The position numbers and the translations under genes were made by a program. 64,000 nt of DNA from a methane-oxidizing endosymbiont of Gigantopelta aegis. GTDB taxonomy: Bacteria > Pseudomonadota > Gammaproteobacteria > Methylococcales > Methylomonadaceae. Positions 1-64,000 of the stretch are shown here, piece by piece. The notes below the pieces were generated by a model. That model was not told the DNA's origin, did not search any database, and saw only the letters and a list, made by a program, of their open reading frames with translations. The stretch spans positions 2,055,232 through 2,119,231 of the forward strand of contig NZ_JAEHGD010000001.1 in assembly GCF_016097405.1 (NCBI RefSeq), read 5' to 3'. Within the stretch, counting starts at the first letter, position 1, and each line of letters begins with the position of its first letter.

Positions 1-242
1 CCGCCAGGGTCATGACTGGCCGAGACATCGGTTAAAAACTGCTGTACCTGAACCACATCAAACGCCATCTCTTCGGATAAAATGGCAAACGGCAAGATAG
101 TTTTATCCATCGTTTTAACGCTATTGTCGATGTGGTTAAATTGATACAGTACAATAGCTGTGACGATGGTAAAAAGTGCGATAATAACCGCATAGCCCAG
201 ATGAATTTGGGCTTTAAAGCTAAGAGGTTGTTTAACTGACAT
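1..242 (-). CDS. Methyl-accepting chemotaxis-type receptor, N-terminal part (runs off the window)
   Basis: Only the first 80 codons are inside the window. The start is the ATG at 242-240, directly abutting the stop of the HAMP protein gene, so the two are co-transcribed. The visible protein has a short polar N-terminus, one membrane segment (about residues 14-34) and then a helical periplasmic stretch with the sequence MAFDVVQVQQFLTDVSA, which I associate with the sensory domain of methyl-accepting chemotaxis proteins. The signalling domain lies outside, so the receptor assignment is inference. It is the last visible member of an operon with a porin, a cytochrome and a HAMP protein. Confidence 0.6.
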   Translation of the reverse strand, partial: MSVKQPLSFKAQIHLGYAVIIALFTIVTAIVLYQFNHIDNSVKTMDKTILPFAILSEEMAFDVVQVQQFLTDVSASHDPG

Positions 243-827
243 TTAAGACTCCTGGTTATTTTGTTGTAATTGCTTTAATAGTTGTTTAATCGATGCCAGT
301 GAGGACTGTATTTCGCTCTCATCTAAACGTTGTGTTTCAATTTTTTCAATGCTCTCCAGGGCAGACTGTAACAATTGTTGTTGCTGGCTGCGTTGTTGGT
401 TGAGTTGCTGAACCATGTTTTGAATGGCTTGGGCAACTTCGCCGAGTTCATCATTTTTTCTAAGCTGCAAAGGCTCGCTGAAGTCTCCTTGGCCCACTTT
501 TTCAAATATCCGGCAAAAGCGGTACAACGGCCCCGCTATTTTATGTGATCGATAAAGCACTACAGTGGCAACAACTATCAGGCCAACCAGTAAAGCCACA
601 AAATTGGCCAGTAAAATGGCCAACCCTAAACGATGCCATGATTCAACCAGGATGATATGGGCAGATTGGTTTTGCGACTCATAAACAGCTGTCAACAAAA
701 AATAAAGCAAGGTTGCCGATAACACACTGGCTAACACAATGGCGCTCATTCCCCATAAAATAAATTTACGCTGGAAGGCTGGCTGAATAAAAAGTTTTTT
801 TCGCTTAAAGGATTGTGAGTTATTCAT
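243..827 (-). CDS. Small HAMP-domain membrane protein
   Basis: A 194-residue protein when started at the ATG at 827-825; an upstream in-frame ATG would lie inside the cytochrome gene and is less likely. It has a basic N-terminus, a membrane segment near residues 22-42, a second one near residues 65-90, and then a HAMP-like linker (about 90-145, with the DELGEVAQAIQNMV pattern). It ends in a glutamine-rich coiled coil. There is no kinase, GGDEF or methyl-accepting output domain, so the protein looks like a receptor without its own output. The start overlaps the cytochrome stop by 8 bases and its stop abuts the receptor-like gene. It may act together with that receptor; this is inference. Confidence 0.6.
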   Translation of the reverse strand: MNNSQSFKRKKLFIQPAFQRKFILWGMSAIVLASVLSATLLYFLLTAVYESQNQSAHIILVESWHRLGLAILLANFVALLVGLIVVATVVLYRSHKIAGPLYRFCRIFEKVGQGDFSEPLQLRKNDELGEVAQAIQNMVQQLNQQRSQQQQLLQSALESIEKIETQRLDESEIQSSLASIKQLLKQLQQNNQES

Positions 828-1320
828 GATTGTGTTTTTCCTCCGGGTCATGACAAACCAGACATAATTCGCCATTGGCATTATTTCGTCGTAATAAATA
901 GGTTTTTGTCAGACGTTCGCTGTTGACTAAACGGTCAATAAAACTGACACTGGCCCAGGGCCGGTTACTGTGCTGTCGGCCATGCGCTTTATGACAGGTC
1001 AGGCACGTTATTTTGCCGCTGGCAGATAAAGGCAAGTCTGGCGGAACGGTAAAGTCAACAGCAATATCAACGCTGTGAGATGAAGCATTGTCGCTGTGAC
1101 AGTCGGTGCACATACTGATAGGATCCTGCCTGAACGTCATTGGATGACGGTTTGTGGGTTCTGTGCGGTTGAGTGGACCGGCATGGCAGTGCTGACAGAA
1201 TTCATTGTTCACAGCCGGGTCATGAAGACGGTGTGGATTGGAAATGTCAGCCCGCAATACCATCTGCGGGGTAATTACTGCCATGCCACAAGATAAGGAT
1301 AGAATTATTTTAAGTTTCAT
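820..1320 (-). CDS. Tetrahaem c-type cytochrome, periplasmic
   Basis: A 166-residue protein with a signal peptide (MKLKIILSLSCGMAVITPQMVLRA) and four CXXCH haem-binding motifs: CQHCH, CTDCH, CLTCH and CLVCH. Several further histidines could be distal ligands. The doubled CXXCH pattern and the spacing resemble the cytochrome c7/NrfH-like multihaem group, but no catalytic family can be named. The chosen start at 1320 drops six residues from the longest frame and places the signal peptide at the N-terminus. It lies 4 bases after the porin-like gene and overlaps the HAMP gene, so the four genes form one transcript. It probably carries electrons in the periplasm; the partner is unknown. Confidence 0.75.
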   Translation of the reverse strand: MKLKIILSLSCGMAVITPQMVLRADISNPHRLHDPAVNNEFCQHCHAGPLNRTEPTNRHPMTFRQDPISMCTDCHSDNASSHSVDIAVDFTVPPDLPLSASGKITCLTCHKAHGRQHSNRPWASVSFIDRLVNSERLTKTYLLRRNNANGELCLVCHDPEEKHNHE

Positions 1321-1324
1321 GGGT

Positions 1325-2683
1325 TTAAAAAGAGCCAACTAATTGCATAATCGCAGTTTTTGTTTGAAAACCAGGCTCGGCTGTTGTGTGGGAAAAGGTA
1401 TCGGTATATTCCATTTTCAAGGTTAAATAATCATTCATGTGATACCCCATGCCGACACTAATAGCCGGAATAAAGCCAATCTGATAGTTATTACCATCTA
1501 TATTGGTATAACGGTAATTCGGGCGCCATTCCTGATAGCGGCCATAAAGATATAAATCTTCATGTAGCCAGTCCTGCAGATTATGAAACAGCGTGACATG
1601 GAACGCCGATTCGTTTAATACCGGATTTCCATCGCGGCGATTGGCATTGGAATCGTGCCGGACAAATTCACTGACTAAACGAAGGTTGTGGTAATTAAAT
1701 GAAAAATCAGCGGCAAACAATTCATCGGTGATATGTTCAGACTGATCCATATCTCTTAAATAAGACAGCCCAAAGTCGACTAAAGGTAATGTATCTCGCG
1801 TATGAAGCTGATAAGGGTTATTGAGTGCATAGCCTAATCGGCCACCGACGGCAAGACCGCTGCTGTAAATTGAATTGATAGCGTAAACAGCATAAGTGAG
1901 TTGACGCCATTTACCATAGGTACGAATACCCGGTGAATTAAACCCACCGTTGGCCGGGTTAACACCAGATTGTTGAATCCGGGTGGTGGTCATAGGAGGC
2001 GTCACCGTCAATCGGTCGGTTACCGCAAAAAACTGATAATCAGAGCCAAAAGGTAAGTCAAATTGACCGACTTGAATGTGGAATCCCGGCTCCTGAAAAA
2101 TACGCCCCCTTACCGGAATGGACTCATCGTATAAATGAAAGTCGATAAAAGCTGCGCCTAATTGCACACTGGGGGTGGTGCCGTAAGGAAACCAGTCTAA
2201 GGCCACGCTGGCGGCAAAATCGCCTTTATGAATGATTCTGTCTAAATCCAACTCAACCACGCCAATATGGAAAACCTGATTAGAACCATTTTTGGTTTGG
2301 GCGGTGGTATCGAAAAAGCCACTAATTTCAGGGCCTTGATCTTCTTCCATTACACCGGTGTTGGTATTTGTGGCCTTTTCTGGAAAAAAGAAAGCCGCTA
2401 ACGGGTAATCCGTTGTTGGATTATTCGTTGATGACTTTTGTGAGACGTTCGCTTGAAGATTGCTCTGGTCAGACAGTAATTGCTGAATCAATTGTTTTTG
2501 CTCCCGAGTCAGTTTCTCAAGCTCTTGGATGCGCTGATTCATTTTACGTAATTCATTGGTTTTGCTTTGCAGCATGCTTGCAACCATTTTGCGAACTTGT
2601 TCGGGCGTTATAGCTGTCTCAGCAAAACTCCAAGAACTAGAGATAAAAAAGCAAATGATTATTTTTAGTATTGTATTTCGCAT
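1325..2683 (-). CDS. Outer-membrane porin-like beta-barrel protein with N-terminal coiled coil
   Basis: A 452-residue protein with a signal peptide ending near SSSWSFA, a heptad-like coiled coil (about residues 38-80, with NELRKMNQRIQELEKLTREQKQLIQQLL), a short linker and a long C-terminal region with alternating hydrophobic/aromatic strands that ends in phenylalanine, as outer-membrane barrels do. The layout resembles trimeric or phosphate-selective-type porins with a periplasmic coiled coil. It is the first gene of the operon with the tetrahaem cytochrome. A porin plus cytochrome pairing recalls outer-membrane electron conduits, but no MtrA-like decahaem is present, so this is only a suggestion. 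Confidence 0.6.
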   Translation of the reverse strand: MRNTILKIIICFFISSSWSFAETAITPEQVRKMVASMLQSKTNELRKMNQRIQELEKLTREQKQLIQQLLSDQSNLQANVSQKSSTNNPTTDYPLAAFFFPEKATNTNTGVMEEDQGPEISGFFDTTAQTKNGSNQVFHIGVVELDLDRIIHKGDFAASVALDWFPYGTTPSVQLGAAFIDFHLYDESIPVRGRIFQEPGFHIQVGQFDLPFGSDYQFFAVTDRLTVTPPMTTTRIQQSGVNPANGGFNSPGIRTYGKWRQLTYAVYAINSIYSSGLAVGGRLGYALNNPYQLHTRDTLPLVDFGLSYLRDMDQSEHITDELFAADFSFNYHNLRLVSEFVRHDSNANRRDGNPVLNESAFHVTLFHNLQDWLHEDLYLYGRYQEWRPNYRYTNIDGNNYQIGFIPAISVGMGYHMNDYLTLKMEYTDTFSHTTAEPGFQTKTAIMQLVGSF

Positions 2684-2708
2684 AATAACTATAGTTTGTT
2701 AAAAGTAT

Positions 2709-2837
2709 ATGTACGCTTTTACGGATACATTTTCTGTTTTCTTCATCTACTACGAGCTAAATAAGAACAGATAACTTTTTAAAAACAGATGGTTATAGCT
2801 TATATTTTGCCTTATTCCTGTCGCTTAAAGCGTACAT
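2709..2837. repeat. Pair of inverted 11-bp repeats in an intergenic region
   Basis: ATGTACGCTTT at 2709-2719 is repeated in inverse as AAAGCGTACAT at 2827-2837, enclosing AT-rich DNA in front of the porin operon. It could be the remnant of a small mobile element or a pair of regulator sites. The stretch 2684-3073 holds no gene that I can support. Confidence 0.5.
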
Positions 2838-2846
2838 TAGATTTGA

Positions 2847-2890
2847 GTATAGGCGCTGTGTTGAAAAAGTATAGGCGCTGTGTTGAAAAA
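2847..2890. repeat. Two perfect tandem copies of a 22-bp unit
   Basis: The unit begins GTATAGGCGCTGTG and ends TTGAAAAA. Copies occupy 2847-2868 and 2869-2890 without any gap or mismatch, and a third copy begins (GTAT) but breaks off. The function is unknown; replication slippage or a variable-number repeat is the simplest reading. Confidence 0.85.
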
Positions 2891-3073
2891 GTATGGATTA
2901 ATTGAATATTCAGATATTGCTGAGCAACTCAGCGTAGCGTTAGTCTTTTAGCGTGTGTTATTTGCCTAAAAAGAGCGGGCAGGAGGGGTGAAAAGGTGTC
3001 TGTAGCGGCTTTTTTTAACAGCAGGCGACAGGGATTTTAGGAGGCTGTCGGGATATGGAAGGATGATAGCTTT

Positions 3074-3820
3074 CTAGTGACGAATATTAGCCAGCTCTCG
3101 CTCAATGTCTTGCATATAGCGCTGGATAGCTGACTCATAGCCTGTACGAATGTTGTCAAAGTGGCAGCCGATGCGTTGACTAAACTCTGCTTTTTTGTCT
3201 TCTAGGATACAGGTATGGCAGAGGGTGATATGGATATTCTCCAGCAATGTGCCTTGCAGATAGAGTTGGCAGCTTTCCAGTTTTTTGTGGCGAACAAGGT
3301 GTTTGGCAAGGTTTTTGTTTTCATTGATAAACGCGCAACCGCTGATGCCGAGGTCATGGAGTTTAAAGCTAAAAACCTGGTTTTCTGTTTCCCCGTCATC
3401 TTGCTTTATCAAGAGCGGAATGGAAATAAAACTGTCGTGAAAATGTGGGACTTTTACACGATAACTCCGACGTCGTTCCCGCCAGAAAATAGATTCGGGC
3501 AAGGTCAGGGCGAAAACAGTCTGCCCTTTTAATTTTGAACGGACAATTTTTAAGCCGCTGAAAGCCACTTTTACGCCATTAAGTTCGGTGCGAAATTCAA
3601 ATTTGTCTGCGGTTAGCAAACTTTTGTTTAAATATTCAGCCGGGCCATAATCGAGGTAAACGCGTTTATTATCCGCATCAATGTCGAGAATTGTGGTAAT
3701 GAAGGATTCATCTTTGTCGCCAAAATGGGCCGATAATAAACAATTATGCGTCGTTAATAGCTTTAGTTTACTGACGATTTGCTTAGGGTTTTTAATGTAG
3801 TATTCAGCTTCAGCGCTCAT
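3074..3820 (-). CDS. YcgR-like flagellar brake protein with PilZ domain
   Basis: A 248-residue cytoplasmic protein with the two-domain layout of YcgR. The N-terminal YcgR-type domain spans about residues 8-110. A C-terminal PilZ domain follows with the c-di-GMP motif RRRSYR near residue 115 and the second motif DLGISGCAF (D/NxSxxG) near residue 155. When bound to c-di-GMP, YcgR proteins slow the flagellar motor. The gene stands alone, in the opposite direction to the downstream SMR exporter gene. Both c-di-GMP motifs look intact. The window also encodes an EAL protein at 13156 that could degrade the ligand. Confidence 0.85.
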   Translation of the reverse strand: MSAEAEYYIKNPKQIVSKLKLLTTHNCLLSAHFGDKDESFITTILDIDADNKRVYLDYGPAEYLNKSLLTADKFEFRTELNGVKVAFSGLKIVRSKLKGQTVFALTLPESIFWRERRRSYRVKVPHFHDSFISIPLLIKQDDGETENQVFSFKLHDLGISGCAFINENKNLAKHLVRHKKLESCQLYLQGTLLENIHITLCHTCILEDKKAEFSQRIGCHFDNIRTGYESAIQRYMQDIERELANIRH

Positions 3821-3897
3821 CTAGGTAATAATTTTTATTCAGACAGTGTTGATCAATATTGTAGAATAGCATTTTTTTAGCCAGTTGGAAGTGCTTA

Positions 3898-4218
3898 ATG
3901 GGATGGTTGTTTTTGTTTGTCGCAGGTTGTGCCGAGATTGTTTTTGCACTGAGTCTTAAGTACAACGAAGGGTTCACTAAGTTATGGCCAAGCCTTGTGA
4001 CTATGGTCGCGGGTGGCAGTAGTTTTTATTTGTTGATGTTGGCCATCAAAACCTTGCCTATTGGCACCGCCTATGCCGTTTGGACTGGGATGGGCGCGGT
4101 TGGGGTGGCGATTCTGGGTATTTTTCTATTCAAAGAATCGACCGATCTGATTCGTTTGGCTTCCATCGTGATGATTGTCGTTGGAATCGTAGGTCTAAAA
4201 TTGACTCATACCGAATAA
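3898..4218 (+). CDS. sugE: Small multidrug resistance protein of the SugE/Gdx type
   Basis: A 106-residue protein with four membrane segments, the usual length for SMR exporters, which work as antiparallel dimers and exchange protons for small cations. The essential glutamate is in CAEIVFA near residue 13. The motifs SLKYNEGF and LPIGTAYAVWTGMGAVG, and the ending GIVGLKLTH, match SugE/Gdx more than EmrE. Gdx proteins export guanidinium, so that is the likely substrate. I searched the upstream gap for a guanidine riboswitch and saw none. The tusB-like gene begins 5 bases downstream, which suggests a shared transcript. Confidence 0.85.
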   Translation: MGWLFLFVAGCAEIVFALSLKYNEGFTKLWPSLVTMVAGGSSFYLLMLAIKTLPIGTAYAVWTGMGAVGVAILGIFLFKESTDLIRLASIVMIVVGIVGLKLTHTE

Positions 4219-4223
4219 GCCTA

Positions 4224-4517
4224 ATGTTGCATTTAATCATGCAGACTCAGTTTGAGTCGGCCATTTTAGAACGAATTGCGAGTGGTGATGGTATTGTACT
4301 GATGCATGCTAATGTATGGATGGCGTGTCAGCAGAATCAATGGCAGGAAAAAATTCAGAACTTGCAGCAGCAACTCTGTAACGTTTATGTGTTAAGTGAT
4401 GATTTAAGTCTTTTTGGTGTGTCTAAAGATAAACTTCTAACCGGTGTTGAAATTATCGATAGGCAGCAATGGGTTGCCTTGACCACACAGCACGCGGTGA
4501 TTAAAACATGGCATTAA
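4224..4517 (+). CDS. tusB: TusB/DsrH-like sulfur relay protein
   Basis: A 97-residue protein beginning MLHLIMQTQF. In the TusBCD complex, TusB/DsrH is a small subunit that helps pass persulfide sulfur to TusE for tRNA 2-thiouridine synthesis, or in sulfur oxidisers to DsrC. The size, the MLHL start and the SGDGIVLMHANVWMA segment fit this family. The open frame extends further upstream inside the SMR gene, but the ATG at 4224 gives the family length. It overlaps the dsrC/tusE gene by 10 bases. No tusC or tusD gene lies next to it. Confidence 0.75.
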   Translation: MLHLIMQTQFESAILERIASGDGIVLMHANVWMACQQNQWQEKIQNLQQQLCNVYVLSDDLSLFGVSKDKLLTGVEIIDRQQWVALTTQHAVIKTWH

Positions 4518-4840
4518 AGCTAGGTGATAGAGTGCTGGAAACCACCGACCAGGGGTTTCTATGTCATCAGGATGATTGGGATGAAAAGGTTGCCTGTGCC
4601 ATAGCCGAGGCGGATGGGGTGATGTTGACCGAGGCGCATTGGGAAATCATCCTTTTTATGCGGCGATATTACAAAGATTATAAACATTTGCCTAATGCCC
4701 GTATGTTTGTTCGTGCGATACGCAATGCCTTGGGCGAAGAAAAAGGCAACAGTCGCTATTTGCAGCGATTATTTCCCGATGGTCCGTTAAAATATGCCTG
4801 TAAGTTCGGCGGACTGCCTAAGCCGCCAACCTGCTTGTAA
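4508..4840 (+). CDS. tusE: DsrC/TusE-family sulfur carrier with both C-terminal cysteines
   Basis: A 110-residue protein of the DsrC/TusE family (HWEIILFMRRYYKDYKHLPNARMFV, GEEKGNSRYLQRLFPDGP). Its C-terminal arm is CKFGGLPKPPTCL. The penultimate cysteine carries the persulfide in all members. A second cysteine ten residues earlier is typical of true DsrC, which forms a trisulfide with sulfite reductase; E. coli TusE lacks it. Thus this copy keeps a DsrC-like redox pair although no dsrAB genes are seen in the window. It overlaps the tusB-like gene and precedes rimO, another enzyme that handles sulfur. Confidence 0.85.
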   Translation: MALKLGDRVLETTDQGFLCHQDDWDEKVACAIAEADGVMLTEAHWEIILFMRRYYKDYKHLPNARMFVRAIRNALGEEKGNSRYLQRLFPDGPLKYACKFGGLPKPPTCL

Positions 4841-4869
4841 TCCCCCTTTTAATATGAAAGAGTTAAATC

Positions 4870-6183
4870 ATGAGTAAACATCCAAGCGTCGGTTTTATCA
4901 GTCTGGGCTGTCCAAAAGCCTTGGTGGATAGCGAGCAAATCCTGACGCGTTTAAGAGCGGAAGGCTATCAGGTATCACCAAATTATCAGGCATCTGATCT
5001 TGTGATCGTCAATACCTGCGGCTTTATTGATGCTGCGGTCGAAGAATCCTTAGATAGTATCGGCGAAGCTTTGGCAGAAAATGGCAAAGTGATTGTGACA
5101 GGTTGTCTGGGTGCGCGGCAGGACGAAATTCTGGCGCGGCATCCGCAAGTTTTGAAAATCACCGGTGCACACGCTACCGATGAGGTGGTAGAGGCAGTGC
5201 ATGAGCATTTACCACCGGCACATAATCCTTTTACCGACTTGATTCCGCCGCAAGGTATTAAGCTGACACCTAAGCATTACGCCTACCTGAAGATTTCAGA
5301 GGGCTGTAATCATCGATGTAGTTTCTGCATTATCCCATCGATGCGCGGTGATTTAGTCAGTCGGCCTCTGGATGATGTGATGATGGAAGCGGAGAGATTG
5401 GCGGAGGCTGGCGTTAAAGAATTGTTGGTGGTGTCTCAGGATACCAGCGCCTATGGCCTGGACTTGAAATATCAATCGGCAATCTGGCGCGAAAAATCAT
5501 ATCGGACGCGGTTTTATGATCTGGCCGAAGCCTTGGGCGAATTGGGCATCTGGATCAGGATGCATTATGTGTATCCTTATCCACATGTGGATGAGGTGAT
5601 TCCGTTGATGGCTGAGGGAAAAATCTTACCGTATTTGGATATTCCATTTCAGCATGCCAATGCCCGTATTCTGAAATTGATGAAACGGCCAGCGGCGACC
5701 GAAAATAATCTTGAGAGAATTCAAAAATGGCGTGATATTTGTCCAGACATAACGCTGCGCAGTACGTTTATCGTCGGTTTTCCTGGCGAAACAGAACAGG
5801 AATTTGAGCAGTTATTACAGTTTTTGGACGAAGCACAGCTAGACCGGGTCGGTTGTTTTGCCTATTCTCCGGTTAAAGGCGCTACGGCCAATGAATTGCC
5901 GGATGCGATCCCTGAAGACGTTAAACAAGAACGATTAGAGCGCTTTATGGCGCATCAGGCTAACATCAGTCATGCGCGGTTACGGCAGAAAATTGGCCGT
6001 ATCGAAACGGTCTTGATTGATGAAGTGGTTGAAGAGGGGGCTGTTGCACGCAGTAAGGCGGATGCGCCTGAAATTGACGGTCAAGTCTTTATTGATGGTG
6101 CAAACCATTTACAGGTTGGCGATTGGGTAACGGTGGAAATTGAAGATGCTGACGAATATGATCAGTGGGCAAGGTTGGTGTAA
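4870..6183 (+). CDS. rimO: Ribosomal protein S12 methylthiotransferase RimO
   Basis: A 437-residue radical-SAM enzyme that adds a methylthio group to an aspartate of ribosomal protein S12. The N-terminal UPF0004 domain begins [17 protein letters not shown] and shows the three cysteines for the auxiliary cluster (CPKA, NTCGF, TGCLG). The radical-SAM motif CNHRCSFC is near residue 147, and a C-terminal TRAM domain follows. All three conserved regions look intact and the length is normal. It follows the dsrC/tusE gene by 29 bases with AAAGAG upstream of the ATG. Confidence 0.96.
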
Positions 6184-6200
6184 CAGGAGGGAGTAATGGT

Positions 6201-6224
6201 GGCAGTCAACCGAAGTTGACTGCC
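6201..6224. terminator. Hairpin between convergent rimO and csp
   Basis: A perfect 10-bp stem, GGCAGTCAAC and GTTGACTGCC, closes a CGAA tetraloop. It lies between the convergent ends of rimO and the cold-shock gene. There is no strong T-run on either side, so it may act as a 3'-end stabiliser or a weak bidirectional terminator. Confidence 0.6.
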
Positions 6225-6236
6225 GGTACTGTATTC

Positions 6237-6446
6237 TTACAGTGCAGTGACGTTTTCTGCCTGTGGTCCTTTTTGGCCCATGGTGACTTCCATGGTAACG
6301 CGCTGGCCTTCGGCCAATGTTTTACGGCCTTGACCATTGATGGCGCTGAAATGTACGAATACATCTTTTGAGCCTTCTTGTTCAATGAAACCGAAACCTT
6401 TTTCATCGTTAAACCATTTTACGGTGCCTTCAACTAAATCTGACAT
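6237..6446 (-). CDS. Cold-shock protein (CspA family)
   Basis: A 69-residue single cold-shock domain. The RNA-binding motifs [10 protein letters not shown] (RNP1) and VFVHFSAI (RNP2) are both present, as is the [10 protein letters not shown] start. Such proteins bind single-stranded RNA and DNA and act as RNA chaperones. The gene faces rimO. A good promoter lies about 130 bases upstream of the start, which gives the mRNA a long leader, as in cold-regulated cspA genes. Confidence 0.95.
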
Positions 6447-6582
6447 AATTCTCTCTTGCTATAAATAAGTGCCGGCTTTCGCTGGCGGTGTACATAAAGT
6501 TCAATACGGCGGGGTAGGAAGGAAAAGATGAGTATGGAAAATACTCAGGTATAACGCAACTTACCGTGCAATATCGCCATCC

Positions 6583-6610
6583 ATTATACAGAGACCGTTG
6601 TATCTGTCAC
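6583..6610 (-). promoter_or_regulatory. Probable promoter of the cold-shock gene
   Basis: Read on the minus strand, GTGACA (6610-6605) and TATAAT (6588-6583) are separated by 16 bases. Transcription would begin near 6576, leaving about 130 untranslated bases ahead of the csp start. Confidence 0.5.
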
Positions 6611-6780
6611 TTAAAAAGAAAGATTTTACGCGTTAATGCTGAAAAAAAAGCTGTGCAGTTATTTTTTCTGTTAAAAAAGTCTTACGATACAATCTATTAG
6701 GTATAGGGTATGCGTTAGCAGATTTGGATTTGTTTTTGCAATCAGTGCCGAAAAAGGCCGTATTTGGAAGCTATTTGGCA

Positions 6781-7065
6781 TTAGCGGATACTGAAATCAG
6801 AAAAGGATGAGCAGTCCGGGCAGGGTAGAACCTCGACCGCGCTGACTTTTGCGAGTAACGGGCCTTTATGACACCACGCGATAAGTTGTTGAAGTGCAGA
6901 CTCTGAACCACAAGCTACAATTTCGACATTACCATCTGGCAGATTTTTGGCATAACCGGTAATGGCATGTTTTAGTGCTTGTTTTTGGGTAAAGGCTCTA
7001 AAGTAAACACCTTGAACCCGACCTGAGACAATGATTTTTAGGCAATGTTGAATTTTTTCTGGCAT
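6781..7065 (-). CDS. acyP: Acylphosphatase
   Basis: A 94-residue protein that hydrolyses acyl phosphates. It shows the family signature SGRVQGVYFRAFT, with the phosphate-binding loop and catalytic arginine, and GYAKNLPDGNVEIVACG, with the catalytic asparagine. The length is normal. It is transcribed away from secA. Confidence 0.92.
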   Translation of the reverse strand: MPEKIQHCLKIIVSGRVQGVYFRAFTQKQALKHAITGYAKNLPDGNVEIVACGSESALQQLIAWCHKGPLLAKVSAVEVLPCPDCSSFSDFSIR

Positions 7066-7150
7066 TTTTGACCCGGGTTGTCAATTCAGATTTAGAACGA
7101 TACAGACTTCTAGCGAGAAGTATATCTGGAAACGATACCTTAATACAGGC

Positions 7151-7156
7151 TATAAT
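7151..7156 (+). promoter_or_regulatory. Probable -10 element of secA
   Basis: TATAAT at 7151-7156 lies 48 bases before the ATG at 7204. A convincing -35 is not visible. Its position speaks against the alternative TTG start at 7168, which would be at or within the first transcribed bases. Confidence 0.45.
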
Positions 7157-7203
7157 CACCGCATTTTTTGAACCTCGTTCGTAAATATTTACCGGAAAAA
7201 AGC

Positions 7204-9966
7204 ATGCTGAAAAAGCTGGTCAAAGTTGTTGTTGGAAGCCGAAATGATAGGCTGATTAAGAAGAAACAGAAAATCGTCAAAAAGATTAATGCCCTTGAGC
7301 CTGAATTTCAAGCATTATCCGATGATGCCTTGAAAGCGAAAACAGAAGAATTTAAAGCACGCTTGCAGCAAGGTGAAACACTGGACGATATTTTGCCTGA
7401 AGCATTTGCCGCCGTCAGAGAGGCGTCAGTCAGAGTCTTTGGTATGCGTCATTTCGATGTGCAGCTTATTGGCGGTATGGTGTTGCATGACGGCAAAATT
7501 GCCGAGATGAAAACCGGGGAAGGTAAAACCCTGATGGCAACGCTGGCGGCTTATTTGAATGCCTTGACCGGACGCGGTGTGCATGTGGTGACGGTAAACG
7601 ATTATTTGGCACAGCGTGATGCCGAATGGATGGGGAAACTGTATGGCTTTTTAGGTTTGACGACCGGCGTTATCATCAGCGACCTGGGACATGCCGAAAG
7701 GCAAGCCGCCTATGCAGCCGATATTACCTATGGTACCAATAACGAATTCGGTTTCGATTATCTGCGTGATAATATGGCTTTCAGCCTCGATCAAAAAGTA
7801 CAGCGTGAACTCTATTTTGCGATTGTCGATGAGGTAGACTCGATTTTGATTGATGAGGCCAGAACGCCGTTGATTATTTCAGGGCCTACAGAAGAAAGCA
7901 CCGAGATTTATCTAAAAACCAATGCCATCATTCCACACTTGACCGAGCAGAAAAAAGCCGACAATCCTGAAGACCAGGACAAAATGCCGGGTGATTATTT
8001 GGTCGATGAAAAATCCAAACAAGTGCATTTGACCGAAGCCGGCCATGAAAAAGTCGAGAAATTGATGGTCGAACATGGCTTGATGGAAGAAGGCGGCAGT
8101 TTATATGACACGGCCAATATTCGCTTGATGCATTATCTGAATGCGTCATTACGGGCACATGTTTTGTTTCAGCGCGATGTCGATTATGTGGTAGTGAATG
8201 ATCAGGTGATGATTGTCGATGAGTTTACCGGCCGCCTGATGAGCGGGCGACGTTGGTCGGAAGGCTTGCATCAGGCAATTGAAGCGAAAGAAGGGGTGAC
8301 CATCCAGAACGAAAACCAAACCTTAGCCTCCATTACTTTCCAGAATTATTTCCGGCTGTATGAAAAATTATCCGGGATGACCGGTACCGCTGATACCGAA
8401 GCCTTTGAATTGAATAATATTTATGGGCTGGAAGTTGTTGTGATTCCAACCCACCGCCCGATGATTCGTGATGATAAAGGTGATGTCGTCTATTTGACTG
8501 CGAAGGAAAAATACAATGCCATCGTCGCCGATATTGAAGATTGTGTTAAGCGCGGACAACCGGTGTTAGTCGGCACGACCTCAATTGAAAATTCCGAACT
8601 GTTGTCAGGGCTATTGACCAAAAAAGGCATTAAGCATGAGGTACTGAATGCCAAGCAGCACGAGCGGGAAGCGCATATTATCGAAATGGCCGGTATGCCT
8701 GGGGCTGTGACCATCGCCACCAATATGGCAGGGCGCGGTACCGATATCGTACTCGGTGGCAATCTGGATGCCGAATTGAAAGCCTTGGGCGAAGATGCTA
8801 GTGAGGCCGAAAAAGAGAAGGTAAAAGCGGCTTGGGAAGAGCGCCATCAAAAAGTGCTGGACAGCGGAGGCTTGCATGTCATCGGCTCAGAGCGACATGA
8901 ATCGCGCCGTATTGATAATCAGTTGCGCGGTCGTTCCGGACGTCAGGGCGATCCTGGCTCCACTCGGTTCTATTTGTCGCTGGAAGACGATCTGATGCGA
9001 ATTTTTGCCTCGGATCGGGTAGCCGCCTTGATGAAACGTTTAGGCATGGAAGAAGGTGAGGCGATCGAACACCCTTGGGTAACGCGTTCGATTGAGAATG
9101 CCCAGCGTAAGGTAGAAGGGCGTAACTTCGACATGCGTAAAGAAGTTCTGGCCTATGACGATGTCGCTAATGACCAACGTAAAGTGATTTATGCCCGCCG
9201 CAATGAACTGATGGCGGCTGAAGATATCAGCGACATGATTAGCGAGATTCGTGCAGATGTTGTGAATAGTGTTATTACGCAGTATATTCCGCCAAAAACC
9301 ATGGAAGAGCAATGGGATATTGCAGGACTTGAAGCGCATCTGCGCGATGAGTTCTTGCTTGATTTGCCGATTCAGAAAATGCTGGATGAAGATCATTCCT
9401 TGGATGAAGAGGGGCTGCGTAAGTTGATCATCGACGAAATGGAGCGAGTCAGCAAGGAAAAAGAACAGAAAGTGGGTGCCGATGTGTTCCGGCACTTTGA
9501 AAAATCGGTTATGTTGCAAGTTCTGGATAATAGTTGGAAGGAGCATTTAGCGGCGATGGATCAGCTGCGGCAAGGGATTCATTTTCGCGGCTATGCGCAG
9601 AAAGATCCAAAACAGGAATATAAACGGGAATCCTTTGAAATGTTCGCCAGCCTGTTGGATCATATTAAATATGAAGTTATCAGCATCTTAGCTAAGGTTC
9701 AGGTTAATCAGGAAGAAGATGTTGAGGCTATTGATGAGCAACGCCAGACAACGACGGAGTTGCATTATGAGCATGCCGAAGCTAATCCCGTGCTTGAGCC
9801 AGAAGAGCAGGCGACTGCAGCATTTGCACCTGAACCTGCCAATGAGCAAGAGCAGACACCGGAACAACAGCCTTTTGTTCGTGATGGACGCAAGGTTGGC
9901 CGTAATGAACCATGCCCGTGTGGTTCCGGTAAAAAATATAAACAGTGCCACGGTAAATTAAAGTAA
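7204..9966 (+). CDS. secA: Preprotein translocase ATPase SecA
   Basis: A 920-residue motor protein that drives unfolded proteins through SecYEG. The nucleotide-binding motifs are clear: Walker A in [19 protein letters not shown], the [19 protein letters not shown] motor motif, and [14 protein letters not shown] in the second domain. The C-terminal tail ends with the zinc-binding motif [14 protein letters not shown] that contacts SecB and ribosomes. I start at the ATG at 7204 ([16 protein letters not shown]) because this matches the family N-terminus; the longer frame begins at a TTG. The sequence is intact from end to end. Confidence 0.97.
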
Positions 9967-9969
9967 TCG

Positions 9970-10125
9970 GCAACGACTCAGCGTAATATACATTAATATC
10001 AGTCACTTACTCCAGAAGACGCCGTGAATACATCCTTGTAGGCTTGAATGTGACATCCATGTCACAAACACTTCTTCCGCAAGCAACTGATATTAAATGC
10101 TTTTTTTATTACGCTGAGTCGTTGC
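9970..10125. repeat. Palindromic intergenic element (REP/MITE-like) between secA and glgP
   Basis: The 156-bp element is bounded by an 18-bp perfect inverted repeat, GCAACGACTCAGCGTAAT and ATTACGCTGAGTCGTTGC. An inner inverted repeat, TTAATATCAGT and ACTGATATTAA, is nested inside it. The centre contains GCCGTGAATACATC and a palindromic GTGACATCCATGTCAC. It codes for nothing. It could form a long cruciform or RNA hairpin and may end secA transcription. Nested arms and a compact size suggest a non-autonomous mobile repeat. Confidence 0.8.
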
Positions 10126-10175
10126 AATAATCGTAGCCCTGTTCTTTTAGGACATTAAACTTCAAGGTATTCATC

Positions 10176-12677
10176 ATGCCCAATAACCGGTTTAAAAAAA
10201 GTCACCCTAAACCCGCTATTACCAAAATAGCGAAACTGGGAATGGATAAAAAGAGCTTTCAGCAAGACTTCAAACATTATTATCTGCATCGGCTGGGGCG
10301 GGATGAAAATTGTCGTTCGCCTTATTATGCCTATACCGCATCGGCACTCAGTCTGAGCGATCGCTTGATTGAGCGCTGGAAGTCAACCTACAACACCTAT
10401 CGTAAAAACGATTGCAAGAAAGCGTATTATTTATCGATGGAATTTTTAATTGGCCGTTCGATGAGTAATGCGATGTTAAACCTTGGCGTTGAAGATCCGC
10501 TCCGCAAAGCATTGTATGAACTGGGGCTGGATATTGAGGAACTGGAAGATGCCGAGCCCGATGCTGGTTTAGGTAATGGCGGTTTAGGGCGTTTGGCAGC
10601 CTGTTTCATCGATAGCTGTGCTACGCTGGAGTTGCCCGTTGTCGGCTATGGTTTGCGCTATGAATATGGCATGTTCAAACAGCTTATTGAAAATGGCTAT
10701 CAAGTGGAAGAGCCGGATCATTGGCTGAAAAATGGTAATGTCTGGGAGCTGGAGCGGCCAGAATATACCCAGCGGATAAAATTCTGGGGTCATACCGAAA
10801 ACTATGTCGATGAGCAGGGTACAACACGCACGCGCTGGGTCAATTCGCATGATATTCTGGCGGTTCCATTCGATATGCCAGTTCCAGGCTTTAAGAATGG
10901 CACGGTCAACACGTTGCGGTTATGGAAAGCAACAGCTACCGAAGAATTTGATCTGGATGAATTTAATGCCGGCGAATATGCAGAAGCTGTAGCGAAAAAG
11001 AACAATGCCGAAAATATAACGATGGTGTTGTATCCGAACGATGCGAATGAAAATGGAAAAGCCTTGCGCTTGCAACAGCAATATTTATTAGCATCGGCTA
11101 GTTTGCAGGATGTCATTGCAAATTGGATTGGTCGGCATGGTACCGACTTTTCTCGGTTTGCAGAAAAAAATTGTTTTCAATTGAATGACACTCACCCGAG
11201 TATTTCCGTTGCCGAATTGATGCGGTTGTTAATTGATGAGCATCAATTGGAGTGGGATGAAGCGTGGGAAATTACCACCCAAACTATGGCTTATACAAAC
11301 CATACATTGCTACCGGAGGCACTGGAGAAATGGTCGGTTGGGCTAATGCAGCATATGTTGCCACGCTTGATGGAAATTATTTTCGAAATCAATGCGCGTT
11401 TTATGGCTCAGGTTTCGGCGAAGTGGCCAGGTGATTTTGACCGTATGCGTCGCATGTCGATTATTGAAGAAGGGCATGATAAGCAAGTGCGTATGGCTTT
11501 TCTAGCCATCGTCGGCAGCTTTTCTGTGAATGGTGTGGCTGAACTGCATTCAAAGTTATTGAAAGAAGGTCTGTTTAAAGATTTTTATGAGTTGTGGCCA
11601 GAAAAGTTCAATAACAAAACCAATGGCGTGACGCCGCGGCGTTGGTTGGCAGGATGTAATCCTGAATTGGCGGCATTGATCAGTAAACATATCGGAGATA
11701 AGTGGCTCACCGATTTATCGCAGTTAGATAAACTCAAATCCTATACCGAGGATGCCAAATTTCGTAAGCAATGGCGGGAAATCAAACAGGCTAATAAACA
11801 GCGTTTAGCCGAATATGCTCTGCACGAGCAAGGTGTGAAATTAAACACGGATGCTTTGTTTGATATTCAGGTGAAAAGAATACACGAATACAAACGGCAG
11901 CTGCTGAATGTGTTGCATGTCATTCATTTGTATAACCGAATCAAAAGCGGCGATACACAAAACTGGGTCAATCGCTGTGTGTTGATTGGCGGGAAAGCGG
12001 CACCGGGTTATGCCATGGCTAAAAAAACCATTAAGCTGATCAATAATGTTGCCGATGTCATTAACAATGACCCCGAAGTCGGAGACAAGTTAAAGCTGGT
12101 ATTCATGAGTAATTATCGTGTTTCGGCGATGGAAAAGATCTGTCCGGCTGCCGATTTATCAGAACAGATTTCAACGGCGGGTAAAGAGGCCTCCGGTACC
12201 GGAAATATGAAATTTATGATGAATGGTGCTTTGACCATCGGGACGCTTGATGGTGCGAATATTGAAATCCGGGAAGAAGTCGGAGATGAAAATTTCTTCC
12301 TGTTTGGGTTGACTGAAGAAGAAGTCGAAGCCTTGCGTGGCCATTATAATCCGCAAACCTATATCGAACAGGATGAAGATTTGCAGGCGGTCATGCAGTT
12401 GCTCGAATGCGGCCACTTTAATCAGTTTGAGCCGGGGATTTTTGATGACATCATTTCGGCGGTTAAAAGCCCGGCCGATCCATGGATGACGATTGCAGAT
12501 TTTCGTAGTTTTGTCGATGCCCAACGCAGAGTTGAACAGGCGTTTCTGAAACAAGAAGACTGGACCAGAATGAGTATTTTAAATACGGCCAGTAGTGGTA
12601 AATTCTCAACCGACCGTACTATTAGTGAATATAACGATGAAATCTGGAAGCTGGACGCGGTAAACGTCTCTTCCTGA
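10176..12677 (+). CDS. glgP: Glycogen/maltodextrin phosphorylase
   Basis: An 833-residue GT35 enzyme that releases glucose-1-phosphate from alpha-1,4-glucans. The early motif [19 protein letters not shown] and the pyridoxal-phosphate lysine in [27 protein letters not shown] are intact. The full length agrees with the family (about 800-840 residues). The first 25 residues are basic and poorly conserved, but no other start is better placed. Type I methanotrophs store glycogen, so the gene fits. Its stop overlaps the trmL start by one base. Confidence 0.95.
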
Positions 12678-13147
12678 TGATCAATATTGTTTTGTATCAA
12701 CCGGAAATTCCGGCCAATACCGGTAATATTATACGGCTGTGTGCCAATACCGGCGCACAGTTACATTTGATACACCCTTTAGGCTTTGTGCTGGATGACA
12801 AACGCTTGCGACGGGCAGGGCTAGATTATCATGAATGGGTCAATATTCATCAATATGCATCACTGGATGATTATCTTGAAAAAGCGTCACCAAAGCGTCT
12901 GTTTGCCCTAAGCACAAAAGGGCGGACGGTCTATAGTCACGTCGAATTCGAAAGCGGTGATGCCTTTATTTTTGGCCCCGAAACCCGAGGGCTGCCCGAA
13001 AGTTTTCTGGCGCATCTTGAATCAGACCGAACACTATACTTGCCCATGAAAGCGCAAAGCCGCAGTCTTAATCTTTCCAATACCGTCGGTATCGTCCTTT
13101 ATGAAGCCTGGCGGCAGATGGGCTTTGATGGTGCGATATTGAAATAG
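12677..13147 (+). CDS. trmL: tRNA (cytidine(34)-2'-O)-methyltransferase TrmL
   Basis: A 156-residue SPOUT-class enzyme that methylates the wobble ribose of certain tRNA-Leu species using S-adenosylmethionine. The start [20 protein letters not shown], the [10 protein letters not shown] loop and the C-terminal [15 protein letters not shown] trefoil-knot region are characteristic. The ATGA arrangement couples it to glgP. The EAL protein gene follows by 8 bases. Confidence 0.93.
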
Positions 13148-13155
13148 ATAAAAAA

Positions 13156-14904
13156 ATGGATGCTGTCTCCACTAAGGTGCTAAAAATATTGGTTGTTGAT
13201 GATGACCCTGTGACGCAGCAGATAATCGGGGAAGCATTAAAATTAGTCACAGCGTTCCAGTGTCTCGTTTGTGATGATGGCGAGGCGGCACTGACGATTT
13301 TGAAACATACGGTAGTCGATCTGGTTTTGCTAGATATTGAGCTTCAAGGCATGAATGGCCTGGATGTTTGTCGTCATATCCGGCAAAATCCACTAATAGC
13401 ACATCTTCCTGTTGTTATGATGATTGCTACGGATGATTTCGATGCACTTGAGCAGGCTTATCAGGCTGGAGCGACTGACTTTAGCAGTAAGCCGATAAAT
13501 GGCGCATTGTTAGCCCAGCATATCCGTTTCATTTTACAGGCGAGTCAGGCGCAGCGCATACAAGCAGAGCGTATTCATAGTCTGACTTGTTATGATGACT
13601 TAACCGGCATGGCTAATCGTGCTGGTTTTCAGGAAAAGCTACGACAAGCCTGTGAACGGGCCGAAAAAGAAGGCCGTATTCTGGCTGTTGTATTGCTCGA
13701 TCTTGATCGTTTTCAATTGATCAATGATACCTTAGGGCGCGAAATGGCCGATCAGCTTATTAAAGCTATCGAGGAGCGTATCAGTCGGCTTGATTTAGGG
13801 TCGTTTTTTGCGGCACATTTGAGTAGTGATGAATTCAGCGTGTTATTTACTGACCTTGGTGCAAGTGAAGACGAAGCTAGGCATAAATTACAGCTATTGA
13901 TTTTCAGGCTGATGGGAAGCCTGAAAAAGCCCCTGCACATTGCCGATCAGGTGATCAATATTTCGGTGAGTATGGGGTATTGCCTGTTTCCGACGGCGGA
14001 TACCGATAAAGAGGATGTGTTGAAGCATGCTAACATCGCGTTGAAAGCCGCTAAGAAAGAAGGTGGGCGTCAAGTAAAAGGTTTTCATCCCGAGCAGATG
14101 GCGCAAAGAATTCGGCGCTTCAGCATTGAAAATGGCTTGAAACAAGCGATAAAACAACATGAATTCCAGATGTATTATCAACCGCAGTTTAATGCCGATG
14201 GTCGCTTAATTGCCGCAGAAGCCCTGATTCGCTGGCCTTCTGCCAGTTTTGGCTGGATTTCACCCGAGCTGTTTGTGCCCATCGCGGAAGAATGTGGATT
14301 GATTGCCGAGATCGGGAAATGGATTCTTGAAACAGTTTGTCAACAAATAAAGCAGTGGGAAGAACGTGGGTTGTTGGGTCAACAGGGTTTGCAACAGGTG
14401 GCGGTGAATGTGTCGGCACGGCAATTTTATCGCGCCAATTTTTTGCAAGAGCTTGAAAAAATTATCGCTAAATCGGCTATTCAGCCGCAAGCACTTGAGC
14501 TGGAAATGACCGAATCTTGCTTGATACAGCATGTCGACCATGTGCTGGCTATTTTCGACCAATTACAGCAGATGGGGATTCAATTGGCATTGGATGATTT
14601 TGGAACGGGCTATTCCAGTTTGTCCTATTTAAGGGATTTTCAGCCTGATAAACTGAAAATAGATCAATCCTTTGTCAGAAACAGCCTTGAAAACGAAAAA
14701 GACGCCAAAATTGTCCGTGCCATCATCGCTATGGCAAAAAGCCTGAATATCACCGTACTGGCTGAAGGCGTTGAATCTCGACAACATTTTGATTTTTTAA
14801 TTCAGCAAGGCTGCCAGCAATTTCAAGGCTATTATTTTGGTAAAGCAATGTTGGCGCAGGATTTTGAACAATTCATCATTTCGCAGCAAGCAACTGCGCA
14901 ATAA
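13156..14904 (+). CDS. Response regulator with degenerate GGDEF and intact EAL domain
   Basis: A 582-residue signalling protein. A receiver domain (about residues 10-125) has the acidic pair DDD and the phosphoacceptor aspartate in LVLLDIELQGMNGLDVC. A GGDEF-like domain (about 150-305) has SSDEF in place of GGDEF and so is probably not a cyclase. The EAL domain (about 325-570) keeps EALIRW, EMTES, LDDFGTGYSSLSYL, KIDQSFV and AEGVES, so it should hydrolyse c-di-GMP. No membrane segment is seen. Phosphorylation by an unknown kinase would control c-di-GMP turnover. Its 3' end overlaps the convergent APH-type gene by 29 bases. Confidence 0.9.
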   Translation: MDAVSTKVLKILVVDDDPVTQQIIGEALKLVTAFQCLVCDDGEAALTILKHTVVDLVLLDIELQGMNGLDVCRHIRQNPLIAHLPVVMMIATDDFDALEQAYQAGATDFSSKPINGALLAQHIRFILQASQAQRIQAERIHSLTCYDDLTGMANRAGFQEKLRQACERAEKEGRILAVVLLDLDRFQLINDTLGREMADQLIKAIEERISRLDLGSFFAAHLSSDEFSVLFTDLGASEDEARHKLQLLIFRLMGSLKKPLHIADQVINISVSMGYCLFPTADTDKEDVLKHANIALKAAKKEGGRQVKGFHPEQMAQRIRRFSIENGLKQAIKQHEFQMYYQPQFNADGRLIAAEALIRWPSASFGWISPELFVPIAEECGLIAEIGKWILETVCQQIKQWEERGLLGQQGLQQVAVNVSARQFYRANFLQELEKIIAKSAIQPQALELEMTESCLIQHVDHVLAIFDQLQQMGIQLALDDFGTGYSSLSYLRDFQPDKLKIDQSFVRNSLENEKDAKIVRAIIAMAKSLNITVLAEGVESRQHFDFLIQQGCQQFQGYYFGKAMLAQDFEQFIISQQATAQ

Positions 14905-15937
14905 GTCGTTCAATCGCCTCGCGCTTCTCCAGAATATCCTGGCATAACCGAAACTGATACAGACTGCGTTGCAGGTTTTGCTGTGGATAATCGACGCTGA
15001 AATAAACATTGCCTTGCAAATAATCGGTAAAAAAACGCAGACCTAATTCAAAGGGCAACAAGGCGATGGCCGGATACATATAATCCATATCCGCTGGCGT
15101 TAAAACATCCTGTATTGATTGCAGGTAGTTTCCAAGCAGTGCTTTTAGAAGCACTAAATCCAGGTGTTGATCCGGGGTCTGACAGACCGAACGCACACAA
15201 TCGGCAATATCATGCAGTAACAAGCCCGGTTTGACGGTATCAAGATCGATTAACGCACAGACTTGATTGCTATTGGTTCTAAACAGAAAATTATTCAGCT
15301 TAGGGTCGCCATGCGTAATGCGCGGCTGTAAAACCGCCTGTGAGCGCGCCTGTTCCAGCATTAAAGCCAGGCTTCGGTGCCGGGCAATAAACTGCTGACA
15401 AAAAAGATCATCACCCGTGCGCGATGGTGGCGAGTGCTCCTGCATAACCTGCTCATAGTGCGCCAGATACTGCGGAGTGATGTGAAAGCCTGGCAGTGTA
15501 TCGTGTAAGGCATTGACCGGCAGATTGGCGAATTGTCGATGAAACTGCGCCAATGCATTGCCGACATTGGCCGCCTCAGCCGTTGAGCGGATTGAGTCCC
15601 GGGTTTCACTGTTTTTAATATAGCTCATTACACGCCAGGGCTGATTCTCTGTATCATAATGCAACAGTGCGCCTTGCGGGGTGGTCCGAAATGTAGGAAA
15701 TACCAGAGCGGCAGGTTCAGGGCTTTTTTGCAGATGATTTTGTAGGCACAGCAGGTTGTGCATGATTTTCTCAGGTTGTGGGAAAACCTGCGTATTAATC
15801 CGTTGCAAAACCCAGCTCGAGTCGGGCCAATCCAGGCGGAATGTCGTATTGATCAGGCCGTGGCCAAGCGGTGTGATACCCGGCGCTGGCCGGTCTGGAA
15901 AAAATGCCGCAATCACCGCGTTTGCGGCTGTTTTCAT
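14876..15937 (-). CDS. APH-family small-molecule phosphotransferase (NahK-like)
   Basis: A 353-residue kinase of the aminoglycoside/choline phosphotransferase fold. The catalytic loop HGDPKLNNFLF and the metal-binding LIDLDTV are intact. The N-terminal pattern GHGLINTTFRLDWPDSSWVLQRIN resembles N-acetylhexosamine-1-kinase-like proteins, so a sugar is a plausible substrate; this is inference from the N-terminus only. The gene overlaps rdgB by an ATGA junction and is the third gene of an rph-rdgB-APH operon. Confidence 0.75.
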   Translation of the reverse strand: MKTAANAVIAAFFPDRPAPGITPLGHGLINTTFRLDWPDSSWVLQRINTQVFPQPEKIMHNLLCLQNHLQKSPEPAALVFPTFRTTPQGALLHYDTENQPWRVMSYIKNSETRDSIRSTAEAANVGNALAQFHRQFANLPVNALHDTLPGFHITPQYLAHYEQVMQEHSPPSRTGDDLFCQQFIARHRSLALMLEQARSQAVLQPRITHGDPKLNNFLFRTNSNQVCALIDLDTVKPGLLLHDIADCVRSVCQTPDQHLDLVLLKALLGNYLQSIQDVLTPADMDYMYPAIALLPFELGLRFFTDYLQGNVYFSVDYPQQNLQRSLYQFRLCQDILEKREAIERLIAQLLAAK

Positions 15938-16530
15938 GGGGATAATTGCCGCAGCAGTGCTTGCAGCGCCTGACTACGGTGACTGAGGGCATTTTTTTGT
16001 GCAGGCGCCAGCTGTGCCGAAGTGCAGCCTAATTCCGGCAGCCAGAAAACGGGATCATAACCAAAGCCGTTTTCACCTTTAGCCTGGTCGATGATTTCAC
16101 CTTCCCAGCTGCCTTGAGCAATCAGCGGGAATGGGTCATCGGCATGGCGCATCAGCACGATGACACAAATAAAGCGGGCCGTGCGCTGATGTTTAGGCAC
16201 AGAGCGAATTTCGTTCAATAATTTGTCCAGATTGTCCTGGTCGCTGGCATCAATACCGGCATAACGGGCAGACAAGACACCGGGCACGCCGTTTAAAGCA
16301 TCTACTACCAGCCCGGAATCATCGGCCAGCGCCGGACGAGCACTGTGGCGGGCGGCGTTGCGGGCCTTGATAATGGCATTCTCGACAAAAGTACTGCCGG
16401 TTTCTTCTGCATCCGGCACTTTGAATTGAGATTGCGGAAGGATGGCGTCATGTTTCAAAATTGCCTGAAACTCTCGGATTTTACCGGGGTTTCCGCTGGC
16501 CAGAACAATTTCAGGAAAATGCTGCAACAT
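15934..16530 (-). CDS. rdgB: Non-canonical purine NTP pyrophosphatase RdgB
   Basis: A 198-residue Ham1-family house-cleaning enzyme that hydrolyses dITP, ITP and XTP to the monophosphates. The signature SGNPGKIREF near the N-terminus and DDSGLVVDALNGVPGVLSARYAG in the centre are intact. It lies 7 bases after rph and overlaps the next gene by four bases, so the three are one transcript. Confidence 0.95.
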   Translation of the reverse strand: MLQHFPEIVLASGNPGKIREFQAILKHDAILPQSQFKVPDAEETGSTFVENAIIKARNAARHSARPALADDSGLVVDALNGVPGVLSARYAGIDASDQDNLDKLLNEIRSVPKHQRTARFICVIVLMRHADDPFPLIAQGSWEGEIIDQAKGENGFGYDPVFWLPELGCTSAQLAPAQKNALSHRSQALQALLRQLSP

Positions 16531-16537
16531 AAGCTTG

Positions 16538-17257
16538 TTACGCTGCCTTGAGCGCTTCGCGCTGTTTTTCTAATAAAATCTGAATACCATGGTCAGCCAA
16601 ATCCAGCATTTGATTGAGTTCATCACGACGGAAAGCATGGCCTTCGGCAGTACCCTGAACCTCAATAAATGCGCCGGCATCGTTCATGACCACGTTCATA
16701 TCGGTTTCAGCCTCACTGTCTTCGGCATAATCAAGATCCAGCACTGGAACGCCATTATAAATACCCACTGAGACCGAGGCGAGTTGGCCATGCAAAGGAT
16801 TCTTCTTGATTTTATTCTGATCCAGTAAGTGTTGAATGGCCAGAGATAAGGCGACAAATCCACCGGTAATCGATGCGGTGCGCGTGCCGCCATCGGCCTG
16901 TAATACATCGCAATCTAAGGTAATTGTATTCTCACCTAAGGCTGACAAGTCAATGACGGCCCGTAGGGAGCGGCCAATCAGGCGTTGAATTTCCAGTGTG
17001 CGTCCGCCTTGTTTACCGCGACTGGCCTCACGACCCATGCGTGAATGGGTGGAGCGTGGCAGCATGCCGTATTCAGCCGTTAGCCAACCCTGGCCTTTGC
17101 CCTTCAGAAAGCGGGGAACCATAGGGTCGATACTGGCGGTACATAAAACCCGGGTGTCGCCAAATTCGACCAGCACAGAACCTTCGGCATGTTTGGTGTA
17201 ATGACAAGTAAAGTTAATATCGCGCAATTGATCCGGTAAACGTCCGCTTGGTCTCAT
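16538..17257 (-). CDS. rph: Ribonuclease PH
   Basis: A 239-residue phosphorolytic 3'-5' exoribonuclease that trims tRNA 3' ends. The start MRPSGR, the [25 protein letters not shown] segment and the catalytic core [21 protein letters not shown] are all present. The protein is full length and shows no frameshift of the sort known from E. coli K-12. It is the first gene of the operon with rdgB. Confidence 0.96.
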
Positions 17258-17334
17258 GGTGGTTAATCCCTGTATTTTGAAAGCGGCACAGTATACCCGA
17301 TTTTAGCATTAAAATTCATGTGTAAAACAGGGCG

Positions 17335-18240
17335 TTAATGATTCGTTGGATTCAGCACATCCATGAGTTGTTGTACCGAATTGGGGCGTTCGGCTGGGTG
17401 CACGGCCATGGCCCAATCTATCGCTTCCAGTAAATAACGGGGCAGTTTGTTTTTTAGCGCCTTCACTGCCGGGGTTAACTTATCCTGCTGATTGCGCTCC
17501 GGTGCCGGAATAGGGGGCTTGGCTTCCACGCAAGCCCGCATCGTTGCGCCAATGGCGTAAATATCGGACCAGGGGCCGAGTTGAATGGTATTGGAATATT
17601 GCTCAATGGGCGAAAACCCCTTCGTCAACACTTTGGTACGTTTGAATTTTTTTGGGATGGGGTATTGTTCGATCGCCCCAAAATCCAGCAGCAGGGGATC
17701 AAAACCAGTACGGATCAGAATATTGGCGGGCTTGATATCTAAGTGCAACAGGTTTTTTTGATGAATCAAGGCAACGCCTGCTAGTAAGTGGGTAAATACC
17801 GTGCGAATAAATGTTTCATCTATTTTGACCAGCTTTTTTTTCAAAATTTTATCCAGCGTTAACCCATAATCATAGGTCATCACCATATAAACAGTATCAT
17901 TGGCCTGAAAAAAATTGATCACATCGACAATATTCGGATGCTTTAAATCGGCCAGCACCTTAGCTTCCTCAAAAAACAGGGCGCGGCCGCGCATAAATAA
18001 CTTACGATTTTCCTCGTTATGTGGCGTCACTACATTGTTCCAGGTACGGTGTGCCAGTTTACGCGGCAGATATTCCTTTATCGCAACCTGCACCTGATCT
18101 TTAAGTTGGCGCGCCAGATAAACCGAACTGAAGCCACCATGTGCCAGCTCCCGCTCAATCATGTACTGGTCTATAATGGTTCCGGTCTGTAAGTAGTTCC
18201 ATTCTTGAGAATAGGTTTCCGGGTCGTAATGTTCGGACAT
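17335..18240 (-). CDS. Eukaryotic-type serine/threonine protein kinase
   Basis: A 301-residue soluble kinase. The glycine-rich loop is AHGGFSSVYLARQ, the ATP lysine is in VQVAIKEYLP, the catalytic loop is HLDIKPANIL and the metal-binding motif is LDFGAIEQY. It consists of a kinase domain alone: no membrane segment, PASTA or other sensor domain is present. The substrate is unknown. It is transcribed away from yicC, with 43 bases between the two starts, so both promoters must lie in this small gap or inside the genes. Confidence 0.9.
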   Translation of the reverse strand: MSEHYDPETYSQEWNYLQTGTIIDQYMIERELAHGGFSSVYLARQLKDQVQVAIKEYLPRKLAHRTWNNVVTPHNEENRKLFMRGRALFFEEAKVLADLKHPNIVDVINFFQANDTVYMVMTYDYGLTLDKILKKKLVKIDETFIRTVFTHLLAGVALIHQKNLLHLDIKPANILIRTGFDPLLLDFGAIEQYPIPKKFKRTKVLTKGFSPIEQYSNTIQLGPWSDIYAIGATMRACVEAKPPIPAPERNQQDKLTPAVKALKNKLPRYLLEAIDWAMAVHPAERPNSVQQLMDVLNPTNH

Positions 18241-18283
18241 AAGGACACGCTAAAATTAAAACCGTTATAAGTATAGGTGAAAT

Positions 18284-19147
18284 GTGATTAGAAGTATGAC
18301 GGCGTTCGCCAATGGCGAGACGCAAACCCCAGAATGGCTTATAAATTGTGAATTACGCTCGGTGAATCACCGTTATTGCGATATTAGCCTCAAGCTTCCC
18401 GAAAGCCTGCGTTTTCTGGAAGGCGATATTCGTAAACGACTAGGTAATGCCTTAAAACGGGGTAAAATTGAATGCACCATCAATTATAAAACACTCGACT
18501 TAGCGCAAGATTTCCAGATCAACTCCGAAGCTGTCAATGCTCTGCTTGCCGCCACGGCTGCGATTGAGCAAAATATGTCCCATGCGGCTCCGTTCAGTGC
18601 TCTGGAGGTACTTGCCTTTCCCGGCATTCAACAACAAAACGACATAGACCGGGCACAATTGAAAAATGTGATTCTAGCGTTGCTCGACGATGTCATTCAG
18701 CGCATGATTGCAACCCGAGAGCAGGAAGGTCAGCAACTCGGACAAATGATCGAACAGCGCTGCGAGAAGATTTCGTTGTTGATTCAACAGGCCGAAACAA
18801 GAATGCCGACAGTGCTGAAAAATCTGCGCCAGAAACTGACCGAACGGATACAAGAAATGGTGCAGGAACCCGACTTTGATCGACTGGAACAAGAACTGGT
18901 GATGCAGGCGCAAAAGCTTGATGTGGACGAAGAGCTCGACCGTCTGAAAACACATGTTGAGGAGGTTCAAAGAGTGCTGAAACAAAACGAGCCTATCGGT
19001 CGGCGGTTGGATTTTCTGATGCAGGAAATGAACCGCGAAGCCAACACCTTAGGTTCAAAATCAGCCGACCAGGAAATGACCACCATCGCCATTGAACTTA
19101 AAGTTTTGATTGAACAAATGCGCGAGCAGATTCAGAATATCGAATAA
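18284..19147 (+). CDS. yicC: YicC-family endoribonuclease-like protein
   Basis: A 287-residue protein of the YicC family, which has been linked to RNA degradation. The start is a GTG (VIRSMTAFANGE, matching the family's MIRSMTAFA). The N-terminal domain contains ELRSVNHRYCDISLKLPE, and the C-terminal DUF1732 region ends QEMNREANTLGSKSADQEMTTIAIELKVLIEQMREQIQNIE. It is intact. It lies near rph, as in many proteobacteria. It is the last core gene before the accessory island. Confidence 0.93.
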   Translation: MIRSMTAFANGETQTPEWLINCELRSVNHRYCDISLKLPESLRFLEGDIRKRLGNALKRGKIECTINYKTLDLAQDFQINSEAVNALLAATAAIEQNMSHAAPFSALEVLAFPGIQQQNDIDRAQLKNVILALLDDVIQRMIATREQEGQQLGQMIEQRCEKISLLIQQAETRMPTVLKNLRQKLTERIQEMVQEPDFDRLEQELVMQAQKLDVDEELDRLKTHVEEVQRVLKQNEPIGRRLDFLMQEMNREANTLGSKSADQEMTTIAIELKVLIEQMREQIQNIE

Positions 19148-19347
19148 TTTCCAGTAACGTCCTGTATCATACTCAACTTATTGTAAAATAATATTTATTT
19201 TGTTTTTGTTTTCCCGTAACTTCTGGTAAAGTTCTGGTTTTTCCAGTTCTAAGTGGGGAGTTAATTGGGTAGTAATCGGCTGTATCACCATAAAGGTCTC
19301 GTAATTTACTCCCCATTTGGCGTTTAACGTAGATGATGAATATGCTG

Positions 19348-19370
19348 TAACCACTGTTTTTTAGTGGTTA
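19348..19370. promoter_or_regulatory. Hairpin just upstream of the integrase remnant
   Basis: TAACCACT (19348-19355) and AGTGGTTA (19363-19370) form a perfect 8-bp stem with a T-rich loop, 25 bases before the integrase ATG. A nearby imperfect inverted repeat, TGGGGAGTTAATT and AATTTACTCCCCA, lies at about 19253-19313. These could be integrase arm or operator sites. The gap 19148-19394 has no gene and no tRNA that I can recognise. Confidence 0.4.
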
Positions 19371-19394
19371 TAGCTGTTATTGAGGGGGGTTCAA

Positions 19395-19520
19395 ATGGGC
19401 AAATTGACGGCTAAAAAAGTTCTTTCTATAGTCCGATCAAATAAATCTGGTCGGTATGGTGATGGCGACGGGCTTTATCTGATGATCCCAAAAAGCGGCG
19501 CTCCGTTCTGGGAGCTATAG
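19395..19520 (+). pseudogene. Tyrosine integrase, N-terminal remnant
   Basis: Forty-one codons encode MGKLTAKKVLSIVRSNKSGRYGDGDGLYLMIPKSGAPFWEL and then meet a stop. This is the N-terminal arm-binding domain (DUF4102 type) of prophage/island integrases: the pattern GRYGDGDGLYL and the FWEL end are typical. The catalytic part is missing. The break comes just before the left inverted repeat of the IS701-like element at 19527, and the missing part is not found on its other side. It marks the start of the accessory island next to yicC. Confidence 0.75.
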
Positions 19521-19722
19521 TCATATATGGTCCGCCCCGTATTGCAAGAAAAAATTCATTCGTAGCATAAAGAAATATTGCTCCCATATATCCGGCCTTG
19601 GGGTGATGATCTCAATGAGCTCTGGCCCTGATGGAATACGCACATTCCCGCCTCATCAAATCTTCGGCTTCCAATGAGCCCATGACTCTATCAGGTTCTA
19701 CGGAATGCAGGTGTTACCTTTT

Positions 19723-19782
19723 ATGCCATCACTTGAATTTTTATCCACGCAATTCGTTGCTGATTGTGACCTCTTTCTTTAA
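19723..19782 (+). pseudogene. N-terminal scrap of the IS701-like transposase
   Basis: An ATG at 19723 opens MPSLEFLSTQFVADCD, which looks like a normal transposase beginning, and a stop follows three codons later where the inserted IS110 DNA takes over. The remainder of a DDE transposase in the same orientation resumes at 22702. Confidence 0.45.
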
Positions 19783-19798
19783 TTTATTTTTCTGTGCA

Positions 19799-19930
19799 GG
19801 TTCTGGTTCTGTCAAGGAGGAACGCAGACGTTTGCGTCGAGTAGTCCTTGACAGAACCAGAACCGGCCTTACCCTGTTAGGCAGGGGCCGGATTATTCCG
19901 GCCTCTGCCTCCCGGCGAGGGTGGGGTAAG
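19799..19930. ncRNA. Candidate structured RNA next to the IS110/IS1111 recombinase (possible bridge RNA)
   Basis: The non-coding DNA downstream of the recombinase has three strong stems. A 20-bp perfect stem (19799-19818 with 19845-19864) encloses a smaller ACGCA/TGCGT hairpin. A 12-bp stem (19881-19892 with 19897-19908, one G-U pair if read on the plus strand) has a TTAT loop. An outer CTTACCC/GGGTAAG stem (19868-19874 with 19924-19930) encloses the second. IS110-family elements are known to encode a bridge RNA in a non-coding end, and in the IS1111 group it lies after the gene. The assignment here is inference. Confidence 0.4.
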
Positions 19931-19989
19931 CTGCACGGCCAGGGGCAAATCCCCTGTTAAGTGCTTTAAATAAGGTTTTTCTTTTTTCA

Positions 19990-21039
19990 TCATGCTGCCA
20001 CCGTTCGATAGTCTTCTTTTTTACTGAGCAAGGCCCAGGCTATCCGTGCATTTTTATTGGCTACCGCGACGTTTGTAATGTTCTCACCGCGTCTTTGCTT
20101 GATTTCCCCAACCCATTGATTCCGTTTGTCCTGATGTTTATGTGCGACCCGTACGACTGCCCGGCCGCCATGAATCAGTAGGGCTCTCAGGTAATTGTCG
20201 CCCCGTTTGCTGATGCCAAGCAGGGTCGCTTTACCTCCCGTGGAATGCTGCCGAGGCACGAGTCCTAACCAGGCGGCTAGTTCCCGGCCATTTTTAAAGA
20301 CACTGATGTCACCAATGGCGGCTATCAGAGCGGTTGCCGTCAGCACACCAACTCCCGGGATGGTGAGTAATCGCCGACAATCTTCATGCTGTGTCGCGAT
20401 GTTTTCCAGTCTTTCGTCCAAGGAACTGATTTTTTCATCAAGATGAACCATTTCATCGTAAAGTTCGCTGAGTAACTCGCGAAATAATGGGCTTAAATTA
20501 TTTTCGGCATCTTCAAGAATCTCTGGGATGGCCTTTCTGATGTAATTGATTCCCTTGGGGATAACGATACCATATTCCAATAACAATCCCCGGATTTGGT
20601 TTGCGTGAGCCGTCCGTCTGGCTACCCGTTGACTGCGTATTCGGTGCAGACTTTGGATGTCTTGTTGAACGATATTTTTGACGGGAACAAAACGCATGTT
20701 TGGCCGTTGTACGGCCTCGCAGATCGCTTCAGCATCCGCGGCATCATTTTTATTGGACTTAACGTAAGGTTTGACAAACTGAGGCGCTATCATTTTTACA
20801 TGATGCCCCAATCCGGTAAAGGTACGCACCCAATGATGGGCGCCTCCGCACGCTTCAAGACCAATCAGACAAGGAGGTAGCTTCGCGATATAAGTGCTCA
20901 GTTGCTTACGGGACAGTTTTTTCCTGAGTACGACATGGCCTTTTTCATCCACGCCGTGTAATTGAAAACTTTGCTTGGCTAAATCAATTCCCAACACTTT
21001 TATCGCTTTATGTTCTTGTTTTGCGTTACTATATTTCAC
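19990..21039 (-). CDS. IS110-family (IS1111 group) DEDD recombinase
   Basis: A 349-residue recombinase starting at a GTG (21039-21037). The longer frame would begin inside the next IS and is not credible. The RuvC-like N-terminal half has LGIDLAKQSFQLHG, LIGLEACGGAHHW and KNDAADAEAICEA, giving the DEDD acidic residues. The C-terminal Tnp_20 half has LLTIPGVGVLTATALIAAIGD and PRQHSTGGK, which carries the conserved serine. The frame is intact, so the element may still be active. Confidence 0.92.
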   Translation of the reverse strand: MKYSNAKQEHKAIKVLGIDLAKQSFQLHGVDEKGHVVLRKKLSRKQLSTYIAKLPPCLIGLEACGGAHHWVRTFTGLGHHVKMIAPQFVKPYVKSNKNDAADAEAICEAVQRPNMRFVPVKNIVQQDIQSLHRIRSQRVARRTAHANQIRGLLLEYGIVIPKGINYIRKAIPEILEDAENNLSPLFRELLSELYDEMVHLDEKISSLDERLENIATQHEDCRRLLTIPGVGVLTATALIAAIGDISVFKNGRELAAWLGLVPRQHSTGGKATLLGISKRGDNYLRALLIHGGRAVVRVAHKHQDKRNQWVGEIKQRRGENITNVAVANKNARIAWALLSKKEDYRTVAA

Positions 21040-21077
21040 GGTTTGCCTCACTTCTTTTTTGATGTTTGCTAAATCTA

Positions 21078-22701
21078 GGAGACAAAAATGAGCGTATTTA
21101 GCCAAGAATTTAAAGTACAATCAGTAGAAAAGCATTATCCAGAAGACCAGAACAATCGCTAAAGCAAATTGTAGTTACTTTAGGTGTGGGTTACTCCACA
21201 CTTCAAAAATGGATTCGGTTAGCTAAGAAAAATCAACTCGAAAAACAGAGTCAAACATGTCAAAAGAAAAAGCCCTCAAGATTGGAATACAGTAGAACGT
21301 TTTGAAGCCATTGTTCATTGTCATCATCTCACTGATGATCAGGCTAGCGCCTATTGTCGTGAACAAGGCATCTACTTACATCATCTAAATACCTGGAAAG
21401 CGGAATTTTTGTCAGAATCTAAATCAACAGAATCCGTATATAAACAGGCGCAAACAAAACTCAAACAAGAAAACAAGCGTTTGCATAAGGAGCTAAACCG
21501 CAAAGAGAAAGCGTTATCAGAAACAGCGGCTTTACTGGTGTTATCAAAAAAGTGCCAAGCGATCTGGGGGAAAAGGCGGCCGATTAATCGCCTACTCAGA
21601 TCGCCAACACTACAGCGCACTCATTGATGAAGCCGTTGACAATGGAGCGCGGCAGAAATTAGCCTGTGAACTGGTGGGTATATCAGCTCGAACCTATCAG
21701 CGTTGGAACCGGGGAGAAGGACTCTCAGAAGACCTACGACTGCACAATACAGCGCCTGTGCACAATCAATTATCCGAGGCCATCAAGCAAGAAATCATCA
21801 CCGTGATTAATAAACCGGAATACAGCGCTTTAACGCCGCATCAAATCGTTCCGAGGTTATTGGATTTGGGCTGCTATCTCGCATCAGAATCAACCTTTTA
21901 TCGTGTCATGAAAGCCCACAACCAGCTTAAGCACAGAGCTAAAGGAGCCGCAGGTCAGCATAATAAACCGCAGTCACTCAAAGCCACACAGGCCAATCAA
22001 ATCTACTCGTGGGATATTACGTATTTATTAAGCCCCGTCAAAGGGCAGTATTTTTACCTCTACATGGTGATGGACATCTATAGTCGGAAAATCGTAGGCT
22101 GGCAAGTTCATGATGCCGAATCAAGCGCACACGCTGCTGATTTGATCGAAGATATCGCTCGCCGGGAAAACATCGACAAAAAGCAATTGGTGATACATTC
22201 TGACAACGGCAGTCCGATGAAAGGCGCAACATTAAGGGCCAAATTGGTCGATTTAGACATTGCCACGTCGTTCAGCAGACCTCGTGTCAGTAATGATAAT
22301 CCTTATTCAGAATCGTTATTTAAAACAGTCAAATATCATCATACCTTTCCAGAAAACCCTTTTAAAACATTAAGCGAAGCCAGGAACTGGGTTGAAGCTT
22401 TCGTTTGTTGGTTCAACAATGAACATCAACACAGTGCGCTCAAGTTTGTAACACCCAACCAACGCCATAACGGCTTAGACAGCGCCGTACTCGAAAAAAG
22501 AAAACGAGTCATCGAGCAAGCAAAAAGAGACAATCCAGAGCGATGGAATGGACGACAAACACGAAATTTAACGCCCATTGGCCATGTTTATCTTAATCCG
22601 GATAAGGAAAATTTCAACACAACAGAATGTCAAGCAGCTTAATAAAATTCATTTCGTAAATTATTGCAAAAAATGCGACAGGTTGGTTGACATTTAGCGG
22701 G
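21078..22701 (+). mobile_element. IS3-family element, copy 1 (left end missing)
   Basis: This is the same element as the copy at 36470-38663. The right end carries the terminal repeat GCGACAGGTTGGTTGACAT followed by TTAGCGGG. The matching left end found in copy 2 is absent here and IS110 DNA takes its place. The body has the HTH and DDE regions of an IS3 transposase with frameshifts. Confidence 0.8.
21088..22642 (+). pseudogene. IS3-family transposase, frameshifted (copy 1)
   Basis: The reading begins MSVFSQEFKVQSVEK and loses frame at a run of four A's where five would keep it open; frames resume at 21409 and at 21674. The last open part (to 22642) contains the integrase core with aspartate in WDITYLLS, aspartate in IHSDNGSPM and glutamate in NPYSESLFKTVKYH. 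Copy 2 has the same first frameshift but different run lengths elsewhere (A5 here, A6 there). The C-terminus LNPDKENFNTTECQAA is the natural end; in copy 2 it is cut by an IS5 element. Confidence 0.85.
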
Positions 22702-23788
22702 ACTGGCGCGGCAGTTCGTTCGGCTGATGCTGAAGGTGGTGAAACCGGATGTTATTCATTTGGCCATTGACGATACACTGACCCTGCGGGCTTCAAAGAA
22801 GGCGCCGGGCAGCCAGATGCATCATCAGCATGGCAACAAGCCGAATCTGGCGGCGTATGTGCGTGGTCAATGCTGGGTAAGCCTGGCCTGGGTGGTGCGT
22901 TCCGGGCAACAGGCCATGGCCTTGCCGTTGTTGTCCCGATTGGTGCCTGCGGCGGGCAATACGGGCAAACGGGTTGCCGCCCAGGTACTGATTCGCGGCA
23001 TTTACCGGCTGTTGGAGGGCCATCGGGTTCGGGTGTTGGTCGATAGCTGGTATATGAAGGGCGTCTTTATCGAATCGATGCTGCGCCGGGGCTTTGCTGT
23101 AATCGGTCAGGTTCGGATCGATACCCGGTTGTATAATGAACCGCCCCGACGGAGAAAAGGGCAGCGTGGCCGTCCGCGGAAATACGGCCGGAAATACACG
23201 CCCGAACGGATTGCGCATTTGAAGCGCACCGTGGTGACCTTGCCCTTGTATGGAAAAGAACAGACGGTGCGTTACCGCAGCAAGGTACTGTTGGCCCGGT
23301 TTCTAAACGGACACAAGGTGCGTGTGGTCTGGTGTGAATTTCAGCGGGATGAAGGCCAATGGACAAAAGCCCGGCTGCTGTTGAGTACCGATGTCAGCTT
23401 GACTCCGGAGCAAATGATCGAGAGCTACGCGGAACGCTGGTCGATTGAACCGATGTTCCATCAACTGAAGCAGGCCTGGGGACTGAAAGAAGCCTGGCAG
23501 CAAAGCCGTCAGACCCTGCATCGTTGGGTTCATTTGACCCAGGTGGGTTATGGTCTGTTGCAGTTATTGCGCCTGCTGGACAGCGAACAGGTTGCCCAAC
23601 TGTGCCGATATTCGCTTTGGCGGAAAGACAATCCGGTCACGGCGGGACAAATCCGCAGGGGGTTGGTGATGATTTTTCGCCATGTTCCGGTACGACAATG
23701 GTGGCACCGTACATGCAAAAAATTCGAACCGCCGGATGGGTGGGGGACGGAAGAAAATGACGGGAATTACGCAAATAGCGGATTCTGA
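22702..23788 (+). pseudogene. IS701-like DDE transposase, 5'-truncated
   Basis: The open frame continues from the end of the IS3 copy to 23788. It has the DDE residues in HLAIDDTLTLRASKKAPGSQ, VLVDSWYMKGVF and YAERWSIEPMFHQLKQAWG. A methionine at 22727 lies inside the family sequence (RQFVRLMLKVVKPDVIHLAID), so the gene is missing its N-terminal part, a piece of which is at 19723. It is probably inactive. Confidence 0.75.
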
Positions 23789-24159
23789 ACGACGATCAAC
23801 AAACGGAAGCTTGCACACATCACGCCAAATGAATGGGGTGATTGAGTGAGTTCGCTCTAAACTCTAGTAAATCTATCATCTTGGCCCATTTGAGGCCGTT
23901 TAGGAAGTGGGGCGGACCATTCCATTAAATCTGGAACGTTCAGCCGGTAATGGCAGTGGATGGTGTCAGTCGATATAGAGACAACGAAGCCATCACAACT
24001 GTGCTGTGCTGATAGGTATAGATAGACGTTTTCATACCAGACTCCGTTGAAGTGAAAATTTGAGGGTGCGCATTTTTACATAATCTTGTGGAAATGGGTA
24101 ATGTTTTTTTATTTTTTTGTGTACAGACTTATTGAGCCATCACAACCCATTTATCTCAT
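23789..24159. other. Gene-free stretch at the right end of the nested IS block
   Basis: The first 132 bases belong to the IS701-like element and end in its inverted repeat at 23909-23920. The rest, up to the stop of ygjP, contains only short frames with no recognisable protein, and I see no promoter or RNA gene in it. Confidence 0.5.
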
Positions 24160-24843
24160 TCAAAGTTCCAAACCAGCACCATGCAAGCGCAACCAGCTTT
24201 TAGCCTGAGCATAATCCGGTAAAACCTTTTCTATGGTATGCCAGAACTCAAGGCTGTGATTAGGGTGCTTCAGGTGAGCAAGCTCATGCACAACAATATA
24301 TTCAATCGCTGTCAGTGGTGCCATCATGCATCGCCAGTGAAAATTGAGCGTGCCATTGGCTGAACAGGATGCCCAGCGGTTTTTGAGTTCCTGCACTCTG
24401 ATTCCTGTTGGCTGCAAGCCCATTTTCCCGGCATATTGCTCAACATATCTGGGTAATCTTGCTTTACCCTTTTCTTTATAAAATGCTACAAATTTATCTT
24501 TGGCCTTTGATAATGCGGAGCGCTTAAGAATAAACAGTCCATTTTTCAATAACAGGTCATGCTTGGCATCATCAACAATCTGTAAACAGTAGGTTGAGCC
24601 AAGATAAGGAAAGCCTTCACCATTCACAAACTCACGTTCCACACGAGTTCTGTTCAGGTCTTCCCACTCGGCCAGGTTTCGATAAATCCAACTTCGCTTG
24701 GCTTCCAGTATCTGCTCAATTTTTTCCATGTCGTAGGGTTCAGGTGCCAACACGCTTACGGTGCCATCACGCTCGATATAGATGCTGGTCGTCTTGCGAG
24801 GACTTTTCTTCAGTTTAAATTCAATATCACGATAGCTCCGCAT
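24160..24843 (-). CDS. ygjP: YgjP-like zinc metallopeptidase (DUF45)
   Basis: A 227-residue protein with the zinc motif HELAHLKHPNH (HExxH plus a third histidine) and the preceding RWASCSANGTLNFHWR, characteristic of the YgjP/DUF45 family. Homologues often accompany type I restriction genes, and here the gene directly follows hsdR with no gap. The peptidase substrate is unknown. The sequence is intact. Confidence 0.85.
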   Translation of the reverse strand: MRSYRDIEFKLKKSPRKTTSIYIERDGTVSVLAPEPYDMEKIEQILEAKRSWIYRNLAEWEDLNRTRVEREFVNGEGFPYLGSTYCLQIVDDAKHDLLLKNGLFILKRSALSKAKDKFVAFYKEKGKARLPRYVEQYAGKMGLQPTGIRVQELKNRWASCSANGTLNFHWRCMMAPLTAIEYIVVHELAHLKHPNHSLEFWHTIEKVLPDYAQAKSWLRLHGAGLEL

Positions 24844-27800
24844 CTAATGCCCCAGAATATCCTGTTCACGCCGTCTGGCCAGCGCAATAACTTCAGTGAC
24901 CAGCTCTTCACTATGTTGGGCAAGCTCAATAATACCCGACAATACAAATACATCATCCAACTCCGATGCCAGATCATCAACCAGCTCAGAACGCTCCCAA
25001 AAATTAAGACCACCCAATGACCCGGCCAATACATCCATAATATTTGCAGTAACCTGCTGTACTTTCGCAATGGTTTCTGCTGAATCATCACCATCAAAAG
25101 CGATAGAACAGATTAAATCGGTAAACGGATCGCTACCCTGACGTTCACCGGATTGAATTTCATCCCGTAATACTTCGAGCGCTAAAACCATGTGTTCCCA
25201 GTCATCATGATATTTTTTCAGGACAGCCTCCAGCTTCTCACTAAAGCGTTTGAACTGAACCGGATCACGTTCCCAGTTCACTTTGCAATGCTTGCGAATC
25301 GCATGTTCCATTTCACTGGCCTGGGCACGCGGGCTTTTTTCTTTTTTTACTTGCGTAATAAACTGGCTTGAAAACAGCTCAGTTGGCGGAATACGGGGGT
25401 CGATGCCCAGTGATACCAGATGCTCATTAATGAGTTTTCGCACCTTCTCACCCACACCGGTAAAGCTGATGGACCCATCCTTGTAACGCTCTTTTGCCTT
25501 GGCCTGAATATGGGCAAACTGATACATGGGGATTTTATACGGCTGCGCCATGGCATTGGGCAACACAATGTCCATGCTCTCCATAAATTTTTTCAGATAA
25601 ACACTGAAGCTGTCGCGGTTTTTTATATCTTCAAGTATTTCAACCGCAGATTCCAGCGCCTGATATCGCTGAGAATCATCCAGGTCTTTTTGCTTAACAA
25701 AGCTTTCAATATCCGACACCTTGTTTTCCTCAAATAACTGAATCAAACGTCGATATCTGCTTTCCAGTATCGGCATTTCCGATTCAACATTCTTCAAGCC
25801 ATCCAGAATCTCTTGCTGATCTTCACCGGAATATAATGACAGAGCGGCCTGTAAATGATTGGCCAGACCGATATAATCGACAATATAACCGCGTGTCTTT
25901 CCCGGATATGTTCGATTGACGCGGGCAATGGCTTGCAGAAGATTATGCTCTTTGAGCTTTTTATCCAGATACATCACCTGCTCAATCGGTGCATCAAAAC
26001 CCGTCAGCAGCATATCGCAAACAATCAAAAATGCCACCCCTGTTTTGGGGTCATCAAAGTCAAATGCCTTCTTGAAACTTTTTACCGCATTAAGTTCTCT
26101 AGCTTCCTTGCGTGCCTTAACAAACACGGCTTTTTCATTGGTGCCTTCAGATGAAATCACCACAACGGCATCAATAAACTGTAATTGTTTTAATAACGCA
26201 TCATCCCGCAGCCTATCCTCTTTTGACTGCTCTTCTTCAATCAGCTTCTGTAAGGCTGAACGGATAGAGGTCTGATAATGGATGGCCGCCTGTTTCGATG
26301 AGCAAACCACCTGTGCCTTAAAGCCACTGGGAAGAATATTGGCCGCATAATGCCGAACAAGATCATCTGCAATCTCCTTAATACGTTCTTCTGCTTCCAG
26401 TACATCACCTGCGGCGCCGTACTTTTTACGAATCGCCAGCAATTCTTCTTCCGACCGGTCTCGAAACAGATCCTCAAACTTTCGATCAAATCCTGAACGC
26501 CCCTGAATCGCCACTTCTGCTGTTTTACCTTCATATAAAATCTGCAAGGTAGCACCGTCATCAACCGCATCCTGTAGCCGATACTTGTCGATATAAGCAG
26601 AACTGGCATCCACCCCAAATCGCTTCCAGGTTGGATCACTATGGTGTTTGGCAATTAACGGTGTGCCGGTAAATGCAATACGTGTCGCATTCGGGAAAGC
26701 ATCAAATAAATTATCTGAAAGACTGGCTCGTTCAGTCCCTGAGCGTTGTGTCCGGTGGGCTTCGTCAATCAATACCAGTACTTTCTCTGATGGATTCACC
26801 ACACCAAAAGATTCGAACAAAACCGGCTCCGCGACTTTCGGATATTGGCTGTCAGACTCGTTTGCCGCTTGTTGCTGCATGGCAATACGAACATAGTCAG
26901 GAACATAGCTATCGTCTGCTTCACGAAACTTGTGCAACATCACCATATTCAAATTGGAACTGTCCCTGGCCAGCTTCTCTTTCAGATCGCCAGAGCTTTT
27001 GATAACCACCGGCTTCTCGCCAGTCAACGCCACGGTTTCAGTTAACTGCTGTTCAAGATCGCGGCGGTCATTCACCACCACGATCTTGTAATCTTTCAGT
27101 TCCGCATCACGACGCATTTTGCGCACCAGAAACACCATCGTCAGCGACTTGCCGCTGCCCTGGGTATGCCAGACAACGCCGGAACGCTCAAGACTGGTTT
27201 CACCCGCACGAATACGCTCGATAATCTTGTGAACGGCCCGGTATTGCTGATAGCGACAAACCACCTTGATACGCTTGTCACCCGCATCCATAAACAGGGT
27301 AAAGCTGCGCATCATGTCCAGCAATTTCTGCGGATGCAACATCCCCTGCACCAGATTCTCCTGTGGCCGGTGACGCCCAATTACTGCATCGACATAAGGG
27401 GTTTCATCAGGATAAATACTTTTCCATTGAAAGAAGTAATCCTCACCGGCCGTAATGGTACCGTATCTAGCATCTTCATCATGGGTGGCAACCATTAACT
27501 GATTAGTCCAGAAAAGCCGTTGCTCACCTTCCTTAAGGCCAGCGGCAATGGTCTCTTCCCGCACATCGGCATAACGTCTGAGCTGTTCAATGGCTTCGTG
27601 CATGGGGTCAGAGGCATAGCCATTCGCCTCTTTACACTCAATTACCACCAAAGGCAGTCCATTAACAAACAATACAATATCGGGGATGATAAATTCCTTG
27701 ACCCCACCGGGCGTATCGATTCGAAACTGGTTAATGGCAATAAACGCATTGGCTTCCCAGTGTTCAAAATCAATGATCTTGACCACAGGGTCTTGCTCAC

Positions 27801-28128
27801 CCGTTAGTGTGTTTTCATCGACCTGCCATTTGAATAAACGGCTTAAACATTCCTCATTAGCCTGTAACAGTTTCTGGGTGCCAAAGTCGATAAAGTCCTC
27901 ATACAACTGTTCAAGTTGAGAATCCGTTAGCCAGCTTTCATTTTTGTCTGTTTTGTTGATCTTGCGAACAGATTTTATGAACACATCCTTCAGCAACCAT
28001 TGCCTGAAATCAGACCTCAGACTTTTTGTCGGGTCGTCGGGAATACCAGCCCCCTGGTCAATCACCATCCAACCCATTGACTCCAGTTGGGTTAATAAGG
28101 GGCGCTCTACAAATTGATACTCAGACAT
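24844..28128 (-). CDS. hsdR: Type I restriction enzyme, R subunit
   Basis: A 1094-residue subunit when started at MSEYQFVERPLLTQL (28128), which overlaps abiEii by 8 bases. The N-terminal nuclease has the PD-(D/E)XK signature ending in VIECKEANG (about residue 160). The translocase has Walker A in HTQGSGKSLTM, the DEAH-like LIDEAHRTQRSG and RVNRTYPGKTRG. HsdR cleaves DNA at random after ATP-driven translocation, but only in complex with HsdM and HsdS. Neither gene lies in the window. The sequence is intact, so the subunit may be orphaned or may use partners encoded elsewhere. Confidence 0.95.
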   Translation of the reverse strand: MSEYQFVERPLLTQLESMGWMVIDQGAGIPDDPTKSLRSDFRQWLLKDVFIKSVRKINKTDKNESWLTDSQLEQLYEDFIDFGTQKLLQANEECLSRLFKWQVDENTLTGEQDPVVKIIDFEHWEANAFIAINQFRIDTPGGVKEFIIPDIVLFVNGLPLVVIECKEANGYASDPMHEAIEQLRRYADVREETIAAGLKEGEQRLFWTNQLMVATHDEDARYGTITAGEDYFFQWKSIYPDETPYVDAVIGRHRPQENLVQGMLHPQKLLDMMRSFTLFMDAGDKRIKVVCRYQQYRAVHKIIERIRAGETSLERSGVVWHTQGSGKSLTMVFLVRKMRRDAELKDYKIVVVNDRRDLEQQLTETVALTGEKPVVIKSSGDLKEKLARDSSNLNMVMLHKFREADDSYVPDYVRIAMQQQAANESDSQYPKVAEPVLFESFGVVNPSEKVLVLIDEAHRTQRSGTERASLSDNLFDAFPNATRIAFTGTPLIAKHHSDPTWKRFGVDASSAYIDKYRLQDAVDDGATLQILYEGKTAEVAIQGRSGFDRKFEDLFRDRSEEELLAIRKKYGAAGDVLEAEERIKEIADDLVRHYAANILPSGFKAQVVCSSKQAAIHYQTSIRSALQKLIEEEQSKEDRLRDDALLKQLQFIDAVVVISSEGTNEKAVFVKARKEARELNAVKSFKKAFDFDDPKTGVAFLIVCDMLLTGFDAPIEQVMYLDKKLKEHNLLQAIARVNRTYPGKTRGYIVDYIGLANHLQAALSLYSGEDQQEILDGLKNVESEMPILESRYRRLIQLFEENKVSDIESFVKQKDLDDSQRYQALESAVEILEDIKNRDSFSVYLKKFMESMDIVLPNAMAQPYKIPMYQFAHIQAKAKERYKDGSISFTGVGEKVRKLINEHLVSLGIDPRIPPTELFSSQFITQVKKEKSPRAQASEMEHAIRKHCKVNWERDPVQFKRFSEKLEAVLKKYHDDWEHMVLALEVLRDEIQSGERQGSDPFTDLICSIAFDGDDSAETIAKVQQVTANIMDVLAGSLGGLNFWERSELVDDLASELDDVFVLSGIIELAQHSEELVTEVIALARRREQDILGH

Positions 28129-29050
28129 GACTGCCTCCTTGCAAGACTGCTTCCAGATTGCCAATGGCTTCTATGCGTTTTTTCTTGTTCATTTTATCGA
28201 GATTAAGCAACTTCCAGCGTACAGATGGAAGTCGTTCTATATGCGGTATACCCAGGTGTTCCCAATCAGGTGATCCTTCCTTGTAAGACAACAAAAAGGC
28301 TTTGTCATCATCAGTTAAACTGGCATGTAGCATTTCAACCAATCTGGGCAGTGTGGCTTCAAGAACTTCAACACCCACGTCATTAAATGTCATACCCTTA
28401 AATTCTGACTCATACATGTCTGCCAATGGCTTTTTTCTTGGCGCAAGTAATTCGGCCATAGGCCGGTTATGGCCCATTAGATACACCAGAAAGGCAACCA
28501 CCAGTTCCCGACTGATTCCCTCGTTATCCAATAGCAACAAAGTGTCATACAAGTCACGGGGATGCTGGCGATCCAGTGTGGCACAGAGCTTACCGGCATA
28601 TAAATCATTAAAGCTCAAGAGCGATACTTCAGCAAAACCAAAGTGTTCCTCCACAGAAGGCCGTACTCTGCGGGTTTCAGCGTCATAAACCGCACCACGA
28701 AGTACCGGCGTGACTTCTACTTTAACTTTGGCATCGTAGCTGGCAATATTCAGCTTAAGCAAAGTCCCTGTTTGCGGATTCGGCTGCGTTATCACATTAA
28801 TTCCAGGTAATCGCAGTTCAGTTTCAGCGGCTATGGCTTTTAACGCTCTATCAATTTCAGCAAGCGCCTGACTACGTTCTACCATTGGCAGGTAGGCCAG
28901 ATCGATATCAACAGACAACCGAGGCATGTCACGCACAAACAGGTTTATCGCTGTTCCACCTTTCAGGGCAAAACAGGCCTGCTGCCCCACAATAGGCAGA
29001 AGCTGAACCAGCAAGCTCACCTGTTTATAAAAAGGATTGTTCGAATCCAT
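28121..29050 (-). CDS. abiEii: AbiEii-type nucleotidyltransferase toxin
   Basis: A 309-residue DUF1814 protein with the nucleotidyltransferase motif ALKGGTAINLF followed by RLSVDIDLAYL, which has the GG...S and DxD arrangement. AbiEii/toxIN-type toxins of this class belong to type IV toxin-antitoxin systems and cause phage abortive infection; related enzymes add nucleotides to tRNA. VKVEVTPVLRG and DLYAGKLCATLDRQHPRDLYD are also typical of the family. The gene overlaps abiEi by 26 bases and hsdR by 8, so toxin, antitoxin and hsdR are co-transcribed. Confidence 0.9.
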   Translation of the reverse strand: MDSNNPFYKQVSLLVQLLPIVGQQACFALKGGTAINLFVRDMPRLSVDIDLAYLPMVERSQALAEIDRALKAIAAETELRLPGINVITQPNPQTGTLLKLNIASYDAKVKVEVTPVLRGAVYDAETRRVRPSVEEHFGFAEVSLLSFNDLYAGKLCATLDRQHPRDLYDTLLLLDNEGISRELVVAFLVYLMGHNRPMAELLAPRKKPLADMYESEFKGMTFNDVGVEVLEATLPRLVEMLHASLTDDDKAFLLSYKEGSPDWEHLGIPHIERLPSVRWKLLNLDKMNKKKRIEAIGNLEAVLQGGSHV

Positions 29051-29822
29051 CTACACTCTCTCTTGTCATTTGTTTGGGCACGGTTATCTGGTATTTCTTA
29101 TCAAGGGCACCGCCTTTGACGATGACACGTTTGCCACTACCCAGGCTAACAGCGTCAACCTCCAGTCGTTTAAACCAGGCAAAACCATGACGCTCGGCAA
29201 ACCACAAAAACAGACGTTTGGCTTTCACATTGTGGCAAGCTTTTAGCAATTTCATCAGCAACCGGGGCCGCAGTGACGTGGCAGACTCAAACAGCTTATC
29301 CAACATTTCAAAATCTGCATTCTGCTTAACCTCAGATGCCAGCTCTAATAATGCCAGCTCAGGCGTGGCATAGCGTAGCGGCCAGTCCCAGTGCCCAAAA
29401 GGCTTTGTGCTTATAGCCTCAGCTACAGACACATCAAACAGCTGAGCCTTGTTTAGAATCAACTGATAGGATGCATCCAACTTACTGACCCAGCCAGGTA
29501 ATTTAGCTGCACCATAAAGGTGTATCTGCTGCACTCCCTGCATCGACAGGTAATGGGCAAAACCCTGTAGCTCCAATGCAGAACGACCACCTACATGTAT
29601 GGAATAACCCAATTCCTGAAGAGAATAAACCACATGCTCCCATTTCAAAGGAGGGCCAGGACGACGATAAGCGCCACGGGCAACCGGCACCAGTGCACCG
29701 GAGCGCAGGTAGTAGTCCACCAAAGGGCGCTCAAAACCCCGATCTGCCAGCCAGGCACGGTCAACTATCAGGCCATCCGGTAACTGATTTTCCAGAGGTT
29801 CTCTTGTGGTTTGGGGTTTCAC
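29025..29822 (-). CDS. abiEi: AbiEi-type antitoxin and transcriptional regulator
   Basis: A 265-residue protein with an N-terminal winged-helix segment (LADRGFERPLVDYYLRSGALVPVARGAYRRPG) and the C-terminal AbiEi domain. The pattern matches the larger AbiEi_3-type antitoxins. AbiEi represses its own operon by binding inverted repeats and counters AbiEii. A perfect inverted repeat lies 21 bases upstream of its ATG, where such a site would be expected. It is the first gene of the abiEi-abiEii-hsdR-ygjP transcript. Confidence 0.88.
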   Translation of the reverse strand: MKPQTTREPLENQLPDGLIVDRAWLADRGFERPLVDYYLRSGALVPVARGAYRRPGPPLKWEHVVYSLQELGYSIHVGGRSALELQGFAHYLSMQGVQQIHLYGAAKLPGWVSKLDASYQLILNKAQLFDVSVAEAISTKPFGHWDWPLRYATPELALLELASEVKQNADFEMLDKLFESATSLRPRLLMKLLKACHNVKAKRLFLWFAERHGFAWFKRLEVDAVSLGSGKRVIVKGGALDKKYQITVPKQMTRESVDGFEQSFL

Positions 29823-29843
29823 TGGTTTTTAAATCTGTATATT

Positions 29844-29862
29844 TGCATAGGAATACTATGCA
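29844..29862. promoter_or_regulatory. Candidate AbiEi operator
   Basis: TGCATAG and CTATGCA form a perfect 7-bp inverted repeat around GAATA, 21 bases upstream of the abiEi start. A half-site ACTATGCG recurs at about 29922. Autorepression by AbiEi at inverted repeats is known for this family; the match here is inference. Confidence 0.5.
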
Positions 29863-29985
29863 TTATTTGGTATAAAAAAACCAAAAGCAAGGTTTAAATA
29901 TTAGTTAATTAACATAATTATACTATGCGTAAAGGTAATTATATAAACAACTTTAAAATAACCATTTTATTTTATTGACATTTCA

Positions 29986-30011
29986 TTAACACAACATTAT
30001 TGTTGTGTTAA
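29986..30011. promoter_or_regulatory. Perfect 26-bp palindrome upstream of the abiE-hsdR operon
   Basis: Two 11-bp arms (TTAACACAACA and TGTTGTGTTAA) surround TTAT. It lies in an AT-rich gap (29823-30086) that has no gene. It could be an operator for a lost regulator or a hairpin at the end of a deleted gene. Confidence 0.55.
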
Positions 30012-30086
30012 TTGTTACAGACTTAATTTGTGTTCATGATTCCAGACTTAATCGAAATTGATGGCGCTCCTTGGGGTGTTCTACCC

Positions 30087-31486
30087 CATAAGCGCCAACT
30101 TAAGCCATTAAATCATTGATTACGTGTTGAAAAATAAAGGTGTGGCCACCACATAGAGTCTTTTGCCGACAAAAGTGAAAACCCTATGAAAAAGCAGCCA
30201 CCTCACATAGATACTCGTTTTGAACAATTTGTGCAAGAACTTCCAGAAGATTATCAACAACAAGCCTATGAATTTAAAGCCTTCACGCGTGCGCGCAAGA
30301 TCCGTTCGCCCTTACAACTGTTACAGTTGGTGATGCTCTACTGTGGTCTGGATTTCTCCTTGCGGAGTTGCGCCGGCGAGGTGGCTCACTTACAGGGCTC
30401 ACTTAAGTGATACGGCGGTAAAAAGACTGGCGGCCTGCGTTCCTTGGGTAAAATCCTTGCTATCGGGCGTATTTGGGTTGCATCAGGTGGTTGACAGTGG
30501 TTCATTAAGCTTCGTTATTATTGATGGCTCGACCGTGCAGGAACCCGGTGCGACAGAAACCACGTATCGGCTACATATCGCGATAGATTTGATTTCACTG
30601 ACATTGCGCCAGGTTGAAGTCAGTACGGACAAGATTGGCGAAAGCCTTGACCATTATGTGCTGGAATCGGGCGATGTCGTGTTGATTGATCGTGGCTACA
30701 ATCAACCGAAGTCGTTGGTGCCTTTTATTGACCGAGGTGGCGATATTGTGCTGCGCTATAACGCACACAGCATGAATTTATACGAGCTTGACGAGCACGG
30801 CAAAATGATAAAAATTGACTGGGAAACGAAATTACAACGTCTCGGGAAACAAGCGGGGGCTATTCCGGTTTATTTGTGCCATGATACTAAACGAATCGCC
30901 TGCACGGTACATGCGGTTCCGTTACCTGCCGAAAAAGCGGCGCAAGCCCGGCGTAAAGCGAAACTCAGAGCGCAGAACAAAGGACGTACAGCCCAGGAAA
31001 AAACGCTCTATCTCAGTGAATGGGTCTTAATTTTAACGTCCGTGCCGGTCGAGTTGCTCAGCACCGAAACGGCTGCCGCGCTCTATCGTGTACGCTGGCA
31101 GGTGGAATTGGTGATCAAACGGCTGAAAAGCCTGTTGGCGATCAATCAATTACGTGCCCGTAAAGACAGTCAATTGGCCGAATTGTATTTACAGGGCAAA
31201 CTTCTGTATGCGGTGGTTACGGAAAAGATCGCGCAGCGGTGTTTTACCAAGGCCTTGACGAAAATGGATGGGCCGCGTGCATTGACACCCTGGCGTTTGT
31301 ATAAAACGATTGCTGAGGACATTAAATCAGGATTGAACGCCTGTTTTCCGAAGCAAGAACGCTTTCAGCGTGATTATTTGAAAAGCGTTAGCGAACGCGT
31401 TCGTTGCAGCTACCTGAACCGATTTTGGGAATGATTCGACAATGAGAAAAGTCGTTTTAATCAAGTTTGCTTAGTTGGCGCTTAGG
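30087..31486 (+). mobile_element. IS4-family element, copy 1
   Basis: The left terminal repeat is CATAAGCGCCAACTTAAGCC at 30087-30106. The right end is degenerate (GCTTAGTTGGCGCTTA, ending near 31486), and no target duplication is seen. The segment GAATGATTCGACAATG from the right end (31429-31444) is repeated at 31524-31539, which suggests a second partial end or local duplication. The intact-ended sister copy interrupts mxaG at 49631-51020. Confidence 0.8.
30186..31434 (+). pseudogene. IS4-family transposase, frameshifted (copy 1)
   Basis: The gene starts MKKQPPHIDTRFEQFVQELPEDY and shifts frame near 30400, where this copy reads CAGGGCTCACTTAAGTG against CAGGGCTACCTGAGTG in copy 2. The rest is open to 31434 and has aspartate in VIIDGSTVQE, aspartate in VLIDRGYNQPK and glutamate in YRVRWQVELVIKRLKS, the DDE triad of IS4 transposases. 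Confidence 0.88.
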
Positions 31487-31555
31487 TCTCCACAACTGAA
31501 GCCGATTTTAATAATCATCATCGGAATGATTCGACAATGCAGAGTGTAAACGAAT

Positions 31556-31672
31556 ATGGGAAGTTTTGTAACAGGCAAACCTAAACCCAATGACTACGAT
31601 GGGTGCTGGGACCCTGATTCAGTCAATCCCAAGCTCTTAGACCCTGTCTTTCTCGACTTTTCAAATAGCCGC
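31556..31672 (+). pseudogene. Fragment of a DUF6932-like gene
   Basis: The 39 codons GSFVTGKPKPNDYDGCWDPD...LLDPVFLDFSN match, from memory, the central motif of the DUF6932 nucleotidyltransferase-like family (GSFVTxKxxPxDxDxCW). The upstream part was lost at the IS4 junction and the downstream part at the IS5-type transposase. The rest of the longer open frame is merely antisense to that transposase. Confidence 0.55.
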
Positions 31673-32338
31673 ATGAGTCAGATGATAACCACTTTCTTGT
31701 TTCCATGCCTTTCTCCCGATTTCAGCGCAACGTTGAACAATCGCTGTTCTTGGATGAGTTCTCCCATCTTCATCACTCGGCCATTCCACCGCCCCTTCCC
31801 GCGGCGGTATCAATGCATCGGCGCCTTTGTTACGAATCGCCTGATGACACTGGATCGTATCATAAGCGCCATCCGCCGCCACACTGGCAACTTGGTCGTG
31901 TTCATCCAGCTGCTCTAATAAATCCGGCAAGACTTCGGAATCACCAACAAAATTAGCCGTCATCTCAACTGCCACGACTTCCTGCGTTTGTGCATCAACC
32001 ATGATATGGAGTTTACGCCAGGTTCTGCGCTTGCTGGCACCATGTTTGCGAACTTTCCACTCGCCTTCACCGTAGACTTTTAAGCCGGTCGAATCGACGA
32101 CTAAGTGTCTTGGCGTTCGACTGCTTGAACGAGGCAGCCGAACCTCCAGAGTTTGCTGGCGGCGACTTAATGTACTGTAATGAGGAATCTGGATAGACAG
32201 CTTTAATAACTGGACTAACGACAACAAACATCCCTGTGTCGCTCTCAACGGCAGCTTAAAGAGTTCTCTCAGGGTCAATGCGCATTGAATAGCAGTACAA
32301 TTCTTTAGTTTGTAGCGTTGTTTCTTTTTTTTGTCCAT
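31661..32338 (-). pseudogene. IS5-family transposase, truncated
   Basis: A 225-residue frame whose centre is a clear IS5-type transposase (AIQCALTLRELFKLPLRATQG, DSTGLKVYGEGEWKVRKHG, VAADGAYDTIQCH, IPPREGAVEW). The N-terminal residues KKKKQRYKLKN are out of family, pointing to a frameshift or altered start. The end GYHLTHAAI stops where the family continues with the YxxK/E helix, so the third catalytic residue is missing. It cuts the DUF6932-like fragment. Confidence 0.8.
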
Positions 32339-32399
32339 GCCCTATAATATGGGGATCCTTATGATTTATGCAACAAAGCCATGTTGAAGGCGTATAATC

Positions 32400-33212
32400 A
32401 TGATTTATAACGAAAGACAGTTTAAGATAACGTCTAAGCAGATAGAAGCACTGAAAAATAACCTTGTTGAAATAGCTGAAGAAGAAGCAGCACCAGACTG
32501 GTTAAAGGAAGCACAGATATCTGCTTTAAAAAGTCAGATTTCAGATCTTATGGCTCAGGTTACTGAGTATGAGCTTCTTAAAGAAGGTAAAATAAAATAT
32601 ACAGAATGTTCTGACCTAAATGTGTTACCTAAAACATTAATACGAGCACGAATATCTAAAGGGCTGTCACAGAAAGAATTTGCCGAAATACTTGGTATGC
32701 CTCAACAACAAATACAAAGGTACGAGGCATCAAATTATATGGGAGCTAGTCTTTCAAAGCTTATTAATATAGCGAGTGTGCTTGAGGTTAAATTCACTGA
32801 ATCCTGGAGTGGCGCCAACTATAAAGGAGCTGATTCTTTATTCGTATGGGATGAAGAAAACGCTGTCGACTGGAATAAGTTTCCTATTAAGGAAATGCTG
32901 AAAAAAGGTTGGATTGATATAAAAAATAAAATATCTCCAGCACTTACAGTTAAAGAGTTCTTTTCTAATACGGCTGGACCACAGTTTGCAACTGCTTTAC
33001 ATAGGAAAAAGTTCCACGGCAAGAATACACCTAATGAGTACTCGCTACTTGCATGGCAGGCGCGTATTATACAAAAGGCCAGAAATACATATGAAAATCA
33101 CGAAATTAGTGAATATGAATTTAGTGATCATTGGGTGAAAGACTTAGTAGAGCTTTCTGTTGATGAAAAAGCACCATTATTAGTCAAAGAATTCCTTGCT
33201 AAAAAGGCATAA
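32400..33212 (+). CDS. XRE-family regulator, N-terminal part of a probable XRE-ImmA/IrrE protein
   Basis: A 270-residue frame with an N-terminal helical region, a helix-turn-helix domain (LIRARISKGLSQKEFAEILGMPQQQIQRYE, about residues 79-110) and a C-terminal stretch EKAPLLVKEFLAKKA. In the family I know, that last stretch runs directly into the peptidase part. Here a run of five A's before GGCAT ends the frame; one more A would read AKKGIILVTEEHLPGTYLDGAAML and join it to the next gene. Either a natural split or a sequencing error is possible. The base composition is clearly more AT-rich than in the core genes. Confidence 0.8.
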   Translation: MIYNERQFKITSKQIEALKNNLVEIAEEEAAPDWLKEAQISALKSQISDLMAQVTEYELLKEGKIKYTECSDLNVLPKTLIRARISKGLSQKEFAEILGMPQQQIQRYEASNYMGASLSKLINIASVLEVKFTESWSGANYKGADSLFVWDEENAVDWNKFPIKEMLKKGWIDIKNKISPALTVKEFFSNTAGPQFATALHRKKFHGKNTPNEYSLLAWQARIIQKARNTYENHEISEYEFSDHWVKDLVELSVDEKAPLLVKEFLAKKA

Positions 33213-33217
33213 TTCTC

Positions 33218-33667
33218 GTGACAGAAGAGCATTTACCAGGAACATACCTGGATGGTGCTGCAATGCTTCTTGAAACCGGTAATCCAATTATTGCTTTAAC
33301 ATTGAGATTTGATCGACTAGATAATTTTTGGTTTGTTTTAATGCATGAGCTAGGACATGTTTTATTACATTTATATGACTCATTAAATATGGATTTCTTT
33401 GATGAAGAGGGAAATTCTGATAGTGACGAAATAGAAAGAGAGGCTGATAAATTTGCGTTAGATTCATTAATCCCAGAAGAATCCTGGGACATGTGTTTAT
33501 CTCGTTTTTCTATGTCAGAAGAATCCATCAAATTAGATGCTGAAAATATTGGTGTGCATCCTAGCATTATCGCTGGGAGAATAAGAAAAGAAAGAAATAA
33601 TTATACGATACTTTCTGACATGGTTGGTCAAGGTATGGTGAGAAAATATATAGGAGAACAAGGGTGA
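33218..33667 (+). CDS. ImmA/IrrE-type metallopeptidase (probably the C-terminal half of the upstream frame)
   Basis: A 149-residue frame from a GTG with the zinc motif HELGHVLLH and a downstream EREADKFALDSLIP that supplies the third ligand. ImmA/IrrE peptidases cleave a partner repressor and thereby switch on phage-type or stress genes; many are fused to an XRE domain. The GTG at 33218 is only a formal start, because the protein continues the upstream XRE gene if one base is added at the A-run before 33207. The stop overlaps the start of the Beta-family gene by four bases. Confidence 0.8.
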   Translation: MTEEHLPGTYLDGAAMLLETGNPIIALTLRFDRLDNFWFVLMHELGHVLLHLYDSLNMDFFDEEGNSDSDEIEREADKFALDSLIPEESWDMCLSRFSMSEESIKLDAENIGVHPSIIAGRIRKERNNYTILSDMVGQGMVRKYIGEQG

Positions 33668-33822
33668 ATATAGGATATGACAAATATGTCCCCATACTTA
33701 AATGGAGATTAGGTGAATATCAGGCACTTTTAAGATTGGATAAAAACATCAAAGATAATATACGTCCATTAATCGTTATCCCTCCTGTAGAATTTGATTT
33801 TGAAGAATGGAGGCCAAAAAAA
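33664..33822 (+). pseudogene. Beta-family protein, 5' part (split by IS66)
   Basis: The first 53 codons (MNIGYDKYVPILKWRLGEYQALLRLDKNIKDNIRPLIVIPPVEFDFEEWRPKK) match the N-terminus of the Beta protein family (sce7725/T4 Beta-like, pfam Beta_protein). The first codon GTG overlaps the peptidase stop. The gene is cut at a run of seven A's by IS66 and resumes at 35326. Confidence 0.75.
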
Positions 33823-35325
33823 GTAACCGTTCACACCCTTATAACCGCTTGCTGCTCAGGGATAGGTAAGCGGTAAGAGACTTGGCCATCTGTCAGACCC
33901 TGAGTGCAAATCGTTCTGAGGGTTTGATACAGATTAAGCCCTAACCGTCTACAGGTCTCGATCACGGACAAGATCATCGGCCGAAACTGATCGCCGCGGT
34001 GTGATTGACTGAAAAAACTGATTTTCCGCCAGATAACATAAGGGCGCAACGACCTCTCCGCGGCATTGTTGGTCAGCGGCACACCGGGATGGTCCAGAAA
34101 GGTCCAGAGCCTTGGAAAATCCTTTAGCAGTTTGCGGCAGCTGTTGCCGGTTTTGGTTTTTCCATGGATGAGTGCGCTCTGTTCCAGTTGGGTTTTGAGG
34201 CGTTGACGGAGCTTTTCCAGTCGCTGTCGATAATGCTGGCTTTGATAGTCGCTTTGTTGCCAGCGTTTGGCGCATCGTACCCTAATCGAGCCAGCCTCAG
34301 CAATTTTTGACCGTCTTTGCCTGCTTGTCCCCGGCGTTGGGCTATTTTTTCCAAGTTACGGATGATATGCGCCCAGCAATATTGGTGTTTATTGGCTGCA
34401 TAGTCGTTGTAAGCACCATGGCGGTCGGTGACTAAGACGCCATTGAAGTTGCCGAGTAAAGCGTTGGCCGCGCCTTTACCGCGCGAATAGTGGGTCAGAA
34501 AGTAGGCGGCCTGGTCGGTGGATAAGGACCAGAGCCAGTAGGTGCTGCGATTCCGGTAGTGTCGGGTTTCATCGGCATAGCCGAGATTCGCGGCACGAAC
34601 CGCTTCACCGATTTGTTGATAGACGGGGCCAGCCAGTCATTGAGCTTTTTCTGGCTTTGGCTGATAGCTCCTAAACTGAAGGTCAGGCCCCATTGTTCCT
34701 GGAGCAGACTTTCAATCTGTCTTAAGGTCAGGTGGTAACGGCCATTTATCAGGTTGATCCAGGCAATCAGACCCGGCCCCATTTGGCCGGCAGGAACGGC
34801 GTCGGGCAGATGGGCTTTATGGTGCTGTCCACAGCGTTGACAACAACCTGCGTAGCACTGATGTTCGGTGACTTCATAGCGCACTTCAGGTAAATCAAAA
34901 ACTTGATGGCGTTGGTAACGATTCTATCTGGACTGTTCCACCACAACCACAGACTGCATGCGGATAGTAGCGCTTGATGTGGTCGACCTGGTCTTCGGGC
35001 AATAACGTCCGTTCGTGCTTTTTGTGGCCCGTCTGCGCCCCTTTTTTACGCCCCGTCGGGGTTTTGCGGTGGCGTTCCGCGCGTTTTTAGGGCTGTCTTG
35101 TGAGGGCGGTGCTGAGGAATTGTCGGAACCATTATTTAATTGTTCCTCCAGTTCCTCTTTCCAGATTTGGAGTTGCCTAATCGCTTCCCACAACGTCAAA
35201 ATCACCTGGTGAGACTCTTCTAATGTCTCAGGCAAAGGTGGCGGTTGGGTGAAATCCAGTGGGAGTTTGCTCATACACGAATTTTCTGATTTTTGGGTGG
35301 TTTGGCAAGTGTTGTGAACGGTTAC
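33823..35325 (-). mobile_element. IS66-family element inside the Beta-family gene
   Basis: The terminal repeats are GTAACCGTTCACA at 33823 and its inverse TGTGAACGGTTAC ending at 35325. Both sides are flanked by seven A's, consistent with the 8-bp target duplication of IS66 if one A is missing. The 1503-bp size with only a tnpC-like gene points to the ISBst12-type subgroup without tnpA and tnpB. Confidence 0.85.
33831..35274 (-). pseudogene. IS66-family transposase (TnpC), multiply frameshifted
   Basis: The frame starts MSKLPLDFTQPPPLPETLEES, has a leucine-zipper-like and SSAPPSQDSPK linker, a zinc-finger region (CYAGCCQRCGQHHKAHLP) and the DDE region (GLIAWINLINGRYHLTLRQIESLLQEQWGL). The C-terminal MPLTNNAAERSLRPYVIWRKISFFSQS is characteristic. 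At least three frame changes separate these parts, so the copy cannot make a full protein as read. Confidence 0.85.
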
Positions 35326-36246
35326 AAAAAAACGGTACAGGAACATATAGTTCCATTTGGGAAAAAGTTTTGTGAAAAATGGGGTAGGAAGGCGCTGATA
35401 GACCTTCACTATAGCCTTGAAACTGAGACTATGGACAGTGGTTTGTCTGTAATTTCTCATATATTCTCAGAGCTACGTGACTGTGATTGTTCTGCTGTGC
35501 CTGTTTGTGGCTTAGAAAGTGACAAATCGTTATTAAAAGACATTAAGTCAATTATAAAGCAGGACAAACATGGAGTATGCTTTCGGTTTAAACTAGAGGA
35601 ATTAATGAAGCCATCATTTAATACTTTAGTTGAAGATTTAATGAAGTCGATATCAGTGACTCGCGAAGAAGTTGATTTGGTTATTGACCTAGGAAAACCA
35701 GAATCATTTACGCCCTATGATATATTCTCAAAAGCCCTAGTAGTGCGTATTAAAAGAATAGAGAATATAAACGAATACCGCTCATTCATACTCTCAGCAA
35801 CATCACTAAGACTCTCAGAAATAAAACGACCAGGCGGTGAAATTGAACGGCACGAATGGTTATTATACAAACAATTGATTAATGACATTGGTGAAATAAG
35901 GTCTCCAACATTTGGGGATTACACGATAGAAACACCTGAATTTATCAATCAAGATATGAGGAAAATTAAACCGGCTGGGAAGATCGTCTATACAAGTGAT
36001 GATGTCTGGTTTGTCACAAAAGGTACTGCTTATCGAGACAACCCCGCTCAGATGAAAGAGCATTGTGAAGCTGTAGTACGTTCAGGTCATTTTTGCGGTG
36101 TAAGTTATTCTCATGGTGACAAACGAATAAATAATACAATGATAGGAAAAGAAAATACAGGCAATTTATCCACCTGGAAACAGGTAGGAGTAAATCATCA
36201 CATCACAAAGGTCTCTGAACAGCTCGCCAGTTTTCACGGGACATAA
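35326..36246 (+). pseudogene. Beta-family protein, 3' part
   Basis: The frame continues TVQEHIVPFGKKFCEKWGRKALIDLHYSLETE and ends with WKQVGVNHHITKVSEQLASFHGT, as Beta-family proteins do. Joined to the 5' part the protein would have about 360 residues, which I recall as a normal size. Joining needs eight A's at the insertion site, one more than is read. The function of the family is unknown; its members often sit in defence islands. The 3' end overlaps a convergent sce7726-like fragment. Confidence 0.75.
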
Positions 36247-36469
36247 ACTGATTCTTGATCCAGGAAATCAATTCATTGATATTAGAGAGCTCTGAGATGT
36301 ATTCATATAATTTTTTTCTTGTTTTATTAGTTAGCTTCTCTGTTACACCCAAGTGCTGCAAATAGCTTATAGCTTCTTCTTTCCATAACAAGTGAGCAAC
36401 AGATATGATACATATATCAGGATTATATTCAGAAGAACGTACTTTACTAAAATGAATACCTCCTCTGGG
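36203..36469 (-). pseudogene. sce7726-like protein, C-terminal fragment
   Basis: The 89 codons before the stop read PDICIISVAHLLWKEEAISYLQHLG...NKTRKKLYEYISELSNINELISWIKNQFMSRENWR. The pattern HLLW(K/R)EE followed by a helical RxxLWxxL region and a terminal WR resembles the end of sce7726-family proteins, which commonly partner Beta/sce7725 proteins. The N-terminal part is cut by the IS3 copy at 36470 and is not found beyond it. The family call is from memory. Confidence 0.5.
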
Positions 36470-36577
36470 CCCGCTAAATGTCAACCAACCTGTCGCATTT
36501 TTTGCAATAATTTACGAAATGAATTTTATTAAGCTGCTTGACATTCTGTTGTGTTGAAATTTTCCTTATCCGGATTA

Positions 36578-37194
36578 GGGGCTGCCCTTTGTCTTTAATT
36601 TGAAGACGTAATGCTTCACTGTCATAGCCTCTGTCAGCAACTATATAGTCACCTTTTGGGAGCTCTGCAACTAATTTCGGTGCTTCTTTACAGTCATGAA
36701 CTTCGCCGCCTGTCACTGAGAAATGAATAGGAAGACCACAGGCATCAACGGCCATATGAATTTTACTGGTGTTCCCGGCGACAGATTTCCCTATCGCTGT
36801 TTCTTGTTCACAGGCCGCACCACTACTATGCTGATGTGCTTTCACAATACTCCCATCAATAAATTCCCATTCCAGGTCTGGATCAACAACCAAGGCGTTA
36901 AAAATACCCATCAGTTTTTCTTTACGAGACCAGTCATTGAATCGTTTATATACCGCATTCCAATTACCAAAAGCCGTGGGTAAATCTCTCCAGGGACAAC
37001 CTACTCGCAAGCGATAAAAATACCTTCGACTGTTTTTCGAAGACAAGGTTTGTCATAAATTCCCATTTTCAACATAATTATCTTATCCGTAAGCAGTTGT
37101 CGCGGCATAGTTTGCTTGTTTTTGAGTCAAAATAAACAATCTATGTGGCGGAGTTATTGAATTTCAAGGGGATTTTCAAAACGGCAACAGCCCC
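36578..37194 (-). mobile_element. IS5-family (IS427-like) element inserted in the IS3 copy
   Basis: GGGGCTG at the left end and CAGCCCC at the right end form the terminal repeats, flanked by a TA duplication (36576-36577 and 37195-37196). Removing the element with one TA restores the exact IS3 sequence of copy 1 (GGATTAAGAT). It has an internal deletion of about 110 bases near the transposase C-terminus, seen by comparison with the piece at 39019-39526. Confidence 0.9.
36590..37046 (-). pseudogene. IS5-family transposase, C-terminally deleted
   Basis: The frame has SSKNSRRYFYRLRVGCPWRDLPTAFGNWNAVYKRFNDW, the first aspartate in EFIDGSIVKAHQH and the second in VADRGYDSEALR. It stops at KDKG, where the other copy continues with the third catalytic region DWCLYKYRHLVENVFARL. 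It is therefore inactive. Confidence 0.85.
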
Positions 37195-37196
37195 TA

Positions 37197-38610
37197 AGAT
37201 AAACATGGCCAATGGGCGTTAAATTTCGTGTTTGTCGTCCATTCCATCGCTCTGGATTGTCTCTTTTTGCTTGCTCGATGACTCGTTTTCTTTTTTCGAG
37301 TACGGCGCTGTCTAAGCCGTTATGGCGTTGGTTGGGTGTTACAAACTTGAGCGCACTGTGTTGATGTTCATTGTTGAACCAACAAACGAAAGCTTCAACC
37401 CAGTTCCTGGCTTCGCTTAATGTTTTAAAAGGGTTTTCTGGAAAGGTATGATGATATTTGACTGTTTTAAATAACGATTCTGAATAAGGATTATCATTAC
37501 TGACACGAGGTCTGCTGAACGACGTGGCAATGTCTAAATCGACCAATTTGGCCCTTAATGTTGCGCCTTTCATCGGACTGCCGTTGTCAGAATGTATCAC
37601 CAATTGCTTTTTGTCGATGTTTTCCCCGGCGAGCGATATCTTCGATCAAATCAGCAGCGTGTGCGCTTGATTCGGCATCATGAACTTGCCAGCCTACGAT
37701 TTTCCGACTATAGATGTCCATCACCATGTAGAGGTAAAAATACTGCCCTTTGACGGGGCTTAATAAATACGTAATATCCCACGAGTAGATTTGATTGGCC
37801 TGTGTGGCTTTGAGTGACTGCGGTTTATTATGCTGACCTGCGGCTCCTTTAGCTCTGTGCTTAAGCTGGTTGTGGGCTTTCATGACACGATAAAAGGTTG
37901 ATTCTGATGCGAGATAGCAGCCCAAATCCAATAACCTCGGAACGATTTGATGCGGCGTTAAAGCGCTGTATTCCGGTTTATTAATCACGGTGATGATTTC
38001 TTGCTTGATGGCCTCGGATAATTGATTGTGCACAGGCGCTGTATTGTGCAGTCGTAGGTCTTCTGAGACATCAATGAGTGCGCTGTAGTGTTGGCGATCT
38101 GAGTAGGCGATTAATCGGCCGCCTTTTCCCCCAGATCGCTTGGCACTTTTTGATAACACCAGTAAAGCCGCTGTTTCTGATAACGCTTTCTCTTTGCGGT
38201 TTAGCTCCTTATGCAAACGCTTGTTTTCTTGTTTGAGTTTTGTTTGCGCCTGTTTATATACGGATTCTGTTGATTTAGATTCTGACAAAAATTCCGCTTT
38301 CCAGGTATTTAGATGATGTAAGTAGATGCCTTGTTCACGACAATAGGCGCTAGCCTGATCATCGGTGAGATGATGACAATGAACAATGGCTTCAAAACGT
38401 TCTACTGTATTCCAATCTTGAGGGCTTTTTTCTTTTGACATGTTTGACTCTGTTTTTTCGAGTTGATTTTTCTTAGCTAACCGAATCCATTTTTGAAGTG
38501 TGGAGTAACCCACACCTAAAGTAACTGCAATTTGCTTTAGCGATTGTTCTGGTCTTCTGGATAATGCTTTTCTACTGATTGTACTTTAAATTCTTGGCTA
38601 AATACGCTCA
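37197..38610 (-). pseudogene. IS3-family transposase, frameshifted (copy 2)
   Basis: The same gene as copy 1. It begins MSVFSQEFKVQSVEK and shifts frame at the same A-run. The main part is open from GYSTLQKWIRLAKKN to the KHRQKAIGDTF end at 37587, where four G's replace the three of copy 1. The last part holds IHSDNGSPM and NPYSESLFKTVKYHH and is cut by the IS5-type insertion. Confidence 0.85.
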
Positions 38611-38663
38611 TTTTTGTCTCCTGATTTAAAATTTCCTAGGCGACAGGTATGTTGACATAGGGG

Positions 38664-39018
38664 AACATCAGGGAATATCAATGGCACGACGACTGTGAGT
38701 AATACATTGGTTGATTTGGCCGCAGCAGGTATTAAAAATCACCCGGTTGGCGCTTTGGGGATGACATTGGCCAGAGGTGCAGATTATGTATTAAACCTTG
38801 AATTGCAGGCTTTGGAAAATAATGGAAAAGGAGAAGTGTTGGCTAACCCTAGAGTCATGACGATCAATCGGGAGAAAGCGATTATTAAGCAAGGGGTACA
38901 AATCCCTTTATCAAACGGTCAGTCAGAATAATTGATGCGGTATTGGTACTCAAACTCAGTTAATTGATGCGGTATTGGAACTGAATGTTACGCCACAAAT
39001 TACACCGAGTGGCGAGGT
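38664..39018 (+). pseudogene. pilQ: Secretin (PilQ-type) gene, internal fragment
   Basis: The frame NINGTTTVSNTLVDLAAAGIKNHPVGALGMTLARGADYVLNLELQALENNGKGEVLANPRVMTINREKAIIKQGVQIPL is part of the secretin core of type IV pilus PilQ, the outer-membrane pilus pore. A short repeat (AATTGATGCGGTATTGG, at about 38930 and 38961) breaks the frame. It then continues LIDAVLELNVTPQITPSGEV up to an IS5-type fragment. The N-terminal part is missing at the IS3 junction. Confidence 0.75.
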
Positions 39019-39526
39019 ACGGCTTTTGGTAATTGGAATGCGGTATATAAACGATTCAATGACTGGTCTCGTAAAGAAAAACTGATGGGTATTTTTAACG
39101 CCTTGGTTGTTGATCCAGACCTGGAATGGGAATTTATTGATGGGAGTATTGTGAAAGCACATCAGCATAGTAGTGGTGCGGCCTGTGAACAAGAAACAGC
39201 GATAGGGAAATCTGTCGCCGGGAACACCAGTAAAATTCATATGGCCGTTGATGCCTGTGGTCTTCCTATTCATTTCTCAGTGACAGGCGGCGAAGTTCAT
39301 GACTGTAAAGAAGCACCGAAATTAGTTGCAGAGCTCCCAAAAGGTGACTATATAGTTGCTGACAGAGGCTATGACAGTGAAGCATTACGTCTTCAAATTA
39401 AAGACAAAGGGCTGTTCCTGTTATCCCAAGAAAAAAGAATTCAACTCGGGGAAATGATGAAATGGATTGGTGTCTCTACAAATATCGCCATCTCGTTGAA
39501 AATGTGTTTGCAAGACTTACAGCCCC
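39019..39526 (+). mobile_element. Partial IS5-family (IS427-like) element in the pilQ remnant
   Basis: This is the same element as at 36578-37194 but in the opposite orientation and without its left end. Its transposase reads FGNWNAVYKRFNDW through VADRGYDSEALR, then after one frame change RKKNSTRGNDEMDWCLYKYRHLVENVFARL. The right end CAGCCCC is followed by TA. The transposase cannot be made in full. Confidence 0.85.
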
Positions 39527-39726
39527 TAGTCAGGGATGGTGAAACAGTTGTACTAGGCGGGGTTTATGAGCAGAATGAAGCCAATCAAATTTATAAAGTA
39601 CCTTTCTTTGGTGACTTACCTGGCGTAGGCTTTCTGTTCAGGAAAAAAGAAGTAAGCGATAACCGTACAGAACTATTGATATTTATTACGCCTAAGATTA
39701 TTAAGAAAACATTGATAATCAATTAG
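39527..39726 (+). pseudogene. pilQ: Secretin (PilQ-type) gene, 3' end
   Basis: The frame LVRDGETVVLGGVYEQNEANQIYKVPFFGDLPGVGFLFRKKEVSDNRTELLIFITPKII is the highly conserved C-terminal end of PilQ secretins. About 50 residues between this and the SGEV of the preceding fragment are absent, replaced by the IS5-type piece. A good terminator follows. Confidence 0.8.
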
Positions 39727-39750
39727 GCTTTTATTGTTTGACGTAAAACA

Positions 39751-39771
39751 GGGGGCTTAAGCCCCCTTTTT
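39751..39771 (+). terminator. Rho-independent terminator after the pilQ remnant
   Basis: The perfect palindrome GGGGGCTTAAGCCCCC is followed by five T's, 24 bases after the stop. Confidence 0.85.
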
Positions 39772-39807
39772 GCGTTTTAAATGGGTTATGAAAACGCATA
39801 GAAAATC

Positions 39808-40503
39808 ATGCATATTTTATTAGTTTCTTCAGCATTGGGAAATTTATCCAGCACCTCCCAACACCTCGCCATTGATGGCGAGGATGAAAAGGAGCAATAT
39901 TTTCTTAAAGAAAACCTTGTCCTTCAGGGCGAGGTGCTGGATTTATCGGCTTTTAAATTATTTCAAGGCTTGAAGGGAGTTACACTACATGAGACAGACA
40001 AACTGGAGCATCTGTCAGGAGCCGATGCCAAGCCTGATTTGATTGTGTTTGATGCTGCAATGGGAATGGAGAATATTAGCCAGCACGTTCAGCAAAAACA
40101 CATGGCTAAATGGGTAGTGCTTGATGTTGCAGACATACAGCAAGCTTTACATTATTTGCAGTTAGGCGCATCGGGTATTTTAACGCAGCCTAGCGAGGCG
40201 GCAATATCAAAGTGTTTACAGACTATAGCAGAAGAGCAGATATATTTAGACGCTGATTTCGTCCAAATTTTGGCGTTGCGACAAATAAAAAAAATGTTAC
40301 TGCCTTTTAAGCATCTCACCGCCCGGGAATATGATGTTTTTTGTCTGTTAGCTGAGGGCTATTCCATTCAAACAATTGCAACGCTATTGTCGATAAGCCC
40401 TAAAACAGCCTTCAATTGTCAGGCGCAATTGAGAAAAAAACTTGCTGTTAGAACGCAGCAAGATATCTTTGCATTTGCAAAAAAACATGGACTTGTCAAA
40501 TGA
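39808..40503 (+). CDS. LuxR-type DNA-binding protein with pseudo-receiver domain
   Basis: A 231-residue protein. The N-terminal half looks like a receiver, but it lacks the usual acidic pair (HILLVSSALGN rather than ILLVDDH) and the conserved lysine (GASGILTQPS rather than GAKGYLxK). A candidate aspartate remains in LIVFDAAMGM. The C-terminal LuxR-type helix-turn-helix (HLTAREYDVFCLLAEGYSIQTIATLLSISPKTAFNCQAQLRKKLAV) is intact and resembles the two other regulators of this region. Codons 14-45 contain a palindromic insertion. It is likely a phosphorylation-independent regulator near the methanol genes. Confidence 0.75.
   Translation: MHILLVSSALGNLSSTSQHLAIDGEDEKEQYFLKENLVLQGEVLDLSAFKLFQGLKGVTLHETDKLEHLSGADAKPDLIVFDAAMGMENISQHVQQKHMAKWVVLDVADIQQALHYLQLGASGILTQPSEAAISKCLQTIAEEQIYLDADFVQILALRQIKKMLLPFKHLTAREYDVFCLLAEGYSIQTIATLLSISPKTAFNCQAQLRKKLAVRTQQDIFAFAKKHGLVK
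39846..39942. repeat. Palindromic element inside the LuxR-type gene
   Basis: ATCCAGCACCTC (39846-39857) and GAGGTGCTGGAT (39931-39942) are perfect inverted arms. A second perfect hairpin, CCTCGCCAT and ATGGCGAGG with a TG loop (39864-39883), is nested near the left arm. The 97-bp unit lies in the receiver-like part of the gene and keeps the frame open. Confidence 0.75.
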
Positions 40504-40528
40504 TAAAAGTTAAAATTCCCAAAAAATA

Positions 40529-40539
40529 GGAATTTTTCC
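40529..40539. promoter_or_regulatory. GGAATTTTTCC palindrome before the PepSY gene
   Basis: This 11-bp near-palindrome is 39 bases before the PepSY ATG. The same type of site occurs at 44215, 46536, 46569 and (shorter) 46593, all in regulatory gaps of the methanol region. Confidence 0.45.
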
Positions 40540-40578
40540 TGTTTTTTAATATTCATTTGTATTTTCGGGAGATGAGCT

Positions 40579-41100
40579 ATGAATAAATCAATTATCAATG
40601 GTGCATTGATTATCGCCTTTGGCGCTTCGTTTAGCGTACAGGCTGGTGACAATGGCTTGGAAAAATGTATCGCGGATATTCAAGCACAAAAATCAGGCGA
40701 TCTGGTGAAGCTGGAAAAGCTCAATGTCAAAGGCAAAGCGGTTTATGAAATAGAGCTTAAAGATGCCAATGGTTTCGAATGGGAATATATGTGCGATGCC
40801 AATAGTGGCAAAATCTTTGAAACCGAATCAGAAGTTAGCTCACCTAATAGCCTTGCTTTCAAAAGCAAAATGAAAGTGACAGAAGAAGATGCCAAAGCAA
40901 CGGCTTTAAAAGCCTATCCGGGCGTTGTTGAAGAAGTGGAATATGAAGTTGAAGCAAACGGTGATACGAGTTATGAGTTTGATATTGTAGACAGCAAAGG
41001 CGTTGAAACAAAAGTGGAAGTCGATGCTGCAACCGGAAAAATCACCGAGGTTGCCATTGAAGAATGGGAAATCGGCGAAGAAGCGGACGAAAGAAGATAA
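40579..41100 (+). CDS. Secreted PepSY-domain protein
   Basis: A 173-residue protein with a signal peptide (MNKSIINGALIIAFGASFSVQAG) and two PepSY-like units: GLEKCIADIQAQKSGDLVKLEKLNVKGKAVYEIEL...GKIFE and VTEEDAKATALKAYPGVVEEVEYEVEAN...DAATGKITEV. PepSY domains inhibit peptidases or bind ligands in the periplasm. The protein is very acidic. It stands between the LuxR-type gene and a convergent YVTN gene. Its function here is unknown. Confidence 0.85.
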   Translation: MNKSIINGALIIAFGASFSVQAGDNGLEKCIADIQAQKSGDLVKLEKLNVKGKAVYEIELKDANGFEWEYMCDANSGKIFETESEVSSPNSLAFKSKMKVTEEDAKATALKAYPGVVEEVEYEVEANGDTSYEFDIVDSKGVETKVEVDAATGKITEVAIEEWEIGEEADERR

Positions 41101-41124
41101 CTTTCCATACTTTTTGGGTTTCTT

Positions 41125-41148
41125 AGGTTAGGCTTTAAAGCCTAACCT
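41125..41148. terminator. Bidirectional hairpin between PepSY and YVTN genes
   Basis: The perfect 24-bp palindrome begins AGGTTAGGC and ends GCCTAACCT around TTTAAA. It lies between two convergent genes. Confidence 0.75.
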
Positions 41149-41157
41149 GCCTTCTAT

Positions 41158-42111
41158 TTATTTGATGACCAGCCCCCAAGGGTAACGCCCGACTGCAATT
41201 GAACGGATCACTTTCATTTTATCGAGATCGATAATGGAAATATCATTACTGACGCCATTAGTGGTGTACACCTTTTTCTGATCAGGAGAAAATGCCAGGT
41301 TCCAGACGCGTTGCCCCACCAAAAAATACTTTTCCACTTCTAATGATTGTGCATTGATCAACGCGACGCGATTAGCGGGGCCTAATGCCACTAACGCCCA
41401 TTGATTAGTGTTGTCGACAATGACGCCAACGGGCTGAATTTTGTCATCACTTACCCCCGGAATCGAAAATTGAATGGTTTTAATCTTCTTATGGCTGATG
41501 GTATCGAGCACCGTAACGGTTCCACCGAGTTCAGAGGTTACCCAGAGTCGTTGACTATCCGCGCTAAAACTTAACCCTCTAGGGCGCGGATCGACCAATG
41601 TATTATCTTCAACCGTCAATGTTTCCTGCTTAATCCAATGCACCATATTGGTGGCTTCAGAGGCACTCACAACCCATTTCTCATCAGGGCTGACCGCGAC
41701 AGGTTCGGGCTCTACACCGACAGGGATGGTTTTAATGGCTTTGGCCTGCTTAATGTCAATCACCGTGACCAGGCTGTCATCTTCATTTGAGACATAAAGC
41801 CTGTCACCCGCTGGATTGATGGCAAAGGTTTCAGGGTCTTCCCCTGATGGCAAGTAGCCTACGGGTTTTAATGTTTGGGTATCGATGATTTGGATAATAT
41901 CATCGTCACTGGTGGCGATATAGAGCTGTTGCCGATCCTTGCTGAGGACGATGCCTCGCGGGCGCTGGCCGATAGCGACTGTTTTTAAAAGTTTGCCGGC
42001 GACAGGGTCGACAACAGCCAGAGCATTATCTTTTTCCAGGGTGACATAGACGGTCTCGGCATTGACCTGACTGCTGATTAAAAATAACAATGTCACTAAA
42101 ACTCGCTTCAT
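41158..42111 (-). CDS. Secreted YVTN-repeat beta-propeller protein (PQQ-catabolism associated type)
   Basis: A 317-residue protein with a signal peptide (MKRVLVTLLFLISSQVNA) and about seven YVTN-type blades (for example GKLLKTVAIGQRPRGIVLSKDRQQLYIATSDDD and AIKTIPVGVEPEPVAVSPDEKWVVSASEA). Proteins of this type accompany PQQ-dependent alcohol oxidation genes, and the role may be metal or electron-transfer related; none is proven. It is transcribed away from the histidine kinase gene. Confidence 0.85.
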   Translation of the reverse strand: MKRVLVTLLFLISSQVNAETVYVTLEKDNALAVVDPVAGKLLKTVAIGQRPRGIVLSKDRQQLYIATSDDDIIQIIDTQTLKPVGYLPSGEDPETFAINPAGDRLYVSNEDDSLVTVIDIKQAKAIKTIPVGVEPEPVAVSPDEKWVVSASEATNMVHWIKQETLTVEDNTLVDPRPRGLSFSADSQRLWVTSELGGTVTVLDTISHKKIKTIQFSIPGVSDDKIQPVGVIVDNTNQWALVALGPANRVALINAQSLEVEKYFLVGQRVWNLAFSPDQKKVYTTNGVSNDISIIDLDKMKVIRSIAVGRYPWGLVIK

Positions 42112-42203
42112 GGTCTCTCTTGTATCGTGTTGGAACAGTGTGTCAAGATAGCACTTTTTGGTTTGTGGCTGACGTTATGGTTATAAATAAGGAAATTTTC
42201 CCA

Positions 42204-43511
42204 ATGAGTTTGCGTTACCAAATCAGTATCAGAATTCTGGTGATTTCGCTGTGTATTCTGTTGCTAGGCGGCTCTATCGGTATTTGGCAGGCACGACAAT
42301 CGGTCAAAAAAGAAGTGGATTCATCCATTCATCTGGCATTACAACTAATCAAACTTGGCATGGATGCGAATAAAGCCAATCAAACGGACTGGATGTCGAG
42401 GTTGAGTCATTTGGATCAAACACGGCATTTAAATATCCAGCTTAAAATGTCATCCGGGAAGTTGATCAATATTTCAGGACATTCTCAACGACAAAAGACT
42501 GATGATATGCCGCCTGACTGGTTTGTTCGCTTAGTTCTCAGCGATTACCCGATAGTGGAATATCCGATTAAAACGTCGAATAACGGGACATTGACGCTGC
42601 TTATTAAAGCCAATCCAATGGATGAAATTTCGGAAGCCTGGCAAGAAAGTATCGCCTTTTTTATCACACTATTTGCGCTTGTTTTGCTGACATTTCTTTC
42701 TGTTCAACTGGTGTTCAATAAAACCATCAAGTCTATCCATGCGATTATTGAACATCTCAAAGGCATCGAAAAAGGCGATTATCAAAAGAAACTAGCTGAT
42801 TTTTCGACACGGGAATATGATGACATCGCCAAGGCGATCAATCATATGACCGATGTGCTGAACAAGACAGAGCAACAGAACCGCGCTTTGACGCAACATT
42901 CGCTGGAGATTCAGGAAGACGAGCGCCAGCGTCTGTCTCAGGATCTGCATGATGAGTTTGGTCAGTCATTGACGGCGCTGAAAGTGATGGCTGTAACCGC
43001 TGCCCATGATAAAACAGATACCCAAAAAATTACGGCCTCCATGATTGAAATCTGTGATCACTTGATGGCGGTTGTGCGTTCGATGATGAAGCAATTACAC
43101 CCTTTGATATTGACAGAGCTGGGTTTGAAAGCGACGTTGGAGGATTTACTTCATCACTGGGAAGTCAGGCATGCACATACTGTGTTTACCTTGCATTATG
43201 AGGATGCGGTGGACCAACTAGAGCAAAGTGTTATGATACAAATTTTTCGTGTGATTCAGGAAAGTCTGACCAATATTATCCGTCACGCCCACGCCAGTCA
43301 GGTCGATATCAGCCTTCGTATCAAGCCGGATTCAGATACACTGGTGTTATCGATTATTGATGACGGAGTAGGCTGTGATCTTGAGCAAGTCTCATCTGGG
43401 TTTGGGCTCTTGGGTATGAAAGAAAGAATTACCCTCTTAGGAGGTCGTTTTGAAATACAGTCCGAAAATAACAAAGGCCTAAAAATCACGGCAGAAATTC
43501 CATTGACATGA
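42204..43511 (+). CDS. mxaY: MoxY-like sensor histidine kinase (NarX type)
   Basis: A 435-residue membrane kinase when started at ATG 42204 (MSLRYQISIRILVISL), which lies after AAGGA; the longer frame has no fitting start. It has membrane segments at about residues 8-28 and 150-175 flanking a short periplasmic LapD/MoxY-type domain. A HAMP linker (to about 245), a HisKA_3 helix with the phosphoacceptor in SQDLHDEFGQSLTAL, and an ATPase domain with DDGVGCD and GFGLLGMKERI follow. It overlaps the response regulator gene by four bases. Related MoxY/MxaY kinases control methanol dehydrogenase expression. Confidence 0.85.
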   Translation: MSLRYQISIRILVISLCILLLGGSIGIWQARQSVKKEVDSSIHLALQLIKLGMDANKANQTDWMSRLSHLDQTRHLNIQLKMSSGKLINISGHSQRQKTDDMPPDWFVRLVLSDYPIVEYPIKTSNNGTLTLLIKANPMDEISEAWQESIAFFITLFALVLLTFLSVQLVFNKTIKSIHAIIEHLKGIEKGDYQKKLADFSTREYDDIAKAINHMTDVLNKTEQQNRALTQHSLEIQEDERQRLSQDLHDEFGQSLTALKVMAVTAAHDKTDTQKITASMIEICDHLMAVVRSMMKQLHPLILTELGLKATLEDLLHHWEVRHAHTVFTLHYEDAVDQLEQSVMIQIFRVIQESLTNIIRHAHASQVDISLRIKPDSDTLVLSIIDDGVGCDLEQVSSGFGLLGMKERITLLGGRFEIQSENNKGLKITAEIPLT

Positions 43512-44152
43512 ATACGAAAATAAAGGTTTTGCTGGTCGATGATCATGCCGTAGTCAGAGCTGGTTTTAAATTATTGCTGGCTACGTCCTCAAATATAGAA
43601 GTGATTGCAGAAGCCGAGCGCGGTGAACAAGCGATTCATATCTGTCAGTCCAGCCGGCCAGATATTATTGTGATGGATTTATCCATGCCTGGCATCGGCG
43701 GCCTGGAAACAATCAAACGCCTGGTGCAACGTGATGAAAAAATCAAAATTCTGGTGTTCAGCGTGCATGATGAGCAGGTTTATATTGCCCGTGCCTTAAA
43801 TGCAGGCGCAAAAGGCTATATCAGCAAAAATAGTGCGCCGGAAATTTTAGCCGAGGCGATAGAAGCTATTGATAAGGGGCAGATCTATGTAGAAGAAGGT
43901 TTGCTTAAACAAAGCAGCGCAGATAATTCAGAGCATGATTTTCAAGGCATTATAGAAACATTTTCGGCGCGGGAATTTGATGTTTTTCGCTTATTGGCCA
44001 AAGGTTTGACTGTGCATAAGATTGCTGATGAATTATGTTTAGGCTATAAGACAGTGGCAAATTATGCTACGCAAATCAAGAAAAAACTACAGGTTTCCAG
44101 TAGCGCTGAATTAGCACATATTGCAATCGTATTGGGGATTATGAAGCATTGA
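43508..44152 (+). CDS. NarL-type response regulator paired with the MoxY-like kinase
   Basis: A 214-residue protein. The receiver has the acidic pair in LLVDDHAVVRAG, the phosphoacceptor in IIVMDLSMPGIGGLE and the lysine in AKGYISKNS. The LuxR-type helix-turn-helix is FSAREFDVFRLLAKGLTVHKIADELCLGYKTVANYATQIKKKLQV. The ATGA overlap with the kinase gene shows the pair is translated together. It resembles MxaB/MxaX-type regulators and the divergent regulator at 45818. Confidence 0.88.
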   Translation: MNTKIKVLLVDDHAVVRAGFKLLLATSSNIEVIAEAERGEQAIHICQSSRPDIIVMDLSMPGIGGLETIKRLVQRDEKIKILVFSVHDEQVYIARALNAGAKGYISKNSAPEILAEAIEAIDKGQIYVEEGLLKQSSADNSEHDFQGIIETFSAREFDVFRLLAKGLTVHKIADELCLGYKTVANYATQIKKKLQVSSSAELAHIAIVLGIMKH

Positions 44153-44214
44153 TCCGAATGCTATGCACGCTTCAACTTAATCTACCATCGGCACTGTGGG
44201 TAAGATTGGAATAA

Positions 44215-44225
44215 GGAAAAATTCC
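44215..44225. promoter_or_regulatory. GGAAAAATTCC palindrome before mxaD
   Basis: A member of the recurrent GGAA(W)nTTCC site family, 80 bases upstream of the mxaD start. Confidence 0.45.
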
Positions 44226-44305
44226 GGTGTCTACGCAAGAATACTTCCCGTTACAAGTCTCTGTTTAATCATTGATAATGCCCAATTTTCAATTAGGGGT
44301 TATGT

Positions 44306-44827
44306 ATGAATTTAAGCAGATTATTCCTTGTTTTTCTGTCTATCATGTCGATGACAGCCTATGCCCACGGTCCTACACCGAGGAAAGTGGATAAAAGTAT
44401 TGTGATCGATGCGCCTATTGAAAAGGTTTGGGTGGTGGTCAAGCAGTTTGATCGGATTGCTGATTGGCATCCCGATGTTCTTGCCAGTGAAGGCGATGGA
44501 AAAAACCAATCGGGCAGCGAGCGCCGCTTGACGCTGAAAACGGGAATATTGACCGAAGGCCTTGATTATATCAGTGATGCCGATCATGAATATAATTACC
44601 GTTTGAGTAAGGAAAATACCGATGCTTTTCCGGTCAGTTCGTATTCGGCGGCTATCCAGTTAGTTGCCGAAGGAGACAAAACAAAAGTCAAATGGAAGAG
44701 TCGTTTTTACCGCGGCGATACCAGCAACAATCCACCTAAAAGATTGAATGATGAAGCGGCAGTTAAGGCCATGAATCAGTTTGTTCAAAACGGCCTGGAA
44801 GGATTGAAAAAGGCAGTAGAAAAATAA
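44306..44827 (+). CDS. mxaD: MxaD-like periplasmic SRPBCC protein
   Basis: A 173-residue protein with a signal peptide (MNLSRLFLVFLSIMSMTAYAHG) and an SRPBCC fold (KVDKSIVIDAPIEKVWVVVKQFDRIADWHPDV...SSYSAAIQLVAEGDKTKVKWKSRFYRGD). This matches MxaD, a periplasmic protein that helps electrons pass between methanol dehydrogenase and cytochrome cL. In other methylotrophs mxaD lies after mxaL; here it is apart, ahead of a YVTN gene that starts one base after its stop. Confidence 0.82.
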   Translation: MNLSRLFLVFLSIMSMTAYAHGPTPRKVDKSIVIDAPIEKVWVVVKQFDRIADWHPDVLASEGDGKNQSGSERRLTLKTGILTEGLDYISDADHEYNYRLSKENTDAFPVSSYSAAIQLVAEGDKTKVKWKSRFYRGDTSNNPPKRLNDEAAVKAMNQFVQNGLEGLKKAVEK

Positions 44828-44828
44828 A

Positions 44829-45782
44829 ATGTTTCGGTCGTTTCTTGTCCTGATGCTGCTGGTCTGTTCAAATTTTGCGACAAGTGGCGATTATTTTTAT
44901 ATTAACCAGCAGCAGGGGGAGAGTGTTAGTGTGTTTGGACGCTCTGATCTGTCATTCAAAACGCGCATTCCAACGCTTGAAGGCCCGGCAGGCATTGCTA
45001 TTAACCCACATCAGCCCTGGTTTGCCGTGACTTATCCGGAACAAGGACTGATCAGTTTTGTAGATAGCCAGAAGCTGATTCCGTTGGAGCATATTAGTGT
45101 AGGTGGCAGTCCTTTTGGGGCTGTTTTTGCTAAGCGTTATCTTTTTTACACCGACTGGAGTGGGAATTTGGTTGGCGTCATTCACCCAGGTAGTGGGCGC
45201 ATCATAAAAAAAATAGCCGTTGGTCAGTCGCCAGCCGGAATAGCGACAGAGCCTTGTGAATCCCAAGTGTGGGTGCTCAACAGGGAAAGTGACAGTGTCT
45301 CAGTAATAAATACGGAAAGTCTTGATGTCATTAAAACCATCCGTGTTGGGCGGGCGCCTTTTGCCTTGGCAATTGATGATAAGGTTGCCTATGTCGTCAA
45401 TTCACAAAGTAATACCGTGAGTGTTGTCGATGTCGTCAATTTAACCGAAATCAAGCAGATTAAAGTCGGGCGAATGCCTTATGGAGTTGCGATAGACAGG
45501 AAACAGCGTAAGGTCTATGTCAGCAATCAATTGGAAAATAGTGTGAGTGTGCTGGACGCCCAAACGCATAAACTCGTCCATGTTCTAAAAACAGGCGCCT
45601 ACCCTGAAAATATCGCAGTTGATGAAGAAAATCAGCACTTACTGGTGTTGAACTGGTTTGATGGCAGTCTGAGTGTATTCGATACACAAACCAATACGGC
45701 AATAAAGCGCATCAATATCGGTGCGGGCAGTCGAGCTTTCGGTCAGTTTGTGGATCAGCCTCGTGTATGCGCGAAGCCATAA
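44829..45782 (+). CDS. Second secreted YVTN-repeat beta-propeller protein
   Basis: A 317-residue protein with a signal peptide (MFRSFLVLMLLVCSNFATSG) and seven repeats such as GRIIKKIAVGQSPAGIATEPCESQVWVLNRESDSVSVIN and LTEIKQIKVGRMPYGVAIDRKQRKVYVSNQLENSVSVLD. It is only distantly like the YVTN protein at 41158. The gene follows mxaD by one base, so the two are co-transcribed and probably act in the same periplasmic step. The role is unknown. Confidence 0.85.
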   Translation: MFRSFLVLMLLVCSNFATSGDYFYINQQQGESVSVFGRSDLSFKTRIPTLEGPAGIAINPHQPWFAVTYPEQGLISFVDSQKLIPLEHISVGGSPFGAVFAKRYLFYTDWSGNLVGVIHPGSGRIIKKIAVGQSPAGIATEPCESQVWVLNRESDSVSVINTESLDVIKTIRVGRAPFALAIDDKVAYVVNSQSNTVSVVDVVNLTEIKQIKVGRMPYGVAIDRKQRKVYVSNQLENSVSVLDAQTHKLVHVLKTGAYPENIAVDEENQHLLVLNWFDGSLSVFDTQTNTAIKRINIGAGSRAFGQFVDQPRVCAKP

Positions 45783-45805
45783 ATCTGGAGAGAATGTGTG
45801 GGGGG

Positions 45806-45830
45806 GGGTTGAAAAAACTATTCAACCCCT
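45806..45830. terminator. Bidirectional terminator between the YVTN gene and the divergent regulator
   Basis: GGGGTTGAA (45806-45814) and TTCAACCCC (45822-45830) form a 9-bp stem followed by TAATTTTT. A run of nine G's starts at 45801. The hairpin overlaps the last codons of the convergent regulator gene. Confidence 0.7.
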
Positions 45831-46480
45831 AATTTTTCAGACTTTATCAATCCCTGGCGGGTTGCCAGTAGGGTGAATTCGGCAATTGTTTTAACCGCCA
45901 GTTTTTCTTTAATGGTTGTGCTGTGATTGCACACTGTCTTATAGCTCAAATGAAGCTTTTCTGCGATTTCGCGCGGGCTGTTGCCGTTAGCCAACAAGCA
46001 AAAAACATCGAATTCACGCGGGGATAGAAGTTTAATTTTTGATTCATCATTTTGTTCAGTGATCATGTTAACCGCGAGCTGCTGTGCCAGTGTTGCATCA
46101 ATATAGGTCTTGCCTTGGGCGATAGAGCAGACAGCCGTTACCAAGGTTTCTGGCACGCTGCTTTTGCTGATATAGCCTTTAGCGCCTGATTTGATCGCGC
46201 GGGTAGCGTAAATCGGCTCGTTGTGAATGCTGAAAACCAGAATTTTACACTGTGGGGCGCGGCTAATCAGGCGTCTGATACACTCTAGTCCGCCCATGCC
46301 CGGCATGGATAAATCCATTACCACCACATCAACCGGTTGTTGGATATAGTGTTGACAGGCTTGCTCACCACTATCGGCTTCATAAATCGCGCCTATTTTA
46401 TCTGAGAGCGATAAGTAAGACTTATAGCCTTCTCGGACTACTGCATGATCGTCAACTAATAACACGCTGATTTTGGACAT
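45818..46480 (-). CDS. mxaB: NarL-type response regulator, MxaB-like
   Basis: A 220-residue regulator with a complete receiver (LLVDDHAVVREGY, VVVMDLSMPGMGGLECI, AKGYISKSS) and a LuxR-type helix-turn-helix (LSPREFDVFCLLANGNSPREIAEKLHLSYKTVCNHSTTIKEKLAV). It is transcribed away from mxaF across a gap of about 250 bases, the usual place for an mxa-specific regulator, so mxaB is a reasonable name. Its kinase may be the MoxY-like one at 42204. It probably binds sites in the shared upstream gap. Confidence 0.8.
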   Translation of the reverse strand: MSKISVLLVDDHAVVREGYKSYLSLSDKIGAIYEADSGEQACQHYIQQPVDVVVMDLSMPGMGGLECIRRLISRAPQCKILVFSIHNEPIYATRAIKSGAKGYISKSSVPETLVTAVCSIAQGKTYIDATLAQQLAVNMITEQNDESKIKLLSPREFDVFCLLANGNSPREIAEKLHLSYKTVCNHSTTIKEKLAVKTIAEFTLLATRQGLIKSEKLGVE

Positions 46481-46535
46481 GACAAATCACTTAAAAAAGT
46501 AAATATCATGAATAAGTCGAGCCTTAAAAGATATA

Positions 46536-46602
46536 GGATATTTTCCTTTTTGCATGATGCCGTTATTAGGAATTTTTCCCAGGTGAAAACAAGGATAATT
46601 CC
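46536..46602. promoter_or_regulatory. Three GGAA/TTCC-type palindromes between mxaB and mxaF
   Basis: GGATATTTTCC (46536-46546), GGAATTTTTCC (46569-46579) and GGATAATTCC (46593-46602) lie in the divergent gap. The first two centres are 33 bases apart, about three helical turns, which suits a regulator binding one face of the DNA. They may serve the adjacent LuxR-type regulators. Confidence 0.5.
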
Positions 46603-46733
46603 GTATTCGAGCAACTGCTGGATCCATAGAATAGCCATCAAGCATTTGCCAGTTTCAGTTAGTTTGATCAGAGGCTCTTGATACACAGTGATGGCAAATG
46701 CTTTCAAATAAAAAAATCAATCAGGAGGAGTTC

Positions 46734-48545
46734 ATGCAGATTAAAAAATTTGCTCGGAATATCGGAACGACGATGCTCGTTTCCAGTGCAATTTTTGCCG
46801 TATCCCAGCAAGCCAGTGCAAACAAGAAATTAGAAGCCTTGTCAAAGCAAAATACGAATTGGGTGATGCAGACCAAAGATTACAGTGCTACCCATTTCAG
46901 TAATATGTACCAGATTAATATCCAAAATGTCCATAAGCTGAAACCGGTCTGGTCATTCTCTACAGGCGTATTGAATGGGCACGAAGGCGGGCCTTTGGTG
47001 GTTGACGGGATTATGTATATTCATTCGCCGTTTCCCAACAATGTGTTTGCGCTGGATTTAGACGAGCCGGATAAAATCTTGTGGGAATATAAACCGAAGC
47101 AAAATCCAGCAGCACGCGCGGTGGCCTGCTGTGATGTAGTCAATAGAGGTCTAGCCTATGCACCAGGGACTAAGGATTATCCGCCGACGATTTTTTTGAA
47201 TCAATTAGATGGTCATATTGTGGCGATCAATGCCAGAACCGGGAAAATGATCTGGAAAATGGAGAACTCGGATATTGCCATGGGTTCAACATTAACCTCA
47301 GCGCCCTTTGTGGTTAAGGATATGGTGATTGTCGGCAGTGCTGGAGCTGAGTTGGGTGTGCGGGGCTATGCGACGGCCTACAGGATTAAAGACGGCTCGC
47401 AAGTATGGCGGGTTTATGCCACAGGGCCGGATGAAGATATAGGGATTGGAAAAGGATTTAATAAAGATAACCCTCATTACGGCCAGTTTAACTTAGGCAC
47501 TAAAACCTGGGAAGGCGATGCCTGGAAAATTGGTGGCGGAACGAACTGGGGCTGGTATGCCTACGATAGTGATCTGGAAATGATTTATTACGGTTCAGGC
47601 AATCCTGCGCCGTGGAATGAAACCATGCGTCCCGGAGATAATAAATGGACCATGACCATTTGGGGGCGGGATGTCAATACTGGTAAAGCTATCTTTGGCT
47701 ATCAAAAAACACCGCACGATGAATGGGACTATGCCGGTGTGAACTATATGGGCCTGTCTGAGCAAATGGTCAACGGAAAAATGACTAAATTGCTGACCCA
47801 TCCCGACAGAAATGGCCTGGTTTATACGCTGAACCGTGAAAATGGTGACTTAGTCAATGCATTCAAAATCGACGACACCGTCAACTGGGTTAAAAAGGTC
47901 GATTTAAAAACCGGTCTTCCGATTCGAGATCCAGAGTATTCAACCCATATGGATCATGAGGCAAAAGGAATTTGTCCATCTGCGATGGGCTATCACAATC
48001 AGGGTATTGAATCGTATAACCCCGTTACCAAGACATTTTTCATGGGAGTCAATCATATCTGCATGGACTGGGAGCCGTTCATGCTGCCTTATCGAGCGGG
48101 TCAGTTTTTTGTCGGTGCAACGCTGAATATGTATCCGGGGCCGAAGGGTGTCTTAGGTCAAGTGAAAGCCATGGATTCGGTAACGGGAGAAATGAAATGG
48201 GAAATTCCAGAAAAATTTGCCGTTTGGGGTGGAACATTGGCAACAGCCGGAGATTTGGTTTTCTATGGCACATTAGATGGCTATATCAAAGCGCTTAACT
48301 CAAATACGGGTGAGGAGCTTTGGAAATTCAAATTGCCTTCTGGTGTGATTGGTCATCCGATTACCTATAAGCATAATGGGAAACAATACATTTCCATTTA
48401 CTACGGTGTCGGTGGCTGGCCGGGTGTCGGCTTGGTGTTTGACTTGCAAGATCCGACTGCGGGTTTGGGCGCTGTGGGTGCATTTAAGGAATTGGCACAT
48501 TACACGCAAATGGGTGGCGGTGTTATGACTTTTGCACTGGACTGA
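46734..48545 (+). CDS. mxaF: Methanol dehydrogenase large subunit MxaF (calcium/PQQ type)
   Basis: A 603-residue precursor started at ATG 46734, behind the strong ribosome site AGGAGGAG; the longer frame lacks one. The signal peptide ends at SQQASA. The protein is an eight-blade PQQ propeller. The adjacent-cysteine disulfide is in RAVACCDVV, and the catalytic aspartate is in DEWDYAGVN (about residue 332). The residue two positions on is alanine, as in MxaF; lanthanide-dependent XoxF has aspartate there. It oxidises methanol to formaldehyde in the periplasm with MxaI, passing electrons to cytochrome cL. First gene of mxaFJGIR.... Confidence 0.97.
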
Positions 48546-48554
48546 TAGCTCATG

Positions 48555-48581
48555 GGGTGAATGACATAGCGTTGTTCACCC
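48555..48581 (+). other. Hairpin between mxaF and mxaJ
   Basis: GGGTGAA and TTCACCC form a 7-bp stem with a 13-base loop, nine bases after the mxaF stop. There is no T-run. It could stabilise the abundant mxaF transcript or lower read-through into mxaJ. Confidence 0.4.
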
Positions 48582-48611
48582 TGTCTGAATTTACAGGATT
48601 AACGGAAAAAT

Positions 48612-49466
48612 ATGACACTAAAATCAAGATTGCTTTGCCTGGCTGGAACGGTGCTAATTTCAGGTTGTGTGGCAAATGCTCAGCCAGAACTTGCCGTAGA
48701 GCCAACAGGTCCGGTCCTTAAAGTTTGTGCTGCTGAAGATGAAATGCCGTACTCCAATACAAAGGGAGAAGGTTTTGAAAACAAGCTGGCGCAGTTATTG
48801 GGACAAGGGCTGAATCGTAAAATCAAATATGTTTACTGGAAAGACCCTCGTTATTTTATTCGTGATTTTCTGAACAAAGGCCAGTGCGATGTGGTGATCG
48901 GTGTTGATGCGGGTGATCCGCGTGTAGCGACAACGCAGCCTTATTATCGCTCGGCTTATGTATTTATTTCACGGCAAGCGGATGACTTGGATATACAGGA
49001 CTGGGACAGCGAGGTTTTACGTTCAGTCAAACTGATAGGCTATGTGCCTGGTACACCTTCAGAGGTCATGGTTCGGGCAATCGGACGCTATAGCGATACG
49101 TTTAACTATAACAAGTCTCTAGTTGGCTTTAAGTCACGTCGTAATCAATATGTTAAATATGACGTTAGTAAAATCGTGGCTGATGTCGCTAATGGCAAGG
49201 CGGAAGTTGCCGTAGTTTGGGGGCCGGCTGCCGCACGCTATGTTAAAGCATCCACTGTGCCTTTAACTATGGTAGTGGTGCCTGATAACAGTACTCGTGC
49301 AGATGGCAAAAAGGTTCAGCAACATTACAGTACCGCAATGGCGGTACGCAAAGGAGAAACAGCTTTACTACAGCAATTGAATAATTTTATCGACCACTAT
49401 CAATCTGAAATTGAAGCGATATTGAAGGATGAAAATATTCCATTGTTACCTGAAGTGTCATCGTGA
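48612..49466 (+). CDS. mxaJ: MxaJ, periplasmic solute-binding-like assembly factor
   Basis: A 284-residue protein with a lipoprotein-like signal (LAGTVLISGCVANAQ) and a family 3 solute-binding fold (VLKVCAAEDEMPYSNTKGEGFENKLAQLLGQGL...GQCDVVIGVDAGDPRV). MxaJ is required for active methanol dehydrogenase and probably acts as a periplasmic chaperone or in delivery. It is intact. It follows mxaF and precedes the interrupted mxaG. Confidence 0.93.
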   Translation: MTLKSRLLCLAGTVLISGCVANAQPELAVEPTGPVLKVCAAEDEMPYSNTKGEGFENKLAQLLGQGLNRKIKYVYWKDPRYFIRDFLNKGQCDVVIGVDAGDPRVATTQPYYRSAYVFISRQADDLDIQDWDSEVLRSVKLIGYVPGTPSEVMVRAIGRYSDTFNYNKSLVGFKSRRNQYVKYDVSKIVADVANGKAEVAVVWGPAAARYVKASTVPLTMVVVPDNSTRADGKKVQQHYSTAMAVRKGETALLQQLNNFIDHYQSEIEAILKDENIPLLPEVSS

Positions 49467-49487
49467 TGCGATCAAATAATAGGAAAA

Positions 49488-49630
49488 ATGATGAGATTTA
49501 AAACAATATTGACCAGCACTGTGTTGGCAACTGCGCTTGTTGGTACGACAGCGCAAGCAGAGATAACATTGAGGCATGCCATTATGGGGACACCTTTGGA
49601 TTTGAGTGTCGCCAAAAAGGGGGGATACGC
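49488..49630 (+). pseudogene. mxaG: mxaG (cytochrome cL), 5' part, interrupted by IS4
   Basis: The frame begins MMRFKTILTSTVLATALVGTTAQA, a signal peptide, and continues EITLRHAIMGTPLDLSVAKKG, the usual beginning of cytochrome cL. It runs into an IS4-family element at 49631. The last 11 bases (49620-49630) are the target duplication. Its G-run has six G's; five are needed to keep the frame of the 3' part, so either the sequence or the gene carries a single-base insertion. Confidence 0.9.
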
Positions 49631-51020
49631 CATAAGCGCCAACTTAAGCCATTAAATCATTGATTACGTGTTGAAAAATAAAGGTGTGGCCACCACATAG
49701 AGTCTTTTGCCGACAAAAGTGAAAACCCTATGAAAAAGCAGCCACCTCACATAGATACTCGTTTTGAACAATTTGTGCAAGAACTTCCAGAAGATTATCA
49801 ACAACAAGCCTATGAATTTAAAGCCTTCACGCGTGCGCGCAAGATCCGTTCGCCCTTACAACTGTTACAGTTGGTGATGCTCTACTGTGGTCTGGATTTC
49901 TCCTTGCGGAGTTGCGCCGGCGAGGTGGCTCACTTACAGGGCTACCTGAGTGATACGGCGGTAAAAAAGACTGGCGGCCTGCGTTCCTTGGGTAAAATCC
50001 TTGCTATCGGGCGTATTTGGGTTGCATCAGGTGGTTGACAGTGGTTCATTAAGCTTCGTTATTATTGATGGCTCGACCGTGCAGGAACCCGGTGCGACAG
50101 AAACCACGTATCGGCTACATATCGCGATAGATTTGATTTCACTGACATTGCGCCAGGTTGAAGTCAGTACGGACAAGATTGGCGAAAGCCTTGACCATTA
50201 TGTGCTGGAATCGGGCGATGTCGTGTTGATTGATCGTGGCTACAATCAACCGAAGTCGTTGGTGCCTTTATTGACCGAGGTGGCGATATTGTGCTGCGCT
50301 ATAACGCACACAGCATGAATTTATACGAGCTTGACGAGCACGGCAAAATGATAAAAATTGACTGGGAAACGAAATTACAACGTCTCGGGAAACAAGCGGG
50401 GCTATTCCGGTTTATTTGTGCCATGATACTAAACGAATCGCCTGCACGGTACATGCGGTTCCGTTACCTGCCGAAAAAGCGGCGCAAGCCCGGCGTAAAG
50501 CGAAACTCAGAGCGCAGAACAAAGGACGTACAGCCCAGGAAAAAAACGCTCTATCTCAGTGAATGGGTCTTAATTTTAACGTCCGTGCCGGTCGAGTTGC
50601 TCAGCACCGAAACGGCTGCCGCGCTCTATCGTGTACGCTGGCAGGTGGAATTGGTGATCAAACGGCTGAAAAGCCTGTTGGCGATCAATCAATTACGTGC
50701 CCGTAAAGACAGTCAATTGGCCGAATTGTATTTACAGGGCAAACTTCTGTATGCGGTGGTTACGGAAAAGATCGCGCAGCGGTGTTTTACCAAGGCCTTG
50801 ACGAAAATGGATGGGCCGCGTGCATTGACACCCTGGCGTTTGTATAAAACGATTGCTGAGGACATTAAATCAGGATTGAACGCCTGTTTTCCGAAGCAAG
50901 AACGCTTTCAACGTGATTATTTGAAAAGCGTAGCGAAGAAAACGTTCGTTGCACGCTGATTTTGGGAATGATTCGACAATGAGAAAATCAAGTGGTTGGG
51001 GGCTTAAGTTGGCGCTTATG
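49631..51020 (+). mobile_element. IS4-family element, copy 2, inside mxaG
   Basis: The 1390-bp element has perfect 20-bp terminal inverted repeats, CATAAGCGCCAACTTAAGCC (49631-49650) and its inverse (51001-51020). The 11-bp sequence GGGGGATACGC flanks it on both sides (49620-49630 and 51021-51031), the expected duplication size for part of the IS4 family. Clean ends and a perfect duplication indicate recent insertion. Copy 1 is at 30087. Confidence 0.95.
49730..50959 (+). pseudogene. IS4-family transposase, frameshifted (copy 2)
   Basis: The same protein as copy 1, but the frame breaks at several runs: six A's at about 49964 against five, three T's against four near 50268, four G's against five near 50399 and seven A's against six near 50540. 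The final frame ends at 50959 with KTFVAR. As read it cannot make a full transposase. Confidence 0.88.
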
Positions 51021-51031
51021 GGGGGATACGC

Positions 51032-51366
51032 CAGCATTCAAAGAGTTTATGAAGGATGGTAAAAACCCCTATAACACCGATAAAAAAGCCATTGAAGAAG
51101 GTGAAAGTCTTTTTATGACTGGCTGCTCAGGCTGTCATGGGCATGAGGCCGAAGGCAAGCTCGGGCCAGGGCTGGCCGATGACTACTGGACCTATCCTAG
51201 CATTGCAACGGACAAGGGTTTGTTTGAGCTGTTGTTCGGTGGCGCGAAAGGCATGATGGGCCCTCAGTATGTCAATTTCAATACCGATGAAATGCTAAAA
51301 ATTATGGCCTGGATACGCTCAATTTATAAAGGTAGTCCGAAAAAGGCCAAGTGGCTGAAAAAATAA
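51032..51366 (+). pseudogene. mxaG: mxaG (cytochrome cL), 3' part with the haem site
   Basis: After the duplicated target, the frame resumes as PAFKEFMKDGKNPYNTDKKAIEEGESLFMTGCSGCHGHEAEGKLGPGLADDYW. CSGCH is the haem c site, and the ending GAKGMMGPQYVNFNTDEMLKIMAWIRSIYKG is typical of cytochrome cL, the direct electron acceptor of methanol dehydrogenase. Without the signal peptide this part would not be exported or matured. mxaI follows by 15 bases and might lose transcription from mxaF through polar effects. Confidence 0.9.
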
Positions 51367-51381
51367 TTCAGGAGACGCAAT

Positions 51382-51663
51382 ATGAAAAAACACCTGTTAT
51401 CTATCGCTGTTTTATTGACAGCATCCGTATCGTTGACCGCGCAAGCGTATGACGGCACAAATTGTAAAGAACCTGGAAATTGCTGGGAGCCTAAACCGGG
51501 CTATCCTGCCAAAGTGGCGGGAAGCAAATATGACCCTAAGCATGATCCTAACGAACTGAATAAACAAGCCGCCTCGATCAAAGAAATGGAAGCGCGTAAT
51601 AAAAAGCGTGTTGCCCATTTTAATGCAACGGGTACGTTTGTTTATGACGTGGATGAGCTTTAA
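51382..51663 (+). CDS. mxaI: Methanol dehydrogenase small subunit MxaI
   Basis: A 93-residue precursor with a signal peptide ending at LTAQA and a mature part beginning YDGTNCKEPGNCWEPKPGYPAKVAGSKYDPKHDPNELNKQ, the conserved MxaI sequence. The small subunit wraps around MxaF in the alpha2beta2 enzyme; XoxF enzymes have none, which supports the calcium-type assignment. The lysine-rich end (NKKRVAHFNATGTFVYDV) is normal. A strong ribosome site AGGAGA precedes the ATG. Confidence 0.97.
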   Translation: MKKHLLSIAVLLTASVSLTAQAYDGTNCKEPGNCWEPKPGYPAKVAGSKYDPKHDPNELNKQAASIKEMEARNKKRVAHFNATGTFVYDVDEL

Positions 51664-51774
51664 GACACCTCATCCGACAAGATCCTTCTTGTCACCAAAA
51701 GGTATAGATAGCGATATTTATCCCTTTCTGAAATGGCTTGGCTATTTCAGTAAAGACTAATATTAGTGTATTCG

Positions 51775-51807
51775 CTCCAGCTCTCCTCCGGGCTGGAGTC
51801 TTTTTTT
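51775..51807 (+). terminator. Rho-independent terminator between mxaI and mxaR
   Basis: CTCCAGC (51775-51781) and GCTGGAG (51792-51798) form a stem followed by TCTTTTTTT. Two smaller hairpins precede it (GACAAGA/TCTTGTC near 51678 and CTGAAAT/ATTTCAG near 51728). Together they should reduce expression of the assembly genes relative to mxaFJGI. Confidence 0.75.
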
Positions 51808-51819
51808 GGATAAAAAGTT

Positions 51820-52833
51820 TTGAATAATCAACTCAGCGATTGGCGAAATCTAGCCCTTGAATTTGAGCAACAAATAAACCAGACGCTTTTAGGCCAGCGA
51901 CAAGCCGTCAGACACTGTGTCATTTCTGTTTTTGCACGCGGGCATGTTTTGCTGGAAGGTAATGTCGGCGTTGGGAAAACTACTTTGTTACGCGCGATAG
52001 CGCAAGGATTAGGTGGCAATTATCAACGCATTGAAGGAACGATCGACTTGATGCCGGCCGACTTGATTTATTACACCTATTTAGATGATAAAGGCAAGCC
52101 GCAGGTTGACCCAGGCCCTTTGCTCAAACAAGGCGAGAATCTGGCAACTTTCTTCTTTAACGAAATAAACCGTGCGCGTCCTCAGGTGCATTCTTTGTTG
52201 TTAAGAGTGATGGCAGAAAGAAGTATCAGTGCCTTTAATCAGGAATATCGATTTCCGCATGTTCAGGTCTTTGCCGATAGAAACCGGATAGAACGAGAGG
52301 AAACCTTTGAATTACCCGCCGCTGCCCGCGACCGCTTTATGATGGAAATCAATATCGACATGCCGGCAGATGAGGCGTTATTGAAAGAATTGATGTTCAA
52401 TCCTCGTTTTCACGATACTGACTCGTTAATCAGTGGTGTGAAAACGGGCACTATTGCTTACTATCAATTGAATGAATTGGCACAACTGATTCAGCAAACG
52501 ATACAGCCAACAGCGGCATTGAAAAATTATGCGCTGGACTTATGGACAGCGACTAAAAATCCTAAAAAATACGGAATTACATTATCCGATGTGGAAATGG
52601 AGCAGCTCATTATGTCGGGCGCTAGCCCCAGAGGAATGAGTTTTTTGATTCGCGCTGCAAAAGTGAATGCCTGGCTGGAAAACAGGGAAACGTTGTTGCC
52701 TGAAGATTTGCAGGCGGTATTTAGGGTGACTATGGCACATCGGATTTTTTTGAACCCAATATACAGTTATCGGCAAGAGCAACTGTTGCCAGAATTGATC
52801 TCAGGCATTGTGGAAAGCGTCGCCGCGCCTTAA
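51820..52833 (+). CDS. mxaR: MoxR-type AAA ATPase MxaR
   Basis: A 337-residue AAA+ ATPase with Walker A in GNVGVGKTTLLRAIAQ, a Walker B-like TFFFNEINRARPQ, and FELPAAARDRFMMEI as sensor region. MxaR is the MoxR prototype and works with the von Willebrand proteins in inserting calcium into methanol dehydrogenase. The start is a TTG, since no ATG or GTG lies nearby in frame. It begins the second mxa transcript after a terminator. Confidence 0.93.
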   Translation: MNNQLSDWRNLALEFEQQINQTLLGQRQAVRHCVISVFARGHVLLEGNVGVGKTTLLRAIAQGLGGNYQRIEGTIDLMPADLIYYTYLDDKGKPQVDPGPLLKQGENLATFFFNEINRARPQVHSLLLRVMAERSISAFNQEYRFPHVQVFADRNRIEREETFELPAAARDRFMMEINIDMPADEALLKELMFNPRFHDTDSLISGVKTGTIAYYQLNELAQLIQQTIQPTAALKNYALDLWTATKNPKKYGITLSDVEMEQLIMSGASPRGMSFLIRAAKVNAWLENRETLLPEDLQAVFRVTMAHRIFLNPIYSYRQEQLLPELISGIVESVAAP

Positions 52834-52836
52834 AGC

Positions 52837-52959
52837 ATGTTGTCTCGATTTAAGCTGGTCTGGGATTTTGGTTTTATTTGCTCGTCCCTCTGCGTGTGGC
52901 TGAAATCTCACGCCAGTTTAATGCTGTTAGGTGTTTTATGCGTAGGCCGGCTTAAATAA
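52837..52959 (+). CDS. Possible small membrane protein of 40 residues
   Basis: An ATG four bases after the mxaR stop opens MLSRFKLVWDFGFICSSLCV and runs to a stop at 52957-52959. Two hydrophobic stretches (VWDFGFICSSLCVW and SLMLLGVLCV) are separated by KSHA. No clear ribosome site is visible, but the close spacing allows coupled translation. The frame fills most of the gap before the next gene. It is unrecognised and could be chance. Confidence 0.3.
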   Translation: MLSRFKLVWDFGFICSSLCVWLKSHASLMLLGVLCVGRLK

Positions 52960-52985
52960 AACAATGAAATAACAATAACAACACG

Positions 52986-53615
52986 ATGACTAAACAAGAA
53001 TTTTTGAAAGCTATCACCCCGGCAAGTGGGTTCAGTGATTTACTGGGTGTCTATATAAACTGGAGTGGGGTCGGTTTTGTCTGCGCCATTATTGCCGAAA
53101 GATTAGATCATTTCAGCGGTATTTCTTATGCTTCGTATTACACCACCTCACTCAATTCGGCCATCGGTGTCAAGTTTTGGGCATTGATCAGTATCGTCGG
53201 ACTGTTGTTGTTTTGTCTGAGTCTTCCGCTTATTTATCTGGCAGAAAAACTACCCGGGATTCAAAGTAGTTGTCAGCGTTTTCGGTTCTTCAGTTATGGT
53301 TTTTTTCTGGTTGCCTTTGATGAAGGTGCCTTGATTTTAGGGATACTCGCGGCAAACTTGGTTCATGCTAATGAAAAGGCCGAGTTGCTCACCGATAAAT
53401 CCTTTTTGTTTACCGAAGCCAGTCTGTTGAGCATTGTACTGCTTATCGTCGCCAATTCATTGCTGTGGCTATTGGGCGAGTCATTGTATAACCGGCAACA
53501 TAAAAATTATTCCGGTATCGTCAGGCTAATCATCAGCTGCCCACTAAAATACAGCATTCCGCTGTATATGTTATTTACCATTGGTTTTGTCATGTTCGTG
53601 ATTAACCAATCATAG
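52986..53615 (+). CDS. Unrecognised integral membrane protein in the mxa cluster
   Basis: A 209-residue protein with about five hydrophobic segments (around residues 25-40, 63-83, 100-125, 142-165 and 185-205). I do not recognise a family. A membrane protein of unknown role occurs at this place, between mxaR and mxaS, in some methanotroph clusters. It lies 11 bases before mxaS, so it probably belongs to the same assembly complex. Confidence 0.7.
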   Translation: MTKQEFLKAITPASGFSDLLGVYINWSGVGFVCAIIAERLDHFSGISYASYYTTSLNSAIGVKFWALISIVGLLLFCLSLPLIYLAEKLPGIQSSCQRFRFFSYGFFLVAFDEGALILGILAANLVHANEKAELLTDKSFLFTEASLLSIVLLIVANSLLWLLGESLYNRQHKNYSGIVRLIISCPLKYSIPLYMLFTIGFVMFVINQS

Positions 53616-53626
53616 GCAGGATAGCC

Positions 53627-54472
53627 ATGTTGAGGAATGACGTTTTTTATTATCGAAAACCTGCACAATATGCTATTTTTCCAGGCGCGCATCCGGGGCA
53701 GATGGCAGGTAATGGTTTTTTATTCAAACAGCATCGAGCGCTGATCAGTCAGCCTGATCCGAGACATATTGATTTAAGAGCCAGTTTGTTGAATCCCTTT
53801 TCTGAATATCGGGTTAAATCGTTTCAACAGCAGTCTAGGCTAGACGTTTTTTTACTGGCTGATTTTTCCGCCTCTATGAGCTATCACGGTCACAATAGTA
53901 AGCCACAGGCGGTTATTGATTGTTTATTGTCGGTGGCTCAGTCGGCGCATGCAACCGGTGATAGATTTGGTTTTATCGGTTGTGGTCAGACGCTCAAGCA
54001 TCAATGGTTGATAGCACCGGCCAGTTTACAGCTGGGGCGGGTGATGGATATTGCACAACAGATTTCACCGGCCGTGTTTGCTGGAAAGGCAGAAAGTTTG
54101 CTTGAGGCGCCTGACTATCTGCCTGATAGTGCTGCTCTGGTGTTTGTGTTATCTGATTTTCATATGCCGGTCAGAATGATTCAAAACACGATGCAAAGGC
54201 TGAATAAACATACGGTCATCCCACTGGTGTTATGGGATAACAAGGCATATCGGGATTTACCCCGTTGGGGTGTGATGAGACTGGCCGATCTGGAGCGTGG
54301 TAAAGCCCGCACCTTATGGATGCGGCCGGGGCTGAATAAGAAAATTCAAGCCGCTTATGCACAAAGAAAACGGCTACTTCAGCATTGTTTCAGAAGCTTT
54401 GGTTGCGAGCCGCTGTTTCTGGAACAGGGGTATCAGGCCGATGCTGTCAGTCAGTATTTTCTACAACAGTAA
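53627..54472 (+). CDS. mxaS: MxaS, DUF58-type assembly protein
   Basis: A 281-residue protein with the DUF58/von Willebrand-like core: DVFLLADFSASMSYHG has the DxSxS metal-site pattern and ALVFVLSDFHMPVRM follows. MxaS normally accompanies MxaR, in the way that DUF58 proteins accompany MoxR ATPases. It is required for active methanol dehydrogenase in other methylotrophs. The start at 53627 follows the membrane protein stop by 11 bases. Confidence 0.87.
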   Translation: MLRNDVFYYRKPAQYAIFPGAHPGQMAGNGFLFKQHRALISQPDPRHIDLRASLLNPFSEYRVKSFQQQSRLDVFLLADFSASMSYHGHNSKPQAVIDCLLSVAQSAHATGDRFGFIGCGQTLKHQWLIAPASLQLGRVMDIAQQISPAVFAGKAESLLEAPDYLPDSAALVFVLSDFHMPVRMIQNTMQRLNKHTVIPLVLWDNKAYRDLPRWGVMRLADLERGKARTLWMRPGLNKKIQAAYAQRKRLLQHCFRSFGCEPLFLEQGYQADAVSQYFLQQ

Positions 54473-54481
54473 GGTTAAGTG

Positions 54482-55384
54482 ATGCGCTATCCGTTTGTTT
54501 TTGTCTTGATTATTGTGTTGTTATCGGCCGCGGCGTGCTCTCAGTCGATTAACGAGCCCATTACTTTTTTCCAGGTACAGACGCCACGGCCTTTTGGCTA
54601 TGTGATTGGCGATGAAATCAAACAGCGTATCCTTATCGAAACCCGGCCAGGATTAGTTTTGCAGCGTAGCAGCTTGCCTGCCAGGGGTGCGGTTAATCGC
54701 TGGCTTGATTTGAAAAGGATTGACATTGATAAAACGACAACTGGGACAGGCGTCCGTTATCGAATCGACCTGACTTATCAACTGTTTTACGCACCTTTAG
54801 AAGTGAAAATGCTTGAACTCCCCAGCTTTACCTTGCAATTTAAACAATTTGGCCATGTCATCGAAAAAAAGGTTCCAGGCTGGCATTTTACCGCGGCGCC
54901 CCTGCGTGAGTTAGCCGTCAGGAAGGAGGATGGCAAAGAATATATGCGGCCGGATGCACCCGCGCCGTTACTCGACAGCCGCAGCCTGCGTAACCGGCTG
55001 ATAATCAGTTTGGCTATTGTGCTGGGGGCATTGTTTTACCTGGCCTGGCTCTATGGTCGATTACGTTTTTTACCTCAGTACCGGGTTTTCAAAGTGCCTT
55101 GTCAGCAATTGGCTAGGTATTCGGCAGGCGATTTAACCCGGATGTTGAACATCATGCATGGGGCGTTGAATCAATTGAATGGCAAACCCTTGTTTCAACA
55201 TCAATTGGCAGATTTTTATCAGCGCTTTCCGCATTACCAATCCTTAGATGACGAATTAAATTGGTTTTTCGATTATTCCAATCAACATTTTTTTGATTCC
55301 AGTCCCAAGGGTGGCAAAAAAGAGAGCGATAAAATTAAAGCCTTATGCCGGCATTGTCTGCAAATAGAGCGAGGCATGCGATGA
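54482..55384 (+). CDS. mxaA: MxaA, calcium-insertion protein
   Basis: A 300-residue protein with a lipoprotein-like N-terminus (VLIIVLLSAAACSQ), a periplasmic beta-rich domain (FGYVIGDEIKQRILIETRPG), one membrane segment (IISLAIVLGALFYLAWLYGRL, about residues 173-193) and a cytoplasmic helical tail. Mutants of mxaA in other methylotrophs make dehydrogenase without calcium. The codon before the ATG is GTG, so the start may be one residue earlier. It overlaps mxaC by four bases. Confidence 0.87.
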   Translation: MRYPFVFVLIIVLLSAAACSQSINEPITFFQVQTPRPFGYVIGDEIKQRILIETRPGLVLQRSSLPARGAVNRWLDLKRIDIDKTTTGTGVRYRIDLTYQLFYAPLEVKMLELPSFTLQFKQFGHVIEKKVPGWHFTAAPLRELAVRKEDGKEYMRPDAPAPLLDSRSLRNRLIISLAIVLGALFYLAWLYGRLRFLPQYRVFKVPCQQLARYSAGDLTRMLNIMHGALNQLNGKPLFQHQLADFYQRFPHYQSLDDELNWFFDYSNQHFFDSSPKGGKKESDKIKALCRHCLQIERGMR

Positions 55385-56364
55385 ATCTAGCGGTGGATCA
55401 CCCTTGGGTATTGCTGGCGTTACTGATGGCGTTATTTCCATTATGGAACAATGGCGTGAGCCAGAGCGATTATCCATCCATTGATATTTTGCCGCAAGAC
55501 GCCTTATCAACCGGTATTTCAGTGTTAATCAAGCTATTAGCCGTTGCCGCCATGACGAGTCTGATACTGGCGCTGGCTGGCTTGAATCGGGGCGAGCAAT
55601 ACCGGGAGCGCATCGGTTATGGTGCACATATCGTGTTATTGCTGGATAGAAGTAAAAGTATGGATTATACCTATGCAGGTAAGGCACCTGATGGTCGTGA
55701 AGAATCCAAAGCCAGCGCAGCCAAACGTTTGTTGAGTGAATTTATTAAGCGCCGCCAGCAGGATCGAATCGGTGTCGCTGGCTATAGTACTTCGGCTTTA
55801 TTTATGATGCCGTTGACAGAAAACAAACAAGCGGTGTTAGCTGCTGTTTCAGCTACCGATTTATCTGCATTAGCCTATACCAATATCAGCAAAGGGCTGG
55901 CCATGGGCTTGTCATATTTTCAACAGCAACGCGAACAAACCGGCTCCCGGATTATTCTATTGGTGTCCGATGGCGCGGCCGTCATCGACCCTGATAGCGA
56001 AGCAAATATAAGGCGCTGGGTTAAACAATTGAATATCCGGCTGTATTGGATTTTTATGCGCAGCGAAAACAGTCCCGGATTATATGAAAAACCCGAAGAT
56101 TCACGCGATGACAATGCCGGCGCTATGCCCGAGCGTTATTTGCATCTGTTTTTTAGCAGCTTAGGGATACCTTATAAAGCTTATCAGGCCGAAAACCTGG
56201 ATGCTGTCCAACAAGCCATCAATGACATTAACAAACTGGAAAATAGGCCCTTGCATTATGTCGAAAAGATACCGAAACAGGATTTATCCACGCAATGTTA
56301 TCTGTTGGCAACGGTATTTATCGCTCTGTTATGGGGATTCAAACTGATTGAGGCGCGGCCATGA
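55381..56364 (+). CDS. mxaC: MxaC, membrane-anchored von Willebrand factor A protein
   Basis: A 327-residue protein with membrane segments near residues 8-22, 45-65 and at the C-terminus (QCYLLATVFIALLWGFKL). Between them is a von Willebrand A domain with the metal-site motif LLLDRSKSMDYTY. The ATGA overlap with mxaA fixes the start at 55381. It is part of the calcium-insertion machinery. Confidence 0.87.
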   Translation: MNLAVDHPWVLLALLMALFPLWNNGVSQSDYPSIDILPQDALSTGISVLIKLLAVAAMTSLILALAGLNRGEQYRERIGYGAHIVLLLDRSKSMDYTYAGKAPDGREESKASAAKRLLSEFIKRRQQDRIGVAGYSTSALFMMPLTENKQAVLAAVSATDLSALAYTNISKGLAMGLSYFQQQREQTGSRIILLVSDGAAVIDPDSEANIRRWVKQLNIRLYWIFMRSENSPGLYEKPEDSRDDNAGAMPERYLHLFFSSLGIPYKAYQAENLDAVQQAINDINKLENRPLHYVEKIPKQDLSTQCYLLATVFIALLWGFKLIEARP

Positions 56365-56924
56365 TAAGAGTTGCTCGTTTTTATGCCGGTTGGGGAGGAT
56401 TGTTGATCGCTTTGGTGGTTACTTTGCAAAGTAGCTATGCCTATTTTCAAATAATCCATATCAATCAATTGATTACTCAATTAAATCAAGGCAAAGCCAT
56501 CACGCCCGCGTTATTGAAAAATACGGCGCCTGAATTACAGTTGGCGTATGCGGGTTATCTGAAAAAGAAACACCGTTATCAAGATGCGCAAGTGGTTTTG
56601 GGTAGAATCATCAATCAAGGTAGCCGACATATACAAACGATAACACGCTATAACCTGGGTAATCTCTACTTATCGGAAGCCATTGAATTGGCTGAAGCGA
56701 TGCAGATCAACGAGGCCATGGCGTTGTCTGCCCTGGCTAAACAAGCCTATCGACAGGCTTTAGCATTGGACAGTCAGTATTGGGATGCCAAATATAATTT
56801 GGAAGTAGCCATGCGTTTGTTACCCGAAATGGATCGCATCACCCTGGAACAGGATGAGCCTATTCCGGAGAAAAAAACCAAGCTTTGGGCAACGGTGCCT
56901 GGTTTCCCGCGGGGGTTGCCATAA
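56361..56924 (+). CDS. mxaK: MxaK, membrane-anchored TPR-like protein
   Basis: A 187-residue protein with one N-terminal membrane segment (WGGLLIALVVTLQSSYAYF) and helical TPR-like repeats (ALLKNTAPELQLAYAGYLKKKHRYQDAQVVL, ALAKQAYRQALALDSQYWDAKYNLEVAMR). It fits MxaK, which sits between mxaC and mxaL and is needed for active enzyme. It overlaps mxaC by four bases and is three bases from mxaL. Confidence 0.83.
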   Translation: MIRVARFYAGWGGLLIALVVTLQSSYAYFQIIHINQLITQLNQGKAITPALLKNTAPELQLAYAGYLKKKHRYQDAQVVLGRIINQGSRHIQTITRYNLGNLYLSEAIELAEAMQINEAMALSALAKQAYRQALALDSQYWDAKYNLEVAMRLLPEMDRITLEQDEPIPEKKTKLWATVPGFPRGLP

Positions 56925-56927
56925 ACC

Positions 56928-57887
56928 ATGTTTCGACAACACCTATTAAAAAATCTGAAAGACTATCGGTTTTATGGATTGAGCCTTGCCCTGCTGGCGA
57001 TGTTGGCGTTGTTTATCAAGCCGCAAATCATCAAACGCCAAGCCGTTTATGATTTCACTCTGATCGTTGACATCACACGCAGCATGAATGCCCGGGATTA
57101 CCAGGTGAACGATGAAGCGGCCAGTCGGCTGCAATTTGTTAAACGGGTATTGCACGATGTGGTCTTGCAACTTCCTTGTCAATCCAAAGTGGGGATAGGC
57201 CTTTTTACGGAGCGAAAATCGACTCTGTTGTTTGAGCCTATCGAGGTGTGTTCAGCTTATGCTGAAATCGACAGCGTGATAGAAAACATAGACTGGCGTA
57301 TGGCTTGGGCGGCCGATAGTCGTATCAGCAAGGGCTTGCTGAGCACGCTTACTCAATTGCAGGACAGAGCTAATCAGGTGGTTTTTTTTACCGATGGACA
57401 TGAAGCGCCCCCTGTCAATCCACGCTATAAAACTGACTTCAGCGATGTAAAAGGTAAGTTGAAAGGGGTGTTGGTTGGTGTTGGTGGTTTGCAGAATGTG
57501 CCTATTCCTAAATATGACAACCGGGGGCAGCAGCAAGGTTTTTATCAACCGGAGGACGTGCCGCATCGCTCAACCTTTGGTCTGCCGCCGACCTCATTAC
57601 AGCCCTGGGGCGCTTATCATGCGCGAAATGCGCCGTTTGGTGGCGCTAAAGTGGTTGGTAATCAACATTTAACTCGTTTGTATGAACCCTATTTACAGCA
57701 GCTCGCTAAAGATATTGGCTGGGCTTATCACCGTCTGGAAAACAGTGAGCAACTTAAACAGGCATTATTTGTGCCGGAATTTGCGCGGCAGCAAAAGGTA
57801 GCATCTGACAATCGCATCTATTTTGCCGTAATAGCTTTGGTTTTGTTGGGTTGGGTGTATTTTCCACGCCGTAGAGCAAAGCCGTGA
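56928..57887 (+). CDS. mxaL: MxaL, membrane-anchored von Willebrand factor A protein
   Basis: A 319-residue protein with an N-terminal membrane segment (about residues 18-35), a von Willebrand A domain with LIVDITRSMNARDYQ (DxTxS metal site) and a C-terminal segment (IYFAVIALVLLGWVYFP). It completes the mxaRSACKL set for calcium insertion. mxaD, which normally follows, is at 44306 instead. The usual E, H and B genes are not seen here. Confidence 0.87.
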   Translation: MFRQHLLKNLKDYRFYGLSLALLAMLALFIKPQIIKRQAVYDFTLIVDITRSMNARDYQVNDEAASRLQFVKRVLHDVVLQLPCQSKVGIGLFTERKSTLLFEPIEVCSAYAEIDSVIENIDWRMAWAADSRISKGLLSTLTQLQDRANQVVFFTDGHEAPPVNPRYKTDFSDVKGKLKGVLVGVGGLQNVPIPKYDNRGQQQGFYQPEDVPHRSTFGLPPTSLQPWGAYHARNAPFGGAKVVGNQHLTRLYEPYLQQLAKDIGWAYHRLENSEQLKQALFVPEFARQQKVASDNRIYFAVIALVLLGWVYFPRRRAKP

Positions 57888-58050
57888 TGCCACTTTTGAA
57901 AGTCAATAAAGCCATTTTTCTCCGCATTTTTAATCGTGTTATTATATGATTTATATTTATCGGTGGTTGAAGTTGCGGCCCCGAGCGAATCAAATTGACA
58001 GCATTTTGCCAGCGCATGCGCTGTAACTCTTTGAATTTATTAAAATCGAA

Positions 58051-58074
58051 AGGGGCATGATGCCCCTTTTTTTT
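58051..58074 (+). terminator. Rho-independent terminator upstream of aroK
   Basis: AGGGGCATGATGCCCCT is a perfect hairpin followed by eight or more T's. It would end transcription from the mxa cluster before aroK. Confidence 0.88.
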
Positions 58075-58092
58075 GTGTAATGAAACAGGCGG

Positions 58093-58614
58093 ATGAAACA
58101 GGCGAACAATATTTATCTGATCGGTTTGATGGGGGCGGGTAAAACGACGATGGGCAAGAAACTAGCCCAGGCGTTGCAATGGCCATTTTACGACAGCGAC
58201 CGCGTCATCGAGGAAACAACCGGCGTCAGTATTCCAATGATCTTTGAGTATGAGGGCGAGGAAGGTTTTAGAGATCGGGAACAGGAAATCATAAGCTATC
58301 TCACCGGTCTAGACCAGATTGTCATGGCGACAGGTGGCGGTGCAATTTTACGTCCGGAGAATCGGCAAAAGTTGCAGCAAAATGGCTTTGTTGTTTATCT
58401 TGAATGCTCGATAGAGCGCATTTTGCAGCGGACCCGGCGAGATACCCAGCGTCCCTTGTTACAGACCGAAAATCCACGCCAACGATTAGAGCAGCTTTTG
58501 CAGGAACGCGAGCCGTTGTACCGCGAGTGTGCTGATTTCAGCGTCGATACCGGTATAATGCAGAGTAAGGCCGCGCTTAAAGCGATTTTAACCGAATTTA
58601 AAAAGTATAGATAA
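58093..58614 (+). CDS. aroK: Shikimate kinase
   Basis: A 173-residue enzyme that phosphorylates shikimate in aromatic amino acid synthesis. The Walker A motif [15 protein letters not shown], the shikimate-binding DSDRVIEE and ATGGGAILR are intact. It is one base ahead of aroB, the usual arrangement in gammaproteobacteria. Confidence 0.95.
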
Positions 58615-58615
58615 C

Positions 58616-59698
58616 ATGAAGCTCCTGCAGGTTGACCTTAAAGACCGTTCTTATCCGATTTATATTGGCCCGGATTTGTTACAGAATGCCGATTTATTGA
58701 CCGGGCATATTCGCGCCAGTCAAGTCCTTGTCGTAACCAATGAAACCATTGCGCCGCTTTATCTGGAGACGATAAAAAACAGTTTGCACGGGTTTCAGGT
58801 CGAAACCGTCATCTTGCCTGATGGCGAGCAATACAAGACATTAGCCTATGTCGAAAAAATCTTCGATCAATTGTTACGTGCTAAATTCAGCCGCAATGCT
58901 ACCCTAGTTGCGTTAGGCGGTGGTGTCATCGGTGATATGGGGGGCTTCGCGGCAGCCTGTTATCAGCGCGGTATCGACTTTATTCAGATTCCGACCACGC
59001 TGTTGGCGCAAGTCGATTCCTCTGTCGGCGGGAAAACCGGTGTCAATCATCCGTTGGGTAAGAATATGATTGGCGCTTTTTATCAGCCGAAATGCGTGAT
59101 TGCGGCGACAGATGTGTTGAAAACGCTTGATGACAGGCAGTTGTCTGCAGGGCTGGCCGAGGTCATTAAATATGGCTTGATTCGAGATCTGCCCTTTTTT
59201 GAATGGCTGGAGCAAAATATATCTGCGCTGATCTCGCGCGATGATGAAGCGATGGCCTATGCCATTGAGCGCTCCTGTCAAAACAAGGCAGAGGTTGTGG
59301 CCGAAGATGAATTTGAAGCCGGCGTGCGAGCCACCTTGAATTTAGGCCACACCTTTGGTCATGCGATTGAAACGGGCATGGGCTATGGACACTATTTACA
59401 CGGTGAAGCGGTCGCTATCGGTACCTGTTTTGCAGCCGATTTGTCGCGCCGCTTGGGTTGGCTGAATGATGCTGATGTTGACAGAATTTTAAATCTGTTT
59501 CGGGCCGCAAAGTTACCGGTCGATCCACCGGAGATGATGACGACCGAGCAATACCTGGATTTAATGGCGGTGGACAAAAAAAATGTCGATGGCAAAATTC
59601 GGCTGATTTTGTTGGAAGCATTGGGGAAAGCGACATTACCCATTAATATAGAGACCTCAATTCTGAAAGAAACCTTAGATAGCTATGCCGGAAAATGA
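58616..59698 (+). CDS. aroB: 3-dehydroquinate synthase
   Basis: A 360-residue enzyme that closes the first ring of the shikimate pathway. The NAD-binding region [23 protein letters not shown], the [29 protein letters not shown] segment and the zinc ligands in [11 protein letters not shown] are all present. Its stop overlaps the start of the damX-like gene. Confidence 0.95.
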
Positions 59699-61367
59699 TG
59701 ATGTCGTTTATCATTCAGCAGACCGAGAAAGTCGTCAGACATTAGATAATATTCATCGTCTGGTTACTTTAGAGCGCTCGCAGAAACTCGATTTGTTGAT
59801 TCATTTGATCAACAATTTGAGTCAACCTCTGGTGATTTGTGGGCCGGACGGTATTGGCAAAACGACTTTGCTGGATGTATTGCAGGCTCATCAGCAAGCG
59901 CATTGGCGTATTTGTCGTATCGAGGGCTCGGCGCAGCTGAGTTTTGAGCGTTTAAACACACAATTGCAACAACAGCTTGCCGATGTAGAAGGGGAAAGCC
60001 TGAGCGATAAGCTTAGCCATTTAGATGATACGCCACAAAAAGTCGTTTGGATTATCGATAATGCAGGTTTCCTCGTGCCGGGATTGATCAGCAGCCTGAT
60101 TCAGTTTGCCCGCCGGTACGATTGTTTGCGTTTGGTGTTGGTATTGACGCATGATGAACTGCATCTAAAGAACAGTTCCGATCCCGATATTAGTGACTGT
60201 CACTTGATCGAGATACCGCCATTGAGCCTTCGGCATTACACCGCATTTCTGCAAAATTTATCTGCAGGCCAGGGGGCAATGATTTCGTTTAATGCCATCA
60301 ATGACGGTCTGGTTGAAAATCTGTACAAGAAAACGCATGGTATTCCGGGGAAAATTATCGAGGAATTGCCGCGTTTATCACACTACAAGCCGGCTTCATC
60401 GCTGGCATGGGGTGGTAGTGCCTTAATCGTGGCTGGCCTTCTCGTCGCCGGCGGACTGATGGTTTGGCACAAGCCTGAAACGACCACAAAACAAGCGACT
60501 GATATCTCAGAAACCTTGTATAAAAAACGCACGGTCGATATTTCTGTGGCCACACCGGTTATTCAGGCGCCGGTCAGTCCTGCGTATCAACCCGAACCTG
60601 CGATAAATAGTACCAATGTTGTCGAGGAGTCAGCTAAAACACCTATTCAACATGACACTATTCAGCCTTTGGCCGAAGCGCCCGGCGAGTCTGATAATCA
60701 AGACAACGGAGTGGGTCAAGCGGCAGTTGTGGTGGATGATGGGGATAACGGCAGCGTAGTGAATAGCACTAACAACGAAACGACGGCCATACAAAAGCCT
60801 GCGGCGGAAAATGATGTTTCTGTGCCGGCAACGATACAACAAGAAACACAAGCTGTTGCGTTACAAAATACAGCGGCGGCTCCCGATGAGACACCGCTGC
60901 GCGTAGAGCAAAAAAATAAACCTGAAAAGCCTGAGCCACCGAAAAAGACTGAAAAACCGGTTGATAAGACGGCGAATCAACAAAAGCCAGCGATTGATGT
61001 GGCGCAGAAAACCCCAGAGGATACGCCGCCGGCGGTGAAAAAAGTATCCCCAAAACCTGAGCCTATCGTAGCCCACCTCACGGGCAAGGATTGGTTGAAA
61101 AGCCGTAATCCCAAGCACTACACCTTGCAGATCATGGTACTGTCGCAGCACGAAAGCGCCGAAAAGTTAATCCGTAAATATCCATCGCAGCAAAAAAACA
61201 TGCATTATTTTGCCGTGCAAAAACAGGGTACAACAAAATATGTGGTGGTGTTAGGTGATTACCCAAGTCGCTCGGCGGCTAAAAGGGCGCGTAAACGCTT
61301 GCCTAAGCCGCTGTCAAAAGCCTGGATTCGATCATTCAGGGTTTTACAGCAACAAAATGCAGGGTAG
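59685..61367 (+). CDS. damX: DamX-like ATPase and SPOR-domain cell-division protein
   Basis: A 560-residue protein. A cytoplasmic AAA-type domain with Walker A in [17 protein letters not shown] (about residues 50-66) is followed by one membrane segment ([17 protein letters not shown], near residue 250), a Pro/Lys-rich linker and a C-terminal SPOR domain ([22 protein letters not shown]...[17 protein letters not shown]). SPOR binds denuded septal peptidoglycan. Its place between aroB and hemE matches DamX. Confidence 0.87.
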
Positions 61368-61407
61368 TTTAGCCTGCTTCCCCCTTGACTTAACTTCCTA
61401 AAAACGA

Positions 61408-62472
61408 ATGACTGATTTAAAAAACGATATTTTTTTGAAAGCCTTGTTAAAACAGCCGATTGATAAAACACCGGTTTGGATGATGCGCCAGGCCGGCCGT
61501 TATTTGCCAGAGTACCGGGAGGTCAGGGCCAAGGCCGGCAGCTTCCTTAATCTATGTACTAACCCAGAATTGGCGTGCGAGGTCACACTGCAGCCTTTGG
61601 AGCGCTTTGATTTTGACGCGGCGATTTTGTTTTCTGATATTTTGACCATCCCCGATGCCATGGGTTTGGGACTTTATTTTTCCGAAGGGGAGGGGCCAAA
61701 GTTCGAGCGTCCGGTGCGCACGCGTGCCGATATAGAAAAATTGCCGATTCCAGACCCTGCCGCGGAGTTACGTTATGTCACCGATGCGGTCAGTTTGATT
61801 CGGAAAGAATTAAATGGTCGGGTGCCGTTAATCGGCTTTTCCGGCAGTCCTTGGACGTTGACGACCTATATGGTGGAAGGCGGCAGCAGCAAAAGCTTTC
61901 AAAAAGTCAAAGCGATGTTGTTTGAACAGCCTGAATTGATGCATCAGATGCTGGATAAACTGGCGCAGTCGGTCGCCGCCTATCTAAATGCACAAATCGA
62001 AGCCGGCGCCCAGGCCGTCATGTTATTTGACACCTGGGGCGGCGTACTCAGCACCGAAGATTATCGAGATTTCTCGCTTAACTATGCCAAGCAAGTGCGG
62101 GCATTATTAAAAACCGAGCAAGATGGCCAACAAATCCCAACCGTCTTGTTTTCCAAGGGCGGTGGGCTGTGGCTGGAAACCATGGCCGATGCCGGTTATG
62201 ACGCCTTGGGGTTGGACTGGCAGACCGATATTGCTCAGGCCAGACAGCGCGTAGGTGATAAAGTCGCCTTGCAAGGCAACCTGGATCCGATTGCACTGTA
62301 TGCCAATCCTGAAGTGATTCGGCAAAAAGTCGGAACGATTCTGGAAAAATATGGCACAGGCTCGGGCCATGTTTTCAATCTAGGGCATGGTATTTTGCCG
62401 GATGTTAATCCTGAACATGTCAAAGCTATGGTCGATGCAGTGCATCAATTGAGTCCGCAGTATCATCAATGA
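61408..62472 (+). CDS. hemE: Uroporphyrinogen decarboxylase
   Basis: A 354-residue enzyme that converts uroporphyrinogen III to coproporphyrinogen III in haem synthesis. The signature [17 protein letters not shown] at the N-terminus and [17 protein letters not shown] in the centre are intact, as is the length. The supply of haem matters to an organism with many c-type cytochromes. No promoter was resolved in the 40-base gap before it. Confidence 0.96.
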
Positions 62473-62649
62473 TATTTGGAGAGTATGAGGTGTAAAATCC
62501 TTACGTATCATGGGGTTTAATTGTAAATGGAACTTTCTAGCATGCTTCGTGCTCTTTTTTTTCGAATCTGTCGATTTCATTGTGAGAGTGCGGTTAAAAC
62601 GCCAATCGACTAAAATTTCCGACCAAGAATAGATTTAACCGGAGTCAGG

Positions 62650-63162
62650 GTGAGTATTTTAACGATTTTAGAATTTCCAGATAAACGGCTCAGAACTGTG
62701 GCCAAGCCTGTCGAGAACGTCGATGACGGGATTCGCAAACTGGTCGATGATATGCTGGAAACCATGTATGAAGCCAAAGGGGTCGGCCTTGCGGCAACCC
62801 AGGTCAATGTCCACAAACGAGTGATTGTGATTGATACCAGCGAAGATAAAGATGCGCCGTTGTGCTTGATTAACCCGGAGATTATCGAGAAAGATGGCGT
62901 TGAAGAGTCGGAAGAGGGGTGTTTGTCGGTACCAGGGTTTTATGAAAAGGTTCAGCGTGCTGAACATATTAAGGTTAGGGCTTTAAATAAGGACGGAGAG
63001 CCATTTGAACTGGAAGCGAAGGAATTGTTAGCTGTCTGTATTCAACACGAAATGGATCATCTGCAAGGCAAGTTGTTCGTGGACTATTTGTCGCCGTTGA
63101 AAAGAAAGCGCATTAAAGAGAAGTTGGAAAAAATACATAAACAGCAACGGAAAGGCGGATGA
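62650..63162 (+). CDS. def: Peptide deformylase
   Basis: A 170-residue metalloenzyme that removes the formyl group from nascent proteins. The three motifs [18 protein letters not shown] and [12 protein letters not shown] are intact; cysteine and two histidines bind the metal. It starts at a GTG (62650). The stop overlaps the fmt start by four bases. Confidence 0.96.
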
Positions 63163-64000
63163 AAATAATCTTTGCCGGAACGCCCGATTTTGCCGTTCCA
63201 ACCTTAAACATGCTGTTGCAATCCGAACACCAGGTCTGTGCCGTTTACACCCAGCCCGACCGGCCTGCGGGGCGTGGGCGAAAATTAACGCCTAGCCCTG
63301 TCAAACAGGCGGCAACCGAAGCCGGTGTGCCGGTTTATCAGCCGCTTAATTTCAAACATGAGGCCGACCGACAGGATTTGCAGGCATTGCAGGCCGACTT
63401 AATGGTTGTCGTAGCTTATGGCTTGATTTTGCCCCAAGCGGTACTCGATACACCGCGGCTGGGCTGTGTCAATGTGCATGCCTCATTGTTGCCGCGTTGG
63501 CGTGGTGCCGCGCCGATTCAGCGGGCATTGATGGCAGGTGACAAGGAGACTGGCGTGACTATTATGCAAATCGTAAAAAAACTGGATGCCGGCGATATGT
63601 TGCATAAAGAAGTCTGCCCGATTGATGAGCAAATCACCGCGGGTGAATTGCATGACAAACTGGCGCAGCTCGGCGCAGTAGGCTTACAAAAGATTCTACC
63701 GCAAATCGAGGCACAAACACTTGAGCCGGAACCTCAGGATGAATCTCAAGTGACGTATGCTGAAAAATTACAAAAAGCGGAAGCTGAGTTGGACTGGACG
63801 CAACCTGCGCGGGTGTTGAATCGAAAAATCCGCGGCTTGAATCCCTGGCCGGTTGCGCAGACACATTATCAAGGCAAGCCCTTGAGAATCTGGCGTGCGG
63901 AGGTTATTGATGAAGCCTGTGAAAAGGCGCCCGGTGTGGTTTTAAATCACGGCAAACACGTCGATGTGGCGACCGGTGATGGATGGTTGCGTTTGCTGGA
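63159..64000 (+). CDS. fmt: Methionyl-tRNA formyltransferase (runs off the window)
   Basis: The first 280 codons are visible. The N-terminal catalytic domain has [12 protein letters not shown], the active-site [19 protein letters not shown] and the formyl-folate pocket sequence ending in LDAGDM. The C-terminal domain begins at about residue 205. The ATGA overlap with def is typical. The frame remains open at the window edge. Confidence 0.95.

Follow-up and report, generated by a model that had tools for sequence, protein, structure and literature searches.

The locus analysed here, part of a 64-kb window (the whole stretch of DNA under study), raises the question of which protein acts on a palindrome, GGAAWWWTTCC, that recurs in the gaps before its methanol oxidation genes. 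Among them is an ORF that we take to be mxaF, encoding the large subunit of the calcium-dependent methanol dehydrogenase. A palindrome of this kind could supply the cis-element that has been missing from the lanthanide switch. The 2016 MxaY paper, in its available text, does not settle whether MxaB is phosphorylated by MxaY (PMC5018670), a 2024 review, in the sections accessible, describes the exact mechanism of the related Ped switch as still unknown (PMC11845868), and the mxaF promoter is called the strongest known in methylotrophic bacteria in an excerpt of another review (PMC10992012). Comparison with relatives indicates that the regulator responsible for switching methanol oxidation between its calcium- and rare-earth-dependent forms probably docks at this palindrome, because the motif recurs at fixed promoter positions in relatives and also precedes rare-earth enzyme and receptor genes there. 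More specifically, we consider it likely that GGAAWWWTTCC, or the looser GGA-N5-TCC, is the operator of MxaB and RRb, the NarL-type regulators of the MxaY system, through which mxa genes would be activated and xoxF blocked. Such an operator would make the wiring of the switch testable, point to RRb as the probable partner of MxaY, explain how one protein could control mxaF and xoxF in opposite directions and provide a handle on possible rare-earth uptake receptors and on the mxaF promoter.

Palindrome copies in the window

Six palindromes had been listed in an earlier note made from this DNA, and all six were found again at their positions, each in an intergenic gap (Table 1). The spacing of 33 bases between the sites at 46536 and 46569 follows from their coordinates. 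If the kinase starts at 42204, the Shine-Dalgarno region of its gene overlaps with the site at 42191, as had been supposed; a longer reading of this ORF starts at 42090. The site at 46536 carries one mismatch to GGAAWWWTTCC, and the 10-bp site at 46593 has a spacer one base shorter.

Table 1. Candidate operators, inferred promoter elements and genes of the locus, in window coordinates.
Feature	Position	Strand	Remarks
LuxR-type protein	39808..40503	+	GerE only, without recognisable receiver PF00072
Operator candidate GGAATTTTTCC	40529-40539	.	Before PepSY (LanPepSY-like) gene; 20.9 bits, window maximum
LanPepSY-like protein	40579..41100	+	PF03413, two PepSY stretches
PQQ-associated beta-propeller protein	41158..42111	-	TIGR03866
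Operator candidate GGAAATTTTCC	42191-42201	.	Between divergent beta-propeller gene and MxaY-type kinase; 18.0 bits
MxaY-type sensor kinase	42204..43511	+	LapD_MoxY_N, HisKA_3, HATPase_c
RRb, NarL-type response regulator	43508..44152	+	PF00072 and PF00196; gene overlaps end of kinase gene
Operator candidate GGAAAAATTCC	44215-44225	.	Distal site, SRPBCC gene promoter, about -66; 14.4 bits
Weaker second site AGAATACTTCC	44238-44248	.	SRPBCC gene promoter, about -43; 8.7 bits
Inferred -10 box GATAAT of SRPBCC gene	44274..44279	+	(G/A)ATAAT here in most relatives by eye
SRPBCC-fold protein gene, putative operator target	44306..44827	+	PF10604
mxaB, NarL-type response regulator	45818..46480	-	PF00072 and PF00196; divergent from mxaF
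Inferred -10 box CATGAT of mxaB	46505..46510	-	Recurs among relatives by eye
Operator candidate GGATATTTTCC	46536-46546	.	About -43 for mxaB (by hand), -98 for mxaF; 18.0 bits
Operator candidate GGAATTTTTCC	46569-46579	.	About -65 of mxaF; 16.5 bits
Promoter-proximal site GGATAATTCC	46593-46602	.	Centre -41.5 of mxaF; 10 bp
Inferred -10 box TAGAAT of mxaF	46627..46632	+	TAnnnT at same distance in 24/24 promoters
mxaF mRNA leader hairpin (putative)	46640..46703	+	Covarying in relatives' leaders; window copy weak, E 0.26
mxaF	46734..48545	+	ORF; start from Shine-Dalgarno and alignment

Exact copies of GGAAWWWTTCC number 17 in the 2.93-Mb genome (9 for the reversed-pattern control), and four of these fall within the 6 kb of the locus. 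The remaining 13 comprise 11 in mechanically called ORFs, one amid transposase pieces (C2:523851) and one in the gap before a secretin-like gene (C2:1191055). Copies with one mismatch are not enriched in the whole window (9 observed, 7.6 expected, 34 of 100 shuffles equally high). A raw count at shuffle level is no proof by itself, so the evidence must come from placement and conservation. This count is also what would be seen if the sites were chance products of AT-rich gaps with occasional GGA/TCC ends, a reading made exceedingly improbable by the conservation, spacing and gene specificity found across two families.

The matrix used for scoring was 17 bp long and was built from 43 sites in regions of 29 relatives, with the window excluded. 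Six positions in the 64 kb reach at least 14 bits, namely the five 11-bp sites of the earlier note and position 4642, which falls inside an ORF; the 10-bp site at 46593 cannot score in this matrix. The weaker second site at 44238, absent from the earlier note, scores slightly below an unrelated place at 34208 (8.95 bits).

The product of 40579-41100 resembles LanPepSY, which is described in the consulted part of PMC12482762; it has two PepSY domains, and lanthanide binding is putative. The kinase was compared with published MxaY switch mutations, of which E147G (PMC5018670) and E37K are given in the text at hand. Glutamate 37 is invariant in 31/31 aligned kinases, an alignment made up of sequences other than the published ones. 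Residue 147, initially used to test MxaY identity, is Q here, and nearby E144 and E148 are both invariant in 31/31.

Promoter architecture in relatives

Lack of conservation had been named beforehand as one result that would speak against the motif, and the motif recurs before both mxaF and mxaB of relatives. An inverted-repeat search that used no prior motif ranked GGA-N5-TCC first, with 29 of 30 mxaB-upstream regions containing it and a maximum of 20 in 50 shuffles. Positions were counted from inferred start sites and conserved -10-like boxes, and the relatives are non-independent samples. Averaged across 24 mxaF promoters, the matrix score has peaks at about -42, -65 and -87 from the inferred starts (z 3.8, 3.5 and 3.1), that is, in steps of 23 and 22 bp, the proximal peak coinciding with the anchor used. 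A TTC(C/T)GTA half-site is located 28-29 bp before the TAnnnT box in all 24 promoters. The complete palindrome is present at the -42 place in 3/24, at the -65 place in 3/24 and at the -87 place in 9/24, the match being partial otherwise; on the mxaB side a palindrome is found in 24/24 promoters, 18 of them with the site at -114 to -131.

In 23 of 29 other loci fetched, mxaF lies at most 1.5 kb from mxaB. In three genomes (G055, G031 and G006) mxaF is separated from mxaB, yet the sites are retained at mxaF. For the mxaF of G020, no TTCCGTA array was found in the 350 bases inspected (best score 8.7 bits). A second family, f4, has a kinase-response regulator pair divergent from mxaF in nine of ten loci, with the motif within the gap, and eight of its ten mxaF upstream regions score above the 95% shuffle level.

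Putative further targets and the probable binding protein

The same 95% level was used to call upstream regions of other genes positive. The motif precedes the SRPBCC gene in 16/19 regions (G032 entered twice), the kinase gene in 13/20 regions of family f1 and 9/10 of family f4, and xoxF in 15/21 genomes, compared with 0/13 for mxaJ, 1/23 for RRb, 0/10 for RRb of f4 and 1/4 for YVTNb as control regions, which bears out the specificity for methylotrophy genes that the earlier note had anticipated. SRPBCC promoters of relatives contain a block that resembles the 44238 site by eye. The motif is missing from 7/20 f1 kinase promoters, and in relatives of this family it sits further upstream than the window copy over the ribosome site.

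At xoxF the site coincides with the core promoter or lies just beyond it. In a second set of 17 xoxF regions, 7 score at least 7.6 bits and 10 (G002 and G004 included) less than 5 bits; no site was found at xoxF of G024 and G032. The TonB receptor gene of relatives (query L203:3-1439, a candidate LanA-type receptor) has the motif upstream in 24/24 cases, apparently nearer -58 than -42 when positioned by hand. The motif thus extends beyond the window, to xoxF and the TonB receptor of relatives. L079 has a copy at the same place as 40529, but the motif precedes only 1/4 of the relatives' PepSY genes, and xoxF has no site in any of the six genomes (G000-G005) belonging to the genus of the window.

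Exact copies also exceed the reversed control in G056 (40 vs 8), G031 (29 vs 7) and G028 (31 vs 10). This excess was set aside as regulon evidence, since in G056 mechanically called ORFs contain 30 of the 40 copies and genome-wide counts are therefore not regulon counts. Of the ten intergenic copies of G056, four stand at TonB receptor genes or xoxF: two ahead of a 1034-aa receptor gene, one in a TonB/ZIP gap and one ahead of xoxF. Two more precede the gene of a 409-aa repeat protein, one lies in an SRPBCC/AraC gap and three lie by other genes.

As to the protein that binds, the earlier note had suggested a possible shared operator for three LuxR-type proteins. All three have a GerE domain, and a recognisable receiver is confined to MxaB (45818) and the 43508 regulator. 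The recognition-helix pattern YKTVxN(H/Y)xTxIKxKL is mostly common to these two, which favours an operator shared between them; the 39808 protein has a different helix and is not needed. That this orphan protein binds the sites instead of MxaB or RRb is very unlikely: its gene adjoins 40529, the highest-scoring site in the window, and L079 keeps the order of 39808 homologue, site and PepSY gene, but the protein is without a recognisable receiver and L079 is the only one of 20 neighbourhoods (11-18 kb around mxaB) with a homologue.

The motif occurs alongside mxaB and the f4 regulators, and some MxaB-bearing genomes have a motif-free xoxF. Strong sites persist in genomes whose best MxaB match is only 48-51% identical (G013 at the TonB gene; G023, G030 and G037 at xoxF), an observation that can be read in two ways. 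We take it to favour an operator shared by MxaB and RRb. It would also suit a genuine lanthanide/methanol operator bound by another protein, for instance a metal-sensing repressor or a global regulator whose gene lies elsewhere, with MxaB acting indirectly, and TonB receptor genes are typical targets of metal repressors. We regard this alternative as unlikely. G013, which has no close MxaB match, retains the kinase-RRb pair and G037 has an RRb-like match; mxaF has sites near -42 but no clear -35, which resembles an activator arrangement; and the motif accompanies mxaB, the kinase operon and mxaF. Moreover, loss of MxaY lowers mxaF and raises xoxF, like loss of MxaB, in the available text of PMC5018670, matching the placement of the sites.

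Proposed switch and related systems

With MxaB and RRb as the binding proteins, we infer the following sequence of events. A phosphorylated dimer of either regulator would bind one palindrome, each GGAA arm serving as one half-site. Several dimers would stand in a row at mxaF, at about -42, -65, -87 and further upstream, in steps of 22-23 bp; the proximal dimer, of whose site often only the TTCC half is well kept, would cover a poor -35 region and recruit RNA polymerase. Expression of mxaB and of the SRPBCC-protein gene would be driven by a site near -43, and that of the kinase operon, the PepSY gene and the TonB receptor gene by additional sites, which would create positive feedback in the absence of lanthanide. 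In many relatives the operator at xoxF, just downstream of the start or within the core promoter, would block transcription. When lanthanide is present, phosphorylation by the kinase would stop, so that mxa expression falls and xoxF expression rises.

The closest described system is MxaY/MxaB of Methylotuvimicrobium buryatense 5GB1C, where mxaB is likewise upstream of and divergent from mxaF and the kinase is of the MoxY type (PMC5018670, in the portion available). There, without La, MxaY raises mxaB and mxaF and lowers xoxF, and this opposite control agrees with activating sites at mxaF and with blocking ones at xoxF. In the text of that paper at hand, the terms 'binding site' and 'transcription start' have 0 occurrences; the operator, its positions, RRb and the further targets are proposed here. 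Published support for our main reading includes, in the parts accessible, the lowering of mxa genes and mxaB by La in strain 20ZR (PMC6277846) and the capsulatus study PMC10728633. Regulator and kinase genes are also upstream of and divergent from mxaF in mxaXYZ of Paracoccus denitrificans (PMC5018670, same portion), as in nine of ten f4 loci, although that system is alphaproteobacterial. In Pseudomonas putida, PedS2/PedR2 similarly consist of a kinase and a regulator with opposite control over calcium- and rare-earth-dependent alcohol dehydrogenases, but enzymes and genes differ, and the accessible text of PMC6115532 mentions no binding site, motif, inverted repeat or consensus. The open-access literature searched, as far as its text was available, contained no description of this motif or of the mxaF leader.

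A broader reading, which we put forward only tentatively and consider doubtful as a whole, is that one operator and two paralogous regulators of the same kinase account for the entire lanthanide response of Methylococcales, with an additional RNA-level layer from the mxaF leader hairpin. RRb would then be the direct partner of the kinase, and MxaB a copy that arose later and lies next to mxaF; the rooting of the response-regulator tree is unsafe because of the very long branches of 39808 and L065_RRb. Position would determine the sign of regulation, with activation at mxa, regulator and uptake-receptor genes and repression at xoxF, and the hairpin might respond to metal or enzyme assembly. A MAFFT alignment of 20 mxaF leaders gave no consensus fold. 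Such a fold was obtained from a subset of 11 leaders, the window leader excluded, which constitute a selected sample as they were picked after viewing the individual folds. When the resulting model was run on the window, its own copy ranked behind an unrelated position, 56721; no match with E up to 1 was obtained in G000 or in the mxaF-bearing genomes G003, G011, G016 and G051. Rfam gave only a sub-threshold chance match for the window leader and no match at the leaders of 14 loci.

The proposed arrangement at mxaF resembles operators of the NarL/FixJ class, to which NarL heptamers, the RcsB box and BvgA sites belong. These are short inverted repeats bound by dimers of GerE domains, often repeated ahead of a class II promoter. 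PedR2 is a LuxR-type response regulator. With its steps of 22-23 bp, GGAAWWWTTCC differs from each of these operators, the RcsB box being the closest.

A palindrome shared by methanol-gene control regions

The earlier note had pointed to six sequences in the control regions of the methanol genes; all were found where it placed them, all between genes, and its reading of the palindrome GGAAWWWTTCC (more loosely GGA-N5-TCC) as a shared operator is well supported by sequence comparison, with exceptions such as mxaF of genome G020 and xoxF in the window's genus. All 101 genomes, the window's own among them, gave MxaB-like matches, and the 30 loci with nearly the best of these matches (own included) were fetched; a divergent mxaF was seen inside the 1.5-kb flank of mxaB in 24 of the 30. 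An inverted-repeat search with no preset motif (gaps of 0-16, 50 shuffles) ranked GGA-N5-TCC first, with 45 copies in 29 of the 30 mxaB-upstream regions against at most 20 regions in the shuffles, confirming that the motif recurs in relatives.

A weight matrix built from 43 GGA-N5-TCC sites in 29 regions, the window's region excluded, was then run over the 64 kb and gave six positions of at least 14 bits: 40529, 46536, 42191, 46569, 44215 and 4642, the last inside an ORF. An additional site at 44238-44248 reached 8.7 bits, slightly less than an unrelated place at 34208 (8.95). Counted loosely (one mismatch), the window holds 9 copies versus 7.6 expected, i.e. it is not enriched. In the 2.93-Mb genome the exact palindrome has 17 copies, compared with 9 for the reversed pattern, and 4 of the 17 are in 6 kb of the methanol-gene region; the remaining 13 lie within mechanically called ORFs (11), among transposase pieces (1) and in a gap (1).

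Upstream regions of 200 bases (250 for mxaF of family f4) were scored with 60 shuffles per sequence, taking the 95% shuffle level as threshold. This level was exceeded by SRPBCC genes (16/19, G032 counted twice), the kinase (13/20 in family f1, 9/10 in f4), mxaF (8/10 in f4 and both of two more in f1), xoxF (15/21), YVTNa (4/6) and PepSY (1/4), and among the controls by mxaJ in 0/13, by RRb, the regulator beside the kinase, in 1/23 (f4, 0/10) and by YVTNb in 1/4. The mxaF of locus L083 was omitted because its contig ends 76 bases upstream. An intergenic motif copy in G056 led to a TonB receptor family in which all 24 upstream regions carry the motif (of 26 genomes searched, two were dropped because they gave nothing beyond weak matches); 23 of the 24 exceed the 99% level, the median is 18.3 bits, and the region of the window's own genome scores 8.0, over its 95% level of 6.0.

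Placement of sites at mxaF and xoxF promoters

The 24 mxaF promoters were anchored on a TTC(C/T)GTA half-site followed by TAnnnT within 22-36 bases; both elements were present in all 24, always 28 or 29 bases apart. Full palindromes were centred at -41.5/-42.5 in three promoters, at -63.5 to -65 in three and at -86 to -88 in nine, and the mxaB-side palindrome was found in 24/24, 18 of these at -114 to -131. The mean matrix score had its peaks at 47, 24 and 2 bases 5' of the anchor, in steps of 23 and 22 bp (z = 3.8, 3.5 and 3.1, the last partly built in by the anchor); most mxaF sites are therefore imperfect copies of the motif held at constant positions. In the window, the mxaF sites are centred at -41.5, -65 and -98, given an assumed +1 of 46639; seen from mxaB, a CATGAT box follows the 46536 site at a distance of 31 bases, and the site stands at about -43 (by hand). 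Ahead of the window's SRPBCC gene, two sites 23 apart precede a GATAAT box, and by eye relatives carry comparable blocks. Where mxaF is distant from mxaB, the sites at mxaF were kept in G055, G031 and G006, and not in G020.

The xoxF promoters read TTGAC(A/T) at -35 and AAATTT-like at -10 (by eye). A good palindrome stands 3' of the -10 in loci L145, L146, L147 (about +13 to +23, by hand) and L149, and a weaker one in L150, L151, L153, L156, L157, L158 and L161; the palindrome overlaps the core promoter in L148, L152, L155 and L160. None was found in the xoxF regions of G000, G001, G003, G005, G024 and G032. Seventeen more xoxF regions came from genomes listed without an MxaB match above 64% identity; 7 scored at least 7.6 and 10 below 5, G002 and G004 among the latter, so that none of the six genomes in the window's genus has the xoxF site.

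A second palindrome, ACTAATATTAGT, is present in xoxF leaders (33 of 39 xoxF loci, e.g. L141-L161); among 224 other loci it occurs only in L047, L050 and L205, themselves xoxF loci. Its single copy in the window falls in the gap separating ORFs 51382-51663 and 51820-52833, which we take to be mxaI and mxaR.

Candidate binding proteins

The kinase at 42204 has a LapD_MoxY_N sensor domain, and its glutamate 37 is invariant in 31/31 homologues; according to PMC5874918, this residue of mxaY is changed in a Methylomonas LW13 switch mutant. Since the gene for regulator 43508 (RRb) starts within the end of the kinase gene, RRb is the kinase's natural partner, and MxaB (45818) is its paralogue. In each of the ten f4 loci a single regulator of this kind adjoins the kinase; nine of these loci have it divergent from mxaF, and in G081 the two are separate; in the tree the f4 regulators group with MxaB (support 99/98), a placement whose rooting is unsafe. 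According to PMC5018670, MxaY raises mxaB and mxaF and lowers xoxF without lanthanum, and the genetics leave direct MxaB phosphorylation open; PMC10728633 reports that mxa and MCA0776-0778 of M. capsulatus are lowered by Ce. On the combined evidence of domains, gene order, the tree, site retention and published genetics, the leading candidates for the binding protein are MxaB and RRb. On sequence grounds the palindrome is a well-supported new candidate operator for a known regulator type in the lanthanide-switch circuit.

The mxaF leader and neighbouring features

The mxaF leader opens with a long stem, for which the ordinary reading is a putative 5' mRNA-stabilising hairpin; Rfam holds no family for it. 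Folding z-scores of 24 leaders averaged -2.5 (range -7.3 to +0.4; window, -1.65). In a chosen subset of 11 leaders, 89.8% of 16 consensus pairs were formed, with two-sided changes in 10 and the GATCAAG loop retained in 11/11; shuffles matched the paired percentage and the covariation score in 0/500 each and the number of two-sided pairs in 2/500, and slid versions of the alignment paired at 31.6-39.4%. A model built on these 11 leaders and searched in 30 genomes (E up to 1) matched one place in each of 11 genomes. By coordinates the match lies directly before mxaF in G001, G006, G014, G015, G020, G031, G041 and G053 (the last from the training set); G021 and G055 gave one match each, and the match in G024 (E 0.5, on a contig other than that of its mxaF) is doubtful. 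At this cutoff it matched none of the six f4 genomes searched, nor G000, G003, G011, G016 and G051, all with mxaF.

Over its initial 10 residues the mxaG ORF has no match to L061, L062 or L064, so the mxaG start seems cut, probably with the signal peptide included.

Coordinates of the leader hairpin and of further features in the window and in relatives
Feature	Location	Remark
mxaF leader hairpin	46640-46703; also leaders of L024, L031, L037 and others	covarying, GATCAAG loop; weak in window
ACTAATATTAGT	51756	
Perfect AGGAATTTTTCCT	G000 C2:1191055 (L056)	in gap 243 bases before another secretin-like ORF (read from translation)
Two putative double operators	L187 8337-10035 (G056 C1:178971-180669)	copies 37 bases apart; precede 1034-aa TonB receptor and 409-aa repeat protein, the latter with no Pfam or NCBIfam match
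Secretin-like gene	38650-39726	apparently interrupted by transposase sequence (by eye)
ORF	39085-39726	looks chimeric, secretin-like plus transposase (by eye)
Transposase-like ORFs	49730-50959, 50992-51366	between mxaJ and mxaG
Group II intron matches	L020 2283-2850 (G001)	far side of mxaB
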